The translations under genes and the position numbers were made by a program. A stretch of DNA of 49,355 nucleotides from Elusimicrobia bacterium GWB2_63_22 (GTDB taxonomy: Bacteria; Elusimicrobiota; Elusimicrobia; Elusimicrobiales; UBA9959). The DNA lies in contig MGUA01000007.1 in assembly GCA_001799735.1 (NCBI GenBank), forward strand, positions 1-49,355. The letters are read 5' to 3'. Position 1 is the stretch's first letter; each line of letters begins with the position of its first letter. Shown piece after piece: positions 1-49,355 of this stretch. The notes below the pieces were generated by a model. That model had not been told where the DNA came from. It made no database searches and saw only the letters and a list, made by a program, of their open reading frames with translations.

Positions 1-3000
1 CAGAGCCCCACGGGCCCTCCCGGCACCTGTGAGAACCCCATCTATGCCGGCTCTTTCTTCCTGCCCCCCGGCGAACACGCGGTAAACTACCTCTCTTTCG
101 ACAACGTCTGGAACGCCGAAAGCCCCAAAACCTTCCACCTTACCGTAATCGGCGGCGACATGGTGCCGCCGGAGACTTCCCTCATAATCGACGGTTCCAC
201 AATCCCTGCCGGCGTTACCGCAGAGATCGCCCCTGAAACCCTGACAACCATTTCAGCCATAGACCCCGTTTCCACCGGGACCGTCTCTGGCTTGAAAGAT
301 ATCTATTTCCTAATCGACACAACGCTAGATGCTTGCGGAGAGATGGGACCCGTGGTGTCCACCGCGCCCTCCGGCAGTTGCCAGAATTATCTATATACCG
401 GACCTTTCTCGCTGTCAATTGGCACCCATACGGTGTACTACACCGCGGTGGACAACGTTGGGAACATGGCGACAGTAAAAAGCGCGAGAATAATGGTTAA
501 GCCGGATCTCATTAACCCGGCTTTGCATCCGTTCTATGAACTGTTTTCTGCCTTCGGAGCTCCCGGCTCCGGCCCAGGGCAGTTCAACGCGTACGACGTT
601 AAATTCGACAAGGACGGGAACGCTTTATTGGCCGACAGCGACAATCTCCGCATACAGAAATTCTCTCCCGCCGGAGAATTCATAAGCATGTTCACCGTCA
701 AGAACTATGGTCATTCCTATTTCTACGCGCCCTTGCAGGTGGCGCCGTGTCCCAACGGGGACATCTGGGTCAGCGATTATGGCACGAAGCTCATGCGGTT
801 TACCGCCGACGGCACATTCCTGCGCGAGATGTACATCCAGGATATGGATGAGTTCCATGGGGGGTATCCCAAAAATATAGTCTGCACCGCCGAGAATGAA
901 ATATATTTCCTTACCTGGGCGAACTATATCTTCCGATTGGACAGCCAGGGGAACAAGCTTGGCGAGATAGCGGTAAGCAATAGCGGAAGCTATCTTAACG
1001 GCCTGGGGCGCGACAGCGCAGGCAACCTTTACACGTACCATAACACTACCGGCCAGATCCGCAAATACGCGAAGGCGGGTAATCTGGTCGCCTCCTGGCC
1101 CAGCGCTACTGGTGCAGGATCGGATATGCACGCCGGGGTTTCCGTGGATTCCTTTGACAATATTTATCTCTCAAGGTTCGGCAAGCCGCTTGAAATATAC
1201 ACAAGCACCGGCGGTTTTATAGGTGCCACGGCAAGTGTGCTCGGCCAGGAGGGTTCCCAATACTTCATATCCGCAATAGGAAATGCCTATAATCCCCGCA
1301 GCGGTGACCTATATCTCGCGGAAGGCAGCCGGGTGAAAATACTGCAAATGGACTTTAAAGCGCCGCCGGCGCCTGTCATCGTAAGCCCTCCCGCCGGGGC
1401 CACTGTATTGGTTTCGTCACCGCTGATAACCGGCCAGGCCGAGATCTCCAGCCTGGTGCGGATATATGACTATGGGACTTTGATCAAGGAATTACAGACG
1501 AACACTTCCGGATATTTCGCATTTAGTCTCCCCGCAGAAGCTTTCGGGGGGCATTCGCTTTCGGCGCGGGCGGCCGACGCCGCCGGCAATCTGTCTGAGC
1601 CGTCGGCCACGGCGGCGCTGCGCACCGCGGGGCTCAACGCCCCGGTGTTTGCCCAGCCTCTCGCCGGGCCCAGCGCCCCCGGAGTTTTCGACACCAGCGC
1701 CACCGTGACTGGGGATTTTAACGGCGACGGGATGCTGGATGTCTTCGGGATAGGCAGGGCTTCCGGCTATAACTATGGCGGATATGCTTTGTATAAGGGC
1801 CTTGGGAGCGGCGCTTTTGTGACGGTATCCACCGGCGCGATAGCCGGTTACAGCGACAACCTGGAAGCCGTGGCCTACGATTTTAACGGTGACGGACACC
1901 TGGACGTGGTGACGGGCATGACAGCCGTCGGTCTGGGTATAGACTATCTGATTACCTTAAAAGGCCGCGGTGACGGCACTTTTGACGCTCCGCAGGTCGG
2001 CGACCTGGTTGGAGTCCGCCCGGATATGCTGGTAGAGGATATGGACAAGGACGGTCTCGCGGACCTTGTGCTGTCGGCAAGCAACGGGGTGCGTGTTTAC
2101 TGGGGCAATTCGGCCGGAACTTTTTATCTTTACACTTCAACTCCAGTTCCGCCGGGAACTCACACCGCCGGGTCTTATTCCTCTTATTGTAACGGCGGAC
2201 TGGCCTCGGCGGATTTCGACGGCGACGGGAACACCGACCTGGTTTTCCGCAATGCCGTCCTGTTTGGCAACGGCCGCGCCGGTTTCGGAACGGCCAGGTT
2301 CCTGGCGCTGCCCGTACCTTTCTATGGAGAGATATGCGACGCGCAAAGCCCGGACCTGAACGGCGACGGTGTTCCGGACGTAGCCCTTACCGGATATAGA
2401 GAAAATAAAGTCCTTTCTTTCCTCAACCTCGGCCAAGGAAAGTTCATGCCCGCCGGCTCAGTAACGGTGAACAAACTCGCCTTTGAAAGCGTGGCGGCGG
2501 ACCTGAATGCGGACGGCAAAGAGGATATAGCTCTGTCTCCCGGTGGAGCCGATGCGCTGATAGTGCTGGCCGGCCGCGGCGACGGCACCTTTGCCGGCCC
2601 CTACACTTATGCTAGCGGAGGGACGCCGGGAGAAGTATGGGGACTGGGCGGGTTGAGCGCCGGGGATATAGACCTGGATGGACGGAAGGATATAGTGATG
2701 GCCTCCTCCATACTCTATCTGCCGGGGAGAACCGTCAACAGTTTCATGAGCTACCTTAACCGGGCGGATGTGCCGGACTGGACCCCGCCCGGCGAGGTGG
2801 AGATCGACGCGCAGGCCGATGCCGCCAATGGCATCACGGTGCGCTGGACCGCGCCCGGCGACGACGGTCTTTCCGGCCGCGCCGCTCTTTATGACCTGCG
2901 CTACTCGGAACTGCCCATAACCGACGTCAACGCGTTCTCGGCGGCTACCCGCGTGACCGGGCTTGCCGTGCCCAGCCCTGCCGGCCAGCCGGAGGCGGCG

Positions 3001-6000
3001 ACGGTCGGCGGACTTACCGGTGGCGTAACCTATTACTTCGCCCTTAAGACAGCCGACGAGGCGGGGAACACTTCCGGGTTATCCGACAGCCCCGGGGTTT
3101 TTCTCAAGTTCCTGTTCACCAGCACGGTAGTGGTCGGTGAACTGCCGGAAATGACGTTCAGCGCCTCCACCCGGGCAGAGGCGGAGCTGATAAGCGGCGT
3201 TTCAGGCCCCGGCGCCGTAGTGCTTGGCGCCGCCGCGGAGGCTGGCCTGACCCTGGCCAGTAATCTCTATGAGATCGGGCCTGAAGGCAGCTATGATCCG
3301 CCCGCTACGCTGACATTCGCATATTCCCCTGCCGCTATCGCGGCCTTAGGGCTGAGCGAGGATGATATCGGGATATATGAACACTTCAGCGAGAGGGGCT
3401 GGGTCCTGCTTGAAGGGCAGACTATCGACAGGACTGCGCATACCATAAGCGTGCCCGTAACTCAAATATCGTCGATATTCGCTATTTTTGGAACTGTAAA
3501 GGACAGAGCGGCACCGCAAACAAGTATGGCCGTGTGGTGTGCTACTCTTTCAGGGAACTGCCGCGCAGCCGGGCCGGATGGTGTTGTTTACGCCGACGCC
3601 GTCTCAACGATATCCTTTACCGCCGCCGACCCGGTCCTCTTCGGGACAGCTACCGGGGTTTCGTTCACGGAATTTAAAGTGGACGGCGCTGCGGATTTCG
3701 TGAAATATGCACAGTCCTTCACGCTCGCGCCCGGGATGCATGTCGTGGCTTACCGCAGCGGCGACTACGCCAGTAATCTGGAGCCTCTGCGCGAGGCAAA
3801 AGTATTTTTCGACGCCGAGCCTCCAGTTATCAAAATATCCTCCCCGACGGCCGGGGCGGTATTCAATGCCGGCCGCGGCCCTGTAGTAATAGCCTTTTTA
3901 CTGACGGACAATGCCGGCCCGGCCCCGAGTTACAGCGGCGTTATCCGGCAAACGGCAGATAAAGGCTCTCCCCGCGGGGAACGCCCCGGCATGGTAGCCG
4001 TGTCTTCGACCACTCTGATCGCGCCGCTCGACATAGACGACGGCTTGTGGCGAATAGAGGTGGAGGCTGAGGACGCAGCCGGTAATTCCACACAGGCTGT
4101 TTCAGGTGTTTTTGAAGTGATACATGACACCATTGCGCCGGTGACGGTCCTGCTGGTCGGGGAGCCCAAGCTGACGGATGGAAGCGTTTATATAAGTTCG
4201 GCCACGCCGCTGCAGCTCTCGACAACGGATGACATGCTCATCGGCGGGGACGGGCAGGGCGTGGGAGTGGAATCCGCTTATGCCTCGCTCGACGGCGGGC
4301 CTGCCGCGCCCGTCACTGGCGCTGTTTTTATCTCGGAGGAAGGGGCGCACATGTTCACATATTACAGTGTGGACAAAGCCGGCAATGCGGAATCGCCCAG
4401 GGTCGCTGAGTTTATGGTGGACAACAGCGCTCCCGAAGTATCACATGTTGTAACCAGCCCGGCTTTCTTCGGTGAGGAGCTATATCTTTCGACGTCGTCG
4501 GTCATCGGCCTGTCGGCCGTGGAGCCGCCCTCTTCGGGAGCGGCCAGCGGTCTTGCGGGCATTTTTGTCGCCGAATCAACGGACACTTACGCCGTCTACG
4601 CCGGTACCTTTACGGCTCCGGAAGGCGCTCACGCGTACAATTATTACGCGACAGACCGGCTTGGGAACACCGGAGCGGCAAAAACTTTAATCCTCAAAGT
4701 GGATGGCGCCGCACCTGTGTCCACCATGGCATTCTCCGGCGCCGCTACGGCCGGCGCGGTTGGCAGAACAGTGATATCTTCGTATACCAGCATGGGATTC
4801 GTCGCGGAAGATATTGTGTCCGGCGGGGTGGCTTGTGGGGTGGGCTATATCCTGTATTCCGTGGATAACGGCACGGCCGCGGTATATGCGAGCACTTTTA
4901 CGCTGCCCGAGGGTCTGCATGACATTTCCTACCAGGCTGTGGACAACGTGGGAAATACCGAGTCGGTACGGACCATTGCGCTGCAGGTAGGCGCCTCGCG
5001 CCCGGTGGAACTGAGACTTGAGCCATCCACGATAAACCTCAAGAGCGAGGGACAATACGTGGAAGCAAAGTTGACCGTCTCGAGCTCGGCGGGTGCGGCC
5101 TTTATCGAAGATACAATATGCATAACAAGCATCAATGACGCGCCGCTTGCCACACCTATCTGCGCGCTGCCGGCGAACGGCAATGAAAAGAATGACAACC
5201 AAAAAGTCCAATCCGCTAGCATAGAAGTCCAGTTCGACAGACAGGCGCTCATAAATGTATTGTCGGCAGATAGCCTGGTAAAGCTCGTGGTTGAGGGCTC
5301 CTTTGAGGACGGCTCTTATTTCTCGGCGGAAGACTATCTGCGTGTTATAAACCCGGTCCGGATACGCAAGATACAGGGGGGGAAGGTGAGGCATCTGTCC
5401 TTGGCCGGTGTTGATATTCCCGCCGAGGCCTTAAAAGGGGATACGGACATAACCGTAGTCACAGTTGTCGAACGCGCCGGCGAACAGCAAGAGCGCGCCG
5501 CGCGCGCCTCTGAAAGAGGATTACAGCGCAGGGGCGATATTTATGAATTCGGCCCAGAGGGAGCTGTTTTTGAAACAACCGTGGTCCTCGTGCTGCCCTA
5601 CGACAGTCTTGATCCTGGCAGTGAAAAACTTAACATCGCGTATTGGAATGTTTCAACAAAAGATTGGGAGATATTGGAATCAGAAACAGACTCCGCGGAA
5701 AAGGTCGTAAAAGCTAAAGTGAGACATTTCTCGCTGTATCAGGTGGTTGCCTCTACGGGGTCCGCCCGGGCAATTCGGGCTTCCGTGTCGGCTAATGTGT
5801 CAGCAGGACCTTCGCAGGAGTTCCGTCTCGGCGAGGTTTATGTCTACCCCAACCCGGCCAAGAATGGCCAGGCCCCCACTATCCACCTGGAGTGCGGCCT
5901 AGCCGACAGCGTGAACATCAAGATCTACACTGTAAGCGGCCGCGAGGCGCATGAACACACCATAACCAGCGCCCCGGCTGTGTTGGACGACGGCAATGGC

Positions 6001-6126
6001 CTCAGCTACGCCTATGAATATACCTGGAACAGCCATATTCCAAGCGGCGTGTATTACTACTTCATCGAGGCCGAGCGTGCCGGCAAGAAGATCAAGAAGA
6101 CCGGCAAGTTTGCCGTGGTCAGGTAA
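1..6126 (+). CDS. Giant secreted Ig/NHL/FG-GAP surface protein with FlgD/T9SS-like C-terminus (5' partial)
   Basis: The frame is already open at base 1 and carries the same repeat type, so the gene starts upstream of the window; the ATG at 160 is internal. Repeats of the style DNVGN, typical of OmpL47/Ig-like extracellular repeats, occur near 60-500 and again at about 4100-5000. Between, in order: NHL-type beta-propeller repeats (about 540-1350), FG-GAP/VCBS calcium-binding repeats such as DFNGDGMLD and DLNGDGVPD (about 1700-2700), and a fibronectin type III domain (about 2780-3090). The last 100 residues (about 5830-6123) start YVYPNPAKNG and end in a KKTGKFAVV strand, as in FlgD-Ig / type IX secretion sorting domains. 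Family knowledge suggests an outer-surface or secreted adhesin-like protein. The PorV-like gene follows 9 bases later, which supports the export idea. Substrate or partner is unknown. Confidence 0.9.
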   Translation, partial: QSPTGPPGTCENPIYAGSFFLPPGEHAVNYLSFDNVWNAESPKTFHLTVIGGDMVPPETSLIIDGSTIPAGVTAEIAPETLTTISAIDPVSTGTVSGLKDIYFLIDTTLDACGEMGPVVSTAPSGSCQNYLYTGPFSLSIGTHTVYYTAVDNVGNMATVKSARIMVKPDLINPALHPFYELFSAFGAPGSGPGQFNAYDVKFDKDGNALLADSDNLRIQKFSPAGEFISMFTVKNYGHSYFYAPLQVAPCPNGDIWVSDYGTKLMRFTADGTFLREMYIQDMDEFHGGYPKNIVCTAENEIYFLTWANYIFRLDSQGNKLGEIAVSNSGSYLNGLGRDSAGNLYTYHNTTGQIRKYAKAGNLVASWPSATGAGSDMHAGVSVDSFDNIYLSRFGKPLEIYTSTGGFIGATASVLGQEGSQYFISAIGNAYNPRSGDLYLAEGSRVKILQMDFKAPPAPVIVSPPAGATVLVSSPLITGQAEISSLVRIYDYGTLIKELQTNTSGYFAFSLPAEAFGGHSLSARAADAAGNLSEPSATAALRTAGLNAPVFAQPLAGPSAPGVFDTSATVTGDFNGDGMLDVFGIGRASGYNYGGYALYKGLGSGAFVTVSTGAIAGYSDNLEAVAYDFNGDGHLDVVTGMTAVGLGIDYLITLKGRGDGTFDAPQVGDLVGVRPDMLVEDMDKDGLADLVLSASNGVRVYWGNSAGTFYLYTSTPVPPGTHTAGSYSSYCNGGLASADFDGDGNTDLVFRNAVLFGNGRAGFGTARFLALPVPFYGEICDAQSPDLNGDGVPDVALTGYRENKVLSFLNLGQGKFMPAGSVTVNKLAFESVAADLNADGKEDIALSPGGADALIVLAGRGDGTFAGPYTYASGGTPGEVWGLGGLSAGDIDLDGRKDIVMASSILYLPGRTVNSFMSYLNRADVPDWTPPGEVEIDAQADAANGITVRWTAPGDDGLSGRAALYDLRYSELPITDVNAFSAATRVTGLAVPSPAGQPEAATVGGLTGGVTYYFALKTADEAGNTSGLSDSPGVFLKFLFTSTVVVGELPEMTFSASTRAEAELISGVSGPGAVVLGAAAEAGLTLASNLYEIGPEGSYDPPATLTFAYSPAAIAALGLSEDDIGIYEHFSERGWVLLEGQTIDRTAHTISVPVTQISSIFAIFGTVKDRAAPQTSMAVWCATLSGNCRAAGPDGVVYADAVSTISFTAADPVLFGTATGVSFTEFKVDGAADFVKYAQSFTLAPGMHVVAYRSGDYASNLEPLREAKVFFDAEPPVIKISSPTAGAVFNAGRGPVVIAFLLTDNAGPAPSYSGVIRQTADKGSPRGERPGMVAVSSTTLIAPLDIDDGLWRIEVEAEDAAGNSTQAVSGVFEVIHDTIAPVTVLLVGEPKLTDGSVYISSATPLQLSTTDDMLIGGDGQGVGVESAYASLDGGPAAPVTGAVFISEEGAHMFTYYSVDKAGNAESPRVAEFMVDNSAPEVSHVVTSPAFFGEELYLSTSSVIGLSAVEPPSSGAASGLAGIFVAESTDTYAVYAGTFTAPEGAHAYNYYATDRLGNTGAAKTLILKVDGAAPVSTMAFSGAATAGAVGRTVISSYTSMGFVAEDIVSGGVACGVGYILYSVDNGTAAVYASTFTLPEGLHDISYQAVDNVGNTESVRTIALQVGASRPVELRLEPSTINLKSEGQYVEAKLTVSSSAGAAFIEDTICITSINDAPLATPICALPANGNEKNDNQKVQSASIEVQFDRQALINVLSADSLVKLVVEGSFEDGSYFSAEDYLRVINPVRIRKIQGGKVRHLSLAGVDIPAEALKGDTDITVVTVVERAGEQQERAARASERGLQRRGDIYEFGPEGAVFETTVVLVLPYDSLDPGSEKLNIAYWNVSTKDWEILESETDSAEKVVKAKVRHFSLYQVVASTGSARAIRASVSANVSAGPSQEFRLGEVYVYPNPAKNGQAPTIHLECGLADSVNIKIYTVSGREAHEHTITSAPAVLDDGNGLSYAYEYTWNSHIPSGVYYYFIEAERAGKKIKKTGKFAVVR

Positions 6127-6135
6127 GGGGGACAT

Positions 6136-7110
6136 ATGAAAAACAAAAACACCCCTGACATGCTCAATCGGATGGTCTACCTGCTTTCAAGGCCGTGGGC
6201 CTTTGGCGCGGCGCTGTTGTTCGTGCTTATTCCTTCAACAAAGCTCAGCTCGGCGCTTGAAAGCGGCGCCGAGTTCCTGCGCATAGACACCGATGCGCGG
6301 GCGGGGGCCATGGCTTCTGCCGGCGCGGCTTCGGCTTCCGGCATAAGTGCAATGGCTTATAACCCGGCAGGCATAGTCAGCATGGGCCGGGGGGAGGGCA
6401 CCATAAGCCACAGCGCCTGGTACCTAGGCTCGGCGCACGACTTTGTAGGCGCCGGGGTTACCCTGCCGGGCGCTGGCGGCTGGCGTGCCGGGCTTAGCTT
6501 TAACCGGCTTTCCAGCGGCTCCATGGAGGGCCGCGGCGCAAACCGCACCCGTACCGGCGGCTATACCGCCTACGACCAGGCTGTGGGTTTGGGTCTGGCC
6601 AGGCGCTACGGGGCTTACAGCGTGGGCGGCACGGTGAAATATATCGAAAGTTCAATAGCCGGGGTTAAAGGCAGCGGCTATGCCGTAGACCTGGGGCTGA
6701 AGCGGGGGATAAGGGGCTTGCCGGTAAGCATGGGTTTGTCGGTGCAGAACTTGGGGCCCGGGATAAAGTATATTTCACAACGGGACCAATTGCCTTTAAG
6801 CGTAAGCGCGGGCATAATGTTCATGCCGGTGGCCGGGTTCATGCTTAACTTCGACGCCAAGCGTTATGTGTACGACAAGTACACGGCCTACAGCCTGGGC
6901 AGCGAGTATGCACTATTCGGCGGGCCCGAGAGCATGTCCGGGCTGGCGCTGCGCGGCGGGTTGATGGGTGGCGGCAATGCCGACAGCGCGGCGGGCGCGT
7001 TCACCGCGGGGGCGGGGATAAAGGTGATGAACGCGGACCTGGACTACGCTATGTCGCCGGAGGGGAAGCTGGGCAGTGTGCAGCGGATCACGCTGAAGAA
7101 GAAGTTCTGA
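6136..7110 (+). CDS. PorV/PorQ family outer-membrane beta-barrel protein
   Basis: 324 residues, ATG with AGGGGG 6 bases upstream. There is a long N-terminal hydrophobic segment (about residues 18-38), then the block GAEFLRIDTDARAGAMA and SGISAMAYNPAGI, which is the hallmark start of PorV/PorQ (UPF0164) barrels. The rest alternates Gly/aromatic beta strands and ends in a basic strand with terminal Phe, as outer-membrane barrels do. PorV in Bacteroidetes shuttles type IX secretion substrates; here the gene directly follows a giant protein with a T9SS-like C-terminal domain, so a role in its export or surface attachment is a fair inference. No other secretion component is in the window. A terminator follows. 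Confidence 0.85.
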   Translation: MKNKNTPDMLNRMVYLLSRPWAFGAALLFVLIPSTKLSSALESGAEFLRIDTDARAGAMASAGAASASGISAMAYNPAGIVSMGRGEGTISHSAWYLGSAHDFVGAGVTLPGAGGWRAGLSFNRLSSGSMEGRGANRTRTGGYTAYDQAVGLGLARRYGAYSVGGTVKYIESSIAGVKGSGYAVDLGLKRGIRGLPVSMGLSVQNLGPGIKYISQRDQLPLSVSAGIMFMPVAGFMLNFDAKRYVYDKYTAYSLGSEYALFGGPESMSGLALRGGLMGGGNADSAAGAFTAGAGIKVMNADLDYAMSPEGKLGSVQRITLKKKF

Positions 7111-7130
7111 TTGGCCCTTGCGGCCGGTGA

Positions 7131-7162
7131 AGAGCCCCCGTTTTCGGGGGCTCTCGCTTTTA
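7131..7162 (+). terminator. Rho-independent terminator after the PorV-like gene
   Basis: A 9-bp stem AGAGCCCCC / GGGGGCTCT with loop GTTTTC is followed by a CGCTTTTAT tract. It closes the surface-protein operon. Confidence 0.85.
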
Positions 7163-7182
7163 TACGGCAACGCAAGAATTGT

Positions 7183-7188
7183 TATTAT
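7183..7188 (+). promoter_or_regulatory. Extended -10 box, probably leaderless start
   Basis: TATTAT preceded by TGT (extended -10). Only 8 bases separate it from the ATG at 7197, so the predicted transcription start falls at or within two bases of the start codon. No clear -35 box. Confidence 0.5.
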
Positions 7189-7196
7189 AGAGGTCC

Positions 7197-8630
7197 ATGG
7201 CCATCCCGCACAAGTTAAAAACGCTGCTGACCGACCCGCTGCTCCTGCTGCTGGCGGCCGGCATTGCGGCGCGCTGGTTCCTGCTGGGGAGCGGTTCCCT
7301 TACCATAGACGAGATAGGTACGCTGGTCATTGCCCGGCAGCCGCTGCCGGACCTTATCCCCTACACGCTGCACCTCGGCTTCAACCCGCCGCTGTTTAAT
7401 TTCTTCACCTCGCTCTGGCAGTCGCTGGGCGAGGGCGCGCTATGGCTGCGCGCGCTGCCTTTTATCTTCAGCGCGGCGGCGCTGGCCGCCTACCGGAGTT
7501 TCTGTAAAGAATTTTTCAGCGCCGACCCTGAAAGCGGGGCCGCCGCGGCGCGGCTGGCGGTGTTCCTGGGCGCCTTCTCGCCGTTCTGGATAAACCTGGG
7601 CCAGCAGTTCCGTATGTATTCGCTGTTCCTGTTCCTCGCCATCCTGGCCAACCATCTTTTCCTTAAGCTCCTTCGCGGTACTGCGGCCCCGCGCCACCGC
7701 GCGGCTTACGGCGTGGTGCTGCTGCTGGGCCTGTATACCCATTACTATTTCGGTTTCGTCTGGGCGGCGCAGGGGCTCACCACGCTGGTCTTCGTTAAGG
7801 AAGGCCGCGGGCGGCTGGTGCTTACGCAGATAGGGGCCATGCTGGTTTTCCTGCCCTGGCTGGCCGCGGGCATAAAGGCGGTGGGCGTAGTGTCCGGCGT
7901 GCAGAGCATGGACTGGAGCTCGCCTTTTACTTTTCTAGGCAACTTCCTGCTGGGCTGGGGCACGGTAGACATGCTCATCCCGCGGTGGCTGGCCGCCGCC
8001 GGCGTGCTGGGCTTCTGCGCCGCGGCCGCGGGCCTGTGGCGGCTTAAGACCCGCCGCGCCGAGCTGCTGCTGGCCCTGCTGCACATAGCGCTGCCGCTGC
8101 TGTCGGTGCCGGTGCTGGAGCTGCTCACCGGCAACTCCTTCTCCATGCCGCGCTACTGGCTGTTCATCACGCCCTTCTACTACCTGCTGCTGGCCTACGC
8201 CGCCGAAGGCCTGGCCGGCTGGCGCCGTTCGACCGCCAGGATACTCCTGGCCGCCGCCGTGGTCGGCGGACTTTGCGCCTACTATGTGCTCAAAATAAAA
8301 GTGGATCCTTTCTTTCTGCCGGCCGCCCGGAGAATAGAGCAGGTGACCAGGCCCGGCACGCTGGTGCTGCACACCTCGGCCTACTGGTATATGCCGCTCA
8401 AGTATTATTACGCGCCGGGGTTCCGCCACTGCATTATCGCCTCGCCCGGAGAGGAGAACGGCTTTCTGGCCACCGGCTGGCTGCCGGACCATTGCGTGAT
8501 CGGCTCGCTCAAGGACCCGCAGCTGGCGGCCGAACCTTTCCTGCTGGTGGACCCGTACCGCAAGGCTACCGGCCAGCTCCTGTCGCCGGCCTCGCGCCGC
8601 CTGCTGGGCGAGGCCAAACTGATGCCTTAG
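7197..8630 (+). CDS. GT-C fold membrane glycosyltransferase (family 39/PMT-like)
   Basis: 477 residues with about ten hydrophobic segments. The first extracytoplasmic loop has the Asp-Glu pair typical of GT-C enzymes (LTIDEIGT, D38/E39), followed by HLGFNPPLFNF, which matches the H-x-NPP-x motif of dolichyl/undecaprenyl-phosphate sugar transferases of the ArnT/PMT/PMT_2 type. A soluble C-terminal part follows (about residues 370-477). Such enzymes move a sugar from a polyprenyl phosphate donor to a lipid or protein on the outer face of the inner membrane. Acceptor cannot be told. It is a single-gene unit after a terminator; secreted proteins next door are possible acceptors, but that is speculation. 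Confidence 0.75.
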   Translation: MAIPHKLKTLLTDPLLLLLAAGIAARWFLLGSGSLTIDEIGTLVIARQPLPDLIPYTLHLGFNPPLFNFFTSLWQSLGEGALWLRALPFIFSAAALAAYRSFCKEFFSADPESGAAAARLAVFLGAFSPFWINLGQQFRMYSLFLFLAILANHLFLKLLRGTAAPRHRAAYGVVLLLGLYTHYYFGFVWAAQGLTTLVFVKEGRGRLVLTQIGAMLVFLPWLAAGIKAVGVVSGVQSMDWSSPFTFLGNFLLGWGTVDMLIPRWLAAAGVLGFCAAAAGLWRLKTRRAELLLALLHIALPLLSVPVLELLTGNSFSMPRYWLFITPFYYLLLAYAAEGLAGWRRSTARILLAAAVVGGLCAYYVLKIKVDPFFLPAARRIEQVTRPGTLVLHTSAYWYMPLKYYYAPGFRHCIIASPGEENGFLATGWLPDHCVIGSLKDPQLAAEPFLLVDPYRKATGQLLSPASRRLLGEAKLMP

Positions 8631-8649
8631 CGGCCCGCCGCGGCTTTTG

Positions 8650-8655
8650 TATAAT
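8650..8655 (+). promoter_or_regulatory. -10 box TATAAT
   Basis: A perfect TATAAT, 35 bases before the ATG at 8691. This start keeps a short leader with AGGGG as ribosome binding site, unlike the leaderless starts elsewhere. The -35 box is weak. Confidence 0.55.
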
Positions 8656-8690
8656 AAAAAGCGGTAAAAAACAAAAGGGGTCCGAATTTA

Positions 8691-9500
8691 ATGAAGAAAA
8701 TATTAGTCAGGGCAGGCGTCGGCCTGGGCGTGCTTATCCTTATCGCCCTGATAGCGCTGATCCTTGTGCGCAAGCGTACCGCCGAGTGCCGGCAGGGACA
8801 GGGCTCCGTGGCCATAGAGGCCTGCTCCTTCCTGATAAATACATTTCCCAAGGACGCTATCCTGCCCTACCTGGACCTGCGGCGCGGCCATTACGCCGTG
8901 GCCGGGGCCAAGCTGGCCGAACTGGAAGACATGAAGCGCATGATCGCCATGGTAGAGAGCGGCAGGGTCCCTCTGGCTGACCCCCTTAAGGCCGCGATCT
9001 ATGAGAAGGCGGCCGAGGCCTACGCCAAGAACAATAACAAGGAAGAAGCCCTTAAGGCCGCCGATAAGGCCATACAGCTGGGTTCCAGGGACGGCAGCGT
9101 GCACATGATGCGCGGCCTGGCCCGCCTGGAGGCCGAGAAGTACGCCGACGCCATAGCGGATTTCAAAGCGGCCGAAGGGTTCGGCTATAAGCAGCTGCAG
9201 CTTTACATGAGCCTCGGCGCCGCCCACCTCGGGGCCGCCGACTACCTGAGCGCCTACCAGGTGCTCAAAAAATGCGAGGGGATGGCCGCCGCGCCGCAGG
9301 ACGTGGGGCTTATCAACAGGCAGCTGGGTCTGACCAGCTTTGAGCTGAAGAGCTACCAGGAAGCCCTGGACCATATGACCAAGGCCCTGCTGGCCGGCCC
9401 CTGCCCGGACTGCTCCGCCGTTATCAAGATGTCCCAGGAATTCCTGAAGCCCAAACCCAAGCCCAGGGCGTCGCCCAGGAAAAGAACCCGCCGCCGCTGA
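8691..9500 (+). CDS. Membrane-anchored TPR-repeat protein
   Basis: 269 residues. Residues about 6-27 form one hydrophobic helix followed by RKR, giving an N-in signal anchor with the rest likely periplasmic. The body is helical with tetratricopeptide signatures (for example AYAKNNNKEEALKAADKAI, then ARLEAEKYADAIADFKAAE, then SYQEALDHMTKALL). The C-terminal tail is Lys/Pro/Arg rich. Two CXnC-like cysteine pairs are seen (C29/C44 region, and CPDC near residue 240). TPR arrays are protein-binding scaffolds; the partner is unknown. AGGGG lies 12 bases before the ATG. The gene is followed after 39 bases by a SAF-TPR gene, probably in one transcript. Confidence 0.75.
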   Translation: MKKILVRAGVGLGVLILIALIALILVRKRTAECRQGQGSVAIEACSFLINTFPKDAILPYLDLRRGHYAVAGAKLAELEDMKRMIAMVESGRVPLADPLKAAIYEKAAEAYAKNNNKEEALKAADKAIQLGSRDGSVHMMRGLARLEAEKYADAIADFKAAEGFGYKQLQLYMSLGAAHLGAADYLSAYQVLKKCEGMAAAPQDVGLINRQLGLTSFELKSYQEALDHMTKALLAGPCPDCSAVIKMSQEFLKPKPKPRASPRKRTRRR

Positions 9501-9539
9501 AAACTTTAAATCTTAAGATCGAGCCAGAGAGGGTTGTTT

Positions 9540-10037
9540 ATGTGGAGAAACATCGCAGCTTCCGTCATAGTGGTCACGGCCATAGCGGCCGCCTGGTACG
9601 CTTTCTCTCCGGTGGAGAGCGGCCGTGACGTTATCCACGTGATAGTGGCGCGGCAGGACCTGCCCAAGGGCACGGTGCTGACCGAGGACATGCTGGAGAC
9701 CCGGACCCTGCCCCGCGCCTACGCGCAGCAGGGCGCCATAGAGGTGCGCATGATGACCGACATAAAGCTGCCCGTCGGGCTGGCCACGGCGGTGCGCATA
9801 AACAAGGGCGACCAGGTGACCCAGAACTGCCTGGTCTCCTCCGGGGCCAAAGCCGCGCCCGAAGCCGCCGACAGCAAAACCCGGTCCCGCGACCATTACC
9901 AGGAAGGCCTTAAATATTTCCAGAACTCCAACTACCAGGCCGCCGTCTCCGAATGGCGGCAGGCCGTCAAGCTGGACCCCGCCAACAAAGATGCCGCCGC
10001 CGGGCTGGAGCGCGTGAGACAGATCACCGCCAAGTAA
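9540..10037 (+). CDS. SAF-domain protein with a C-terminal TPR segment
   Basis: I take ATG 9540 because GAGAGGG lies 6 bases before it; a TTG at 9534 would touch the ribosome site. 165 residues: an N-terminal membrane anchor (about 3-22), then a SAF/CpaB-like domain with the usual VARQDLPKGTVLTEDML and VRINKGDQVT blocks, then a short linker and one TPR-like hairpin (YQEGLKYFQNSNYQAAVSEW). SAF domains of the CpaB/FlgA kind act in pilus or flagellar periplasmic assembly and may bind sugars. No pilus genes are nearby, and the TPR fusion is unusual for CpaB. Function unknown; likely co-transcribed with the TPR gene before it. Confidence 0.75.
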   Translation: MWRNIAASVIVVTAIAAAWYAFSPVESGRDVIHVIVARQDLPKGTVLTEDMLETRTLPRAYAQQGAIEVRMMTDIKLPVGLATAVRINKGDQVTQNCLVSSGAKAAPEAADSKTRSRDHYQEGLKYFQNSNYQAAVSEWRQAVKLDPANKDAAAGLERVRQITAK

Positions 10038-10054
10038 GCTCGCCGCGGACGCGC

Positions 10055-10087
10055 AAAAAAAGCCCCCGTTAGCGCGGGGGCTTTTTT
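10055..10087. terminator. Bidirectional terminator
   Basis: Stem AAAAAAGCCCCCG / CGGGGGCTTTTTT with loop TTAGCG. The A and T tracts on both sides let it serve the plus-strand SAF-TPR gene and the minus-strand XRE gene. Confidence 0.9.
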
Positions 10088-10104
10088 GTTGTGCCGGCCG
10101 ACTT

Positions 10105-10455
10105 TTATTTGTGCTTTTTGCCGGAATAAGGCCGCAGCGTCTCGCGGATTATCAGGTAGGTGCGCTTCTGCAATTCGGCGGGCCTGTCTTTAACTATGCC
10201 GAGGATCCTGGTTTCCCAGGAGGAAGGCTTGCTCTCGGGGGCTTTTTCCTGCAGCAGGTCGGCGATCTTGACCTTGAGGGCCGCAGAAAGTTTTTCCAGC
10301 GTGGCCAGGCTGATCTTTTTAGTGCCTCGCTCTATCTGTCCTATGTAGCTCGGGTGCAGGCCGGCGCGCTCGCCCAGTTCTTCCTGGGACCAGGCGTGTT
10401 TCTTGCGGTGAGCGCGCACCGAGGAGCCAAGCGCGGAGTAAATGTCGGTCTTCAT
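10105..10455 (-). CDS. XRE-family helix-turn-helix transcriptional regulator
   Basis: 116 residues. An HTH_3 domain fills residues about 5-68: the helix-turn-helix reads SQEELGERAGLHPSYIGQIE, followed by RGTKKISLATLEKLSAAL. The short C-terminal part is charged and of unknown role. Small single-domain XRE proteins usually bind palindromes and often control their own promoter. It is divergent to a response-regulator gene, with a perfect 8-bp inverted repeat between them. A TATAAG box is 8 bases before the start codon, so the mRNA may be leaderless. Confidence 0.85.
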   Translation of the reverse strand: MKTDIYSALGSSVRAHRKKHAWSQEELGERAGLHPSYIGQIERGTKKISLATLEKLSAALKVKIADLLQEKAPESKPSSWETRILGIVKDRPAELQKRTYLIIRETLRPYSGKKHK

Positions 10456-10463
10456 GTTGATGC

Positions 10464-10469
10464 CTTATA
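10464..10469 (-). promoter_or_regulatory. -10 box of the XRE gene, probably leaderless
   Basis: Minus-strand TATAAG with an 8-base gap to the ATG. No ribosome binding site of the usual kind is visible. Confidence 0.4.
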
Positions 10470-10508
10470 TTTTTGCAATCAACCGGGGGCGCTTACTAGA
10501 GCCCTAAA

Positions 10509-10527
10509 GGTTTGTAAAATACAAACC
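10509..10527. promoter_or_regulatory. Perfect inverted repeat, operator candidate
   Basis: GGTTTGTA-AAA-TACAAACC, an 8-bp perfect dyad with a 3-base spacer in the divergent region between the XRE regulator and the receiver gene. Its odd symmetry and location fit an XRE operator (inference). Confidence 0.5.
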
Positions 10528-10535
10528 CTGTAGTA

Positions 10536-10562
10536 TTGACACAGAAACCAATATTTTATAAG
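10536..10562 (+). promoter_or_regulatory. Sigma-70 type promoter of the receiver gene
   Basis: A consensus TTGACA (10536-10541) with a TATAAG-type -10 at 10557-10562. The spacer is 15 bases, shorter than ideal. It lies 9 bases beyond the inverted repeat. Confidence 0.5.
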
Positions 10563-10620
10563 TTTATGGCAGGGAACGGTGTTTTAACCCGGCGGCGTAC
10601 GCCGGTGGGGGGTGGGGGTT

Positions 10621-10995
10621 ATGCGCACTAAAACTATACTTATCGTTGAGGATGAGGCCGTATGGCGGCGTCTGTTGGGCCTGCTGTTCAGGGAGCGCGG
10701 CTATACCGTTATCCAGGCGGCTTCCTGCGCCGAAGGCCTTGAGGCGCTCAGACGCTACAAGATAGACTGCGCCATAGTGGACTTCAACCTGGGCGACAGC
10801 AGAGGGGACATTGTCTGCGCGGCCATACGCGAACGGGACAGCGGGCTTAAGACCCCGGTGATCTTTTTCACGGCCGATCCGGGCGCCGCGGAGTATATGA
10901 GCGGGCCGCACCGGGCGGACATGCTGGTGTTCAAGGACCGGCCCGTGATGGAACTGCCCGGCCTTATGTCCAGCCTTTTTCAGGCGGCGGCCTAA
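10621..10995 (+). CDS. Stand-alone response-regulator receiver protein
   Basis: 124 residues from ATG 10621; a GTG at 10612 is possible but lies inside the G-rich ribosome site. One CheY-like receiver domain and nothing else. Acidic pocket E10-D11-E12, phosphoacceptor D54 in the strand CAIVDFNLGD, switch T84 in FFTAD and K105 in VFKDRP are all present, so phosphorylation should be possible. No histidine kinase or output domain is in the window. Such single-domain proteins relay phosphate or act by docking. Promoter TTGACA upstream and the palindrome beside it suggest control by the divergent XRE regulator. Confidence 0.85.
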   Translation: MRTKTILIVEDEAVWRRLLGLLFRERGYTVIQAASCAEGLEALRRYKIDCAIVDFNLGDSRGDIVCAAIRERDSGLKTPVIFFTADPGAAEYMSGPHRADMLVFKDRPVMELPGLMSSLFQAAA

Positions 10996-11019
10996 GGCGG
11001 CGGCTTCCCCGTCCGCGCT

Positions 11020-11053
11020 CCGACAACACGCTGTCGGGTTAATGTTTTATAAT
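11020..11053 (+). promoter_or_regulatory. Palindromic operator plus -10 box of addA-like gene
   Basis: CGACA-ACACGC-TGTCG (11021-11036), followed by GGTT, then TATAAT at 11048-11053. ATG follows 6 bases after the -10 box. The same palindrome, GGTT extension and 11-base spacing to the -10 box occur before recQ (23050-23082). The dyad covers the missing -35 region, as a repressor site would. It could double as a weak terminator for the receiver gene. Confidence 0.65.
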
Positions 11054-11059
11054 TAACCT

Positions 11060-14000
11060 ATGAAGACAGTTAAGGCCTCGCCGGTGCTGGAGGGGGACAA
11101 GACCCTCGGGTTCCCGCACGCGCTGCTCATCAGCGCCTCGGCCGGCTCGGGCAAGACCTACACGCTCACCCAGCGCTACGTGCAGTTCCTCCTTTCGGAG
11201 CGGGTGCCCAACAACGATATCTCCGGCATCCTCGCCGTCACTTTTACCAATAACGCGGCCAAGGAGATGAAGGCCCGCATCCTCGCCTGGCTTAAAGAGC
11301 TGGCGCTGGATAAAAATTGCGCCAAGATGGACGAGACCCTGGCGCTGGTGTCGCTGTCGCGGGAGGCGGCGCACGCCCGCGCGCAGCAGCTGGTAGAGCG
11401 CGTGATCGCCAATTATTCTGATTTTCACATCCAGACCATAGACAGCTTCCTCGCCCGGGTAATGAGCGCCTCGGTGGACGAGCTGAAGCTGCCGCTGCGG
11501 GCCGAGATCACCATGGCCTATGACGTGCTCATAGACCTGGCCTTGTATTCCCTGTTCTCCCGCATCGGCAAGGCGGACCTGCCGGCCGAGGCGGTGGACA
11601 AGTTCCTGGCCGTGCTGCCCAAGACCGGCACGTACCCGTGGAACCCGGCCGGGCGCGTGAAGGACCACTTCAACAGCTTCCTCAACCAGGAAGGCAAGAC
11701 CGCCGGCCTCATAAAGAACGCCTCCGGCGACTACGAGGCCGCGCTGAAGGCCAAATTCTCGGCCATGCTGAAACAGTGCGAGGGCCTGGTAAAACGTTTC
11801 GGGAAGGAATACGTGAAGGGCAGCGCCGCCGCGGCCCTGGAGGCCGGCGGTCTGACCGATTTCCTCGCCGCCTACAGTTTCACCTTCGGCATCTTCAACG
11901 GCGTTAAGAAAGGCAAGTTCCCGCCGGGCTGGGAGAAGGACATAGACCGCCTCAACGAGCTGGCGGTGGAGCTGACCGAGCTGAACGCCGTGGCTTACTA
12001 CTATCCCTACGTCGGCATCTACGACCGGTTTAAGACCGAGCTGGAGCGCGTCAAGCGCGGCAAGACCGATGTCATCCACATAAACGATATCGCCAAGAAG
12101 CTCGCCGCCTACATCAACGACAAGAACGTGCCCGAGATCTACCTGAAGCTCGGCGAGCGCATCTCCCATTTCCTGATAGACGAGTTCCAGGACACCAACC
12201 GCCTGCAGTGGGACGTCATCCGCCCGCTGGTGGAAGAGAGCCTCTCCAAAACGGGCTCGCTGTTCGTGGTGGGTGACATCAAGCAGGCCATCTACATGTT
12301 CCGCAACGCCGACTACCGGATCATGCGGGACCTGCTGGACAAGGCCGAGGGGAAAAAAGAAACCGCCGACAATCTTTCGCTGGAGCCGCTGGGCAACGAG
12401 CTTAAATATGTGAACCTGCCGGTCAATTACCGCTCCGACGGCGAGGTGCTGGGCTACGTGGACGACCTGTTCAAGAACAAGTTGAAGAATTCCCCCGGGC
12501 TGATAGGCGAGGATATCACCGAGCTGACCACCTACGAGCAGCACGTGCAGCCGGGCCGCGTGAAGGACGGCTACGTTAAGACCGCCGTGCTGGAGACGTA
12601 CGACCTGGACGAGCCGGACGGCCAGAAGGAGTGGCTGCTGGCCGCCGTGCGGGGCGCGCGGGAGCGCTACCCTCTGGGCGAGATCGCCATCCTGGTGGCC
12701 AAGAACAAGCGCATAGAGCCGGTGGTAGAGTGGCTTACCGAGGCCGGCATCCCCGTGGCTTCGCTCAGTTCGCTCGACATCCGCAAACGCAAGGTGGTGG
12801 CCGAGCTGGTCTCCTGCCTGAAATTCCTGGAGACCCCTTCCGACGACCTTTCTTTCGCCGACCTGATCACCGGCGACATCTTTACTAAATTGACCGGCCT
12901 TAAACGCGGGGAGATGACGGAGTTTATCTTCTCCGCCCGCGCCAAGGACCGCAACGCCATCCTTTACGCCGAGTTCCGCAACCATCCGGAGTACGGCAAA
13001 TACTGGGACCAGTACCTGGACGAACCTTTCCGTAAGGTGGGCTACCTGCCGCTCTACGAGCTGGTTTCGCGCCTCTATTCCGGCTTCAGGCTCTTTGCCA
13101 ATTTCCCCGACGAGCAGGCCTTCCTGTCCCGTTTTCTGGACGCGGTCACCACCCTGGAGGCCGAGGGCGTAACCAGCCCGCGCTCTTTTGTGGAGTACGC
13201 CTCCGTGGAGGACGAGGACAAGGCCAAGGTGTTCTCCATCGCCCTGCCGGAATACATAGACGCCGTGCGCGTGATGACCTTCCACAAGAGCAAGGGCCTG
13301 GGTTTCTCCGTGGTGATAAACCTGATGTACGACGAGCGGGACCAGAGCGACCCGATGTATTTCGAGGAGAGGGGCGGCGAGATCCACGTCTACCATATCA
13401 CCAAGGAGGCGGCCGCGCAGTCGGTCAAGCTGCGCCCGGTCTACGAGGGCCGCCGCAACGACGGCAGCGTGCAGGACCTCAACGTCCTCTACGTCATCTC
13501 CACCCGCGCCCGGCACGAACTGTACAATCTGGTCATCAAGAAGACCCGCAAGAGCCCGCCCAAAGAAGCCCGGCTGATAGACGTGTTCGAGACGCAGGAG
13601 CTGGGCAGGCCCTCGGCGCAGGTGCCGGAACACAGGGCGCCGTCCGGGCCGGTGGAGGTGGTCTCCGTGGCGGGCCGCCCCGAGCAGCGCTTCGAGGCGC
13701 TCAAGCCCACCTATCACACCTTCGCGGACGTGGCCGAGGGCGAGCTGGTGCACGCCATCCTGGCCCGTTTCGTGGAATTGCCCGACGACCTGCGGCCGGC
13801 CCTCTTGGCCGCTTTCGACGAGCTGGCCCCCGGCTACCCGTTCAAGTTCGACAAAGAGCGCATGGTGAACAACCTGATGGGTTTCCTGAACGGCTCCGAG
13901 GCGCAGGAGCTGTTCATGCCGGTCCCCGGCCGCCAGGTGCTGGTAGAGGCTGAGTTCATAGACAGGAACGGCGCCCTCTTCCGCATGGACCGCGTGCTGG

Positions 14001-14179
14001 TGGACGCCGGAGAGGTCACCGTAGTGGACTTCAAAACCGGCCGCGAGAACACGAAAAAATACTCCGCCCAGATGAAGGGCTACCTCTCCATCGCGGCCGA
14101 GGTCTACGCCCGGCCGGCCAGGGCGCTGCTGGCGTACGTGGACCTGGTAAAAGTAGTGCCGCTGCAGGTCGCGGATTAA
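11060..14179 (+). CDS. addA: AddA-like UvrD/RecB-type helicase-nuclease
   Basis: 1039 residues. Superfamily 1A helicase motifs in order: Walker A SASAGSGKT (25-33), TFTNNAAKEMK, Walker B HFLIDEFQDT (about 370-378), motif III VVGDIKQAIYMFRN, NYRSDGE, and motif V/VI region MTFHKSKGLGFSVV (about 739). The C-terminal end is a RecB-like PD-(D/E)XK nuclease: H in ELVHAIL, E in VEAEFID, D in FRMDRVLVD, and D/K in VVDFKTGRE, then QMKGY. This set matches AddA, the motor and 3'-strand nuclease that resects double-strand breaks for RecA. The likely partner AddB-like protein is at 26038, 12 kb away, although addA and addB are usually adjacent. The start is leaderless by prediction, with a CGACA-N6-TGTCG palindrome upstream. 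Confidence 0.85.
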   Translation: MKTVKASPVLEGDKTLGFPHALLISASAGSGKTYTLTQRYVQFLLSERVPNNDISGILAVTFTNNAAKEMKARILAWLKELALDKNCAKMDETLALVSLSREAAHARAQQLVERVIANYSDFHIQTIDSFLARVMSASVDELKLPLRAEITMAYDVLIDLALYSLFSRIGKADLPAEAVDKFLAVLPKTGTYPWNPAGRVKDHFNSFLNQEGKTAGLIKNASGDYEAALKAKFSAMLKQCEGLVKRFGKEYVKGSAAAALEAGGLTDFLAAYSFTFGIFNGVKKGKFPPGWEKDIDRLNELAVELTELNAVAYYYPYVGIYDRFKTELERVKRGKTDVIHINDIAKKLAAYINDKNVPEIYLKLGERISHFLIDEFQDTNRLQWDVIRPLVEESLSKTGSLFVVGDIKQAIYMFRNADYRIMRDLLDKAEGKKETADNLSLEPLGNELKYVNLPVNYRSDGEVLGYVDDLFKNKLKNSPGLIGEDITELTTYEQHVQPGRVKDGYVKTAVLETYDLDEPDGQKEWLLAAVRGARERYPLGEIAILVAKNKRIEPVVEWLTEAGIPVASLSSLDIRKRKVVAELVSCLKFLETPSDDLSFADLITGDIFTKLTGLKRGEMTEFIFSARAKDRNAILYAEFRNHPEYGKYWDQYLDEPFRKVGYLPLYELVSRLYSGFRLFANFPDEQAFLSRFLDAVTTLEAEGVTSPRSFVEYASVEDEDKAKVFSIALPEYIDAVRVMTFHKSKGLGFSVVINLMYDERDQSDPMYFEERGGEIHVYHITKEAAAQSVKLRPVYEGRRNDGSVQDLNVLYVISTRARHELYNLVIKKTRKSPPKEARLIDVFETQELGRPSAQVPEHRAPSGPVEVVSVAGRPEQRFEALKPTYHTFADVAEGELVHAILARFVELPDDLRPALLAAFDELAPGYPFKFDKERMVNNLMGFLNGSEAQELFMPVPGRQVLVEAEFIDRNGALFRMDRVLVDAGEVTVVDFKTGRENTKKYSAQMKGYLSIAAEVYARPARALLAYVDLVKVVPLQVAD

Positions 14180-14182
14180 CCC

Positions 14183-14908
14183 ATGAAAATTTTATACTCC
14201 CTGATGCTGCTCTGCCTGGCGCTCGGCGCCGGTGCGGCGCGGGCCGAGGGCTGGACGGTCAAGGCGAGGGTCGTTAACGGCAAGGAAACTTATTGGCACG
14301 CGCAGGCCAGCCCTGTCGGGAAGCAGGCCAGCTTCGCGGGCAGGCCGCAGATGCGGGGCGGGGGGCCGGCGCGCGAGCTGATCCTGCATACCTACCTGCA
14401 CGCCCCGGAGGACGGGCTCTTAAGACTGGACTACCAGGTGGAGCTGGCCGGCGCGCAGAAGGCCAGGCCGCCTTTTCAGGCCCAGGGCAAGGTGCTGCTG
14501 CGCCCGGGCAAGCCCGTGCTGGCCGCAGCGGCTGGCGGCTGGAAATTTATAGTTGAGCTGCAGGGAACTGCGGAGGGAAAAGCCCGGGGTAGAGCGGGCG
14601 GCACCCTGGAGACCAGTCTGAAATGCGGCAGGGTCTCCTACCCGGCGACTTTCTCCTACCTGCCGGACGAGCAGTACAGCGCCGTGCTCTACAGCGGGTC
14701 GGGCGACGAGCCGCGCAGGTTCATGGTGGGGCTGCTGCCCAACGGGTCGGCGCTGGACGGCACCTTTCTGCTGCAGTATACGGTGCTGCTTAAAGAGGGC
14801 AGGGAAACCCTGGCAGAGGGCCAGGGCGAGCTGCCGCTGGTCCCCGGCGGCGGCCGGCGCGCCGCCCCGGCAGGCGATTGCGTCTTTTCGGCCAGGGCCC
14901 TGCGCTAA
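14183..14908 (+). CDS. Secreted protein of unknown function
   Basis: 241 residues. A cleavable signal peptide is clear (residues 1-21, ending GAARA-EG). The mature part is rich in beta-prone segments and has one central cysteine pair region (LKCGRVSYPATFSYLP) and a late cysteine (GDCVFSA). No family recognised. It starts 3 bases after the addA-like stop with no good ribosome site, so it is probably translationally coupled; a functional tie to DNA repair is unlikely from a secreted product. Confidence 0.65.
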   Translation: MKILYSLMLLCLALGAGAARAEGWTVKARVVNGKETYWHAQASPVGKQASFAGRPQMRGGGPARELILHTYLHAPEDGLLRLDYQVELAGAQKARPPFQAQGKVLLRPGKPVLAAAAGGWKFIVELQGTAEGKARGRAGGTLETSLKCGRVSYPATFSYLPDEQYSAVLYSGSGDEPRRFMVGLLPNGSALDGTFLLQYTVLLKEGRETLAEGQGELPLVPGGGRRAAPAGDCVFSARALR

Positions 14909-14918
14909 AAATACAAAA

Positions 14919-15455
14919 TCAGTTGTTGGCGCCCACGGGGCCGCCGGGAGTGTCGTTGATAGCGTCCGCGCCGTCCGCAGGCGGCTTTAGCTGCCGTGCC
15001 TTCGCAATGCAGGCGTCCTGGCGGCGCAGGGCTTTCTGCTCCAGCCTGGCCGACTCGGCCTTGGCCTTGTTCAATAGCGGCTCGAGGGTTGCCACGCAGG
15101 CCTTGTCGCAATCGCCCTTATCCTTCGGGCAGCAGCCCATCAGGGTGTTGGTGATGTCGGTTACCTTCTTCATCGCCGCTTCCCGGGCCTTCTTCTCCTT
15201 CGGGGAAGGGTTGAGGCAGGCCAGCAGGTCGTCGCAGTTAAGCAGCCCTGTGTCGTAGACGGTGCGGCCGGCCATGAAATCCGGCTTGCGGTCCTTGCAT
15301 TCCTCCCAGTCCATCTTCGCCAGGAAGTACGGCGGCATTGCGCCGGGCTTTGAAAATTTTACGCAGAAGCAGCGGCGCTGCGCCGCGTCCACCGGCTCGG
15401 CGGCTCCCGCCGGCCGGGCCGCCAGGAGAGCCAGTACAATAAGATACGCGCGCAT
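14919..15455 (-). CDS. Cysteine-rich secreted protein, unknown
   Basis: 178 residues with a signal peptide (MRAYLIVLALLAARPAGA). The mature protein has ten or so cysteines: CFC near the start, single cysteines in EECKD, NCDDLLACL, a CC pair in LMGCCPKDKGDC, DKACVATL and QDACIAKA. The even number and the periplasmic location suggest disulfides. The second half is helical and charged. No known family recognised. Convergent with the secreted protein before it; a TAAAAT -10-like box is present about 21 bases before the ATG on the minus strand. Confidence 0.65.
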   Translation of the reverse strand: MRAYLIVLALLAARPAGAAEPVDAAQRRCFCVKFSKPGAMPPYFLAKMDWEECKDRKPDFMAGRTVYDTGLLNCDDLLACLNPSPKEKKAREAAMKKVTDITNTLMGCCPKDKGDCDKACVATLEPLLNKAKAESARLEQKALRRQDACIAKARQLKPPADGADAINDTPGGPVGANN

Positions 15456-15546
15456 AAATATCCGGTCTTAGCTGAAATTTTAAAAAAGAATAATCCATTA
15501 CGACTATAGCAGTTTTTTCAAATGCCGGAGGCGGGACGTTAAAAGG

Positions 15547-15552
15547 TAAAAT
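15547..15552 (+). promoter_or_regulatory. -10-like box TAAAAT
   Basis: Part of TTAAAAGGTAAAATTA. Similar AAAAGGTRRAATT strings precede the next two genes (about 16169 and 16343), so this may be a local promoter style rather than chance. Confidence 0.3.
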
Positions 15553-15582
15553 TACTCAGCGGAGATAGCGAGGCACAGCATA

Positions 15583-16158
15583 ATGACCATGACCACGGAA
15601 GACTGGATGAAGGCGCTTAAGACGCCAGGAATATTGCTGGTCTGCTACATCCTTGTGCCCCCGCTGCTGGATTTTGCCGTGGGGCCGGTCTATGTGCTGT
15701 GGGGCCGCCCGGTTTCGGCCAACCTGGCGCAGGCCGGGTTCGGTATAGCCTTGCTGCGCAAGCTTTACGCGCTGAAAGCTCCGCTGTCGGCGGAGTTGAC
15801 GGCCTGGCTGGGCAAGTTCGGCCAGCCGGCGGACAAAACCTGGGAGCTGAGCGGCAACATAACTTTTACCGCCAGCCGCCTGGCCGCCGTGGCGCTGCTG
15901 GTGGTGCCGGTCGGCCGCATGCTGCCGGGCTGGCTGTCCTTCGCGGTTAATCTGCTGGCAATCGGGTACACAGCTTACGCCGCCTACGGAGTCTGGACTC
16001 TCTACGCGCCCTTTGTGGCCGCCCCGCCGGAAGCGCCGGAACCGGGGGCGGAACCGGAAGCGCCTGCCGCGCCGGAGCGCCGCTGTTTAAAATGCGGCCA
16101 GAAGCTGGCGGAGAACGACGACTATTGCGGTTTCTGCCACCACCCGGTGGCCAGGTAG
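15583..16158 (+). CDS. Membrane protein with C-terminal zinc ribbon
   Basis: 191 residues. Two to four hydrophobic segments (about 15-35, 95-140) are followed by a Pro/Ala/Glu linker (PEAPEPGAEPEAPA) and a short zinc ribbon at the very end: CLKCGQKL ... YCGFCHHP, a double CXXC motif. The ribbon should sit in the cytoplasm and bind zinc; such domains often tether membrane proteins to partners. No enzymatic motif is seen. Two ATG codons 6 bases apart (15583 and 15589) are possible starts. Confidence 0.65.
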   Translation: MTMTTEDWMKALKTPGILLVCYILVPPLLDFAVGPVYVLWGRPVSANLAQAGFGIALLRKLYALKAPLSAELTAWLGKFGQPADKTWELSGNITFTASRLAAVALLVVPVGRMLPGWLSFAVNLLAIGYTAYAAYGVWTLYAPFVAAPPEAPEPGAEPEAPAAPERRCLKCGQKLAENDDYCGFCHHPVAR

Positions 16159-16185
16159 CCGCGGTTTAAAAGGTGAAATTAAAAT

Positions 16186-16350
16186 ATGCCCTTCGACCAG
16201 AACCCCAAAGACCCGCTGCACGGGATCACGCTGCAGAACATCCTGGAACGGCTGGTAAAGCGGCACGGCTGGGAAGAGATGGCGCGGCGCGTGCCGCCGG
16301 GCGTTCCCGGCGGCACTGTTTTTGAACGGAAACGGAGCCGGAAAAGGTAG
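16186..16350 (+). CDS. Short VF530/DUF2132-like protein, C-terminus replaced
   Basis: 54 residues. The N-terminal part NPKDPLHGITLQNILERL then VKRHGWEEMARRV matches the start of the VF530 (DUF2132) family, small helical DNA-binding-like proteins of about 70-80 residues. The family's second half (normally with a CF-x-DPSxKSSLKFLRKTPWAR type block) is absent in all three frames; instead a Gly/Pro/Arg/Lys tail follows. So it is either a truncated relict or a divergent short form. AAGGTG stands 10 bases before the ATG. The stop codon TAG overlaps the -10 box of the next gene. Confidence 0.6.
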   Translation: MPFDQNPKDPLHGITLQNILERLVKRHGWEEMARRVPPGVPGGTVFERKRSRKR

Positions 16351-16353
16351 AAT
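16348..16353 (+). promoter_or_regulatory. -10-like box TAGAAT, leaderless GTG start
   Basis: TAGAAT with a 6-base gap to GTG at 16360. It overlaps the stop of the preceding short gene. Confidence 0.4.
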
Positions 16354-16359
16354 TTAGCC

Positions 16360-17520
16360 GTGGAACTATCCGAAGATCAAGAGCGCGCGCTGGAGCGGCT
16401 GCTGGCCTGGTATAAAGACCCGGCCCGCAGCGCTTTTATCACCCTGGGCGGCTACGCCGGCACCGGCAAGACCACGCTGATCGCCGTGCTGCGCAACGAG
16501 CTGGTAAAGCTGGACAAGAACATCCGGTTCGCCTTCTGCAGCTATACCGGCAAGGCCGCGCAGAACCTTAAGAACAAGCTTAAAGAGGCCGGCGCGCTGG
16601 CCGTAAAAGATTCCGTCAGCACCATCCACGGCCTCATCTACACGCCGAGGGAGAACGAGGCCGGCCATATCACCGGCTGGGACCGCAAAGACCTGCTGGA
16701 GCGCAGCCTCATCATAGTGGACGAGGCCTCCATGGTGGACGGCGCCATCTGGGCCGACCTGCTGTCCTACAATATCCCCATCGTCGCCGTAGGCGACCAC
16801 GGCCAGCTGCCGCCTATCTCCGGCAGTTTCAACCTGATGCAGGCCCCGCAGCTGCTGCTGACGCAGATACACCGGCAGGCGCGGGATAACCCCATCATAA
16901 AGGTTTCGCAGTTCGCCCGCACCACCGGCCTTATCCCGCCGGAGCGCTACGGCGCCGGCGTGATAAAGTACCTGAAAGAGGACTGCGACGCCCAGGAAAA
17001 GACGGGGGAGCTGCTGGAGAGCTACTCCCCGGATACGCTGATCCTGTGCGGCTACAATAACACCCGCAACAGGATAAACCAGTTCATGCGCGCCGCCCGC
17101 GGCTATGAGACCCCCCGGCCCGCCGGCGGCGACAGGGTGATCTGCCTGCGCAACAACCACAAGAAAGGGATTTACAACGGCATGCTGGGCACCATAGAGA
17201 ATATCGCCCCGGCCCATAAGGACTGGTATCAGGCCGAGATACAGCTCGACGACCGGGAGCGGCTCTACGAGGGCCTCATCTACGCCCCGCAGTTCGGCGC
17301 GAAGACCGGCGTGAATTTTACCAAGGACAGGCAGCTCGCCATGATCGGCGACCTGTTCGACTTCGGCTACGCGCTCACCGTGCATAAGGCCCAGGGCAGC
17401 CAGGCCAGGCGCGTGGTGATGTTCGAAGAGCGCTTCGCCCAGATGGACGACGAGATGTGGCGCCGCTGGCTCTACACCGGCGTTACAAGGGCCGAGGAAG
17501 AGCTCTATCTTTTCGGCTAG
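16360..17520 (+). CDS. RecD/Dda-like superfamily 1B DNA helicase
   Basis: 386 residues from a GTG start. Walker A GGYAGTGKTTL (30-40), motif Ia FCSYTGKAAQNL, Walker B SLIIVDEASMVD, motif III VGDHGQLPPI, QIHRQ, and C-terminal motifs ALTVHKAQGSQ and YTGVTRAEEEL. Compact length and motif spelling match RecD2/Dda-type 5'-3' helicases without the N-terminal helix-hairpin-helix region of RecD2. Likely role is in replication or repair, unwinding from the 5' strand. It is not a RecBCD subunit, since the break-resection enzyme here is AddAB-like. No ribosome site; -10-like TAGAAT is 6 bases before the start. Confidence 0.85.
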   Translation: MELSEDQERALERLLAWYKDPARSAFITLGGYAGTGKTTLIAVLRNELVKLDKNIRFAFCSYTGKAAQNLKNKLKEAGALAVKDSVSTIHGLIYTPRENEAGHITGWDRKDLLERSLIIVDEASMVDGAIWADLLSYNIPIVAVGDHGQLPPISGSFNLMQAPQLLLTQIHRQARDNPIIKVSQFARTTGLIPPERYGAGVIKYLKEDCDAQEKTGELLESYSPDTLILCGYNNTRNRINQFMRAARGYETPRPAGGDRVICLRNNHKKGIYNGMLGTIENIAPAHKDWYQAEIQLDDRERLYEGLIYAPQFGAKTGVNFTKDRQLAMIGDLFDFGYALTVHKAQGSQARRVVMFEERFAQMDDEMWRRWLYTGVTRAEEELYLFG

Positions 17521-17544
17521 CGCCGCGCGGTTGATACGGGGGCT

Positions 17545-17901
17545 ATGAAAAACCTGGTCTGCAAGATCTGTACTATCAGGCTCGTCGAGGCGGCCTACGC
17601 GCGCGCCTGGTGGTTCCGGCTGTTGCGGGAGCCGCTGCGCTGGGGCATGCTGCTGCTGGGGCGCCTCTACGAGGCGGACCTCGAGGTCTATACCATAAAC
17701 AGCCCCTCGTGCCGGGCCTGCCCGCGGCTGACCAAGCTGGAGCTGAAGGAAAAATCGGCTCTGTTCCGGCTGCTTAATAATTTGATCAACCCGTATTTCG
17801 ACCGGCTGATAGAGCGGCTGCTGACCGAGCGGGAGCAGGCCGAGGCCAGGGAGTTCGCGGAGCGGGCTGTGCGCGGGGAGATAAAGGACGGGGACAAATG
17901 A
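17545..17901 (+). CDS. Small protein with two CXXC pairs, unknown
   Basis: 118 residues. CKIC at 6-9 and CRAC at 56-59 flank a basic/hydrophobic helical stretch (WWFRLLREPLRWGMLLLG). Two CXXC pairs could bind one zinc or an iron-sulfur centre. The C-terminal half is a charged helix (RLLTEREQAEAREFAE). No family recognised. GGGGG lies just before the ATG. It overlaps the next gene by 4 bases (ATGA), so the two are coupled. Confidence 0.65.
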   Translation: MKNLVCKICTIRLVEAAYARAWWFRLLREPLRWGMLLLGRLYEADLEVYTINSPSCRACPRLTKLELKEKSALFRLLNNLINPYFDRLIERLLTEREQAEAREFAERAVRGEIKDGDK

Positions 17902-19361
17902 AACTGGAAATCATAGGCAAAGTTTCTTTTTACGGCATGGTGTTCACGGCCGGGGTGCTGGCCGCGGCGTACTACACACTGCCGGTCAACCGCATCAACA
18001 TGCGCTCCCGGCTGGTGATGCTGGGCGATTTTAACGGCGACAACAAATGGGATCGGGCGGACGCCGCGGGGCTGGACGCCATAGCCGCCGACCCGTTCTC
18101 CCTGCCGGCCGAGACCGTCTACAAAACCGACGTCAACCACAACGGCCTGCTGGACGAGGAAGACCTGTATTTACTGCGCGAGCTGTATAAAACCGGGGAC
18201 CCCTATAAGGCCAGGGAGGATTTTACGGCCAAGGGCGGCGTGTTCCCCTATCCCCGGGATTTTTTCCGCTACGTGCCCGACACCGAGTATGTGCAGCGCC
18301 CCGTCCTGGCCGTAGAGCATAAGGCGGAGGCCGCCTCGCCGCTTAAATTCCTGGCCGAGGCCCGGCTTAAGAAAGCCTTCGGCTACAGCGAGGAACTGCT
18401 GCGTGAGATCTACAGCGAGGGGGTAAGGTTCTCCCTGGCCTACGCGCGCCGCGCGCCAGGGCTGCTGCCGAAAGAAAAAGAATACTCCGACCTCAAGATA
18501 GGCCGCTGCGCCGCGCTGTGGCGCGCCGGCCGCTACCACGAATTGCTGCTGGACCTTATGGCCCTTACCGAGGACGCCGAGACGCTTACCGTTAAGGGCC
18601 AGCCGGAATTCGTGGCGCAGAGCCTGTACCTGCGCGACCACCTGCGCGCGCTGCTGGAGTCCGGGCTGTATAAAGACTACGCCGCCGGCAGGGCCGCCCC
18701 CGGCCAGGTGTTCGCCGAAATAGAAAAATACCTGGCGCAGGATATGAACATAAAGGCGGACCTGGCCAGCATCGCCCCGCCGCGCGATTACCTGGAACTT
18801 AAGAACTACGTGGACAGGGTGCGCTGGCAGTATCACAAGAGCGCCTCCACCCGCGGGGATTTCAGGCGGCTGCTGCTGTTCGCGCAGTACGACAGGCGCT
18901 ACCTGCGCGCCGCCGCCCGCACCACCCGCCGGCTGGAGGACGCGCCCCTGGAGAACCACAATCTCCCGATGGTGCTGCTGTTCCGGCAGGCGCTGGCCAT
19001 AAAAGGCGGCGACAAGCTGTCCGCCGTGGGCCTGCTCGACGAGGCCGTGCGCGTGCCCTTTGCCTGGGTGAAGCTGATCCCCCGCAACAGGCTGCCGGCC
19101 TCGGTGGCCCTGGAGAACTTCCTGCTGCCGGGCAACAAAGAGGACGGCTCGGACAAGAGCCGCCATTGGAACGTCTTCGGCGGCATCAGCCTTTATAAAT
19201 CCCCGGAAGAATCGCTGAAGCTGGCCCTGGCCCGCGAGGTGAAGGATTTCCGCGAGAAGCCCTCGCCGGAAGCCATGACGGAGTTCATCCGCGACACCAT
19301 GGCCAACCTGAACGGGATCTATTACGTGGTGAGCATAAACCCTGAACTGCTGGTAAAATAA
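17898..19361 (+). CDS. Membrane-anchored protein with paired EF-hand/dockerin-like loops
   Basis: 487 residues. One N-terminal hydrophobic helix (about 8-28) anchors it; the rest should be periplasmic. Residues about 40-80 hold two calcium-loop motifs, DFNGDNKWDRAD and DVNHNGLLDEED, each followed by a helix, as in dockerin type I or EF-hand pairs. The remaining 400 residues are helical, with TPR-like spacing, and match nothing I recognise. Dockerin pairs bind calcium and cohesins, but no cohesin is in view. It is the middle gene of a three-gene run (CXXC protein, this gene, TauE exporter). Confidence 0.7.
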   Translation: MKLEIIGKVSFYGMVFTAGVLAAAYYTLPVNRINMRSRLVMLGDFNGDNKWDRADAAGLDAIAADPFSLPAETVYKTDVNHNGLLDEEDLYLLRELYKTGDPYKAREDFTAKGGVFPYPRDFFRYVPDTEYVQRPVLAVEHKAEAASPLKFLAEARLKKAFGYSEELLREIYSEGVRFSLAYARRAPGLLPKEKEYSDLKIGRCAALWRAGRYHELLLDLMALTEDAETLTVKGQPEFVAQSLYLRDHLRALLESGLYKDYAAGRAAPGQVFAEIEKYLAQDMNIKADLASIAPPRDYLELKNYVDRVRWQYHKSASTRGDFRRLLLFAQYDRRYLRAAARTTRRLEDAPLENHNLPMVLLFRQALAIKGGDKLSAVGLLDEAVRVPFAWVKLIPRNRLPASVALENFLLPGNKEDGSDKSRHWNVFGGISLYKSPEESLKLALAREVKDFREKPSPEAMTEFIRDTMANLNGIYYVVSINPELLVK

Positions 19362-19366
19362 AGCCT

Positions 19367-20161
19367 ATGGAATATATCGTCATACCTTTCGCGGCGCTGG
19401 TAGCTTCCGTGCTCAGCTTCTACTCGGGCTTCGGCCTGGGCACGCTGCTGATGCCGGTGCTGGCGGTGTTCTTTCCGCTGCCGGCGGCCATAGCGGCCAC
19501 GGCGGTGGTGCACGGTTCCAATAACCTGTTCAAAATTATGATGGTCGGCATAAAGGCGGACAGGGACCTGGTGGTCAGGTTCGGCCTGCCGGCCATAGCG
19601 GCGGCTTTCGCCGGGGCCTGGGCGCTGCACCTTTTCACCGCCGTGTCCGGCAGCTCGGCCTTCACGTACACGCTGCTCGGCAAGGCCGCCGTCATCACGC
19701 CGCTTAAATTCCTGCTGGCGCTGCTGATGCTTGGCTTCGCTGCCGTAGATATTCACCCGGCGCTCAAGAATATGAAGTTCGACCGGAAGTACCTGCCGCT
19801 CGGCGGCGTGTTGTCCGGTTTCTTCGGCGGGCTATCCGGCCACCAGGGCGCGCTGCGCTCGGCTTTCCTGGTGAAGACCGACGTGACGCCCGAAGCTTTC
19901 GTGGCCACCAACGCGGTGATCGGCTTCATGGTGGACTGCGCCCGAATGGCGGTTTACGCCTATACTATAATCCTGCTCGGCGACGCGGGCGGCACGGACA
20001 AATTCCCGGCCGGCGTGGCGGCCGTGTCGGTGCTGGCCTCTGTGGCCGGCGTGGTGATCGGCCTGAAATTCCTGCATAAGGCCACCATCTCCGTCATCCA
20101 GTCCATCACGGCGGCCATGCTGGGCCTGATAGCCGTGCTGCTGGGCGCGGGCGTGATCTAG
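19367..20161 (+). CDS. TauE/SafE family anion exporter
   Basis: 264 residues, seven to eight membrane helices. The N-terminal SFYSGFGLGTLLMPVLAVFF followed by IAATAVVHGSNNLFK matches the first TauE/SafE (TSUP) repeat, and GGVLSGFFGGLSGHQGALRS the second. The family exports sulfite, sulfoacetate or related organic anions. The substrate cannot be read from the sequence. ATG follows 5 bases after the previous stop, so it is in the same transcript. A strong terminator follows. Confidence 0.85.
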   Translation: MEYIVIPFAALVASVLSFYSGFGLGTLLMPVLAVFFPLPAAIAATAVVHGSNNLFKIMMVGIKADRDLVVRFGLPAIAAAFAGAWALHLFTAVSGSSAFTYTLLGKAAVITPLKFLLALLMLGFAAVDIHPALKNMKFDRKYLPLGGVLSGFFGGLSGHQGALRSAFLVKTDVTPEAFVATNAVIGFMVDCARMAVYAYTIILLGDAGGTDKFPAGVAAVSVLASVAGVVIGLKFLHKATISVIQSITAAMLGLIAVLLGAGVI

Positions 20162-20177
20162 GCCGCCCCGGGGACGC

Positions 20178-20205
20178 AAAAAAGCCGCCGAGGGGCGGCT
20201 TTTTT
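20178..20205. terminator. Bidirectional terminator
   Basis: Stem AAAAAAGCCGCC / GGCGGCTTTTTT with a GAGG loop, between convergent TauE and S41-peptidase genes. Confidence 0.9.
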
Positions 20206-20221
20206 ATTTGAGGGCGGCGCT

Positions 20222-21370
20222 TTAGTTAAGGTAGGCGCGTATGTCCAGCAGAGCCCTGTCCAGGGCTTCGCGCGAGGCGGTGGGCACGTGGGGCTCTACG
20301 CCGTGGTCCTCTATCGGATTGCCGTCGGGCTGTATCTGTATCCAGGTGGGGATGCGCACCGCGCCGCTGCTGTGCGGCAGCTGTATGGTGACGGGGTAGC
20401 CGCTGCTGCCCATGGTGGTCTCTCCGTAAAGCCTGGCTATCCCGCTGAACTTGAACATCACCGCGGAGCCCTCGCAGGAGCTTACGCAGCCGCCGTCTAT
20501 GAGCATGGCGACCGGGCCCTTGAAGGGGGAATCTCCGCGGGGCTGTATCACGCCGCGCAGGAAGGGCGTCCAGCCGGGGTTCTCCGGGTCCTCTTCCAGC
20601 TCGCCGTAGCGGGCCAGCGTCTCGCTGGAGATCTTTATGGTCACCCTGCCGGCCGGGATAGGCTTGTCTATCAGGAGGGAGATATAGCTGCGGGTGTAGC
20701 CGTCGTTGCCGCCGTGGTTGCCGCGCATGTCCACCACCAGCGCGCGGGCATTCTTGGCCAGCTCCAGGCTTTCGCCGAAACCCTTCTCAAATTCCTCCGG
20801 CTCGCCCGTAAGGCGGGAGACCCGGGTTATGAGTATGCCGTCCTCGGTAAGAGTGTTGGTGACGGCCGGCGGCTGCGGCGGCTGCGGCTGGGAGCCGCCG
20901 TCGTAGAAAGCGGCGCTGAGGTGGGGGTCGCTGAAGAGTTTTATGAACTCCCGCAGGGCCGCCCGGTATTCGGAGTCCGAGCCGGCGGCCCTTACGCGGG
21001 AAAGGAACTGCTCCTTTACGGCAGCGTAAGAAAAGCCGAAGAGCTTCTGTTTGTTCTCCAGGTGGGAGTAGACCGTCTCCATCTTGCCCAGGATGAAGAG
21101 GGCTTCGGCCTCGCGCTCTTGGGCTGTCAGCGGCGCGCGCCTGGCGACGCGGAAAGGGACCTCAAATACGCCGGGGGCTACGGTTTCACCGGAGAAGGGG
21201 CTTATCTTGGCCGCCGTGGCGCCAGCGAGGGCTATGCCGGCCGGGGGCACAGCCGGCGCGCCCGTGAAGGAAAAGGCGCCGTTGGTTTTGCCGTCAAAGG
21301 TGAAGTCCAGGGCCGGGGCGGAGGAGGCCGCAGCCAGCAAGGTTAAAGCCGCGAGGAGGGTTTTTTTCAT
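20222..21370 (-). CDS. S41-family secreted peptidase
   Basis: 382 residues from ATG 21370; a TTG at 21379 would extend it by three residues only, and the signal peptide MKKTLLAALTLLAAASSAPA favours the ATG. Family marks: FSDPHLSAAF (D-x-H), VVDMRGNHGGNDGY and the nucleophile region MLIDGGCVSSCEGSA, followed by RLYGETTMGSSG. The Lys of the CtpA Ser/Lys dyad is not at the usual place after the nucleophile, so it resembles the S41 subgroup that uses a Ser-His-Glu type site. There is no visible PDZ domain. Periplasmic proteolysis is likely. A sigma-54-type promoter sits 13 bases before the start. Confidence 0.8.
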   Translation of the reverse strand: MKKTLLAALTLLAAASSAPALDFTFDGKTNGAFSFTGAPAVPPAGIALAGATAAKISPFSGETVAPGVFEVPFRVARRAPLTAQEREAEALFILGKMETVYSHLENKQKLFGFSYAAVKEQFLSRVRAAGSDSEYRAALREFIKLFSDPHLSAAFYDGGSQPQPPQPPAVTNTLTEDGILITRVSRLTGEPEEFEKGFGESLELAKNARALVVDMRGNHGGNDGYTRSYISLLIDKPIPAGRVTIKISSETLARYGELEEDPENPGWTPFLRGVIQPRGDSPFKGPVAMLIDGGCVSSCEGSAVMFKFSGIARLYGETTMGSSGYPVTIQLPHSSGAVRIPTWIQIQPDGNPIEDHGVEPHVPTASREALDRALLDIRAYLN

Positions 21371-21382
21371 GGTAAACAAAAC

Positions 21383-21400
21383 GGAGCAATTTTTGTGCCG
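21383..21400 (-). promoter_or_regulatory. Sigma-54 type -24/-12 promoter
   Basis: Minus-strand CGGCACAAAAATTGCTCC: GG, exactly 10 bases, GC, with GGCAC and TTGC both as in the RpoN consensus. It lies in the 36-base gap between amidase and S41 genes. The predicted transcription start is about 4 bases before the ATG. Confidence 0.7.
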
Positions 21401-21406
21401 CGGCGT

Positions 21407-22177
21407 TCAGGGCGCCCTGTAGAGGGCTATGCCGGCGGCTATGGCGGCGGCCATCTTTTCCTGGCCGGCTTCGCTCTTTATAAAAGCCGCGTCCTTCTTG
21501 TTGGTGAGCACTACCATCTCTATAGTGACGGTGGGGATGGTGGAGAAGATGGAGAAGGTGAGCGCGCCCTGGTTGGAGCCTACCGCGGTGCGGGAATCTC
21601 CGTACACGCCCTGCTGCCGCAGGTCCCCGGCCAGGCCGGCGCTCATGCCGCGGGCTATGGCGTCGGCCAGCGGCCGGCTGGCGGCTATCACGCCAGCCGA
21701 AGGGCCCCGGAAGCCGTTCTCGGGGTCGTTCTTGTAATCGTAGACGCCGGGCCTGTCCGGGTAGTACAGCGCAAAGCCCGTGCCGGGAGTGCTTTCGCAG
21801 TGCAGGTGCACCGCCAGCGCCGCGCCGTTATTGCAGAGGCGGGCCCGGTCCTTGTTCTCCACGTAATTCAGTTCGGCGTTGCGGGTCAGGACCGCGTCGA
21901 AGCCCTTTTCTTTAAGCACGCGCTCCAGGCGCTGGCCCACCTGCCAGTTTATGCGGTTCTCGTTGGTGCCGTTGACCATGTTGGTGGCGGAGTTGAAGGT
22001 GTTGGGATGGCCGGGGTCCACGCAGATCAGCGTGCGTGCGCGGGCCGGGGCGGGGGCGGCGGGCAGGGACGCGGTCATGGCGCCGGCGCCCGGCAGGTCC
22101 TCAAGCGCGGCGGCGCCGGCCCGGGGCTGAAAGCCCAGGACCAGGGTTGCGAGGATAAGGATCAAGCGGTTCATCAT
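21407..22177 (-). CDS. N-acetylmuramoyl-L-alanine amidase (Amidase_3)
   Basis: 256 residues (ATG 22177; a second ATG follows directly). Signal peptide at residues 1-22. Zinc ligands are in place: His in CVDPGHP, Glu in GTNENRINW, His in LAVHLHCES; the catalytic Glu is in TVTIEMVVL. It should cut the amide between MurNAc and the stem peptide in the periplasm, acting in cell separation or wall turnover. No SPOR or LysM domain is seen, so targeting is unclear. It reads toward the S41 peptidase gene, and read-through is possible. Confidence 0.85.
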   Translation of the reverse strand: MMNRLILILATLVLGFQPRAGAAALEDLPGAGAMTASLPAAPAPARARTLICVDPGHPNTFNSATNMVNGTNENRINWQVGQRLERVLKEKGFDAVLTRNAELNYVENKDRARLCNNGAALAVHLHCESTPGTGFALYYPDRPGVYDYKNDPENGFRGPSAGVIAASRPLADAIARGMSAGLAGDLRQQGVYGDSRTAVGSNQGALTFSIFSTIPTVTIEMVVLTNKKDAAFIKSEAGQEKMAAAIAAGIALYRAP

Positions 22178-22198
22178 ATACTTTGCGCCTATAATAAG

Positions 22199-22226
22199 AG
22201 TCTATCAGGCGCAGAAAAACTGTCAA
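22199..22226 (-). promoter_or_regulatory. Sigma-70 promoter of the amidase gene
   Basis: Minus-strand TTGACA (22221-22226), 16-base spacer, TAGACT (22199-22204). A second -10-like TATTAT lies at 22191-22196. Confidence 0.5.
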
Positions 22227-22276
22227 GGGCCGAAAGTAGGTCTTTTTAGGGTCCAAATGCCTTCGCAAGGAATTCG

Positions 22277-22320
22277 GGGGACACAATACTTAATTCCGTC
22301 CGATTAGGTACTGTGTCCCC
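22277..22320. repeat. REP-like inverted repeat, GGGGACA ends
   Basis: Arms GGGGACACAATAC (22277-22289) and GTACTGTGTCCCC (22308-22320) pair at 12 of 13 positions around an 18-base centre. A further GTCCCC half-copy follows at about 22336. Ends resemble those of the elements at 32333 and 39415. No transposase is adjacent. Confidence 0.6.
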
Positions 22321-22350
22321 ATATCCCCGGTCTATGTCCCCAATGAGATC

Positions 22351-22947
22351 TTATTTAAGCGGGCGGACATGCTCTACCCAGAAGTACCACTTGTTGCCGG
22401 TTCCGCCTACCAGGCCTATGCCGGAGCGCAGTATTACGTAGCCGGCCGCTTTGAAGTTTTTCACAAATGACGCTCTGGCGTCCTCAGCGCTGCGTTCGCC
22501 GGGATAGTCGTACATGTGTGTGCCGTCCAGTGCGAAGATGGAGGCGTATTTTTCCGGCGCTTCCGCCGGTTTCCCGGCCGGGGCAATATATTCTATAAAG
22601 AAGATCCATTCGTCAGGGTAACCGGCGCACTCGCGTATTCCGGACCTTAGCACTATATAGCCGGTTTCCTGCAGTATCTTTATGGAAGCGGCCAGTTGCG
22701 ACTGGGCCTCCAGATTGCCCGTGTAGCCGATGAAGTGTTGGTGGCCATTCCAGCCGTTGTAGACGGCAATTTTGGGCCCGGCTTTGCTCGCCATTGGCGC
22801 AGGGGCTGCCGGAATGTTTAATTCCAGAGACGCCAGCCCGGCTTCGCCTGACAGTGCTGTCATTGCGGGGTTTTCCACGCCCATGCCGGACCTGGCTAGC
22901 GTTAACCCCGGGAGTAGCAGAATGGCTATAGTAAGAATCCTCTTCAT
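22351..22947 (-). CDS. Secreted protein with an internally duplicated domain
   Basis: 198 residues with a signal peptide (MKRILTIAILLLPGLTLA). Two copies of one motif are seen: ETGYIVLRSGI ... DEWIFFIEYIAP and AAGYVILRSGI ... NKWYFWVEHVRP, each with an aromatic pair after it. So the mature protein is a two-repeat fold of about 70 residues each. I do not recognise the family. AAGGAGATA is a strong ribosome site. A sigma-54-type promoter precedes it, nearly identical to that of the S41 peptidase gene, so the two are probably co-regulated. Confidence 0.75.
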   Translation of the reverse strand: MKRILTIAILLLPGLTLARSGMGVENPAMTALSGEAGLASLELNIPAAPAPMASKAGPKIAVYNGWNGHQHFIGYTGNLEAQSQLAASIKILQETGYIVLRSGIRECAGYPDEWIFFIEYIAPAGKPAEAPEKYASIFALDGTHMYDYPGERSAEDARASFVKNFKAAGYVILRSGIGLVGGTGNKWYFWVEHVRPLK

Positions 22948-22984
22948 TGTTATCTCCTTCTGTTAATGCAGCTTCTCCTAATGT

Positions 22985-23002
22985 GGAGCAATATTTGTGC
23001 CG
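22985..23002 (-). promoter_or_regulatory. Sigma-54 type -24/-12 promoter
   Basis: Minus-strand CGGCACAAATATTGCTCC, 17 of 18 bases equal to the S41 promoter. GG-N10-GC spacing is exact. Predicted start about 29 bases before the ATG. Confidence 0.7.
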
Positions 23003-23049
23003 GGTGGAATTGCCCTGGCCTGATGCCGCCGGAAGGCCCCACTAAAGGG

Positions 23050-23082
23050 CGACAGGCCCTTGTCGGGTTGGCGTGCTATACT
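23050..23082 (+). promoter_or_regulatory. Palindromic operator plus -10 box of recQ
   Basis: CGACA-GGCCCT-TGTCG (23050-23065), then GGTT, then TATACT (23077-23082) with an upstream TGC extension. The ATG follows 7 bases later. Architecture equals that before the addA-like gene. Confidence 0.65.
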
Positions 23083-23089
23083 ATTAGTG

Positions 23090-24934
23090 ATGAAGCCGGA
23101 AGAAATCCTGAAAAAACGCTGGGGTTACGACTCCTTCAAGCCGCTGCAGCGGGAGGCCGTAGAGGCCGGCCTGGCCGGGCGAGACTGCCTGGTGGTGTTG
23201 CCTACCGGCGGCGGCAAAAGCCTCTGCTACCAGCTGCCGGCCGCCGCGGGCAAAGGCCTGGTGCTGGTAGTCTCCCCGCTCATCGCCCTGATGGACGACC
23301 AGGTGGCCGCCGCGCGCGAAGCCGGCCTGGCCGCGGACGCGCTGCATTCCAATTTAAAAGTCGGCCCCAAACGCGAGGTGTACGCCAACCTCAACAGCGG
23401 CAAAACAGAACTGCTCTACGTAAGCCCCGAGCGCCTGCTGGCCGGAGATCTTTATGGGGCCATCGCCCCGCGGCTGATCCTCGCCGCCGTGGACGAGGCG
23501 CACTGCGTTTCCCACTGGGGCCACGAGTTCCGCCCCGAATACCGCCGCCTCACCGAGGCGCTGGACCTTTTCCCCAAGGCGGCCCGCATGGCGCTTACCG
23601 CCACGGCCACGCCCGCCGTGCGCGAGGACATCTTAAAGCAGCTCGGCCTGCGCTCGCCCGAGATCCTTATCGGCCATCCGGACCGGCCCAACCTGGTGTA
23701 CCGCGCCTTCCCGCGCCGCGACCAGATAAAGCAGGTGCTCGATACCGTGCAGCGCCATCCCGGCGAGGGCGGCATAGTTTACGCGCAGACCCGCAAAGAC
23801 GTAGAGCGCCTGGCCAAGAAGCTTAAAGAGGAAGGTGTCGCCTGCGCGCCCTACCACGCCGGCCTCGGCGCCGCCGAGCGCCAGCAGGCCCAGCACGACT
23901 TCGTCAACGAGCGGCTCGACGTGATAGTGGCCACCATCGCTTTCGGCATGGGCATAGACCGCTCCAATGTGCGCTACGTGGTGCACGCCAACACGCCGCG
24001 TTCCGTGGAGCATTACCAGCAGGAGAGCGGCCGCGCCGGCCGCGACGGCGCGCCCGCCGAATGCACGCTTTTATTCTCGGCCTCGGATCTCGCCACCCAC
24101 CGCTGGCTGGCCAAAAAAGATATACACCTCTCCGCCGAGCGCACCCGCGCCATGGAGAAGCAGCTTAAGGACATAGGCCGCTACGCCGTTTCCCCGGTGT
24201 GCCGCCACGGCCTGCTGGCCTCGCATTTCAGCGCGCCCTACCCGCCGGAGGGCCAACAGTCGGAAGGCTGCGGCGCCTGCGACGTGTGCCTGGGCGAAAC
24301 CAAGGGGCTGCCGGAAGAAGAGGCCCGCCTGACCGCCAAGAAAGTGCTCAGCGCCGCCTGGCGCGCCGAGGGCCGCTACGGCACCGGCTATATAGTTAAT
24401 TTACTGCTGGGCCGCCCCGGAGACAGGGTGGCCGCCAACGGCCACGACCAGCTTAAAGTTTTCGGCATCCTCAAAGAGGCCGGCGAGCCCGCCGTGCGCT
24501 CGTGGATAGACCAACTGATAGTGCAGGATTACCTGGAAGTCACCGAGGAGAGCGAATACCCGCTGCTGCGCATCACGGCCGAGGGCCGCGCCCTCTGCCA
24601 GGACAAGGGCACGGTGCGGCTGGGCCTGCCGGTGCAGGGGAAAGCGAAAAAGAAGCCCAAAGTGCTCAAGACGGCCGCGGCGTCCTTTGCTCCCTCCGAC
24701 GAGGCGCTGTTCGACCGGCTGCGCGCCGTACGCCGGGCGCTGGCCGACAAGGCGGGCATACCGCCCTACGTGATCTGCCAGGACGCCACCCTGCTGGAGA
24801 TCGCCGCCGTGAAACCGGCCACGCCGGAGGCCCTGCTGGAGATAAAAGGCATGGGCGAAAAACGCGTGCAGAAATACGGCCAACTGCTGCTGGACGTGGT
24901 GGCCGGAAAGGCCGAAGTGCCGCAGGCCGACTGA
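23090..24934 (+). CDS. recQ: ATP-dependent DNA helicase RecQ
   Basis: 614 residues from ATG 23090; an upstream in-frame TTG (23060) lies inside the operator and is rejected. Walker A LPTGGGKS (37-44), DEAH box VDEAHCVSHWGHEFRPEY, TATATPAVRED, motif V IAFGMGID, motif VI QQESGRAGRDG. The RecQ C-terminal zinc module has cysteines in VCRHG and CGACDVC, then a winged helix, then an HRDC domain (about 540-610, with LLEIKGMGEKRVQKYG). Full-length, so a 3'-5' helicase acting in recombination and fork repair is expected. The palindrome shared with addA suggests common control. Confidence 0.92.
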   Translation: MKPEEILKKRWGYDSFKPLQREAVEAGLAGRDCLVVLPTGGGKSLCYQLPAAAGKGLVLVVSPLIALMDDQVAAAREAGLAADALHSNLKVGPKREVYANLNSGKTELLYVSPERLLAGDLYGAIAPRLILAAVDEAHCVSHWGHEFRPEYRRLTEALDLFPKAARMALTATATPAVREDILKQLGLRSPEILIGHPDRPNLVYRAFPRRDQIKQVLDTVQRHPGEGGIVYAQTRKDVERLAKKLKEEGVACAPYHAGLGAAERQQAQHDFVNERLDVIVATIAFGMGIDRSNVRYVVHANTPRSVEHYQQESGRAGRDGAPAECTLLFSASDLATHRWLAKKDIHLSAERTRAMEKQLKDIGRYAVSPVCRHGLLASHFSAPYPPEGQQSEGCGACDVCLGETKGLPEEEARLTAKKVLSAAWRAEGRYGTGYIVNLLLGRPGDRVAANGHDQLKVFGILKEAGEPAVRSWIDQLIVQDYLEVTEESEYPLLRITAEGRALCQDKGTVRLGLPVQGKAKKKPKVLKTAAASFAPSDEALFDRLRAVRRALADKAGIPPYVICQDATLLEIAAVKPATPEALLEIKGMGEKRVQKYGQLLLDVVAGKAEVPQAD

Positions 24935-25027
24935 CGCCTCCGGCAAGTTCCTCCTATATGAGAGGCCCCAGATTTGTTAGGATTGTATAACGTTTTGAAA
25001 TAGACAGAGTAGAAAATTGAGGAAACC

Positions 25028-25255
25028 ATGAAACATTACCAGAACCTCAGCGGCAAATCCACGGTGGCTATGTACGAACTGGCCAAGGATTTTGTGACGG
25101 TCCGGTTCACCAACCAGTCCGTTTTTCGCTATTCCAACCAGAGCGCCGGCATGGACAACGTGCGGCAGATGAAAACCCTCGCCCTCGCCGGCAAGGGCCT
25201 GGGTACCTTCATCGAGACCAAGCTGAAGGACCTCTACGCCAGGAAAGTAAGGTAA
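25028..25255 (+). CDS. Small KTSC-like protein
   Basis: 75 residues, GAGGAAA before the ATG. The order FTNQSVFRYSNQSAG then LALAGKGLGTFIETKLKDLY is similar to the small KTSC-domain fold (Y-x-Y ... A-x-S-x-G-x-Y), though the key KTSC letters are not kept, so this label is loose. Basic C-terminus. Stands alone between recQ and the RNase H gene, 19 bases from the latter. Role unknown. Confidence 0.6.
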   Translation: MKHYQNLSGKSTVAMYELAKDFVTVRFTNQSVFRYSNQSAGMDNVRQMKTLALAGKGLGTFIETKLKDLYARKVR

Positions 25256-25274
25256 CTACCCCGGCGGCCGTGCG

Positions 25275-26003
25275 ATGGATAAGACCATCTTCATCTATTG
25301 CGACGGCGCCTGTTCCGGCAACCCCGGGCCGGGCGGCTGGGCCGCAGTTATCATATTCCCCGAGGGGAAGATCAGGGAACTGGGCGGCTGCGAGCGCCCC
25401 ACCACCAATAACCGCATGGAGATGGCCGCCGCTATAGCGGCCCTCTCGGCGGTGCAGGACAGGCCCGAGCCGGTGAAGTTATACACCGATTCGGGCCTGC
25501 TCATTAACGGCATCAAGGGCTGGATCCATAACTGGAAGCGCAAAGGCTGGCTGACGGCCGCCGGCCAGCCCGTGGTGAACCGCGACCTCTGGGAGAGCCT
25601 GGACGCCCTGGCCGGGGCCCGCAAAGGGCGCCTGAGCTGGGGACACGTGAAAGGCCATGCCGGCCACGAGATCAACGAGCGCTGCGACACGATAGCGGTG
25701 GCCTTCTCCAAAGGCCCCAGGCCCGCTCTGTACGACGGGCCCGCCGTGGGCTGCGGCTACTCGCTGCTGGAGCCCGGCCCCGAACACCTGCACGGGTTTG
25801 GTTCGGAAAAGAAATCTTCTTCTTCCAGGAAAAAGGCGCCGAAACACGGTTTCTATATCAGCCTGGTGGGCGGCCGGGTGGAACGGCACGTCACCTGGGA
25901 CCAGTGCAAGGCCAGGGTACACGGCGTAGCCGGAGTAAAATTCAAGAAAGTAGCCTCTTCCGAAGAGGAGCAGGAAGTCCTCAAGTCCTGGGGCGCGGCC
26001 TGA
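25275..26003 (+). CDS. rnhA: Ribonuclease HI with C-terminal hybrid-binding (viroplasmin-like) domain
   Basis: 242 residues. The N-terminal 147 residues are a complete RNase HI: D10 in IYCDGACSGNPGPGGW, E49 in NNRMEMAAA, D72 in YTDSG and D138 in NERCDTIA, plus the basic handle region with KRKGW. A linker rich in Ser/Lys (175-190) leads to residues 191-240, HGFYISLVGGRVERHVTWDQ then CKARVHGVAGVKFKK, which match the RNA-DNA hybrid-binding domain found at the N-terminus of eukaryotic RNase H1 and in viroplasmin. Here it sits at the C-terminus. It should remove RNA from hybrids (primers, R-loops). Confidence 0.85.
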   Translation: MDKTIFIYCDGACSGNPGPGGWAAVIIFPEGKIRELGGCERPTTNNRMEMAAAIAALSAVQDRPEPVKLYTDSGLLINGIKGWIHNWKRKGWLTAAGQPVVNRDLWESLDALAGARKGRLSWGHVKGHAGHEINERCDTIAVAFSKGPRPALYDGPAVGCGYSLLEPGPEHLHGFGSEKKSSSSRKKAPKHGFYISLVGGRVERHVTWDQCKARVHGVAGVKFKKVASSEEEQEVLKSWGAA

Positions 26004-26037
26004 GCGGCGAACTTAAGTCCTTTTAGGGGGCCGGGTT

Positions 26038-28842
26038 TTGAACGTTACCATCATAGATCCCAAGAGCAGCCTGGTCGCCAAGACCGGCGCGCTGCTGCTT
26101 GCTTCGCGGTCCCTGGCCGACAACCTGGTGGTCTTCCCGGGCAAGCGCCCCGCGCATTTTCTGCGGCGGCTGCTCGCCGAGCAGAAAGGTTCGGCGCTGC
26201 GCTCTCCGGTTATCACCTCGATGGACGGTTTCGTGGACCTGGCCGCGCAGGAGCTGGGGATAAAGGGCCGGGACGCCTCCGGGCTGGACCTGGCCCACTT
26301 GCTTTACGGCCGCCTGAAGGCGGAACTGTGCTCGGTGATAGCGCGCGACCCCGGGGAACTTTCCCTGGACGCCCTGCTGCCCTGGGCGCTTAAACTGATC
26401 GGGGATTTTGAAGAGCTCAAGATAGAGCTGAAAACGCAGAAAGACCTTTCCGCCTACGACGCCATCCTGCCGCAGGACCTCAAGACCGACGCCTTCGTAA
26501 AAAAGCTGGCCAGCTTCAGCCGCCTGTACGGGGAATTTTACGCCGCCGCCGAGAGGGAAGGCCTGCTGACCCGCTCCATGAAGTACGCCGCCGTGGCGGC
26601 CGCCATCGGCCGGTTCGACGGAGCGAAGTACGAGAACCTGATCTTCGCCGGCTTCTTCGCGCTGACCGCCTCGGAGAAGGCGATCCTCCGCAGCCTGGGC
26701 GCCGCCGGGGCGCACCTGCTGCTGGAGCCGGGCCCCGGCCTGGCGGAACAATTCTCTTTTTTGCCCGCCGGCCTGCAGGCGCTGGCGGCGCAGCGGCAGG
26801 CCCCGCCGGAAAAACTGCGCTTCTACAAGGCGCCCGACGCCCACGGCGAGATCTTCAGCCTGGCCGCCGCCCTGCGCGAGCCGGGCCCCGGCGACGTGAT
26901 AGTGCTGCCCGAGGCGCGCGCGCTGTTCCCGCTGATAGAGAACGTGCTGCCGGCCGCCGGGGAGTACAACGTGTCCATGGGCTACCCGCTGACGGCCACG
27001 CCGGTGTACGCCCTGCTGGACGCGCTGGGGGACCTGCTGGACAAGCGGGGGGACGCCGGCTATTTCGCCCCCAACTACCTGGCTTTCGTTTTTCACCCCT
27101 ACGTCAAGAACACTTACTACGGCGGCTCGGCCGAGCCCAGCCGCGTGATCTTTCAGACCGTGGAGGAGCACCTCGCCGGCCGGGTCAATAAATATGTGAC
27201 GCTCCGGGAGCTGGAGGAGGACGCCGGGCTGCTGCGCGGGGCGGCCGCCAAGCTTAAGGATTACGGCGGCGCGCTGGAGCCCGCCGACGTGAAGGCGCAT
27301 CTGAAGGGCGTGCACGACCGGCTGCTGCGGCCCTTCGAAGAGATCGCTGACATAGCCGACTTCGCCGGCAAGCTGCTGGACTTCGTCTCGCAGGTCTCGG
27401 AGAACAGCACCGCGCCGCAGCATCCCTACTGGGCGCCCTTCGCCGAGAAGGCCATAGAGCAGATCATCGAGCTGAAGAACAGCCGCCTGGGGAGCGAGCG
27501 CTTTGGCGCGGCGGCCGCCTATTTCAAGTTCTTCAAGACTTTCATCCAGGGCGCCAGCTACCCGTTCCCGGGCACGCCGCTCAAGGGCCTGCAGGTGCTT
27601 GGCTTCCTGGAGACCCGCGGCCTTAAGTTCGACCGGGTGTTCTTCCTGGACGCCAACGCGGACATCCTGCCGGCGGCCCGCAAAGAGGACACCATACTTT
27701 CTCACTTCGTGCGCGAGGGCCTCGGCCTGTCCACCTATAAAACGCGGGAGCGCCTGTCCCGCTACCATTTCAGCGCGCTGCTCTCCGGCACCAGGGAAGC
27801 CCACGTCTTCTACAAAGACTCGGCCGACAAGGAGCGCAGCCCCTTTGTGGAGGCGCTGGCCTGGGACCTGGAGCGGAAAGGGGAGAAGCCGGCCGTCGAG
27901 GAGGTGCACCTGCGCGTGAACTTCTCGCAGGCCGACCCCAAGCCCGCGGCCAAGACCGCCGGGCTGGTAGAGGCCCTCAGGGCGCGCGAGTTCTCCCCGT
28001 CGGCCATAGACACCTACCTGGCCTGCGGCCTGCGCTTCTATTACCGCTACGCCCTGCGCCTGGCCGAGAAGGACGTCGTCGCGGGAGACATAGAGCAGCG
28101 CGATATCGGCGTGATAGTGCACGAGGTGCTGGAGACTTTCTTCAAGTCCCGCACGGGGCGACCCCTCAACGTCATGGAGAAGGATTACGGCGAGATGAAA
28201 GCCGTGGCGGAGAAAGTCTTTGACGAGCGGCTGAAGGGGCACAAGGCCGGCGTGGAGTACCTGATAAAACGGCAGGTGGAACGCAGGCTTGCCGACATTC
28301 TGGATTATCACAGGGATAACCTGGCCGGCGTCACCGTGCTCGGCTGCGAAACGGAACTTGCCGCCGAGCTGAAGACTAAATACGGGCCGGTAAAACTTAA
28401 AGGCCGGGCGGACCGCGTGGACCAGCGCGGGGGGACCGTGCAGATAATCGACTATAAGACCGGCGCCACCGCCTCGGTGCCCAACTGGGAAAAATTCGAC
28501 CTTGGCCTGCGCGGGGACTGGCCCGCCACTTTAAAATCCGTCCAACTGCCTTTCTATATCCTTGCCTACATGGCGGAACATAATATTTCCGCCGCCTCAG
28601 GGATGGACGCCTCGCTGCTGCTGCTGGGCGCGGAGAATATAACCGAGGAAACTCTCTACAAGGAACGCCATAAGAAAACCCCCGACAAGGCCGCGGTCTT
28701 CGGCGTCTACAAGGAAGCCATTACGGCCCTGGTAGAGGAGATCCTGGACCCGGAACAGCCTTTCTACGCTACCGTAGACGAAAAAAACTGCGCCCACTGC
28801 CCTTTCAAGGCCCTGTGCGGCCGCCAGTGGGTGGAAGCTTAG
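26038..28842 (+). CDS. addB: AddB-like helicase-dead nuclease subunit with Fe-S cysteines
   Basis: 934 residues from TTG with AGGGGG 8 bases upstream; no ATG is near. The N-terminal third is a helicase-like fold (VVFPGKRPAHFLRR) without a true Walker A, as in many AddB proteins. The C-terminus is a RecB-type nuclease: H in IVHEVLETF, GRADRVD (about 790), IIDYKTG (about 806). Four cysteines fit the AddB iron-sulfur site: C663 (YLACGLRF) and C918, C921, C927 (CAHCPFKALC). Expected to pair with the AddA-like protein at 11060 for double-strand break resection. It is not adjacent and lacks the CGACA operator. Confidence 0.8.
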   Translation: MNVTIIDPKSSLVAKTGALLLASRSLADNLVVFPGKRPAHFLRRLLAEQKGSALRSPVITSMDGFVDLAAQELGIKGRDASGLDLAHLLYGRLKAELCSVIARDPGELSLDALLPWALKLIGDFEELKIELKTQKDLSAYDAILPQDLKTDAFVKKLASFSRLYGEFYAAAEREGLLTRSMKYAAVAAAIGRFDGAKYENLIFAGFFALTASEKAILRSLGAAGAHLLLEPGPGLAEQFSFLPAGLQALAAQRQAPPEKLRFYKAPDAHGEIFSLAAALREPGPGDVIVLPEARALFPLIENVLPAAGEYNVSMGYPLTATPVYALLDALGDLLDKRGDAGYFAPNYLAFVFHPYVKNTYYGGSAEPSRVIFQTVEEHLAGRVNKYVTLRELEEDAGLLRGAAAKLKDYGGALEPADVKAHLKGVHDRLLRPFEEIADIADFAGKLLDFVSQVSENSTAPQHPYWAPFAEKAIEQIIELKNSRLGSERFGAAAAYFKFFKTFIQGASYPFPGTPLKGLQVLGFLETRGLKFDRVFFLDANADILPAARKEDTILSHFVREGLGLSTYKTRERLSRYHFSALLSGTREAHVFYKDSADKERSPFVEALAWDLERKGEKPAVEEVHLRVNFSQADPKPAAKTAGLVEALRAREFSPSAIDTYLACGLRFYYRYALRLAEKDVVAGDIEQRDIGVIVHEVLETFFKSRTGRPLNVMEKDYGEMKAVAEKVFDERLKGHKAGVEYLIKRQVERRLADILDYHRDNLAGVTVLGCETELAAELKTKYGPVKLKGRADRVDQRGGTVQIIDYKTGATASVPNWEKFDLGLRGDWPATLKSVQLPFYILAYMAEHNISAASGMDASLLLLGAENITEETLYKERHKKTPDKAAVFGVYKEAITALVEEILDPEQPFYATVDEKNCAHCPFKALCGRQWVEA

Positions 28843-28881
28843 GGCCCGGAGAGCTGCCTGAAACTTCTTGCGAAATAAAAC

Positions 28882-30306
28882 TTAAGGCGCGCGTGGGTTG
28901 TCCTCGTCGCCGTTGATGTGCGTGAGGGCGGAGTTGTCGCCCTCGGCGGCGCTCATCCTGTCTATGATGGTCTGCCAGGAGGGGCGCTGGCCCGTGGTCA
29001 CGCTGACCAGGAAGGAGGCGTCCACCGCGGCGCCCACGTCGAAGGCCGCGCCGATGCCGGTGGTGATGATGTCCAGGTTTTTAGTGCCCTTGGGGTCGCC
29101 GGGGCCCTTCTTCAGGCGGAAGTAGGCGCTGTTGTAGTAGGCGTAGGTGGAGCAGCCCTGGAACACGAAGATCTGGTACTTGTCCTTAGGCAGCGTCAGC
29201 GGGCGGCCGGAGTCCTCGGTGAGGCGCTCGGGGTTAAGGTAGCCGCCCAGGCCGGAGTGGCCGTCGTAGAGGAAGATGTCCGACTTCTTCATGGCGCGCA
29301 CGGCCTCCACGGCGAACTCGGCGCTGTCAGGGTCGGTGAGCAGCATCTGCACGTGTGTCCTCTTGGCGCCGGCGTTGAAGGTAAGCTGCTTGCGGCGCGG
29401 CTCGTCCACGGTGGCGCGGAAGCCGGCCCGCTTCAGGCCCGCAAAAGCGTCGTTAAAGGTCTTCTTGCCCAGGTCGCCGCTCTGAAAATTCTCGTCCACG
29501 CCCACCAGGTAGGAGACCTGCAGTACGTCCCCGTTGCCGTTCTCGCCGTAAAGCCTGGCGTACTCGGGATAGGTGTTGCGGGTCATGTCCACGGGCCGCA
29601 GGTCGGTGGTGACGCCCACCAGGTCCGCGCCGGTGAGCGGGCAGCCGTCCTGGTACGGATTCCAGAAATACCAGAAGTCGCCTTCGCTGTTGTAGTGGCT
29701 GTCGGTGCAGCGGTTAAGCCTTGAGGAGGGGGAGGGGAAGCCTTTGCTGTAGACGGTGACGGGGTCCTTGGGCAGGGCGAAATTTATGCGCGCCGCGCCG
29801 CTCCCGCGGAAGAGCCGGCTGGAGAACACCGCCAGGTCCTCGTAGGAATAGGAGATCCTGGCATAGGGCTCGTTGGGCACCTTCTCCGCGCCTAACAGGG
29901 TGACCTTGTAGTCACCGGAGGGGATGCCGGGGTTGTCCACGAAGCCGGGGTGCATGGTGAAGGCGCCGTACATATGCTGCAGCTGCAGGTCCACCAGTTC
30001 TGAGATCTTCTGCTTGTGATAGGAGTTGTTCAGGATCTGCGCTACCGCCCCGGTGTAATTGGCCGGCACGCGGTAATGCATATAAGAATTGAACTGCATG
30101 CGCGCCTGACGGGAATCTTTGCCGTACCAGCGCCCGTCCTTAGCCGAGGCGGCCAGGATGTCCGAGATCTCGGGAGTTACGTCGAAAGTTTTTTGGGCGG
30201 CGGACGCCTTTAGTGAAGCGGCGTTTACGGCGAGGTCCGTGAAGTCGGCGGCGCCTGCGGCGCCGGCCAGGGCGAAAATGAGGGCGGTGAATACGGTTTT
30301 TTTCAT
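28882..30306 (-). CDS. Secreted protein with a possible clan-CD cysteine peptidase core
   Basis: 474 residues, signal peptide MKKTVFTALIFALAGAAGAA. In the C-terminal third a strand ends in FLYDGHSGLGG and a second strand ends in IFVFQGCSTYAYY, the His and Cys lying 35 residues apart. That strand-His and strand-Cys pattern is the one used by caspase, gingipain and clostripain folds. The N-terminal part has no recognised domain. Peptidase activity is inference only. It is a monocistron facing a structured intergenic region; the ribosome site is weak. Confidence 0.65.
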   Translation of the reverse strand: MKKTVFTALIFALAGAAGAADFTDLAVNAASLKASAAQKTFDVTPEISDILAASAKDGRWYGKDSRQARMQFNSYMHYRVPANYTGAVAQILNNSYHKQKISELVDLQLQHMYGAFTMHPGFVDNPGIPSGDYKVTLLGAEKVPNEPYARISYSYEDLAVFSSRLFRGSGAARINFALPKDPVTVYSKGFPSPSSRLNRCTDSHYNSEGDFWYFWNPYQDGCPLTGADLVGVTTDLRPVDMTRNTYPEYARLYGENGNGDVLQVSYLVGVDENFQSGDLGKKTFNDAFAGLKRAGFRATVDEPRRKQLTFNAGAKRTHVQMLLTDPDSAEFAVEAVRAMKKSDIFLYDGHSGLGGYLNPERLTEDSGRPLTLPKDKYQIFVFQGCSTYAYYNSAYFRLKKGPGDPKGTKNLDIITTGIGAAFDVGAAVDASFLVSVTTGQRPSWQTIIDRMSAAEGDNSALTHINGDEDNPRAP

Positions 30307-30365
30307 GCTTTGTCTTTGAGGGCGCGCGGGGGCCCCGTAATATTATGGCCTGCGCGGCATGAAAA

Positions 30366-30475
30366 GGGCTGGGCCTTAAGCCCGGCCCCCTTGCGGTAAA
30401 ATGCCCCGCCTTTTTTGGGCCCTTAGGCCCCGCGCCGGCCTTTACGGCGGGGAATTTTGCGGCCGGGCCAAAAAA
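30366..30475. other. Dense inverted repeats between divergent genes
   Basis: A hairpin GGGCTGGGC / GCCCGGCCC (30366-30388), then arms A (30396-30410), B (30411-30422), A' (30446-30460) and B' (30465-30475). A pairs with A' at 13 of 15 positions and B (TTTTTTGGGCCC) with B' (GGGCCAAAAAA). The order A-B-A'-B' would give a pseudoknot in RNA or alternative cruciforms in DNA. Function unknown; ncRNA or mobile palindrome are options. Confidence 0.4.
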
Positions 30476-30520
30476 GTGTAGTATACCGTTATCCCAATTT
30501 TTCGGTAGCCCGGAGCCCAA

Positions 30521-31141
30521 ATGCCTCACAATAAGAAGCGCCCTTACAAGATCTCGCTCATCTCCACGCACGGCACCGGCAAGACCACCCTCTGCTACGA
30601 AGTCGCCGCCGAGCTTAAGAAGCGCGGCCTGAAAGTAAAGGTCTTCTCCGAAATCGCCGCCTCCGCCTTCGAGCAGGGCATCCCGATAAACGAAAGCACC
30701 ACCCTGCCGGCGCAGATGTACATCATGATGCAGCATATCACCGAGGAGCTGCGCGGCACGCTGCGCAACTACCAGGTGGTGGTCTGCGACCGCAGCGTCT
30801 TCGATAACCTGGTCTACCTGGAGCGCCGCTGCGGCGAGAACAAGATGCTGCGCGAGTTCCTGAAGGCCTACGCCGACACTTTCCCCTACGACGTCATCTA
30901 TAAGCTGCCCATGGTGGGCGAGCTGATGGAGGACGGCATCCGCGACGCCAAGAGCCACGAATTCCAGGCCGACATCTATAACCGCCTCAACGCCCTGCTG
31001 GGGGAGTTCGGCATAGAGCACCGCACCCTGCCGCCGCCCACCACCGAGCTGCGCAAGGAATGGGCCGACCTGATAGTAAAAGAAACCCTGGAAGCCCTGC
31101 ACCAGCCGGTGCCCGCCGCCCTGGAAAAAGCCGCCGTCTAG
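30521..31141 (+). CDS. P-loop nucleotide kinase-like ATPase (AAA_28 type)
   Basis: 206 residues. Walker A STHGTGKTTL (15-24), then a DRS-type motif VVCDRSVFDNLVY near residue 90, then a lid-like helix with KLPMVGELMEDGIRD. This plan fits the AAA_28/NadR-kinase/thymidylate-kinase-like group that phosphorylates nucleosides or NAD precursors. The substrate is not clear. GGAG precedes the ATG, and a TATACC -10-like box lies 36 bases before the start. Confidence 0.75.
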   Translation: MPHNKKRPYKISLISTHGTGKTTLCYEVAAELKKRGLKVKVFSEIAASAFEQGIPINESTTLPAQMYIMMQHITEELRGTLRNYQVVVCDRSVFDNLVYLERRCGENKMLREFLKAYADTFPYDVIYKLPMVGELMEDGIRDAKSHEFQADIYNRLNALLGEFGIEHRTLPPPTTELRKEWADLIVKETLEALHQPVPAALEKAAV

Positions 31142-31191
31142 TCTGGTCCTTTTGCCGGCTCCTCCCTGGGTCTTTCTGCCCTTTGCCGCAT

Positions 31192-31217
31192 CCCTGAATA
31201 GTGTTAAACTTTCAGGG
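31192..31217 (+). promoter_or_regulatory. Inverted repeat flanking the -10 box of the phosphatase gene
   Basis: CCCTGAA (31192-31198) and TTCAGGG (31211-31217) flank TGTTAAACT; the right arm touches the ATG. TAAACT with a 7-base gap predicts a leaderless start, and the dyad would cover the whole core promoter. Confidence 0.4.
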
Positions 31218-31991
31218 ATGCTTCATAAATACCTCCGCCGCGCCCTTTTAACCCTTTCCTTAGCCGCGCTGCTGCCCGTACTCGGGTATGCGGGCGCCCT
31301 TGAAGACTTATACTTAAGTCCCGGCCGTACGGCACTGCTGCCGGTACCGGCGCCTTCCTCCTCGCTTTCGGCCGACCGCGCAGCCGCCTCCGGCCATTAC
31401 TTATCGCTGGACGGCCTGGACCTGCGGGCAGTGCCTGCCGCGCCGGCCGACGGTTCCTACGAGGACCGTGAGGATTTCAGGGCGCTCCTGGACTGGCAGG
31501 CCCGGCGCACGGCGGCCCAGTGCAGCGCGGCCAAGGCCGAGATGAGCCACAATTACGACGTGTTCTTCGGCGCCATCACCCCTTTTGCCAGCCCGGCCCC
31601 GGCGCCGGTGAAGGCCTTCTTCAAGAACGTGGCCGACGACTCGGTGGCCGCCCATAAATATCTTAAGGACGTGTACAAGCGCGAGCGGCCCTTTGTGCGC
31701 GACGCCCGCATAAAGCCCTGCCTGCCGAGGGTGCAGGGGCTTTCCTATCCCAGCGGCCATTCCACCATGGCCCGCCTGTTCGCCCTGATCCTTGCCGACC
31801 TGGTGCCCGCCCGCCGCGCGGAGTTCATGGCCAAGGCCGACCAGTCCGCCCTGTTCCGCGTGATAGGCGGCGTGCATCATCCTACCGACACCGCGGCCGG
31901 CAAAGCGCTGGCCGACGCGCTGTACAAGGAACTGCGCAAGCGCCCCGATTTTAAATCCGATATGGCGGCCCTGCGGCCGCTGCTGCGCTGA
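31218..31991 (+). CDS. Class A acid phosphatase / PAP2-type phosphatase, exported
   Basis: 257 residues from ATG 31218; an upstream in-frame start at 31152 is rejected because the signal peptide (MLHKYLRRALLTLSLAALLPVLGYA) begins here. The three PAP2 motifs are present: KRERPF (about 154), YPSGHST (about 177) and the FRVIGGVHHPTD motif (about 212-223) with Arg, His and Asp. This order and the signal peptide fit class A non-specific acid phosphatases in the periplasm, which remove phosphate from organic monoesters. A three-membrane-helix lipid phosphatase is less likely as few hydrophobic helices are seen. Confidence 0.85.
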   Translation: MLHKYLRRALLTLSLAALLPVLGYAGALEDLYLSPGRTALLPVPAPSSSLSADRAAASGHYLSLDGLDLRAVPAAPADGSYEDREDFRALLDWQARRTAAQCSAAKAEMSHNYDVFFGAITPFASPAPAPVKAFFKNVADDSVAAHKYLKDVYKRERPFVRDARIKPCLPRVQGLSYPSGHSTMARLFALILADLVPARRAEFMAKADQSALFRVIGGVHHPTDTAAGKALADALYKELRKRPDFKSDMAALRPLLR

Positions 31992-31992
31992 T

Positions 31993-32310
31993 ATGGAGAA
32001 AGGGACCGGCTACCTGTTCCTCTACGGCGGCGCGGCCGTGATAGTGGGCGGCGCCGCGCTGGCGCTGGCCAGCTTCTACGGCGGCGTGGCCCTCCCCCAG
32101 CCTTTCGACCTGGCCGGGGACATAACCGTGACGCTCTCCAACGGCGCCACCATGAACATCCCCATGCCGCCCCAGATCAACAAGGCGGCCAACCTGTCGG
32201 TCTTTTTCCTGCTGCTGTTCTTCCTGCTGGGCGCGGGCAGCCGCCTCGCCTCGCTGGGCCTGAAAATGCTGGGCAAAGGCCCGGTTTCCAAAGACGAAAA
32301 AGCTAAATAG
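31993..32310 (+). CDS. Small two-helix membrane protein
   Basis: 105 residues with hydrophobic helices at about 8-35 and 68-88 and a charged C-terminus (KDEKAK). The loop between reads GDITVTLSNGATMNIPMPPQ. No family recognised. It begins one base after the phosphatase stop, so it is likely in the same transcript. Confidence 0.6.
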   Translation: MEKGTGYLFLYGGAAVIVGGAALALASFYGGVALPQPFDLAGDITVTLSNGATMNIPMPPQINKAANLSVFFLLLFFLLGAGSRLASLGLKMLGKGPVSKDEKAK

Positions 32311-32323
32311 CACGTGGTCGCCA

Positions 32324-32460
32324 GGCTGGCGGCGGTATTGTCCCCCCTAACGCCCCTTGGGGAAAGGGGGGCCCCGCTTAATTTCCCGCGGGGGGGAAAC
32401 CGCGCAACGGTTTCCCTGCGGCAAGCCGGGGCGGGAGGGGGGACAATACCGTCGGCAGCC
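32324..32460. repeat. MITE-like 137-bp element with nested palindromes
   Basis: Terminal arms 32333-32348 and 32436-32451 are perfect 16-bp inverted repeats (CGGTATTGTCCCCCCT and its complement), extendable to 25 bp with two mismatches (32324-32348 / 32436-32460). Inside are further dyads such as GGGAAACC-N7-GGTTTCCC. The GGGGGACAATAC end resembles the element at 22277. No coding gene crosses it. Confidence 0.6.
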
Positions 32461-32490
32461 CGTCTGGAGCGGGCCAACCTGCATTTTTGA

Positions 32491-32496
32491 TATTAT
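32491..32496 (+). promoter_or_regulatory. Extended -10 box of the PfkB gene
   Basis: TGA-TATTAT. The start codon is 58 bases downstream, so this gene has a normal leader. Confidence 0.45.
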
Positions 32497-32554
32497 AGGG
32501 GTATCGCCCGCCGCGCACCCAGCGCCCCGGGTAAACCTGGGAGCTCTGTTTTAC

Positions 32555-33466
32555 ATGAAAAACACTATCCTCGTGGTCGGTTCCGTAGCGCTGGACTCCG
32601 TCGAGACCATACACGGCAACACAAAACGCGCGCTGGGCGGCTCGGCCGTGCACTTCTCGCTCTCAGCCTCGCAGTTCTCGCCCGTAAAGATGGTGGGCGT
32701 GGTAGGCGAGGACTTCCCTAAAAAGTTCCGCGGCTACCTCAAGCGCCGCAATATCTGCCTTGCAGGCATGGAAGAGATGCCCGGCAAGACTTTCCACTGG
32801 GTGGGCCGCTATGACCGCGACTACAAGAACGCCGAGACCATAGCCACAGAACTTAACGTTTTCGAACAGTTCAAACCCAAGCTCAACGACGACCACCGCC
32901 GCTGCGGCGTGCTGTTCCTCGCCAATATAGACCCCGACCTGCAGCGCAGCGTGCTGGACCAGATGGGCAAGCCCCGCCTGGTGGCCTGCGATACCATGAA
33001 TTACTGGATCTCGCTCAAGAAACCGTCGCTGCTGAAACTCCTTAAGAAAGTAGACATGCTCTTCGTCAATGAGGAGGAGGCGCGCCAGCTGACCGGCGAG
33101 TACAATCTTATAAAGGCGGCCCGGCTGATCATGAAAATGGGCCCGCGCGGCATAGTGGTCAAGCGCGGCGACGCCGGCGCCATGCTGTTCTTCAAGGACA
33201 ACGTGCTCTCCGTGCCCGCCCACCCCATCGAGAAAGTGGTGGACCCCACCGGCGCGGGTGACACCTTCGCCGGCGGCTTCATGGGCTACCTGGCCGCCGC
33301 GCCCGACTGGAAGAATTTCGACGTGATCCGCCGCGCCATGAGCTACGGCACCGTGATGAGCTCCTTCTCCGTGGAGGACTTCAGCACCAAGCGCGTGGGT
33401 ACCATCTCCAAGCCGCAGATCTGCGGCCGCTTCGACAAGTACGTGGACAATCTGCACATCAGATAA
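32555..33466 (+). CDS. PfkB-family carbohydrate kinase
   Basis: 303 residues from ATG 32555. The upstream open frame crosses the -10 box and the palindromic element, so the longer start is rejected. Start block ILVVGSVALDSVET, the PfkB glycine region RALGGSAVHFSLSAS, and the C-terminal signature VVDPTGAGDTFAGGFMGY with catalytic Asp (about 238) mark a ribokinase/PfkB enzyme. It phosphorylates a sugar or nucleoside with ATP; the exact substrate is not readable. Downstream come an adenosine-deaminase-family gene and a phosphoesterase, so a nucleoside salvage role is possible. Confidence 0.85.
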   Translation: MKNTILVVGSVALDSVETIHGNTKRALGGSAVHFSLSASQFSPVKMVGVVGEDFPKKFRGYLKRRNICLAGMEEMPGKTFHWVGRYDRDYKNAETIATELNVFEQFKPKLNDDHRRCGVLFLANIDPDLQRSVLDQMGKPRLVACDTMNYWISLKKPSLLKLLKKVDMLFVNEEEARQLTGEYNLIKAARLIMKMGPRGIVVKRGDAGAMLFFKDNVLSVPAHPIEKVVDPTGAGDTFAGGFMGYLAAAPDWKNFDVIRRAMSYGTVMSSFSVEDFSTKRVGTISKPQICGRFDKYVDNLHIR

Positions 33467-33491
33467 ACCCTCCGGCGCCGCGCCGGCTGCG

Positions 33492-34511
33492 ATGACCCTT
33501 AAAGAAACCATAGAGGCCATGCCCAAGGCCGAGCTGCACCGCCATGTAGAAGGCTGCGTGCGCGTGGGCACCGTCATAAACATCGCCCGGCGCCACGGGC
33601 TGACCCTGCCCACCTTCGACCCGGCCGGCCTGGAAAAGATTTATAAATTACGCGCCCCCGGCGCCTCCCTGGAGGCGGTGCTCGGCATGTTCGGCCTGGC
33701 CCAGGCCTCCTTCGTCTCGTACAGGGAGGTGGAGGAGATAGCGTACGAGGCCATGGAAGACGCCTACAAGAAGGAGAATATCCGCCTGCTGGAGCTGCGC
33801 TACAGCCCCGACTTCATGCTGAAGGCCGGCCTGGACTGGCAGCGCGCCCACGACCTGCTGGTCTCCACCGTCGATAAATTCGAGCGGGCCCACCCGGTGG
33901 TCTGCGGCCTTATCGTCATCGCCTCGCGCAGCCACGGCCTGGACTCCGCGCTGAAGACCATGGATTTTACGGTGAAGAATAAAAAGACCGTCATCGGCTT
34001 CGACCTGGCCGACAGCGAATCGGCCTACCCGTCCTCGCTCTACTCTCCGGCGGCCCGGCGGCTGCACCAAGCCGGCATCCCGCTGACCGTGCATTCCGGC
34101 GAGGAGGGGGAATACTCCCAGGTGACGGAGACGGTGAAAGCCCTGGCGCCGCGCCGCATAGGCCACGGCGTAAGGGCGGCGGACGACGCCTCCGGAGCTA
34201 CCGTGGAGCTGCTCAAACGCTCCGGCGTCACCGTGGAGACCAATCCCTGGAGCAACTACCTCACGCGTGCCGTGCCCTCGGTAGAGGCGCATCCGCTTAA
34301 AAAATTCCTTGCCGCCGGCCTGCGCTGCACCATAGGCGCCGACGACCCCGAGATCCTCGACACCCACCTCAACAAGGAATATCTGCTGGCCGTAGAGCGG
34401 ATGGGGCTGTCCCTGGACGACATAAAGCATACGCTGCGCTGCGCCGTTGAAGGCTCGTTCCTGGAGCCGGACAAGCGGCAGCAGGCCGCTAGCTGGCTGG
34501 GGGCCGCGTGA
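33492..34511 (+). CDS. Adenosine deaminase family protein
   Basis: 339 residues. Metal-binding HRH in ELHRHVEGCV (H16/H18), the HSGEEGEY block with catalytic His/Glu, RRIGHGVRA, and GADDPEILDTHL with the second Asp pair. All zinc and catalytic residues of the family are visible. Substrate may be adenosine, or aminodeoxyfutalosine as in some menaquinone routes; the context does not decide. Starts 25 bases after the PfkB stop with no ribosome site, so it is likely co-transcribed; it overlaps the next gene by 4 bases. Confidence 0.87.
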   Translation: MTLKETIEAMPKAELHRHVEGCVRVGTVINIARRHGLTLPTFDPAGLEKIYKLRAPGASLEAVLGMFGLAQASFVSYREVEEIAYEAMEDAYKKENIRLLELRYSPDFMLKAGLDWQRAHDLLVSTVDKFERAHPVVCGLIVIASRSHGLDSALKTMDFTVKNKKTVIGFDLADSESAYPSSLYSPAARRLHQAGIPLTVHSGEEGEYSQVTETVKALAPRRIGHGVRAADDASGATVELLKRSGVTVETNPWSNYLTRAVPSVEAHPLKKFLAAGLRCTIGADDPEILDTHLNKEYLLAVERMGLSLDDIKHTLRCAVEGSFLEPDKRQQAASWLGAA

Positions 34512-35641
34512 AGAACCCTTTCCACCTTTTCGGCCTGGGCCTGGCCCTGTTCAACCTGCTGTTCAACGTCTATATCGCCTGGTGGGCGGGCCGCCGGCTG
34601 ACGGCCTCGCCGTGGGGCCGCCTGGGCGCGGTGCTGGGGGCGCTGCTGGTGTCGGCGCTGTACCCGGCGGCGCGCGTGCTGGCCGGTTACGGGCAGGGGC
34701 CTTTTCTCGACGGGCTGCTGTGGCTGGCCTTCTTCTGCTTCGGCGCCTCTTTCATCTTGTTCTGGTCGCTGGCCGCCTGCGACCTGCTTCTGTTTCTCAT
34801 CGGCTCGGCCGGTCTTGGCGCCGCGCGCTCGCGGGGCGCCGCCTGGGCCTGCGCCGCGCTGGCGACCGGGCTGGTAGTGTTGGCCGCCGTGCACGGCAGC
34901 GAGACTCCGCGCGTGAAAAGAATAGAGGTCCCGGTGGCAGGCCTGCCCGCGGCGCTGGACGGTTTTACCATAGTGCAGATCTCCGACCTGCACGTGGGGC
35001 GGATGATAAAGAACGGCCGTATCGGGAGGATAGCCGCGGTCATCGCCGGCCTTGAGCCGGACCTGGTGGTGTTCACCGGGGATTTCGCGGAGAGCCGCGA
35101 GCCCATGCCGGCCGGCACCTGCGAAGCCATAAAGGGCATGACCGCGCGTTACGGCAGGGCGGCCGTGCTGGGCAACCACGACATGTTCACCGGCGGCCAG
35201 GCCGCCTCCGATTTTTTCACCTCCTGCGGCGTTAAAATGCTGAGGGGGGAAGTTTACGAGCCGGTGCCCGGCCTGCTGGTGGGCGGGGTGGACGACCTGA
35301 GGCGCGGCGACAGGGGCGGGGCGGAGAAACTGGCTAAAACCTTGGACCGCTCCAAACCGCTGGTCTTCCTCTCCCACCAGCCGCAGGGCTTCGATGCCGT
35401 CACCGCCGCCGGCTCCGGGCTGGTGCTCGCCGGGCATACTCATAACGGCCAGATCTTCCCGTTCGGGCCGCTGGAAAAGCGGCTGTTCAAGTATTTCTAC
35501 GGGCTTTACCGGGCCGGGGACTTCAGCGTCTACGTAACTTCAGGGGCCGGCTCCTGGGGCCCGCCGCTGCGGCTGTTCGCCCGGGCCGAGCTGCCGCTGC
35601 TGACCCTGCGTTCCGTTGGCGGCGCGGAGGCCGGGCGGTAA
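34508..35641 (+). CDS. Membrane-anchored metallophosphoesterase (YkuE-like)
   Basis: 377 residues from GTG, overlapping the deaminase stop. Four N-terminal membrane helices (to about residue 130) precede a calcineurin-like domain: VQISDLHVGR (D-x-H), VFTGDFAES (GD), LGNHDMF (GNHD), FLSHQPQ and LAGHTHNGQ (GHTH). All dinuclear metal ligands are there. Relatives such as YkuE act on membrane or envelope phosphate esters. Membrane location suggests a lipid or wall-precursor substrate (inference). Confidence 0.85.
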   Translation: MKNPFHLFGLGLALFNLLFNVYIAWWAGRRLTASPWGRLGAVLGALLVSALYPAARVLAGYGQGPFLDGLLWLAFFCFGASFILFWSLAACDLLLFLIGSAGLGAARSRGAAWACAALATGLVVLAAVHGSETPRVKRIEVPVAGLPAALDGFTIVQISDLHVGRMIKNGRIGRIAAVIAGLEPDLVVFTGDFAESREPMPAGTCEAIKGMTARYGRAAVLGNHDMFTGGQAASDFFTSCGVKMLRGEVYEPVPGLLVGGVDDLRRGDRGGAEKLAKTLDRSKPLVFLSHQPQGFDAVTAAGSGLVLAGHTHNGQIFPFGPLEKRLFKYFYGLYRAGDFSVYVTSGAGSWGPPLRLFARAELPLLTLRSVGGAEAGR

Positions 35642-35676
35642 AACGGCTGAAGGCCGGCAGAACTTTCCAGAATTGA

Positions 35677-35682
35677 TAAAAT
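35677..35682 (+). promoter_or_regulatory. Extended -10 box, probably leaderless
   Basis: TGA-TAAAAT with a 6-base gap to ATG 35689. No ribosome site. Confidence 0.45.
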
Positions 35683-35688
35683 TTACGT

Positions 35689-36897
35689 ATGCGCAACCTG
35701 CTTGACCGATGGAAGAACGCCGACCCCGCCTTTAAAACTTTCCTGCTGGGGGTGTTTTTTCTCGGCATCAACGCCGGGGTGCTGTCGGCGGCTTTTAATA
35801 ATTACCTCAACGATTCTTTCAGCCTGACCGAGAAGCAGCGCGGCTTCCTGGAGTTCCCGCGCGAGCTGCCCGGCTTCCTGGTCATCTTCATGACGGGCCT
35901 GCTGGCCGCGCTGCCGGTGCGGCGCTGGGCTATCCTTACCAGCCTGTTCACCGCTGTAGGCGTGGCGGGGCTGGCCTTTCTGTCGCCGGGCTATAACTCC
36001 ATGCTCGTCTGGATGCTGGTCTGGAGCGCCGGCGGCCACCTGTTCATGACGGTAGAGAGCGTGATGGGCCTGCGCTTCGCCAGGGAAGGCGGGCAGGGCC
36101 GGCGCCTGGGCCAGATCAGCGGCATGACAAATTTCGCGGCCATAGCCGGCGCCGGCCTGGTCTGGGTTCTGGCTAAAGCCGCGGGGCCGGCGCTCTACAA
36201 GTCGGCATTCCTGGTGGCCGCGCTGGCATCCCTGGCCTCCGCCTTCTTTTTCGCCCGCATCCCCACGGGCGGCGGCGAGGCCGCCCCCGGCGGAAAACGC
36301 TTTGTGTTCCGCTGGCGCTACAAATGGTACTACCTGCTCAATATCCTGTTCGGGGCGCGCAAGCAGATCTTCCTGACCTTCGCGCCGTGGGTGCTGGTCA
36401 CGCGCTACGGCGCCAGCCCCGCCGTGATGGCCGCGCTGGCGCTGGCCGCCGCGGCCGCCGGGGTGGTGTTCCGCCAGGCCTTCGGCGCCCTGACGGACAG
36501 GGTGGGCGAAAGGAAGATGTTCATGGCCGACGCGCTGATACTGCTCTTTATCTGCGGCGGCTTCGCCTTCTCCTCGTTCCTGCCCTTCCTCTACTTCATT
36601 TTTATCCTGGACAGCCTGATGTTCGCCACCCGCATAGCGCGCACCACCTACCTCAGCCGCATAGTCGAGGAAAAGTCGCATATAGCGCCCACGGTTTCTT
36701 TCGGCATCACCATCGACCACGCCGTCTCCATGACCATCCCCGCCGCCGGCGGCCTGCTGTGGGCGGCCTACGGCTATAAGTCGGTGTTCCTGGCGGCCTC
36801 GCTGCTGTCCGTAGCGGGTTTCTTTGCGGCTCTGGCCGTGGACGACGCCCGGAAGAAAACGCTACCCTCACAACTGGAGCCGGTCACCCCGGATTAA
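35689..36897 (+). CDS. Major facilitator superfamily transporter
   Basis: 402 residues, twelve predicted membrane helices in two halves. Loop 2-3 has RRWAILTSLFTAVG, and the second half has the MFS-like loop FGALTDRVGERKMFMADAL, where D-R-x-G-x-x-K is the conserved A-motif. No substrate-specific signature is visible. A phytochelatin-synthase-like gene starts 4 bases after it, so the two are probably one operon, which might hint at thiol-peptide or metal traffic (speculative). Confidence 0.85.
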   Translation: MRNLLDRWKNADPAFKTFLLGVFFLGINAGVLSAAFNNYLNDSFSLTEKQRGFLEFPRELPGFLVIFMTGLLAALPVRRWAILTSLFTAVGVAGLAFLSPGYNSMLVWMLVWSAGGHLFMTVESVMGLRFAREGGQGRRLGQISGMTNFAAIAGAGLVWVLAKAAGPALYKSAFLVAALASLASAFFFARIPTGGGEAAPGGKRFVFRWRYKWYYLLNILFGARKQIFLTFAPWVLVTRYGASPAVMAALALAAAAAGVVFRQAFGALTDRVGERKMFMADALILLFICGGFAFSSFLPFLYFIFILDSLMFATRIARTTYLSRIVEEKSHIAPTVSFGITIDHAVSMTIPAAGGLLWAAYGYKSVFLAASLLSVAGFFAALAVDDARKKTLPSQLEPVTPD

Positions 36898-36901
36898 AAT
36901 T

Positions 36902-37687
36902 ATGAAAACATTACTTCTCCTCGCCCTGCTGCCTATGGCCGTCCTGGCCGAACCGCCCAAAGAGCTCCCGGTCGAAGCGCCTAAGTACGCGGCCGTCGGC
37001 GGCGCCGTGGCGGTGCCGCTCTCCGAGGACAACGCCTATCTCAGGAACCCGGCCAACCCGGCCGCGGACTACTGGGGTCTGGCTTCTTTCTATATACCGC
37101 AGCGCAACAACGCCTCCTGTTCTTCCGCCTCGGTGGCCATGGCCCTTAACGCCCTGCTCAACGCCGGCCGCCGGCGGAGCGACGCGGAGGAGAACATCAC
37201 CGAAGCCGGCCTGGTTGAAAAGGTCGCCGGGGTGAAGTGGAAAGAGCTTACTACCGAGCCCGGTTTCGAGGGCCGGCACGGCCTGACGGTGGCCCAGCTG
37301 GCCGCCGGCTCCAGGGAGGCGCTGGCCGCCTACGGCGGCGCCGGCTACACCGTGACCGAAGTGCAGGTGGGCACGCCCACCGCGGCCGCGCTGGAGAGTT
37401 TCCGCCGCGCCCTGTCCGGGAGCGAGCGCAGCGCCGACGACGTCATACTGCTGCATTTCTCCCAGTCCGCGCTTACCGGGGCGCCGGGCGGCACCTACCC
37501 CCATATCTCGCCCGTGGGCGCCTACGACGAGAAGAACCGCCGCGTCCTGGTCTTCGACGTGGACCGCCAGTGGTACGAGCCCTACTGGGCGGCGGACACG
37601 CAGGTTTTCAAGGCCATGGCCGTAAAGACCAAGGCTTTCGGTCACGGCGGCTATGTGATACTGCGGCGCAACGCCGTCAGGCCCTGA
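36902..37687 (+). CDS. Exported phytochelatin-synthase-like cysteine transpeptidase
   Basis: 261 residues from ATG 36902, where the signal peptide MKTLLLLALLPMAVLA starts. The domain is phytochelatin synthase (PCS): catalytic Cys73 in NNASCSSASVAMALNAL, His in YPHISPVGAYDE, Asp in VLVFDVDRQWYEPYW. Only the catalytic half is present, as is usual for bacterial forms, which mostly hydrolyse glutathione or link gamma-Glu-Cys units. The export signal is notable since glutathione is mainly cytoplasmic. A periplasmic thiol-peptide substrate is one option. Confidence 0.8.
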   Translation: MKTLLLLALLPMAVLAEPPKELPVEAPKYAAVGGAVAVPLSEDNAYLRNPANPAADYWGLASFYIPQRNNASCSSASVAMALNALLNAGRRRSDAEENITEAGLVEKVAGVKWKELTTEPGFEGRHGLTVAQLAAGSREALAAYGGAGYTVTEVQVGTPTAAALESFRRALSGSERSADDVILLHFSQSALTGAPGGTYPHISPVGAYDEKNRRVLVFDVDRQWYEPYWAADTQVFKAMAVKTKAFGHGGYVILRRNAVRP

Positions 37688-37692
37688 TTTGA

Positions 37693-37698
37693 TATTAT
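37693..37698 (+). promoter_or_regulatory. Extended -10 box of ettA
   Basis: TGA-TATTAT, 22 bases before ATG 37721. AAAGGA follows as ribosome site. Confidence 0.45.
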
Positions 37699-37720
37699 TG
37701 CGTAACGGTAAAAGGAACAT

Positions 37721-39409
<1,689 letters not shown>

Positions 39410-39414
39410 TATGC

Positions 39415-39501
39415 TAGGGGACGCTGATGACTATATGACTATTTATCCACAATTGAGAGCGAATTGCCGGCAATTAGGAATATAGTCATCAGCGTCCCCT
39501 A
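39415..39501. repeat. 87-bp REP/MITE-like element with perfect 21-bp inverted ends
   Basis: Positions 39415-39435 and 39481-39501 are exact 21-bp inverted repeats (starting TAGGGGACGCTGATGACTAT). The AT-rich centre holds a 14-bp palindrome, AATTGCCGGCAATT (39462-39475). It lies between ettA and ssb. Perfect arms imply recent movement or selection. Confidence 0.75.
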
Positions 39502-39610
39502 CCACTGCGGGGTTTGAAAATGATAGATTGGTGTGGGCTTGAGTGAAGCCCTGTCGATTTCAGGCCAGGCGGCAAAGCGGGAAAATCTAAAGCGGGACCA
39601 GGAGACAATT

Positions 39611-40057
39611 ATGGCGAATTTGAACAAGGTGATGCTCATCGGCCGGCTGACGCGCGACCCTGAGATAAAAGAATTCAGCAACGGCGGCAAGGTGGCCAAT
39701 ATCGGCTTCGCCGTGAACAACAGCCGCAAGAACCCGCAGAGCGGGCAGTGGGAAGAAGTCCCGGTGTGGGTGGAACTGAAAGCCTTCAGCAACGAGAGGG
39801 GCCGCAAGCTGGCCGACCTCGTGGAAAAATATCTGCGCAAAGGTTCGCAGGCCTACGTGGAAGGGCACCTGGTGCTTGAAGAATGGGCCGGGAAGGAAGA
39901 CGGCAAAAAACAATCCAAGATGGTGGTTTATGTGGACTCGATAGAGTTCCTGGGCGGCCGGAGCGACAATGCCGGCGGCGGGGCCTCCGAAGCGGCCGAG
40001 CCCGCGGCCAAGGCGGCCGCCTCCAGCGGCGACGGCATAGAAGAAGTCCCGTTCTAG
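39611..40057 (+). CDS. ssb: Single-stranded DNA-binding protein
   Basis: 148 residues from ATG 39611 with AGGAG 7 bases upstream; a longer start at 39533 adds an unrelated segment. OB fold: NLNKVMLIGRLTRDPEIKEF, VANIGFAVNNSRK, WVELKAFSNERG and GSQAYVEGHLVLEEW. A Gly/Ala/Glu tail leads to the acidic tip EEVPF, which matches the partner-binding tip (consensus DDIPF). Binds ssDNA in replication and repair and docks other enzymes via the tip. Followed by a strong terminator. Confidence 0.93.
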   Translation: MANLNKVMLIGRLTRDPEIKEFSNGGKVANIGFAVNNSRKNPQSGQWEEVPVWVELKAFSNERGRKLADLVEKYLRKGSQAYVEGHLVLEEWAGKEDGKKQSKMVVYVDSIEFLGGRSDNAGGGASEAAEPAAKAAASSGDGIEEVPF

Positions 40058-40076
40058 GCCTTCAAGCCCCAAACAA

Positions 40077-40114
40077 CGGAAGACCGGAGGAAGCCCCTCC
40101 GGTCTTCCGCTTTT
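40077..40114 (+). terminator. Rho-independent terminator of ssb
   Basis: A 14-bp perfect stem CGGAAGACCGGAGG / CCTCCGGTCTTCCG with a 5-base loop, then CTTTTT. Confidence 0.9.
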
Positions 40115-40188
40115 TACAGGCGCGGCCTCCGTAGTACTACCCTGCGGATTGAGCACAATTCCCAATAGATTCCCCCGGACCGGGCGGC

Positions 40189-40194
40189 TATACT
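40189..40194 (+). promoter_or_regulatory. -10 box TATACT of the PA2779-like operon
   Basis: TATACT 39 bases before ATG 40234; GGGAGGA precedes the start. Confidence 0.4.
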
Positions 40195-40233
40195 TACCTT
40201 AGCGGCAGTTTAGAATCTGAAGCGGGAGGAACT

Positions 40234-40626
40234 ATGACCGGCAAGACCAATTCAACCTTTGGAACAAGAGGCATCCTGGCTGTGCTGATGCTGAGCACCA
40301 CCCTGACCTGCACTTTCTCGGGAAGCGGCTGGGCCATGCTGGCCCCCGCGCAGAACGCGCCTGCGGCCGTCGGCCAGGCCTATGACCGGGCCTCCGACCT
40401 AAAGGCGGTGCAGACGGCGCTGGAATCGAAGATAGTCCGCGGCCGGCTGCAGGCGCTTGGCCTCAACGAGAAGGAAATAGACTCCAGGCTGGCAAAACTT
40501 TCGGACCGGCAGGTGCATCAGCTGGCCAAGGACGTAAAGACGCTCAGCCCTGGCGGCGGCGTTATCGGCCTGCTGGAGCTTGTGGTGCTGGTGCTGCTGG
40601 TCATAATACTCTTCCGCGCGCTATGA
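40234..40626 (+). CDS. PA2779-family small exported membrane protein
   Basis: 130 residues. Signal-like N-terminus, the conserved core VRGRLQALGLNEKEIDSRLA then LSDRQVHQLAKDVKTL, a GGG turn and a final membrane helix (LLELVVLVLLVIILF). This matches the PA2779 family, nearly always next to a PA2778-type cysteine peptidase, as here. Role is unknown in the literature I can recall. GGGAGGA precedes the ATG; it overlaps the next gene by 4 bases. Confidence 0.8.
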   Translation: MTGKTNSTFGTRGILAVLMLSTTLTCTFSGSGWAMLAPAQNAPAAVGQAYDRASDLKAVQTALESKIVRGRLQALGLNEKEIDSRLAKLSDRQVHQLAKDVKTLSPGGGVIGLLELVVLVLLVIILFRAL

Positions 40627-41177
40627 CCTGCCGCGGGACGCTTGCGGTGCTTGCCGCCTGCCTGCTTTCTGGCTGCTCGCCGCTGCGCGTCTCCCTCGAG
40701 CCGGAGAAGCCGACGGGTGACAGGGAAGTGGCGCTGAACGTTCCTTTCTTCCCGGACAACACCGACCAGTGCGGGCCTTCGGCCCTGGCCAGCGTGCTGG
40801 GCTACTGGGGAAAACCGGCGGAGCCGGAGCTGCTGCGCCAGGAGATCTACCAGGCGCGCCTGAAAGGCTCGCTGGCGCTGGACCTGCTGCTGGCCGCCGG
40901 AAGCCGCGGCCTGTCCGCCGAGCTGGTCAACGGCAGCCTGGCAAAGATCAGGGAGGAGCTCGACTCCGGGCGCCCGCTGATCGCCTTCGTGAACGCGGGC
41001 TACAGTTTCTACCCGGCCGGGCATTACCTGGTGATAACCGGCTATGACGACCGGCGGCAGCGGCTTACCGTCCATTCCGGCATGAAACGAAATCAGAGGC
41101 TCCCTTACGGGAAATTCGAGAGACAATGGCGAAAGACCGAACGATGGGCATTATTGATCCAGCCACTCCGGCAGTGA
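40623..41177 (+). CDS. PA2778-family lipoprotein cysteine peptidase (C39-like)
   Basis: 184 residues. Lipobox LLSGC with C18 as lipid anchor. Papain-fold marks: Cys50 in DNTDQCGPSALASVL, His134 in PAGHYLVITGYD, and a nearby Asp in YDDRRQRL. This is the PA2778 domain, close to bacteriocin-leader C39 peptidases. In the family the C-terminus carries TPRs; here those are a separate gene that starts at the stop codon. It should face the periplasm from a membrane. Its substrate could be the PA2779-like partner or a peptide; this is inference. Confidence 0.85.
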   Translation: MTCRGTLAVLAACLLSGCSPLRVSLEPEKPTGDREVALNVPFFPDNTDQCGPSALASVLGYWGKPAEPELLRQEIYQARLKGSLALDLLLAAGSRGLSAELVNGSLAKIREELDSGRPLIAFVNAGYSFYPAGHYLVITGYDDRRQRLTVHSGMKRNQRLPYGKFERQWRKTERWALLIQPLRQ

Positions 41178-41779
41178 TGCGGGGCCTGGCGCTGGGCGCG
41201 CTGGCGCTCGCGTCCGCGGTCCTGCTTGCGGCCTGTTCCCACGGTCAGCGCCTGGGCGGATATCGCGATGCCTTATCCCCCGCCGAGCATGTGCGGCTGG
41301 GGTCCTCCTACGAAGCGCAGGGCCTGCGGGCGGAAGCCGCCGCGCAGTACAGGGCGGCGGTACGGAGCGACCCGGGCTGCGCCGAGTGCTGGCTGGCCCT
41401 GGGCAACACCGAATTCTCCGAGGGACGCTTTAAAAAGGCCGGGGCGGCTTTCCGTAAGGCATTAAAAGCTTCGCCGCACCATCCCGGCGCCGCTAACAAC
41501 CTGGCGATGGTGCTCCTGGCCCGCGGCGGCGATCTGCGGGAGGCCGAAGCCCTGGCGCAGGACGCGCTAAAGAACGCCGGGGCGCTGCGCCCCTACGTCC
41601 TGGATACGCTGGCCGCCATCTATATCCGGGAGGGGCGCCTGGCCGAGGCCGCGGCCCTGCTGGACCTGGCCGAAGCGGAAACCCCGGAGGCCGACAGGCT
41701 GGTGCGGGACCAGCTCCGGAAGACGCGGGAGAGTATCACCGCCGCGGACAAGCCCGCCCCGGAGGGTATAGCGAAATAG
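41177..41779 (+). CDS. TPR lipoprotein, partner of the PA2778-type peptidase
   Basis: 200 residues from ATG 41177, which overlaps the previous stop by one base. Earlier in-frame ATGs (41126, 41144) would put a charged stretch before the signal sequence. Lipobox LLAAC. The body has TPR motifs: SYEAQGLRAEAAAQYRAAV, LGNTEFSEGRFKKAGAAF and a third DTLAAIYIREGRLAEAAALL. In PA2778 relatives the TPRs are the tail of the peptidase itself, so this is likely a split of that protein. Confidence 0.8.
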   Translation: MRGLALGALALASAVLLAACSHGQRLGGYRDALSPAEHVRLGSSYEAQGLRAEAAAQYRAAVRSDPGCAECWLALGNTEFSEGRFKKAGAAFRKALKASPHHPGAANNLAMVLLARGGDLREAEALAQDALKNAGALRPYVLDTLAAIYIREGRLAEAAALLDLAEAETPEADRLVRDQLRKTRESITAADKPAPEGIAK

Positions 41780-41812
41780 CCGGTTAAGAGCGGCGTTGGT
41801 TAAGGAGGAAAA

Positions 41813-42394
41813 ATGAGAATATTAATCGCAGTAGCTTTAGCGGCCTGGGCCGCCCAGGCCGCGCAAGCGAGAAGCCCTATCGTGGCCGTCGAGCAGCCCC
41901 CGGCCGCCGAAGCCCCCGCGCAGCCATCCGGCGACAAGCCTCTGCAGCCATCCGGTGACAAACCTGCGCAGCCGTCCGGCGAACAGCCGTCTCAACCCGG
42001 AGTTCTTATCCAGCGGGTGGACAGCACGCCTGAAGTACTCCAGGCCCCTGTGGAGCCCTTCTTCAGGCCCTTCCACAGCCCTACGACAGGACAGCTGGAA
42101 ACTCCGGTGAAGCCTCCGAAGCTGATAGGGGTGGACAGGAAAAGCGGGCTCATGCGCCTGTATACTGTCCGGGAGTTCAAAAAGAAGCATTCGCAAGAAA
42201 TCAAGGCGCTCCGGAAAAGCCTCAGGAAAAGACCCAATGCCGAGATACGCAAGGCGGTTGAAGCCATGGAAGCCGGGCAGAAGGCCGAGCTTAAGTCTCT
42301 GCAGGAGGCAATTGTGACCGAGGCTGAAAAGAATCAGACCGGCGCCCCTCAGCCCAAGCCTGAGAATGAGATCAATACGGATAAAGCCGACTGA
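41813..42394 (+). CDS. Exported protein with Pro/Ser/Gly octapeptide repeats
   Basis: 193 residues; AAGGAGG is a very strong ribosome site. Signal peptide MRILIAVALAAWAAQAAQA. Three tandem octapeptides QPSGDKPL/QPSGDKPA/QPSGEQPS (residues about 37-60), then a segment GVDRKSGLMRLYTVREFKKK and a long charged helix. No family recognised. Follows the PA2779-type operon by 33 bases and may belong to it. Ends before a terminator. Confidence 0.7.
   Translation: MRILIAVALAAWAAQAAQARSPIVAVEQPPAAEAPAQPSGDKPLQPSGDKPAQPSGEQPSQPGVLIQRVDSTPEVLQAPVEPFFRPFHSPTTGQLETPVKPPKLIGVDRKSGLMRLYTVREFKKKHSQEIKALRKSLRKRPNAEIRKAVEAMEAGQKAELKSLQEAIVTEAEKNQTGAPQPKPENEINTDKAD
41921..41992 (+). repeat. Three coding 24-bp tandem repeats
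   Basis: Three copies of CAGCCATCCGGCGACAAGCC-type 24-mers (41921, 41945, 41969), in frame, encoding QPSGDKPx. A likely site of length variation. Confidence 0.85.
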
Positions 42395-42430
42395 AGCCGC
42401 GCCCGCGGCGCCCTACCAGGAGGGAAATAA

Positions 42431-42456
42431 AACCGCCGGGCTGCCCCGGCGGTTTT
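42431..42456. terminator. Terminator shared by convergent genes
   Basis: Stem AACCGCCGGG / CCCGGCGGTT with loop CTGC, followed by TTT; AAATAAAA on the left gives the minus-strand T tract. Confidence 0.85.
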
Positions 42457-42477
42457 TCATGTCCCGCAGCTGCGGGC

Positions 42478-42888
42478 CTATTTTACGCCCATTTCGTGCT
42501 TCAGGAGCTCCAGCGCCTTGTCCAGGTCGGAGACGTTGAGCAGCACGCGGTCCGTGCCGCCGCTGTCGGCGGTGCCGTAGACGGTGGTGATATTGATGTT
42601 GTGTTCGCTGAGCATCCTGGTCATGCGCAGCAGCTCCCCGGGCTTGTCCTTTAGCTCCACGGAGATCATCTGGGTCTCTATGGTGGTGAAGCCGGCGCCG
42701 GTGAGCAGGTGGCTGACCTTGCGCTCGGCGTCCACGGCGATGCGCACGATGCCGGAGTCGTCGCGGATCTCGGAGGCTATGCCGACAATGTTGACGCCCT
42801 CGTTGGTGAAAAGTTCTACGAACTTGGAGAGGGCTCCGGGCACGTTGGGGAGGAACACGGTGTATTGCTTGATGAGTTTGACAGGCAT
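42478..42888 (-). CDS. Tandem ACT-domain protein
   Basis: 136 residues from ATG 42888 (GGAG 5 bases upstream); a longer start at 42918 is less likely. Two ACT domains: IKQYTVFLPNVPGALSKFVE and MISVELKDKPGELLRMTRML, each with the usual GxL turn. No catalytic domain, so it is a stand-alone ligand-binding regulator, as in many ACT proteins that bind amino acids. Partner unknown. Divergent to a membrane-protein gene. Confidence 0.85.
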   Translation of the reverse strand: MPVKLIKQYTVFLPNVPGALSKFVELFTNEGVNIVGIASEIRDDSGIVRIAVDAERKVSHLLTGAGFTTIETQMISVELKDKPGELLRMTRMLSEHNINITTVYGTADSGGTDRVLLNVSDLDKALELLKHEMGVK

Positions 42889-42972
42889 AGTTGCTCCGGC
42901 TGCTTGGATCGGCGGCAAACCGCCATGTCTTATTTAATAATTTTTCAGGCCGTCGGTAAAGCGCAAAAGTTA

Positions 42973-42978
42973 TATAAT
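42973..42978 (+). promoter_or_regulatory. -10 box TATAAT, leaderless start
   Basis: Perfect TATAAT, 8 bases before ATG 42987; no ribosome site. Confidence 0.5.
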
Positions 42979-42986
42979 CCTTGTCC

Positions 42987-43523
42987 ATGAAGCTGCTCCC
43001 TGACGGAAAATCCCGAACCCTGTCCGCCCTGGCGCTGGCCGCCGCGGCCGGAGCCGGTTTTATGACCGTGCTGGCGGTCCGGGACCTGCTGACCCTGCTT
43101 AACGTGTTCGGCACCCCGGCTTTCTACCTGGGCCTGGCGCGGGCCACCCTGCCGACGGAGATGCCGCCGCTGGCCGGCCTGATGGTGCGCCACATGCGGC
43201 TGTTCTTCCTGTTCTCTTTCTTCTTCTGGGCTTCGGCCCTAGCGCTTTCGCTCGGGGTGTGGGCGCGCAGGCAATGGGCCCGGCGCGGGGCGGCCGCCAT
43301 GCTCTACCTGCTGGCCGCCGCGGGGCTGCTGCTGCTGTTGTTTCCGGGGCTGGCGGTGCCGAAGCCGCTGCTGTACCGCGGCATCTCGCTGGCGCCCGAG
43401 TTCAACGCCTCGGTGAGCGCGGCCGCATTTGTGGCGCGCGTCGCGGCTTTCCTGGGCGGCGGGCTCTGCCTGTGGTGGGCGCTGGCGCTGGACCGGGGCG
43501 CGCTGAAGGCCGAGTTCCATTGA
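42987..43523 (+). CDS. Four-helix membrane protein, unknown
   Basis: 178 residues from ATG 42987; a TTG 6 bases earlier is unlikely since no ribosome site exists. Four hydrophobic helices at about 10-35, 70-95, 105-125 and 145-165; short loops, no motif I recognise. It sits just before the nifU promoter, whose -35 box overlaps its stop codon. Confidence 0.65.
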   Translation: MKLLPDGKSRTLSALALAAAAGAGFMTVLAVRDLLTLLNVFGTPAFYLGLARATLPTEMPPLAGLMVRHMRLFFLFSFFFWASALALSLGVWARRQWARRGAAAMLYLLAAAGLLLLLFPGLAVPKPLLYRGISLAPEFNASVSAAAFVARVAAFLGGGLCLWWALALDRGALKAEFH

Positions 43524-43564
43524 TAGCGGGGCGGGGATTTAATAAAATATAGGAGTAATCCTAT
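43520..43564 (+). promoter_or_regulatory. nifU-nifS promoter with a palindrome over the start site
   Basis: TTGATA (43520-43525), exact 17-base spacer, TAAAAT (43543-43548). The dyad ATAGGA-GTAA-TCCTAT (43549-43564) begins directly after it and spans the predicted start, a place where a repressor would act. A leader of about 60 bases with GAGG follows. Confidence 0.6.
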
Positions 43565-43617
43565 CCGGCATCCTTCCTATCTCTCCTGGAAGGTTTTTGA
43601 TACCAACGAGGTCTATT

Positions 43618-44451
43618 ATGTGGAACTATACCGAAAAAGTGTTCGAGCATTTCAAAAACCCCAAGAACGTGGGGGAGATAGAGGGCCCTGACGCTATTGG
43701 CGAGGTCGGCAGCATAGTCTGCGGCGACGCGCTGAAGCTCACCCTCAGGATCGACAAGGCCACGGACACCATTACCGACGCCAAGTTCAAGACCTTCGGC
43801 TGCGCCAGCGCCATCGCCTCCTCCTCCGCCCTTACCGAGATGGTGAAGGGCAAAAAACTCGACGACGCGGCCAAGATCACCAATCAGGAGATAGCCGACT
43901 TCCTGGGCGGCCTGCCCGGCGAGAAGATGCACTGCTCCGTGATGGGCATGGAGGCCCTGGAGGCCGCCATAAGGAACTACCGCGGCGGCAAGGCCGAGAA
44001 AGTCATTGTGGGCGTGGCCGAGCGCGTGGTGTGCAAATGCTTCAGCGTCACCGAGAGCCATATCCTCAAGGCCATCAAGCTCAACAGCCTCAAGACCGTG
44101 GACGAAGTGACCAATTTCACCAAGGCCGGCGGCGGCTGCGGCCAGTGCAAGGGCGAGATAGAGAAGATCCTGAAGGACTACTGGGCCGAGGCCGAGCATA
44201 AAAAATTCGCCAGCATGACCGTGGTGGAAAAGATAAAAATGATAGAGAAGGTGCTGGCCGAAGAGATCAACCCCAAGCTCAAGGCCGACGGCGGCTGGAT
44301 GGAGCTGGTGGACGTGCAGGGCCAGAAGGTCAAGCTGCGCTTCCTCGGCATGTGCCACGGCTGCCCTTCCTCCGGCGCCACGCTCAAGAACGTGGTGGAA
44401 AAAGAACTGCGCGAGCGCATAGACCCGGCGATAGAGATAGAGGCGGAATAA
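43618..44451 (+). CDS. nifU: Modular Fe-S scaffold NifU
   Basis: 277 residues from ATG 43618 (GAGG upstream). Three domains in full: the IscU-type scaffold with C35, C62 and C106; a central [2Fe-2S] BFD-like domain with C139, C141, C174 and C177; and a C-terminal NifU domain with C246-x2-C249 (GMCHGCPSSG). All expected cysteines are there. It builds iron-sulfur clusters with sulfur from NifS. No nitrogenase is in view, so it is likely the general cluster system, as in Campylobacterota. Confidence 0.93.
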   Translation: MWNYTEKVFEHFKNPKNVGEIEGPDAIGEVGSIVCGDALKLTLRIDKATDTITDAKFKTFGCASAIASSSALTEMVKGKKLDDAAKITNQEIADFLGGLPGEKMHCSVMGMEALEAAIRNYRGGKAEKVIVGVAERVVCKCFSVTESHILKAIKLNSLKTVDEVTNFTKAGGGCGQCKGEIEKILKDYWAEAEHKKFASMTVVEKIKMIEKVLAEEINPKLKADGGWMELVDVQGQKVKLRFLGMCHGCPSSGATLKNVVEKELRERIDPAIEIEAE

Positions 44452-44460
44452 GGGGGCTCT

Positions 44461-45666
44461 GTGGACAAGGTTTATTATTTCGACAATAACGCCACCAGCC
44501 GCGTGGCGCCCGAAGTGGTCAAAGAGATGGAGCCGTTCTTCAACGAGCTCTACGGCAACCCGTCGAGCATGCACTTCTTCGGCGGCGGCAACCAGAAGTA
44601 CATGGACCTTGCCCGCGAAAGGGTGGCCAGGCTGCTGGGCTGCGAGACCTCCGAGATAGTCTTCACCAGCTGCGGCACCGAATCCGATTCGACCGCCATC
44701 TGGTCCACCATCCAGGCCTACCCCGAGAAGGACCATTTTATCACCACCAGGGTGGAGCACCCCGCCGTGCTCAACCTCGCCAAGCACATGGAGTCCAAGG
44801 GCTATCGCGTGACCTATCTCCCGGTGGACGCCACCGGCCAGATAAATTTGGACGATCTCAAGACCGCGCTTACTCCCACTACCGCCCTGGTCTCCATCAT
44901 GTGGGCCAATAACGAGACCGGCGTCATCTTCCCCGTGGAAGAAGCCGCCCGCATAGCCCACGCCAAAGGCGCGCTGTTCCACACCGACGCCGTGCAGGCC
45001 GTCGGCAAGCTGCCTATCAACCTCAAAGAGACCAAGATCGACCTGCTGTCCCTGTCCGGCCACAAACTGCACGCCCCCAAGGGCATAGGCGCCCTGTACG
45101 TCCGCAAAGGCATACGCTTCTCGCCTTTCATGCTGGGCGGCCACCAGGAGCACGGCCGCCGCGCCGGCACCGAGAATGTGCCGTATATCGTCGGCCTTGG
45201 CAAGGCGGCCGAACTGGCCATGAACAACCTCGAGAAGGAAAACACCTACGTTAAAGGCCTGCGCGACAGGCTGGAGGCCGGCCTGCTCAAGATAAAGAAC
45301 TCGCGCGTCAACGGCGGCGGCGCCCCGCGCCTGCCCAACACCACCAATATCAGCTTCGAGTACATAGAGGGGGAGTCTATCCTGCTGATGATCAGCGAGA
45401 AAGGCATCTGCGCCTCCTCCGGTTCGGCCTGCACCTCCGGTTCGCTGGAGCCGTCGCATGTGCTGATGTCCATGGCCGTGCCGCAGACCTACGCCCACGG
45501 CTCCATCCGCTTCTCCCTGAGCGTCTACAACACGGCCGAGGAGGTGGACTACATCATAAATGAGTTCCCTCCCATCATAGAGCGCCTGCGCGCCATCTCG
45601 CCCTTCGCTGACGGCAAGCCGCTGTTCGGCATGGACGCCTGCGAACCTCACACCCACAAACATTGA
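44461..45666 (+). CDS. nifS: Cysteine desulfurase NifS
   Basis: 401 residues from GTG with AGGGGG before it, 9 bases after nifU. PLP Lys202 in SLSGHKLHAPKGIGA and the catalytic Cys324 in CASSGSACTSGSLEPSHV are clear; the start DNNATSRVAPEV and HTDAVQAVGKLP are NifS/IscS marks. The C-terminus ends in HTHKH, a possible metal-binding tail. It takes sulfur from cysteine as a persulfide for NifU. Transcript ends at a terminator after it. Confidence 0.93.
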   Translation: MDKVYYFDNNATSRVAPEVVKEMEPFFNELYGNPSSMHFFGGGNQKYMDLARERVARLLGCETSEIVFTSCGTESDSTAIWSTIQAYPEKDHFITTRVEHPAVLNLAKHMESKGYRVTYLPVDATGQINLDDLKTALTPTTALVSIMWANNETGVIFPVEEAARIAHAKGALFHTDAVQAVGKLPINLKETKIDLLSLSGHKLHAPKGIGALYVRKGIRFSPFMLGGHQEHGRRAGTENVPYIVGLGKAAELAMNNLEKENTYVKGLRDRLEAGLLKIKNSRVNGGGAPRLPNTTNISFEYIEGESILLMISEKGICASSGSACTSGSLEPSHVLMSMAVPQTYAHGSIRFSLSVYNTAEEVDYIINEFPPIIERLRAISPFADGKPLFGMDACEPHTHKH

Positions 45667-45688
45667 CCGGCCGCTCCCAGGCCGCCTG

Positions 45689-45720
45689 AACGGGCTCCGC
45701 AAGGGGCCCGTTCTTATTTT
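45689..45720 (+). terminator. Terminator after nifS
   Basis: Stem AACGGGC / GCCCGTT, then TTCTTATTTT. Confidence 0.75.
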
Positions 45721-45729
45721 CATGGGAAA

Positions 45730-45745
45730 ATAAGTGTTCTCTTAT
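45730..45745. promoter_or_regulatory. AT-rich dyad upstream of a sigma-54 promoter
   Basis: ATAAG-TGTTCT-CTTAT lies about 60 bases before the -24 element, in the AT-rich stretch GGGAAAATAAG...TATGAAAAT. Possible activator (enhancer) site. Confidence 0.3.
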
Positions 45746-45802
45746 GAAAATATAAACGCAAAATTTCAGCCTGCCGCTGGGGAAACAGCTGGTTTTCATG
45801 CA

Positions 45803-45820
45803 TGGCATAAAAAATGCTCT
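45803..45820 (+). promoter_or_regulatory. Sigma-54 type -24/-12 promoter
   Basis: TGGCATAAAAAATGCTCT: GG (45804-45805), 10 bases, GC (45816-45817). Predicted start near 45829; ATG at 45890 with AAGGAGC. Confidence 0.7.
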
Positions 45821-45889
45821 GTGATGGGTAAGCTGGCCGTAAATAAAGCGGGGGTTGGGTACGGCCAGCCCAGATCTTAAGGAGCTGAC

Positions 45890-46411
45890 ATGAAAAACCT
45901 GGTAAAAATAGCGGTTATAACTTTTGTGGTGCAAGCCGGTCTGGCCAACGCGGCGCCTGGCGCCGCCCTTCAGTCCGGCGCTGCGCGCCCCGTGGCGGTG
46001 GACATCTCCGTAGGCGAACTTTCTGACGCGTCGGCCATGATCTCCGCGGCCTCCGCCGCCGGCAACGACCGCGAGGCCGAGCAACTGCTGTCGCAGCTGT
46101 TCTCGGGCGGGGTGAAAGCCGTAAAGAGCGAGCCGGTCTACGCGGCTAAATGCTGCTGCCATACGGCCGCTGTCCCGCAGGCAGCGGAGAGTGTGGCCTC
46201 GTCCACCGCTACCGTAGCCGTTACCCCCGCCGTTACCGCAGCCGCCCCGATACAAACCCTGGAAACTTGGGCGGAAATAGCGGAAAAAGAAAAAGCGGAG
46301 AAGGCCAAGAAAGACGCCGACGAAGAGAAGGAAAAGGCCAGGAAACAGAAGCAATTCAACTGGGGCGTCACCATACTGGCCGTGGCCCTGCTGCTGTTGT
46401 TCCTGCTGTAA
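45890..46411 (+). CDS. Exported small protein with triple-cysteine motif and C-terminal membrane helix
   Basis: 173 residues. Signal peptide (1-21, ending LANAA). A segment with ELSDASAMISAASAAGNDRE, then KCCCH (C88-C90), then a Ser/Thr/Ala/Val stretch, a strongly charged Glu/Lys helix (about 125-155, EKEKAEKAKKDADEEKEKAR) and a final hydrophobic helix (about 158-173). With a signal peptide and a C-terminal helix it should be anchored in the inner membrane with the cysteines outside. No family recognised. Under a sigma-54-type promoter. Confidence 0.7.
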   Translation: MKNLVKIAVITFVVQAGLANAAPGAALQSGAARPVAVDISVGELSDASAMISAASAAGNDREAEQLLSQLFSGGVKAVKSEPVYAAKCCCHTAAVPQAAESVASSTATVAVTPAVTAAAPIQTLETWAEIAEKEKAEKAKKDADEEKEKARKQKQFNWGVTILAVALLLLFLL

Positions 46412-46442
46412 CCACTTCTTGCAACAAGGGCGAAGCGAGCGT

Positions 46443-46469
46443 AAAAGCGGGCCTTCTGGGCCCGCTTTT
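46443..46469 (+). terminator. Terminator of the triple-cysteine gene
   Basis: Perfect 11-bp stem AAAAGCGGGCC / GGCCCGCTTTT with a 5-base loop. The next gene therefore uses its own promoter. Confidence 0.85.
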
Positions 46470-46500
46470 GCTATTCCAGAGCGGCCCCAGCTCCCCATGC

Positions 46501-46518
46501 TGGCATAAAAATTGTTCT
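46501..46518 (+). promoter_or_regulatory. Sigma-54-like promoter of the ABC exporter
   Basis: TGGCATAAAAATTGTTCT: GG-N10-GT, so the -12 C is a T. Otherwise it matches the 45803 and 48381 elements, also in the TCTGTAT that follows. Confidence 0.55.
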
Positions 46519-46550
46519 GTATATTGTAGGCGTATAACTTTAAGGATGGT

Positions 46551-48254
46551 GTGCCCTATATGATAGAAAAGAGAATTTTCCCGTTGCTGAAAAAACACTA
46601 CTCCGCGGTTCTGGTGATAGTCGGCATGCTGCTCGCCAGGTCGCTGCTCGGGTTTGTCTCTCCGGTCGCGGTGCGCGAGATGCTCGAAGCCGTCACGCTC
46701 CCGGAGCCGTCTGCCGGCAGCCTTGGTCTGTACGCGGCGCTTTTCGCCGGGAGTTTCCTGCTGGGCTACCTGATGAACTGGGGCTTCAACAAGCTATACC
46801 TGGTGTTCTCCTTCCGGTTCAAGGTCGGGTTGAGCAGGGAACTTTACCAGGACCTTTTCAAGATGGATTATCGGCATTTCCAGGACAAGGAGGCCGGGTA
46901 TTTCGTCAGCCGGATCAAGATGCTCACTGACCAGGCCTTCAGCCTGGCCGCGGACAGCATGCCGTCCACCGCGGTCTCGCTGGTGACGCTGGCCGTGGCC
47001 GCTGCGTTTATAGCCTCGGTGAACGTATGGCTCCTGGCCCTGGCGCTGCTGCTGGTGCCGCTCAGCGTCCTGGGGTACAGGTCCGTCAACAAGGAACTAA
47101 AAAAGCGGACCGCCGACTACCAGAGCTCCTATTCCGACAAGTTTAAGAACATTTTTGGTGTGGTGCAGAACATTGAGGCGATAAAGCAGCTCGCTAACGA
47201 CGGGTTCTTCTCTTCGTACGTGGTCAGGCACGTGGAGGAGATGGAGCGCGGCTCCAACGAATTGTCCCTGCACGCCAGGAATGTCAGCATGGGCATGCTG
47301 TTCATGACCGACCTGTTGCGCAACGGCATCCTGCTCGGGTCCATCTACCTGCTTTTCCTCAAGCGCATCTCCTTCCCGGACGTCATGTTCCTTAACATGA
47401 TCATGGGCATCTACTTCGGGGCGCTGAGCGGCCTCACCGGCCTTTCGCTCGGACTGCGCGACGTGCGTGCGAGCTTCGACTTCCTCGAGCAGGAGCTGCG
47501 CGGCAAAGCCGAGAAAGGCGGCAGCGAGGAACTGGAAGGAGTACGGGCGCTCTCCTTCAGGATGGACGGGTTCTCCTATAACGGCAAGAACGATGTGATA
47601 AAAGGCTTTTCTCTGGACCTGAAGCCGGGCGACAGCGTGGCGATAGTCGGGCGCTCGGGCTGCGGCAAGTCCACGCTGGGCAAACTGCTTACCAGGCTGT
47701 ACGGAGCCGACGGCGTGAGCCTCAACGGCAAGCCGGCCGCGCGGTATTCGCTTGAAAGCCTGCGCCGGAAGATCTACCACGTGTCCCAGGCGCCCCAGCT
47801 GTTCCCCGGCACCATAGCGGAGAACATAACCGCCGGCCTGTCGGACCCGGACAAAGTCCGCTATGGGGCGGTGGTCGCCCTGCCTTTCATGCGCGACATC
47901 ACCGAAGGTCACTCCGGGCTGGACTTCCTGCTTAAGGACAATGGCGGCAATCTTTCCGGAGGGCAGCGGCAGCGTGTCACGCTGGCGCGCATGCTGATGC
48001 ACGATCCGGACGTGGTTGTGCTGGACGAATCCACCTCCGCTCTGGACGGCGCGGCCGAGGAGTCGCTGCTGGCCAGCGTCAGGGAGCTCTGCCGCGGGAA
48101 GATCCTGATCTATGTCTCGCACCGCCTTTCCACCGTGAAGCAGGCCGACAGGATAGTGGTCATGCGGGACGGGGCTGTTTCCGGCACGGGCACTTTTGAG
48201 GAGCTCAAGGATGCGGACGCTGAGTTCAAGGAGCTGTTCGCGGCGCAGATGTAG
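46551..48254 (+). CDS. ABC exporter, fused membrane and ATPase domains
   Basis: 567 residues from GTG 46551; ATG 46560 is an alternative, 13 bases from AAGGA. Six membrane helices in the first 310 residues (type-IV exporter fold), then an ATPase with Walker A VGRSGCGKST, Q loop SQAPQLFPGT, signature NLSGGQRQR, Walker B VVVLDESTSALD and switch H in YVSHRLSTVK. All catalytic residues are intact. No N-terminal C39 peptidase domain is present. As a homodimer it could export a lipid, peptide or drug. Neighbours (exported proteins and a cysteine-rich peptide) favour a peptide, but this is inference. Confidence 0.88.
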   Translation: MPYMIEKRIFPLLKKHYSAVLVIVGMLLARSLLGFVSPVAVREMLEAVTLPEPSAGSLGLYAALFAGSFLLGYLMNWGFNKLYLVFSFRFKVGLSRELYQDLFKMDYRHFQDKEAGYFVSRIKMLTDQAFSLAADSMPSTAVSLVTLAVAAAFIASVNVWLLALALLLVPLSVLGYRSVNKELKKRTADYQSSYSDKFKNIFGVVQNIEAIKQLANDGFFSSYVVRHVEEMERGSNELSLHARNVSMGMLFMTDLLRNGILLGSIYLLFLKRISFPDVMFLNMIMGIYFGALSGLTGLSLGLRDVRASFDFLEQELRGKAEKGGSEELEGVRALSFRMDGFSYNGKNDVIKGFSLDLKPGDSVAIVGRSGCGKSTLGKLLTRLYGADGVSLNGKPAARYSLESLRRKIYHVSQAPQLFPGTIAENITAGLSDPDKVRYGAVVALPFMRDITEGHSGLDFLLKDNGGNLSGGQRQRVTLARMLMHDPDVVVLDESTSALDGAAEESLLASVRELCRGKILIYVSHRLSTVKQADRIVVMRDGAVSGTGTFEELKDADAEFKELFAAQM

Positions 48255-48278
48255 GGCGGGCCGCGCCGGCTTCCGGGT

Positions 48279-48310
48279 CGGGCGCCAGGGCGGCGCCCGG
48301 CTTTATTTTC
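48279..48310 (+). terminator. Terminator after the ABC exporter
   Basis: Stem CGGGCGCC / GGCGCCCG, then GCTTTATTTT. Confidence 0.8.
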
Positions 48311-48313
48311 TCT

Positions 48314-48349
48314 GGAAAACATACATTTTCAAATGAAAACATGTTTTCC
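48314..48349. promoter_or_regulatory. AT-rich double dyad upstream of a sigma-54 promoter
   Basis: Outer perfect arms GGAAAACAT (48314-48322) and ATGTTTTCC (48341-48349); inner TTTTC-AAAT-GAAAA. Lies 33-68 bases before the -24 element. Candidate enhancer-binding-protein site. Confidence 0.45.
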
Positions 48350-48380
48350 GGGTTGCCGGTTAAGCGCCAGGCGCGGATTT

Positions 48381-48398
48381 AGGCATAAAAAATGCTCT
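48381..48398 (+). promoter_or_regulatory. Sigma-54 type -24/-12 promoter
   Basis: AGGCATAAAAAATGCTCT: GG (48382-48383), 10 bases, GC (48394-48395). Predicted start near 48407; ATG 48437. Confidence 0.7.
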
Positions 48399-48436
48399 GT
48401 ATCGGGCAAGTAGGTAGATTACAGGAGAAAACAGAT

Positions 48437-49234
48437 ATGAAAAACAGAATAAATAAAGCGGTGTTCGCGGCGGCGCTGCTCCCGCTGCTGGCCGGCGCGG
48501 CCCTGGCGTCCGCCGATGTGCAGGTGGACCAGCAGCAGGCGGGCAAGCCAAAGGCTGTCAGCACCAGCGTGGACAACGCGTCAGATTCGGCCTTTGCCTC
48601 CGATCTCAAAGGCGCGCAGGACCTGCTCAACGGCCTTTCGCACGAGAGGAAGCTGCCTCCCAAGCAGAGCGCCGAATACATCGCGAAGGAAATGGAGCGG
48701 GCCAGGGAATTTTTTAAATACGCCAAAAGCACGCTCGCCCCGCACAGCCTGGCCCTGGTAAAGATGATGAAAGACCCGGAAGGAATGACCGCCAAGGGCA
48801 AGGAAATGGTGGAAAAGGACCCCGCCTCCTGGCAGGGTTATGACTACCTGGCCACCGGCACCATGCTCAAGCAGGATGCCCCGGGCGCCATAGGGTATTT
48901 TGAAAAAGCGCTGGCCGCCGCCCCGGACTTCCAGAAGGACTGGTACCGGTACATGCTCGCCGCCTGCTACAACGCGCAGAAGGAGCCCGCCAAGGCTCTC
49001 GAGACCTATGAGGGCATCATCGTGCGCAACGACAACTGGTTCGCCGTCAAGAACTCGTACATCGGGGCCAGCATGATGCTGCTGGGCAAGGACGACGCCA
49101 AGGCCGTTGCCTACTTCGACAAGGGCTTTCTGCTCTACACCCCCGGCGAACAGGCGGTGCTGAAACGGGGCAAACTGTGCGGCAAGTTCAAGTCCCTGGA
49201 GAAGGGGCCGGCAGCCTGCGCCCAAACCAATTGA
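48437..49234 (+). CDS. Periplasmic TPR protein
   Basis: 265 residues from ATG 48437 (AGGAG upstream). A longer frame from 48392 is rejected, as that codon overlaps the -12 element. Signal peptide MKNRINKAVFAAALLPLLAGAALA. TPR units near YLATGTMLKQDAPGAIGYFE, AACYNAQKEPAKALETYEGI and SMMLLGKDDAKAVAYFDKGF. The C-terminus has two cysteines (KLCGKF and PAACAQ). Likely a periplasmic scaffold. Its promoter type ties it to the triple-cysteine and ABC genes; the cysteine-rich peptide gene follows 35 bases later, probably in one transcript. Confidence 0.8.
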   Translation: MKNRINKAVFAAALLPLLAGAALASADVQVDQQQAGKPKAVSTSVDNASDSAFASDLKGAQDLLNGLSHERKLPPKQSAEYIAKEMERAREFFKYAKSTLAPHSLALVKMMKDPEGMTAKGKEMVEKDPASWQGYDYLATGTMLKQDAPGAIGYFEKALAAAPDFQKDWYRYMLAACYNAQKEPAKALETYEGIIVRNDNWFAVKNSYIGASMMLLGKDDAKAVAYFDKGFLLYTPGEQAVLKRGKLCGKFKSLEKGPAACAQTN

Positions 49235-49269
49235 CTGAAGCGGTAGGGATAAAAAAAGGAGAAAAGAAT

Positions 49270-49355
49270 ATGTCAAAACCGATGATAACCGTTAACAAGG
49301 AACAGGACTGCAGCGTCTGCTCGGAGTGCTCCGAGTGCGGGGATTGCCTGACCGG
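49270..49355 (+). CDS. Cysteine-rich CX2C-repeat peptide (3' partial)
   Basis: The frame runs off the window end after 28 full codons. AGGAG lies 8 bases before the ATG. The start MSKPMITVNKEQD is polar, with no signal peptide, and is followed by CSVCSECSECGDCLT: five cysteines each two residues apart. A ferredoxin would have CX2CX2CX3CP, so this spacing is different. Options are a leader-plus-core modified peptide (RiPP) precursor, a small metal-binding protein or the start of a larger iron-sulfur protein. Total length is unknown. Confidence 0.6.
   Translation, partial: MSKPMITVNKEQDCSVCSECSECGDCLT

Follow-up and report, generated by a model that had tools for sequence, protein, structure and literature searches.

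The DNA stretch analysed here (the window) comprises bases 1-49355 of the 155,874 bp contig C7 of a 3.06 Mb draft genome in 45 contigs, from an uncultured bacterium that its named relatives place in the Elusimicrobiota, and contig and window numbering are identical. Its right-hand end raises the question of what four consecutive genes, which on re-reading of the window are all present as the first-pass annotation had claimed, might do together. They were taken to form a candidate undescribed export system, consisting of an anchored KCCCH protein, an ABC exporter, a TPR protein and a small peptide, and functionally linked by gene order and promoter type. The window stops at a 29-N assembly gap (contig 49356-49384), which lies directly past its end, and the incompleteness of the last gene is therefore an assembly effect. 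The right edge of the window holds only the first half of a cluster, the remainder of which continues on the contig beyond the gap. The features are as follows.

45803..45817, plus strand: predicted sigma-54-type site TGGCATAAAAAATGC (GGCATAAAAAATGC at 45804), upstream of the KCCCH gene
45890..46411, plus strand: KCCCH anchored protein P0003, 173 aa, a neighbour judged to lie outside the cassette
46501..46515, plus strand: predicted sigma-54-type site TGGCATAAAAATTGT (GGCATAAAAATTGT at 46502), a variant in which the last base is T, not C, upstream of the exporter gene
46560..48254, plus strand: ABC exporter P0004, TMD-NBD in one chain, no C39 peptidase
48381..48395, plus strand: predicted sigma-54-type site AGGCATAAAAAATGC (GGCATAAAAAATGC at 48382), upstream of the TPR gene, with an equivalent in five relatives
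48437..49234, plus strand: secreted TPR protein P0005, 265 aa
49270..49355, plus strand: precursor peptide copy 1, MSKPMITVNKEQDCSVCSECSECGDCLT..., truncated by the assembly gap
contig 49394: predicted sigma-54-type site GGCATAAAAATTGC, past the gap, upstream of peptide copy 2
contig 49478-49618: precursor peptide copy 2, 46 aa, MSKPIITVNKEQDCSVCAECTECFDQCYIGIQLAAGSAGLIITHNF
contig 49696-49845: precursor peptide copy 3, 49 aa, MSKPMITVNKEQDCSVCSECSECGDCLTGSNAFQIAAGSAGLIVTHYFG
contig 49904-51283: radical SAM/SPASM enzyme, 459 aa
contig 51344-52954: secreted HExxH protein, 536 aa, motif HELTH

Downstream of the HExxH gene there is a putative tRNA-like sequence, followed by a gene on the opposite strand. 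The annotation had suggested looking past position 49355 for a radical SAM enzyme and for repeats of the peptide gene, and both are there: the 459-aa radical SAM/SPASM gene at 49904-51283 and, past the gap, two further complete peptide copies of 46 and 49 aa. The combination of peptide copies, a radical SAM/SPASM enzyme and a conserved cluster suggests that the locus is very probably a RiPP cassette, most likely a sactipeptide-like one. This reading is based on what can be taken directly from the sequence, namely gene content, order, conservation, enzyme family and cysteine spacing. The peptide is probably the modified and exported product of the cassette. The earlier suggestion that the peptide may be the exported or modified product stands, while the label 'export system' is too narrow, the locus being recognisable as an AlbA/SkfB-like RiPP cassette and not as a novel exporter type.

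The small peptide does have five evenly spaced cysteines, at residues 14, 17, 20, 23 and 26 of copy 1. Over the 84 bases seen, copy 1 and copy 3 differ by one synonymous change; with so little difference between sequences on either side of the gap, the locus may hold either two or three copies. One or two short cysteine-rich peptides are found directly upstream of the enzyme gene in seven of the eight relatives with an enzyme ortholog. The exception is G156, in which the weak match is an unconvincing reading frame and no precursor was found at the enzyme locus (L059). The leader of the precursors is conserved (MSxPxI...), and four or five cysteines at three-residue intervals open the core, which closes with a tail of small and hydrophobic residues. 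Cysteines 14, 17, 20 and 23 (copy 3 numbering) are invariant in all 11 peptides from eight genomes, our own included, and cysteine 26 is kept in ten of them. Pairwise identity among the 11 precursors is 0.40 in the leader columns, 0.31 after the cysteines and 0.13 between them, so that a conserved leader and a variable core lie beside a modifying enzyme, the pattern by which a RiPP is recognised. Synonymous change exceeds non-synonymous change both between copy 3 and the peptide of G014 (pS 0.59, pN 0.20) and between the two peptide copies of G008 (pS 0.40, pN 0.08), which indicates that the precursors are real genes under selection. Searches of the precursors against the Pfam and NCBIfam models gave no convincing family match and no match to a sactipeptide precursor, and no subtilosin A chain was recovered from the PDB sequence set.

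The CxxCxxC spacing is like one half of a 4Fe-4S motif, and a few of the 11 precursors have Fer4 matches, so that the peptide could be a small metal-binding or ferredoxin-like protein, with the radical SAM gene next to it by chance. These matches are weak and sub-threshold, however (best E 0.011), the CP end of the Fer4 motif is absent and the spacing is CxxCxxCxxCxxC. In addition, the peptides are short, occur in tandem, lie next to the enzyme gene in eight genomes and vary between the cysteines while the leader is conserved. We rejected the ferredoxin reading on the Fer4 scores and on the pattern of leader and cysteine conservation, and consider it extremely improbable.

The RiPP reading is carried further by the enzyme. 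Its best match, out of 109 NCBIfam families, is AlbA, the subtilosin maturase (E 5.7e-71), with enzyme residues 49-432 aligned to positions 47-430 of the 442-position model and the next family 108 bits lower. The score of 239.3 bits lies far below the curated NCBIfam equivalog cut-off of 850 for AlbA, and by its sequence the enzyme is AlbA-like, not AlbA. Each of the five orthologs that were scanned likewise has a match to the AlbA model. Pfam Radical_SAM and SPASM are both above cut-off in the enzyme, and the CX3CX2C motif (CNYRCKHC) and all C-terminal SPASM cysteines are invariant across five orthologs; CX3CX2C and SPASM in a protein whose nearest family is a known sactisynthase are the features looked for in a sactipeptide enzyme. 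SkfB ranks first in a profile search of solved structures (E 1.1e-28). An AlphaFold2 model was made from the ortholog of GWA2_61_42 (G014), with an alignment of only six sequences, and has a mean pLDDT of 64.6; the N-terminal domain and the core are well predicted and the C-terminal SPASM part is of low confidence. In a Foldseek search with this model SkfB, SuiB, CteB and TigE came out on top, all of them RiPP maturases, and these top fold matches bear an RRE. The N-terminal domain of the model, of strands and helix, has pLDDT values that mostly exceed 80 between residues 41 and 100, and the PqqD match of the enzyme at residues 41-90 is weak and below cut-off (E 0.088). A search for named relatives on plasmids gave only remote radical SAM proteins, at 25-30%.

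It is quite likely that the chemistry is that of the sactipeptides, S-to-C-alpha thioethers. The same cassette could also serve another chemistry, with thioethers to beta- or gamma-carbons as in ranthipeptides, epimerisation or C-C links, since family similarity alone leaves the regiochemistry open and some peptides originally classed as sactipeptides have turned out to be ranthipeptides (PMC8172795). SuiB and CteB, moreover, are also among the fold matches. We consider this unlikely, as AlbA is far ahead of the other families and the best structural match, SkfB, is a C-alpha thioether enzyme. The cysteines also lie at the N-terminus of the core, ahead of the possible acceptors, an arrangement shared with nested-hairpin sactipeptides. 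In SCIFF-type peptides the cysteines are interleaved with the acceptors. SCIFF and ranthipeptide systems (CteB, PapB) share with the Elusimicrobiota locus a cysteine-rich precursor and a radical SAM/SPASM enzyme, one of them, CteB, among the fold matches, but the enzyme match is weaker and the Elusimicrobiota cysteines are clustered before the tail, not interleaved with acceptors.

A sactipeptide reading invites comparison with the known systems, which are mainly from Bacillus and Clostridium (PMC8172795). AlbA acts by leader recognition, alpha-hydrogen abstraction and attack by cysteine thiols (PMC8172795). In the subtilosin A system (sboA, albA) the resemblance lies in the enzyme, AlbA being the closest family over nearly the full length, and in a core with N-terminal cysteines and a C-terminal tail; the Elusimicrobiota system differs in its score (239 bits versus 850), in having four or five cysteines versus three and in a precursor that is unmatched by Pfam and NCBIfam models. 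SkfB, of the sporulation killing factor, is the best match among solved structures in both sequence and fold, yet that peptide has one thioether and one disulfide (PMC8172795) versus the four or five cysteines of the Elusimicrobiota precursors. In cluster architecture there is a likeness to thurincin H of Bacillus thuringiensis (thnA1-A3, thnB, thnP, thnDET), which combines tandem precursors (three identical genes) with a single SPASM/Twitch maturase with an RRE, a protease and a three-part ABC transporter (PMC8172795). Its links are Cys4-Ser28, Cys7-Thr25, Cys10-Thr22 and Cys13-Asn19 (PMC8172795), that is, its donor cysteines are three residues apart as in the Elusimicrobiota precursors. The shared CxxCxxCxxC spacing makes the nested hairpin the natural model here, with acceptors that cannot be assigned from the sequence. 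Unlike the thurincin H system, the Elusimicrobiota cassette has an enzyme that matches AlbA better than the thurincin model, five cysteines, no precursor sequence match, only a candidate protease (the HExxH protein) and an extra secreted TPR partner, and it is found in another phylum.

Orthologs of the enzyme were identified in eight other Elusimicrobiota genomes at 42-74% identity: GWA2_61_42 (G014, 74%), GWC2_61_19 (G021, 60%), CG08_59_10 (G004, 52%), G239 (49%, truncated), G228 (48%), GWF2_62_30 (G008, 45%), G137 (44%) and G156 (42%). When 295 genomes were drawn evenly from the phylum, seven of them, our own among these, had an enzyme match at E <= 1e-40, and the distribution of the cassette is therefore patchy. 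A scan of genome contigs with two short patterns, which divergent relatives would escape, gave no close relative outside the phylum. Gene order, which the annotation had proposed to check in related genomes, is kept; an unconserved order together with a ferredoxin-like peptide, the outcome it had named as speaking against the linked set, did not occur. In G014 the locus is split over two contigs, one of which (C6) ends with HExxH, exporter and TPR genes, while the other (C18) opens with a pair of peptide genes, after which come the enzyme, an ABC-2 ATPase, two permeases and then the downstream genes that our own genome has as well. P0004 has a 76% ortholog in this genome, in the same cluster and in no other genome, the next best match being at 28%. 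From this arrangement it follows that exporter, TPR, peptides, enzyme and HExxH are clustered in both of the closest genomes. Two of the more distant loci have other neighbours. In G137 (L058, reverse complement, 1330-6523) the peptide is preceded by genes for a 522-aa cobalamin-binding/radical SAM-like enzyme and for a methyltransferase-like protein, as well as by additional transport genes. In G156 (L059, C49, reverse complement, 7769-8959) the enzyme ortholog is the most distant of all; after it comes a lipoprotein-like subtilisin-type (S8) protease and no transporter, and this locus perhaps represents a different branch.

Two kinds of transporter accompany the enzyme. P0004 is the complete ABC exporter that had been annotated, with membrane and ATPase domains in one chain; ABC_membrane and ABC_tran are its only Pfam matches above cut-off, and no C39 peptidase domain was found at its N-terminus with Pfam, the domain that marks peptidase-containing RiPP exporters. 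In G014, G021, G004, G008, G228 and G137 an ABC-2-type ATPase and small membrane proteins, the latter judged from reading of the sequence, lie downstream of the enzyme. An ortholog of this ABC-2 set elsewhere in our own genome was sought and rejected, the best ATPase match being 33%. P0004 may carry out peptide export in our own genome, which has no ABC-2 set after the enzyme. The TPR protein is secreted and has two invariant C-terminal cysteines. Within the relatives panel of 41 genomes its orthologs occur in five, exactly the five with an enzyme ortholog. The TPR gene is within the cluster in G021, G004, G008, G228 (in these four directly upstream of the peptide) and G137 (downstream of the transporter) and across the contig break in G014. 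A fold search with a model of the protein returned generic TPR proteins only, none at E <= 0.001. We propose that it acts as a dedicated periplasmic partner, in immunity, delivery or reception. The HExxH protein is a candidate leader peptidase, a role that is a proposal only, because genomes that lack the enzyme have homologs too.

In the pathway that we infer, the N-terminal recognition domain of the enzyme would bind the precursor leader, and the enzyme would abstract alpha-hydrogens from residues of the tail, which S-to-C-alpha thioethers would then link to the cysteines, the likely topology being a nested hairpin like that of thurincin H. The leader would be removed next, possibly by the HExxH protein, and ABC transporters would export the product, P0004 in this genome and the ABC-2 ATPase with two permeases in the relatives. 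The exported peptide would act outside the cell, with the secreted TPR protein as its periplasmic partner. As a whole this explanation, a RiPP cluster of the sactipeptide kind with nested cross-links, ABC export and a TPR partner, appears likely to us. The chances that the peptide has an antibacterial function seem about evenly balanced. It may instead be a signal, a metal chelator or a cofactor precursor that acts on the producing cell itself, its receptor being the TPR protein; a dedicated TPR partner would fit such a role, sigma-54-type promoters serve other secreted-protein genes too, and for most sactipeptides the role in the producer is unknown (PMC8172795). We find this doubtful, given that tandem variable precursors, clustered exporters and a patchy distribution (7/295) resemble a weapon more than a housekeeping factor.

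In the literature searched we found no sactipeptide described from Elusimicrobiota, a largely uncultured phylum, and no description of a TPR partner, for immunity or for reception or delivery, in sactipeptide systems. We tentatively speculate that the cassette represents a new RiPP family, in which five-cysteine precursors are linked to largely non-functionalised Ala, Val, Leu and Gly and a periplasmic TPR protein is an obligate partner in immunity or in reception or delivery. The strictly co-occurring TPR protein may be a new type of partner that provides immunity to cross-linked peptides or delivers them. The cassette is small and conserved and its precursors are defined, which makes it directly testable in E. 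coli, and the 11 divergent precursors are a natural set for learning the substrate tolerance of an AlbA-like enzyme.

The annotation had tied the first genes together by their promoters. Each of the first three genes does have a sigma-54-type GG-N10-GC site ahead of it, that at 46502 being a variant, and since sigma-54 is encoded in the genome (Sigma54_DBD was found) these are predicted sigma-54 promoters. Of the five occurrences of GGCATAAAAA(A/T)TGC in the 3.06 Mb genome, three are at this locus, and three of nine versions with an A/T spacer lie within 3.65 kb (p ~4e-4 under random placement). A like site is present about 40-65 bases upstream of the TPR gene in G014, G004, G008, G228 and G137, and also upstream of the peptide in G014, G008 and G137. 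The same motif also precedes genes of unrelated secreted proteins, so that a shared promoter type alone links nothing, and we rejected it as proof of functional linkage. The remaining two exact GGCATAAAAA(A/T)TGC sites (L077, reverse complement, 2306; L078, 1992) are upstream of unrelated small secreted proteins. Within the window, on the minus strand, a GGCACAAAAATTGC site at 21386-21399 precedes an S41-peptidase-like secreted protein (20222-21379) and a GGCACAAATATTGC site at 22988-23001 precedes a small secreted protein (22351-22947). The distribution of the sites suggests a sigma-54 regulon of exported proteins that is not specific to the cassette, and sigma-54 has been viewed as a controller of the cell exterior (PMC3162934).

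The KCCCH protein exists as annotated, with a signal-like N-terminus, the KCCCH motif and a C-terminal hydrophobic anchor in 173 aa. Its place in the set is another matter. Homologs were found in G005, G015, G017 and G003, none of which has an enzyme or TPR ortholog, and the motif is not conserved, being KCCPY in G005 and KHCPC in G015 and lost in G017 and G003. On these grounds we rejected P0003 as a member of the cassette. The G015 homolog follows a nifU/nifS-like pair, as P0003 does in our own genome, which suggests that P0003 is a resident of that site. The original four-gene export system, with the KCCCH protein included and promoter type as the link, has gene order and the shared promoter-like sites of the window in its favour, but given homologs elsewhere without the cassette, an unconserved motif and a promoter motif that also precedes unrelated secreted proteins, it is very improbable. 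Directly after the KCCCH homolog of G015 (L074, C23, 6153-7237) there are genes of a 66-aa secreted-looking peptide and of a 288-aa protein, a different, short radical SAM-like one, and the two may be a further peptide-modifying pair at this site.
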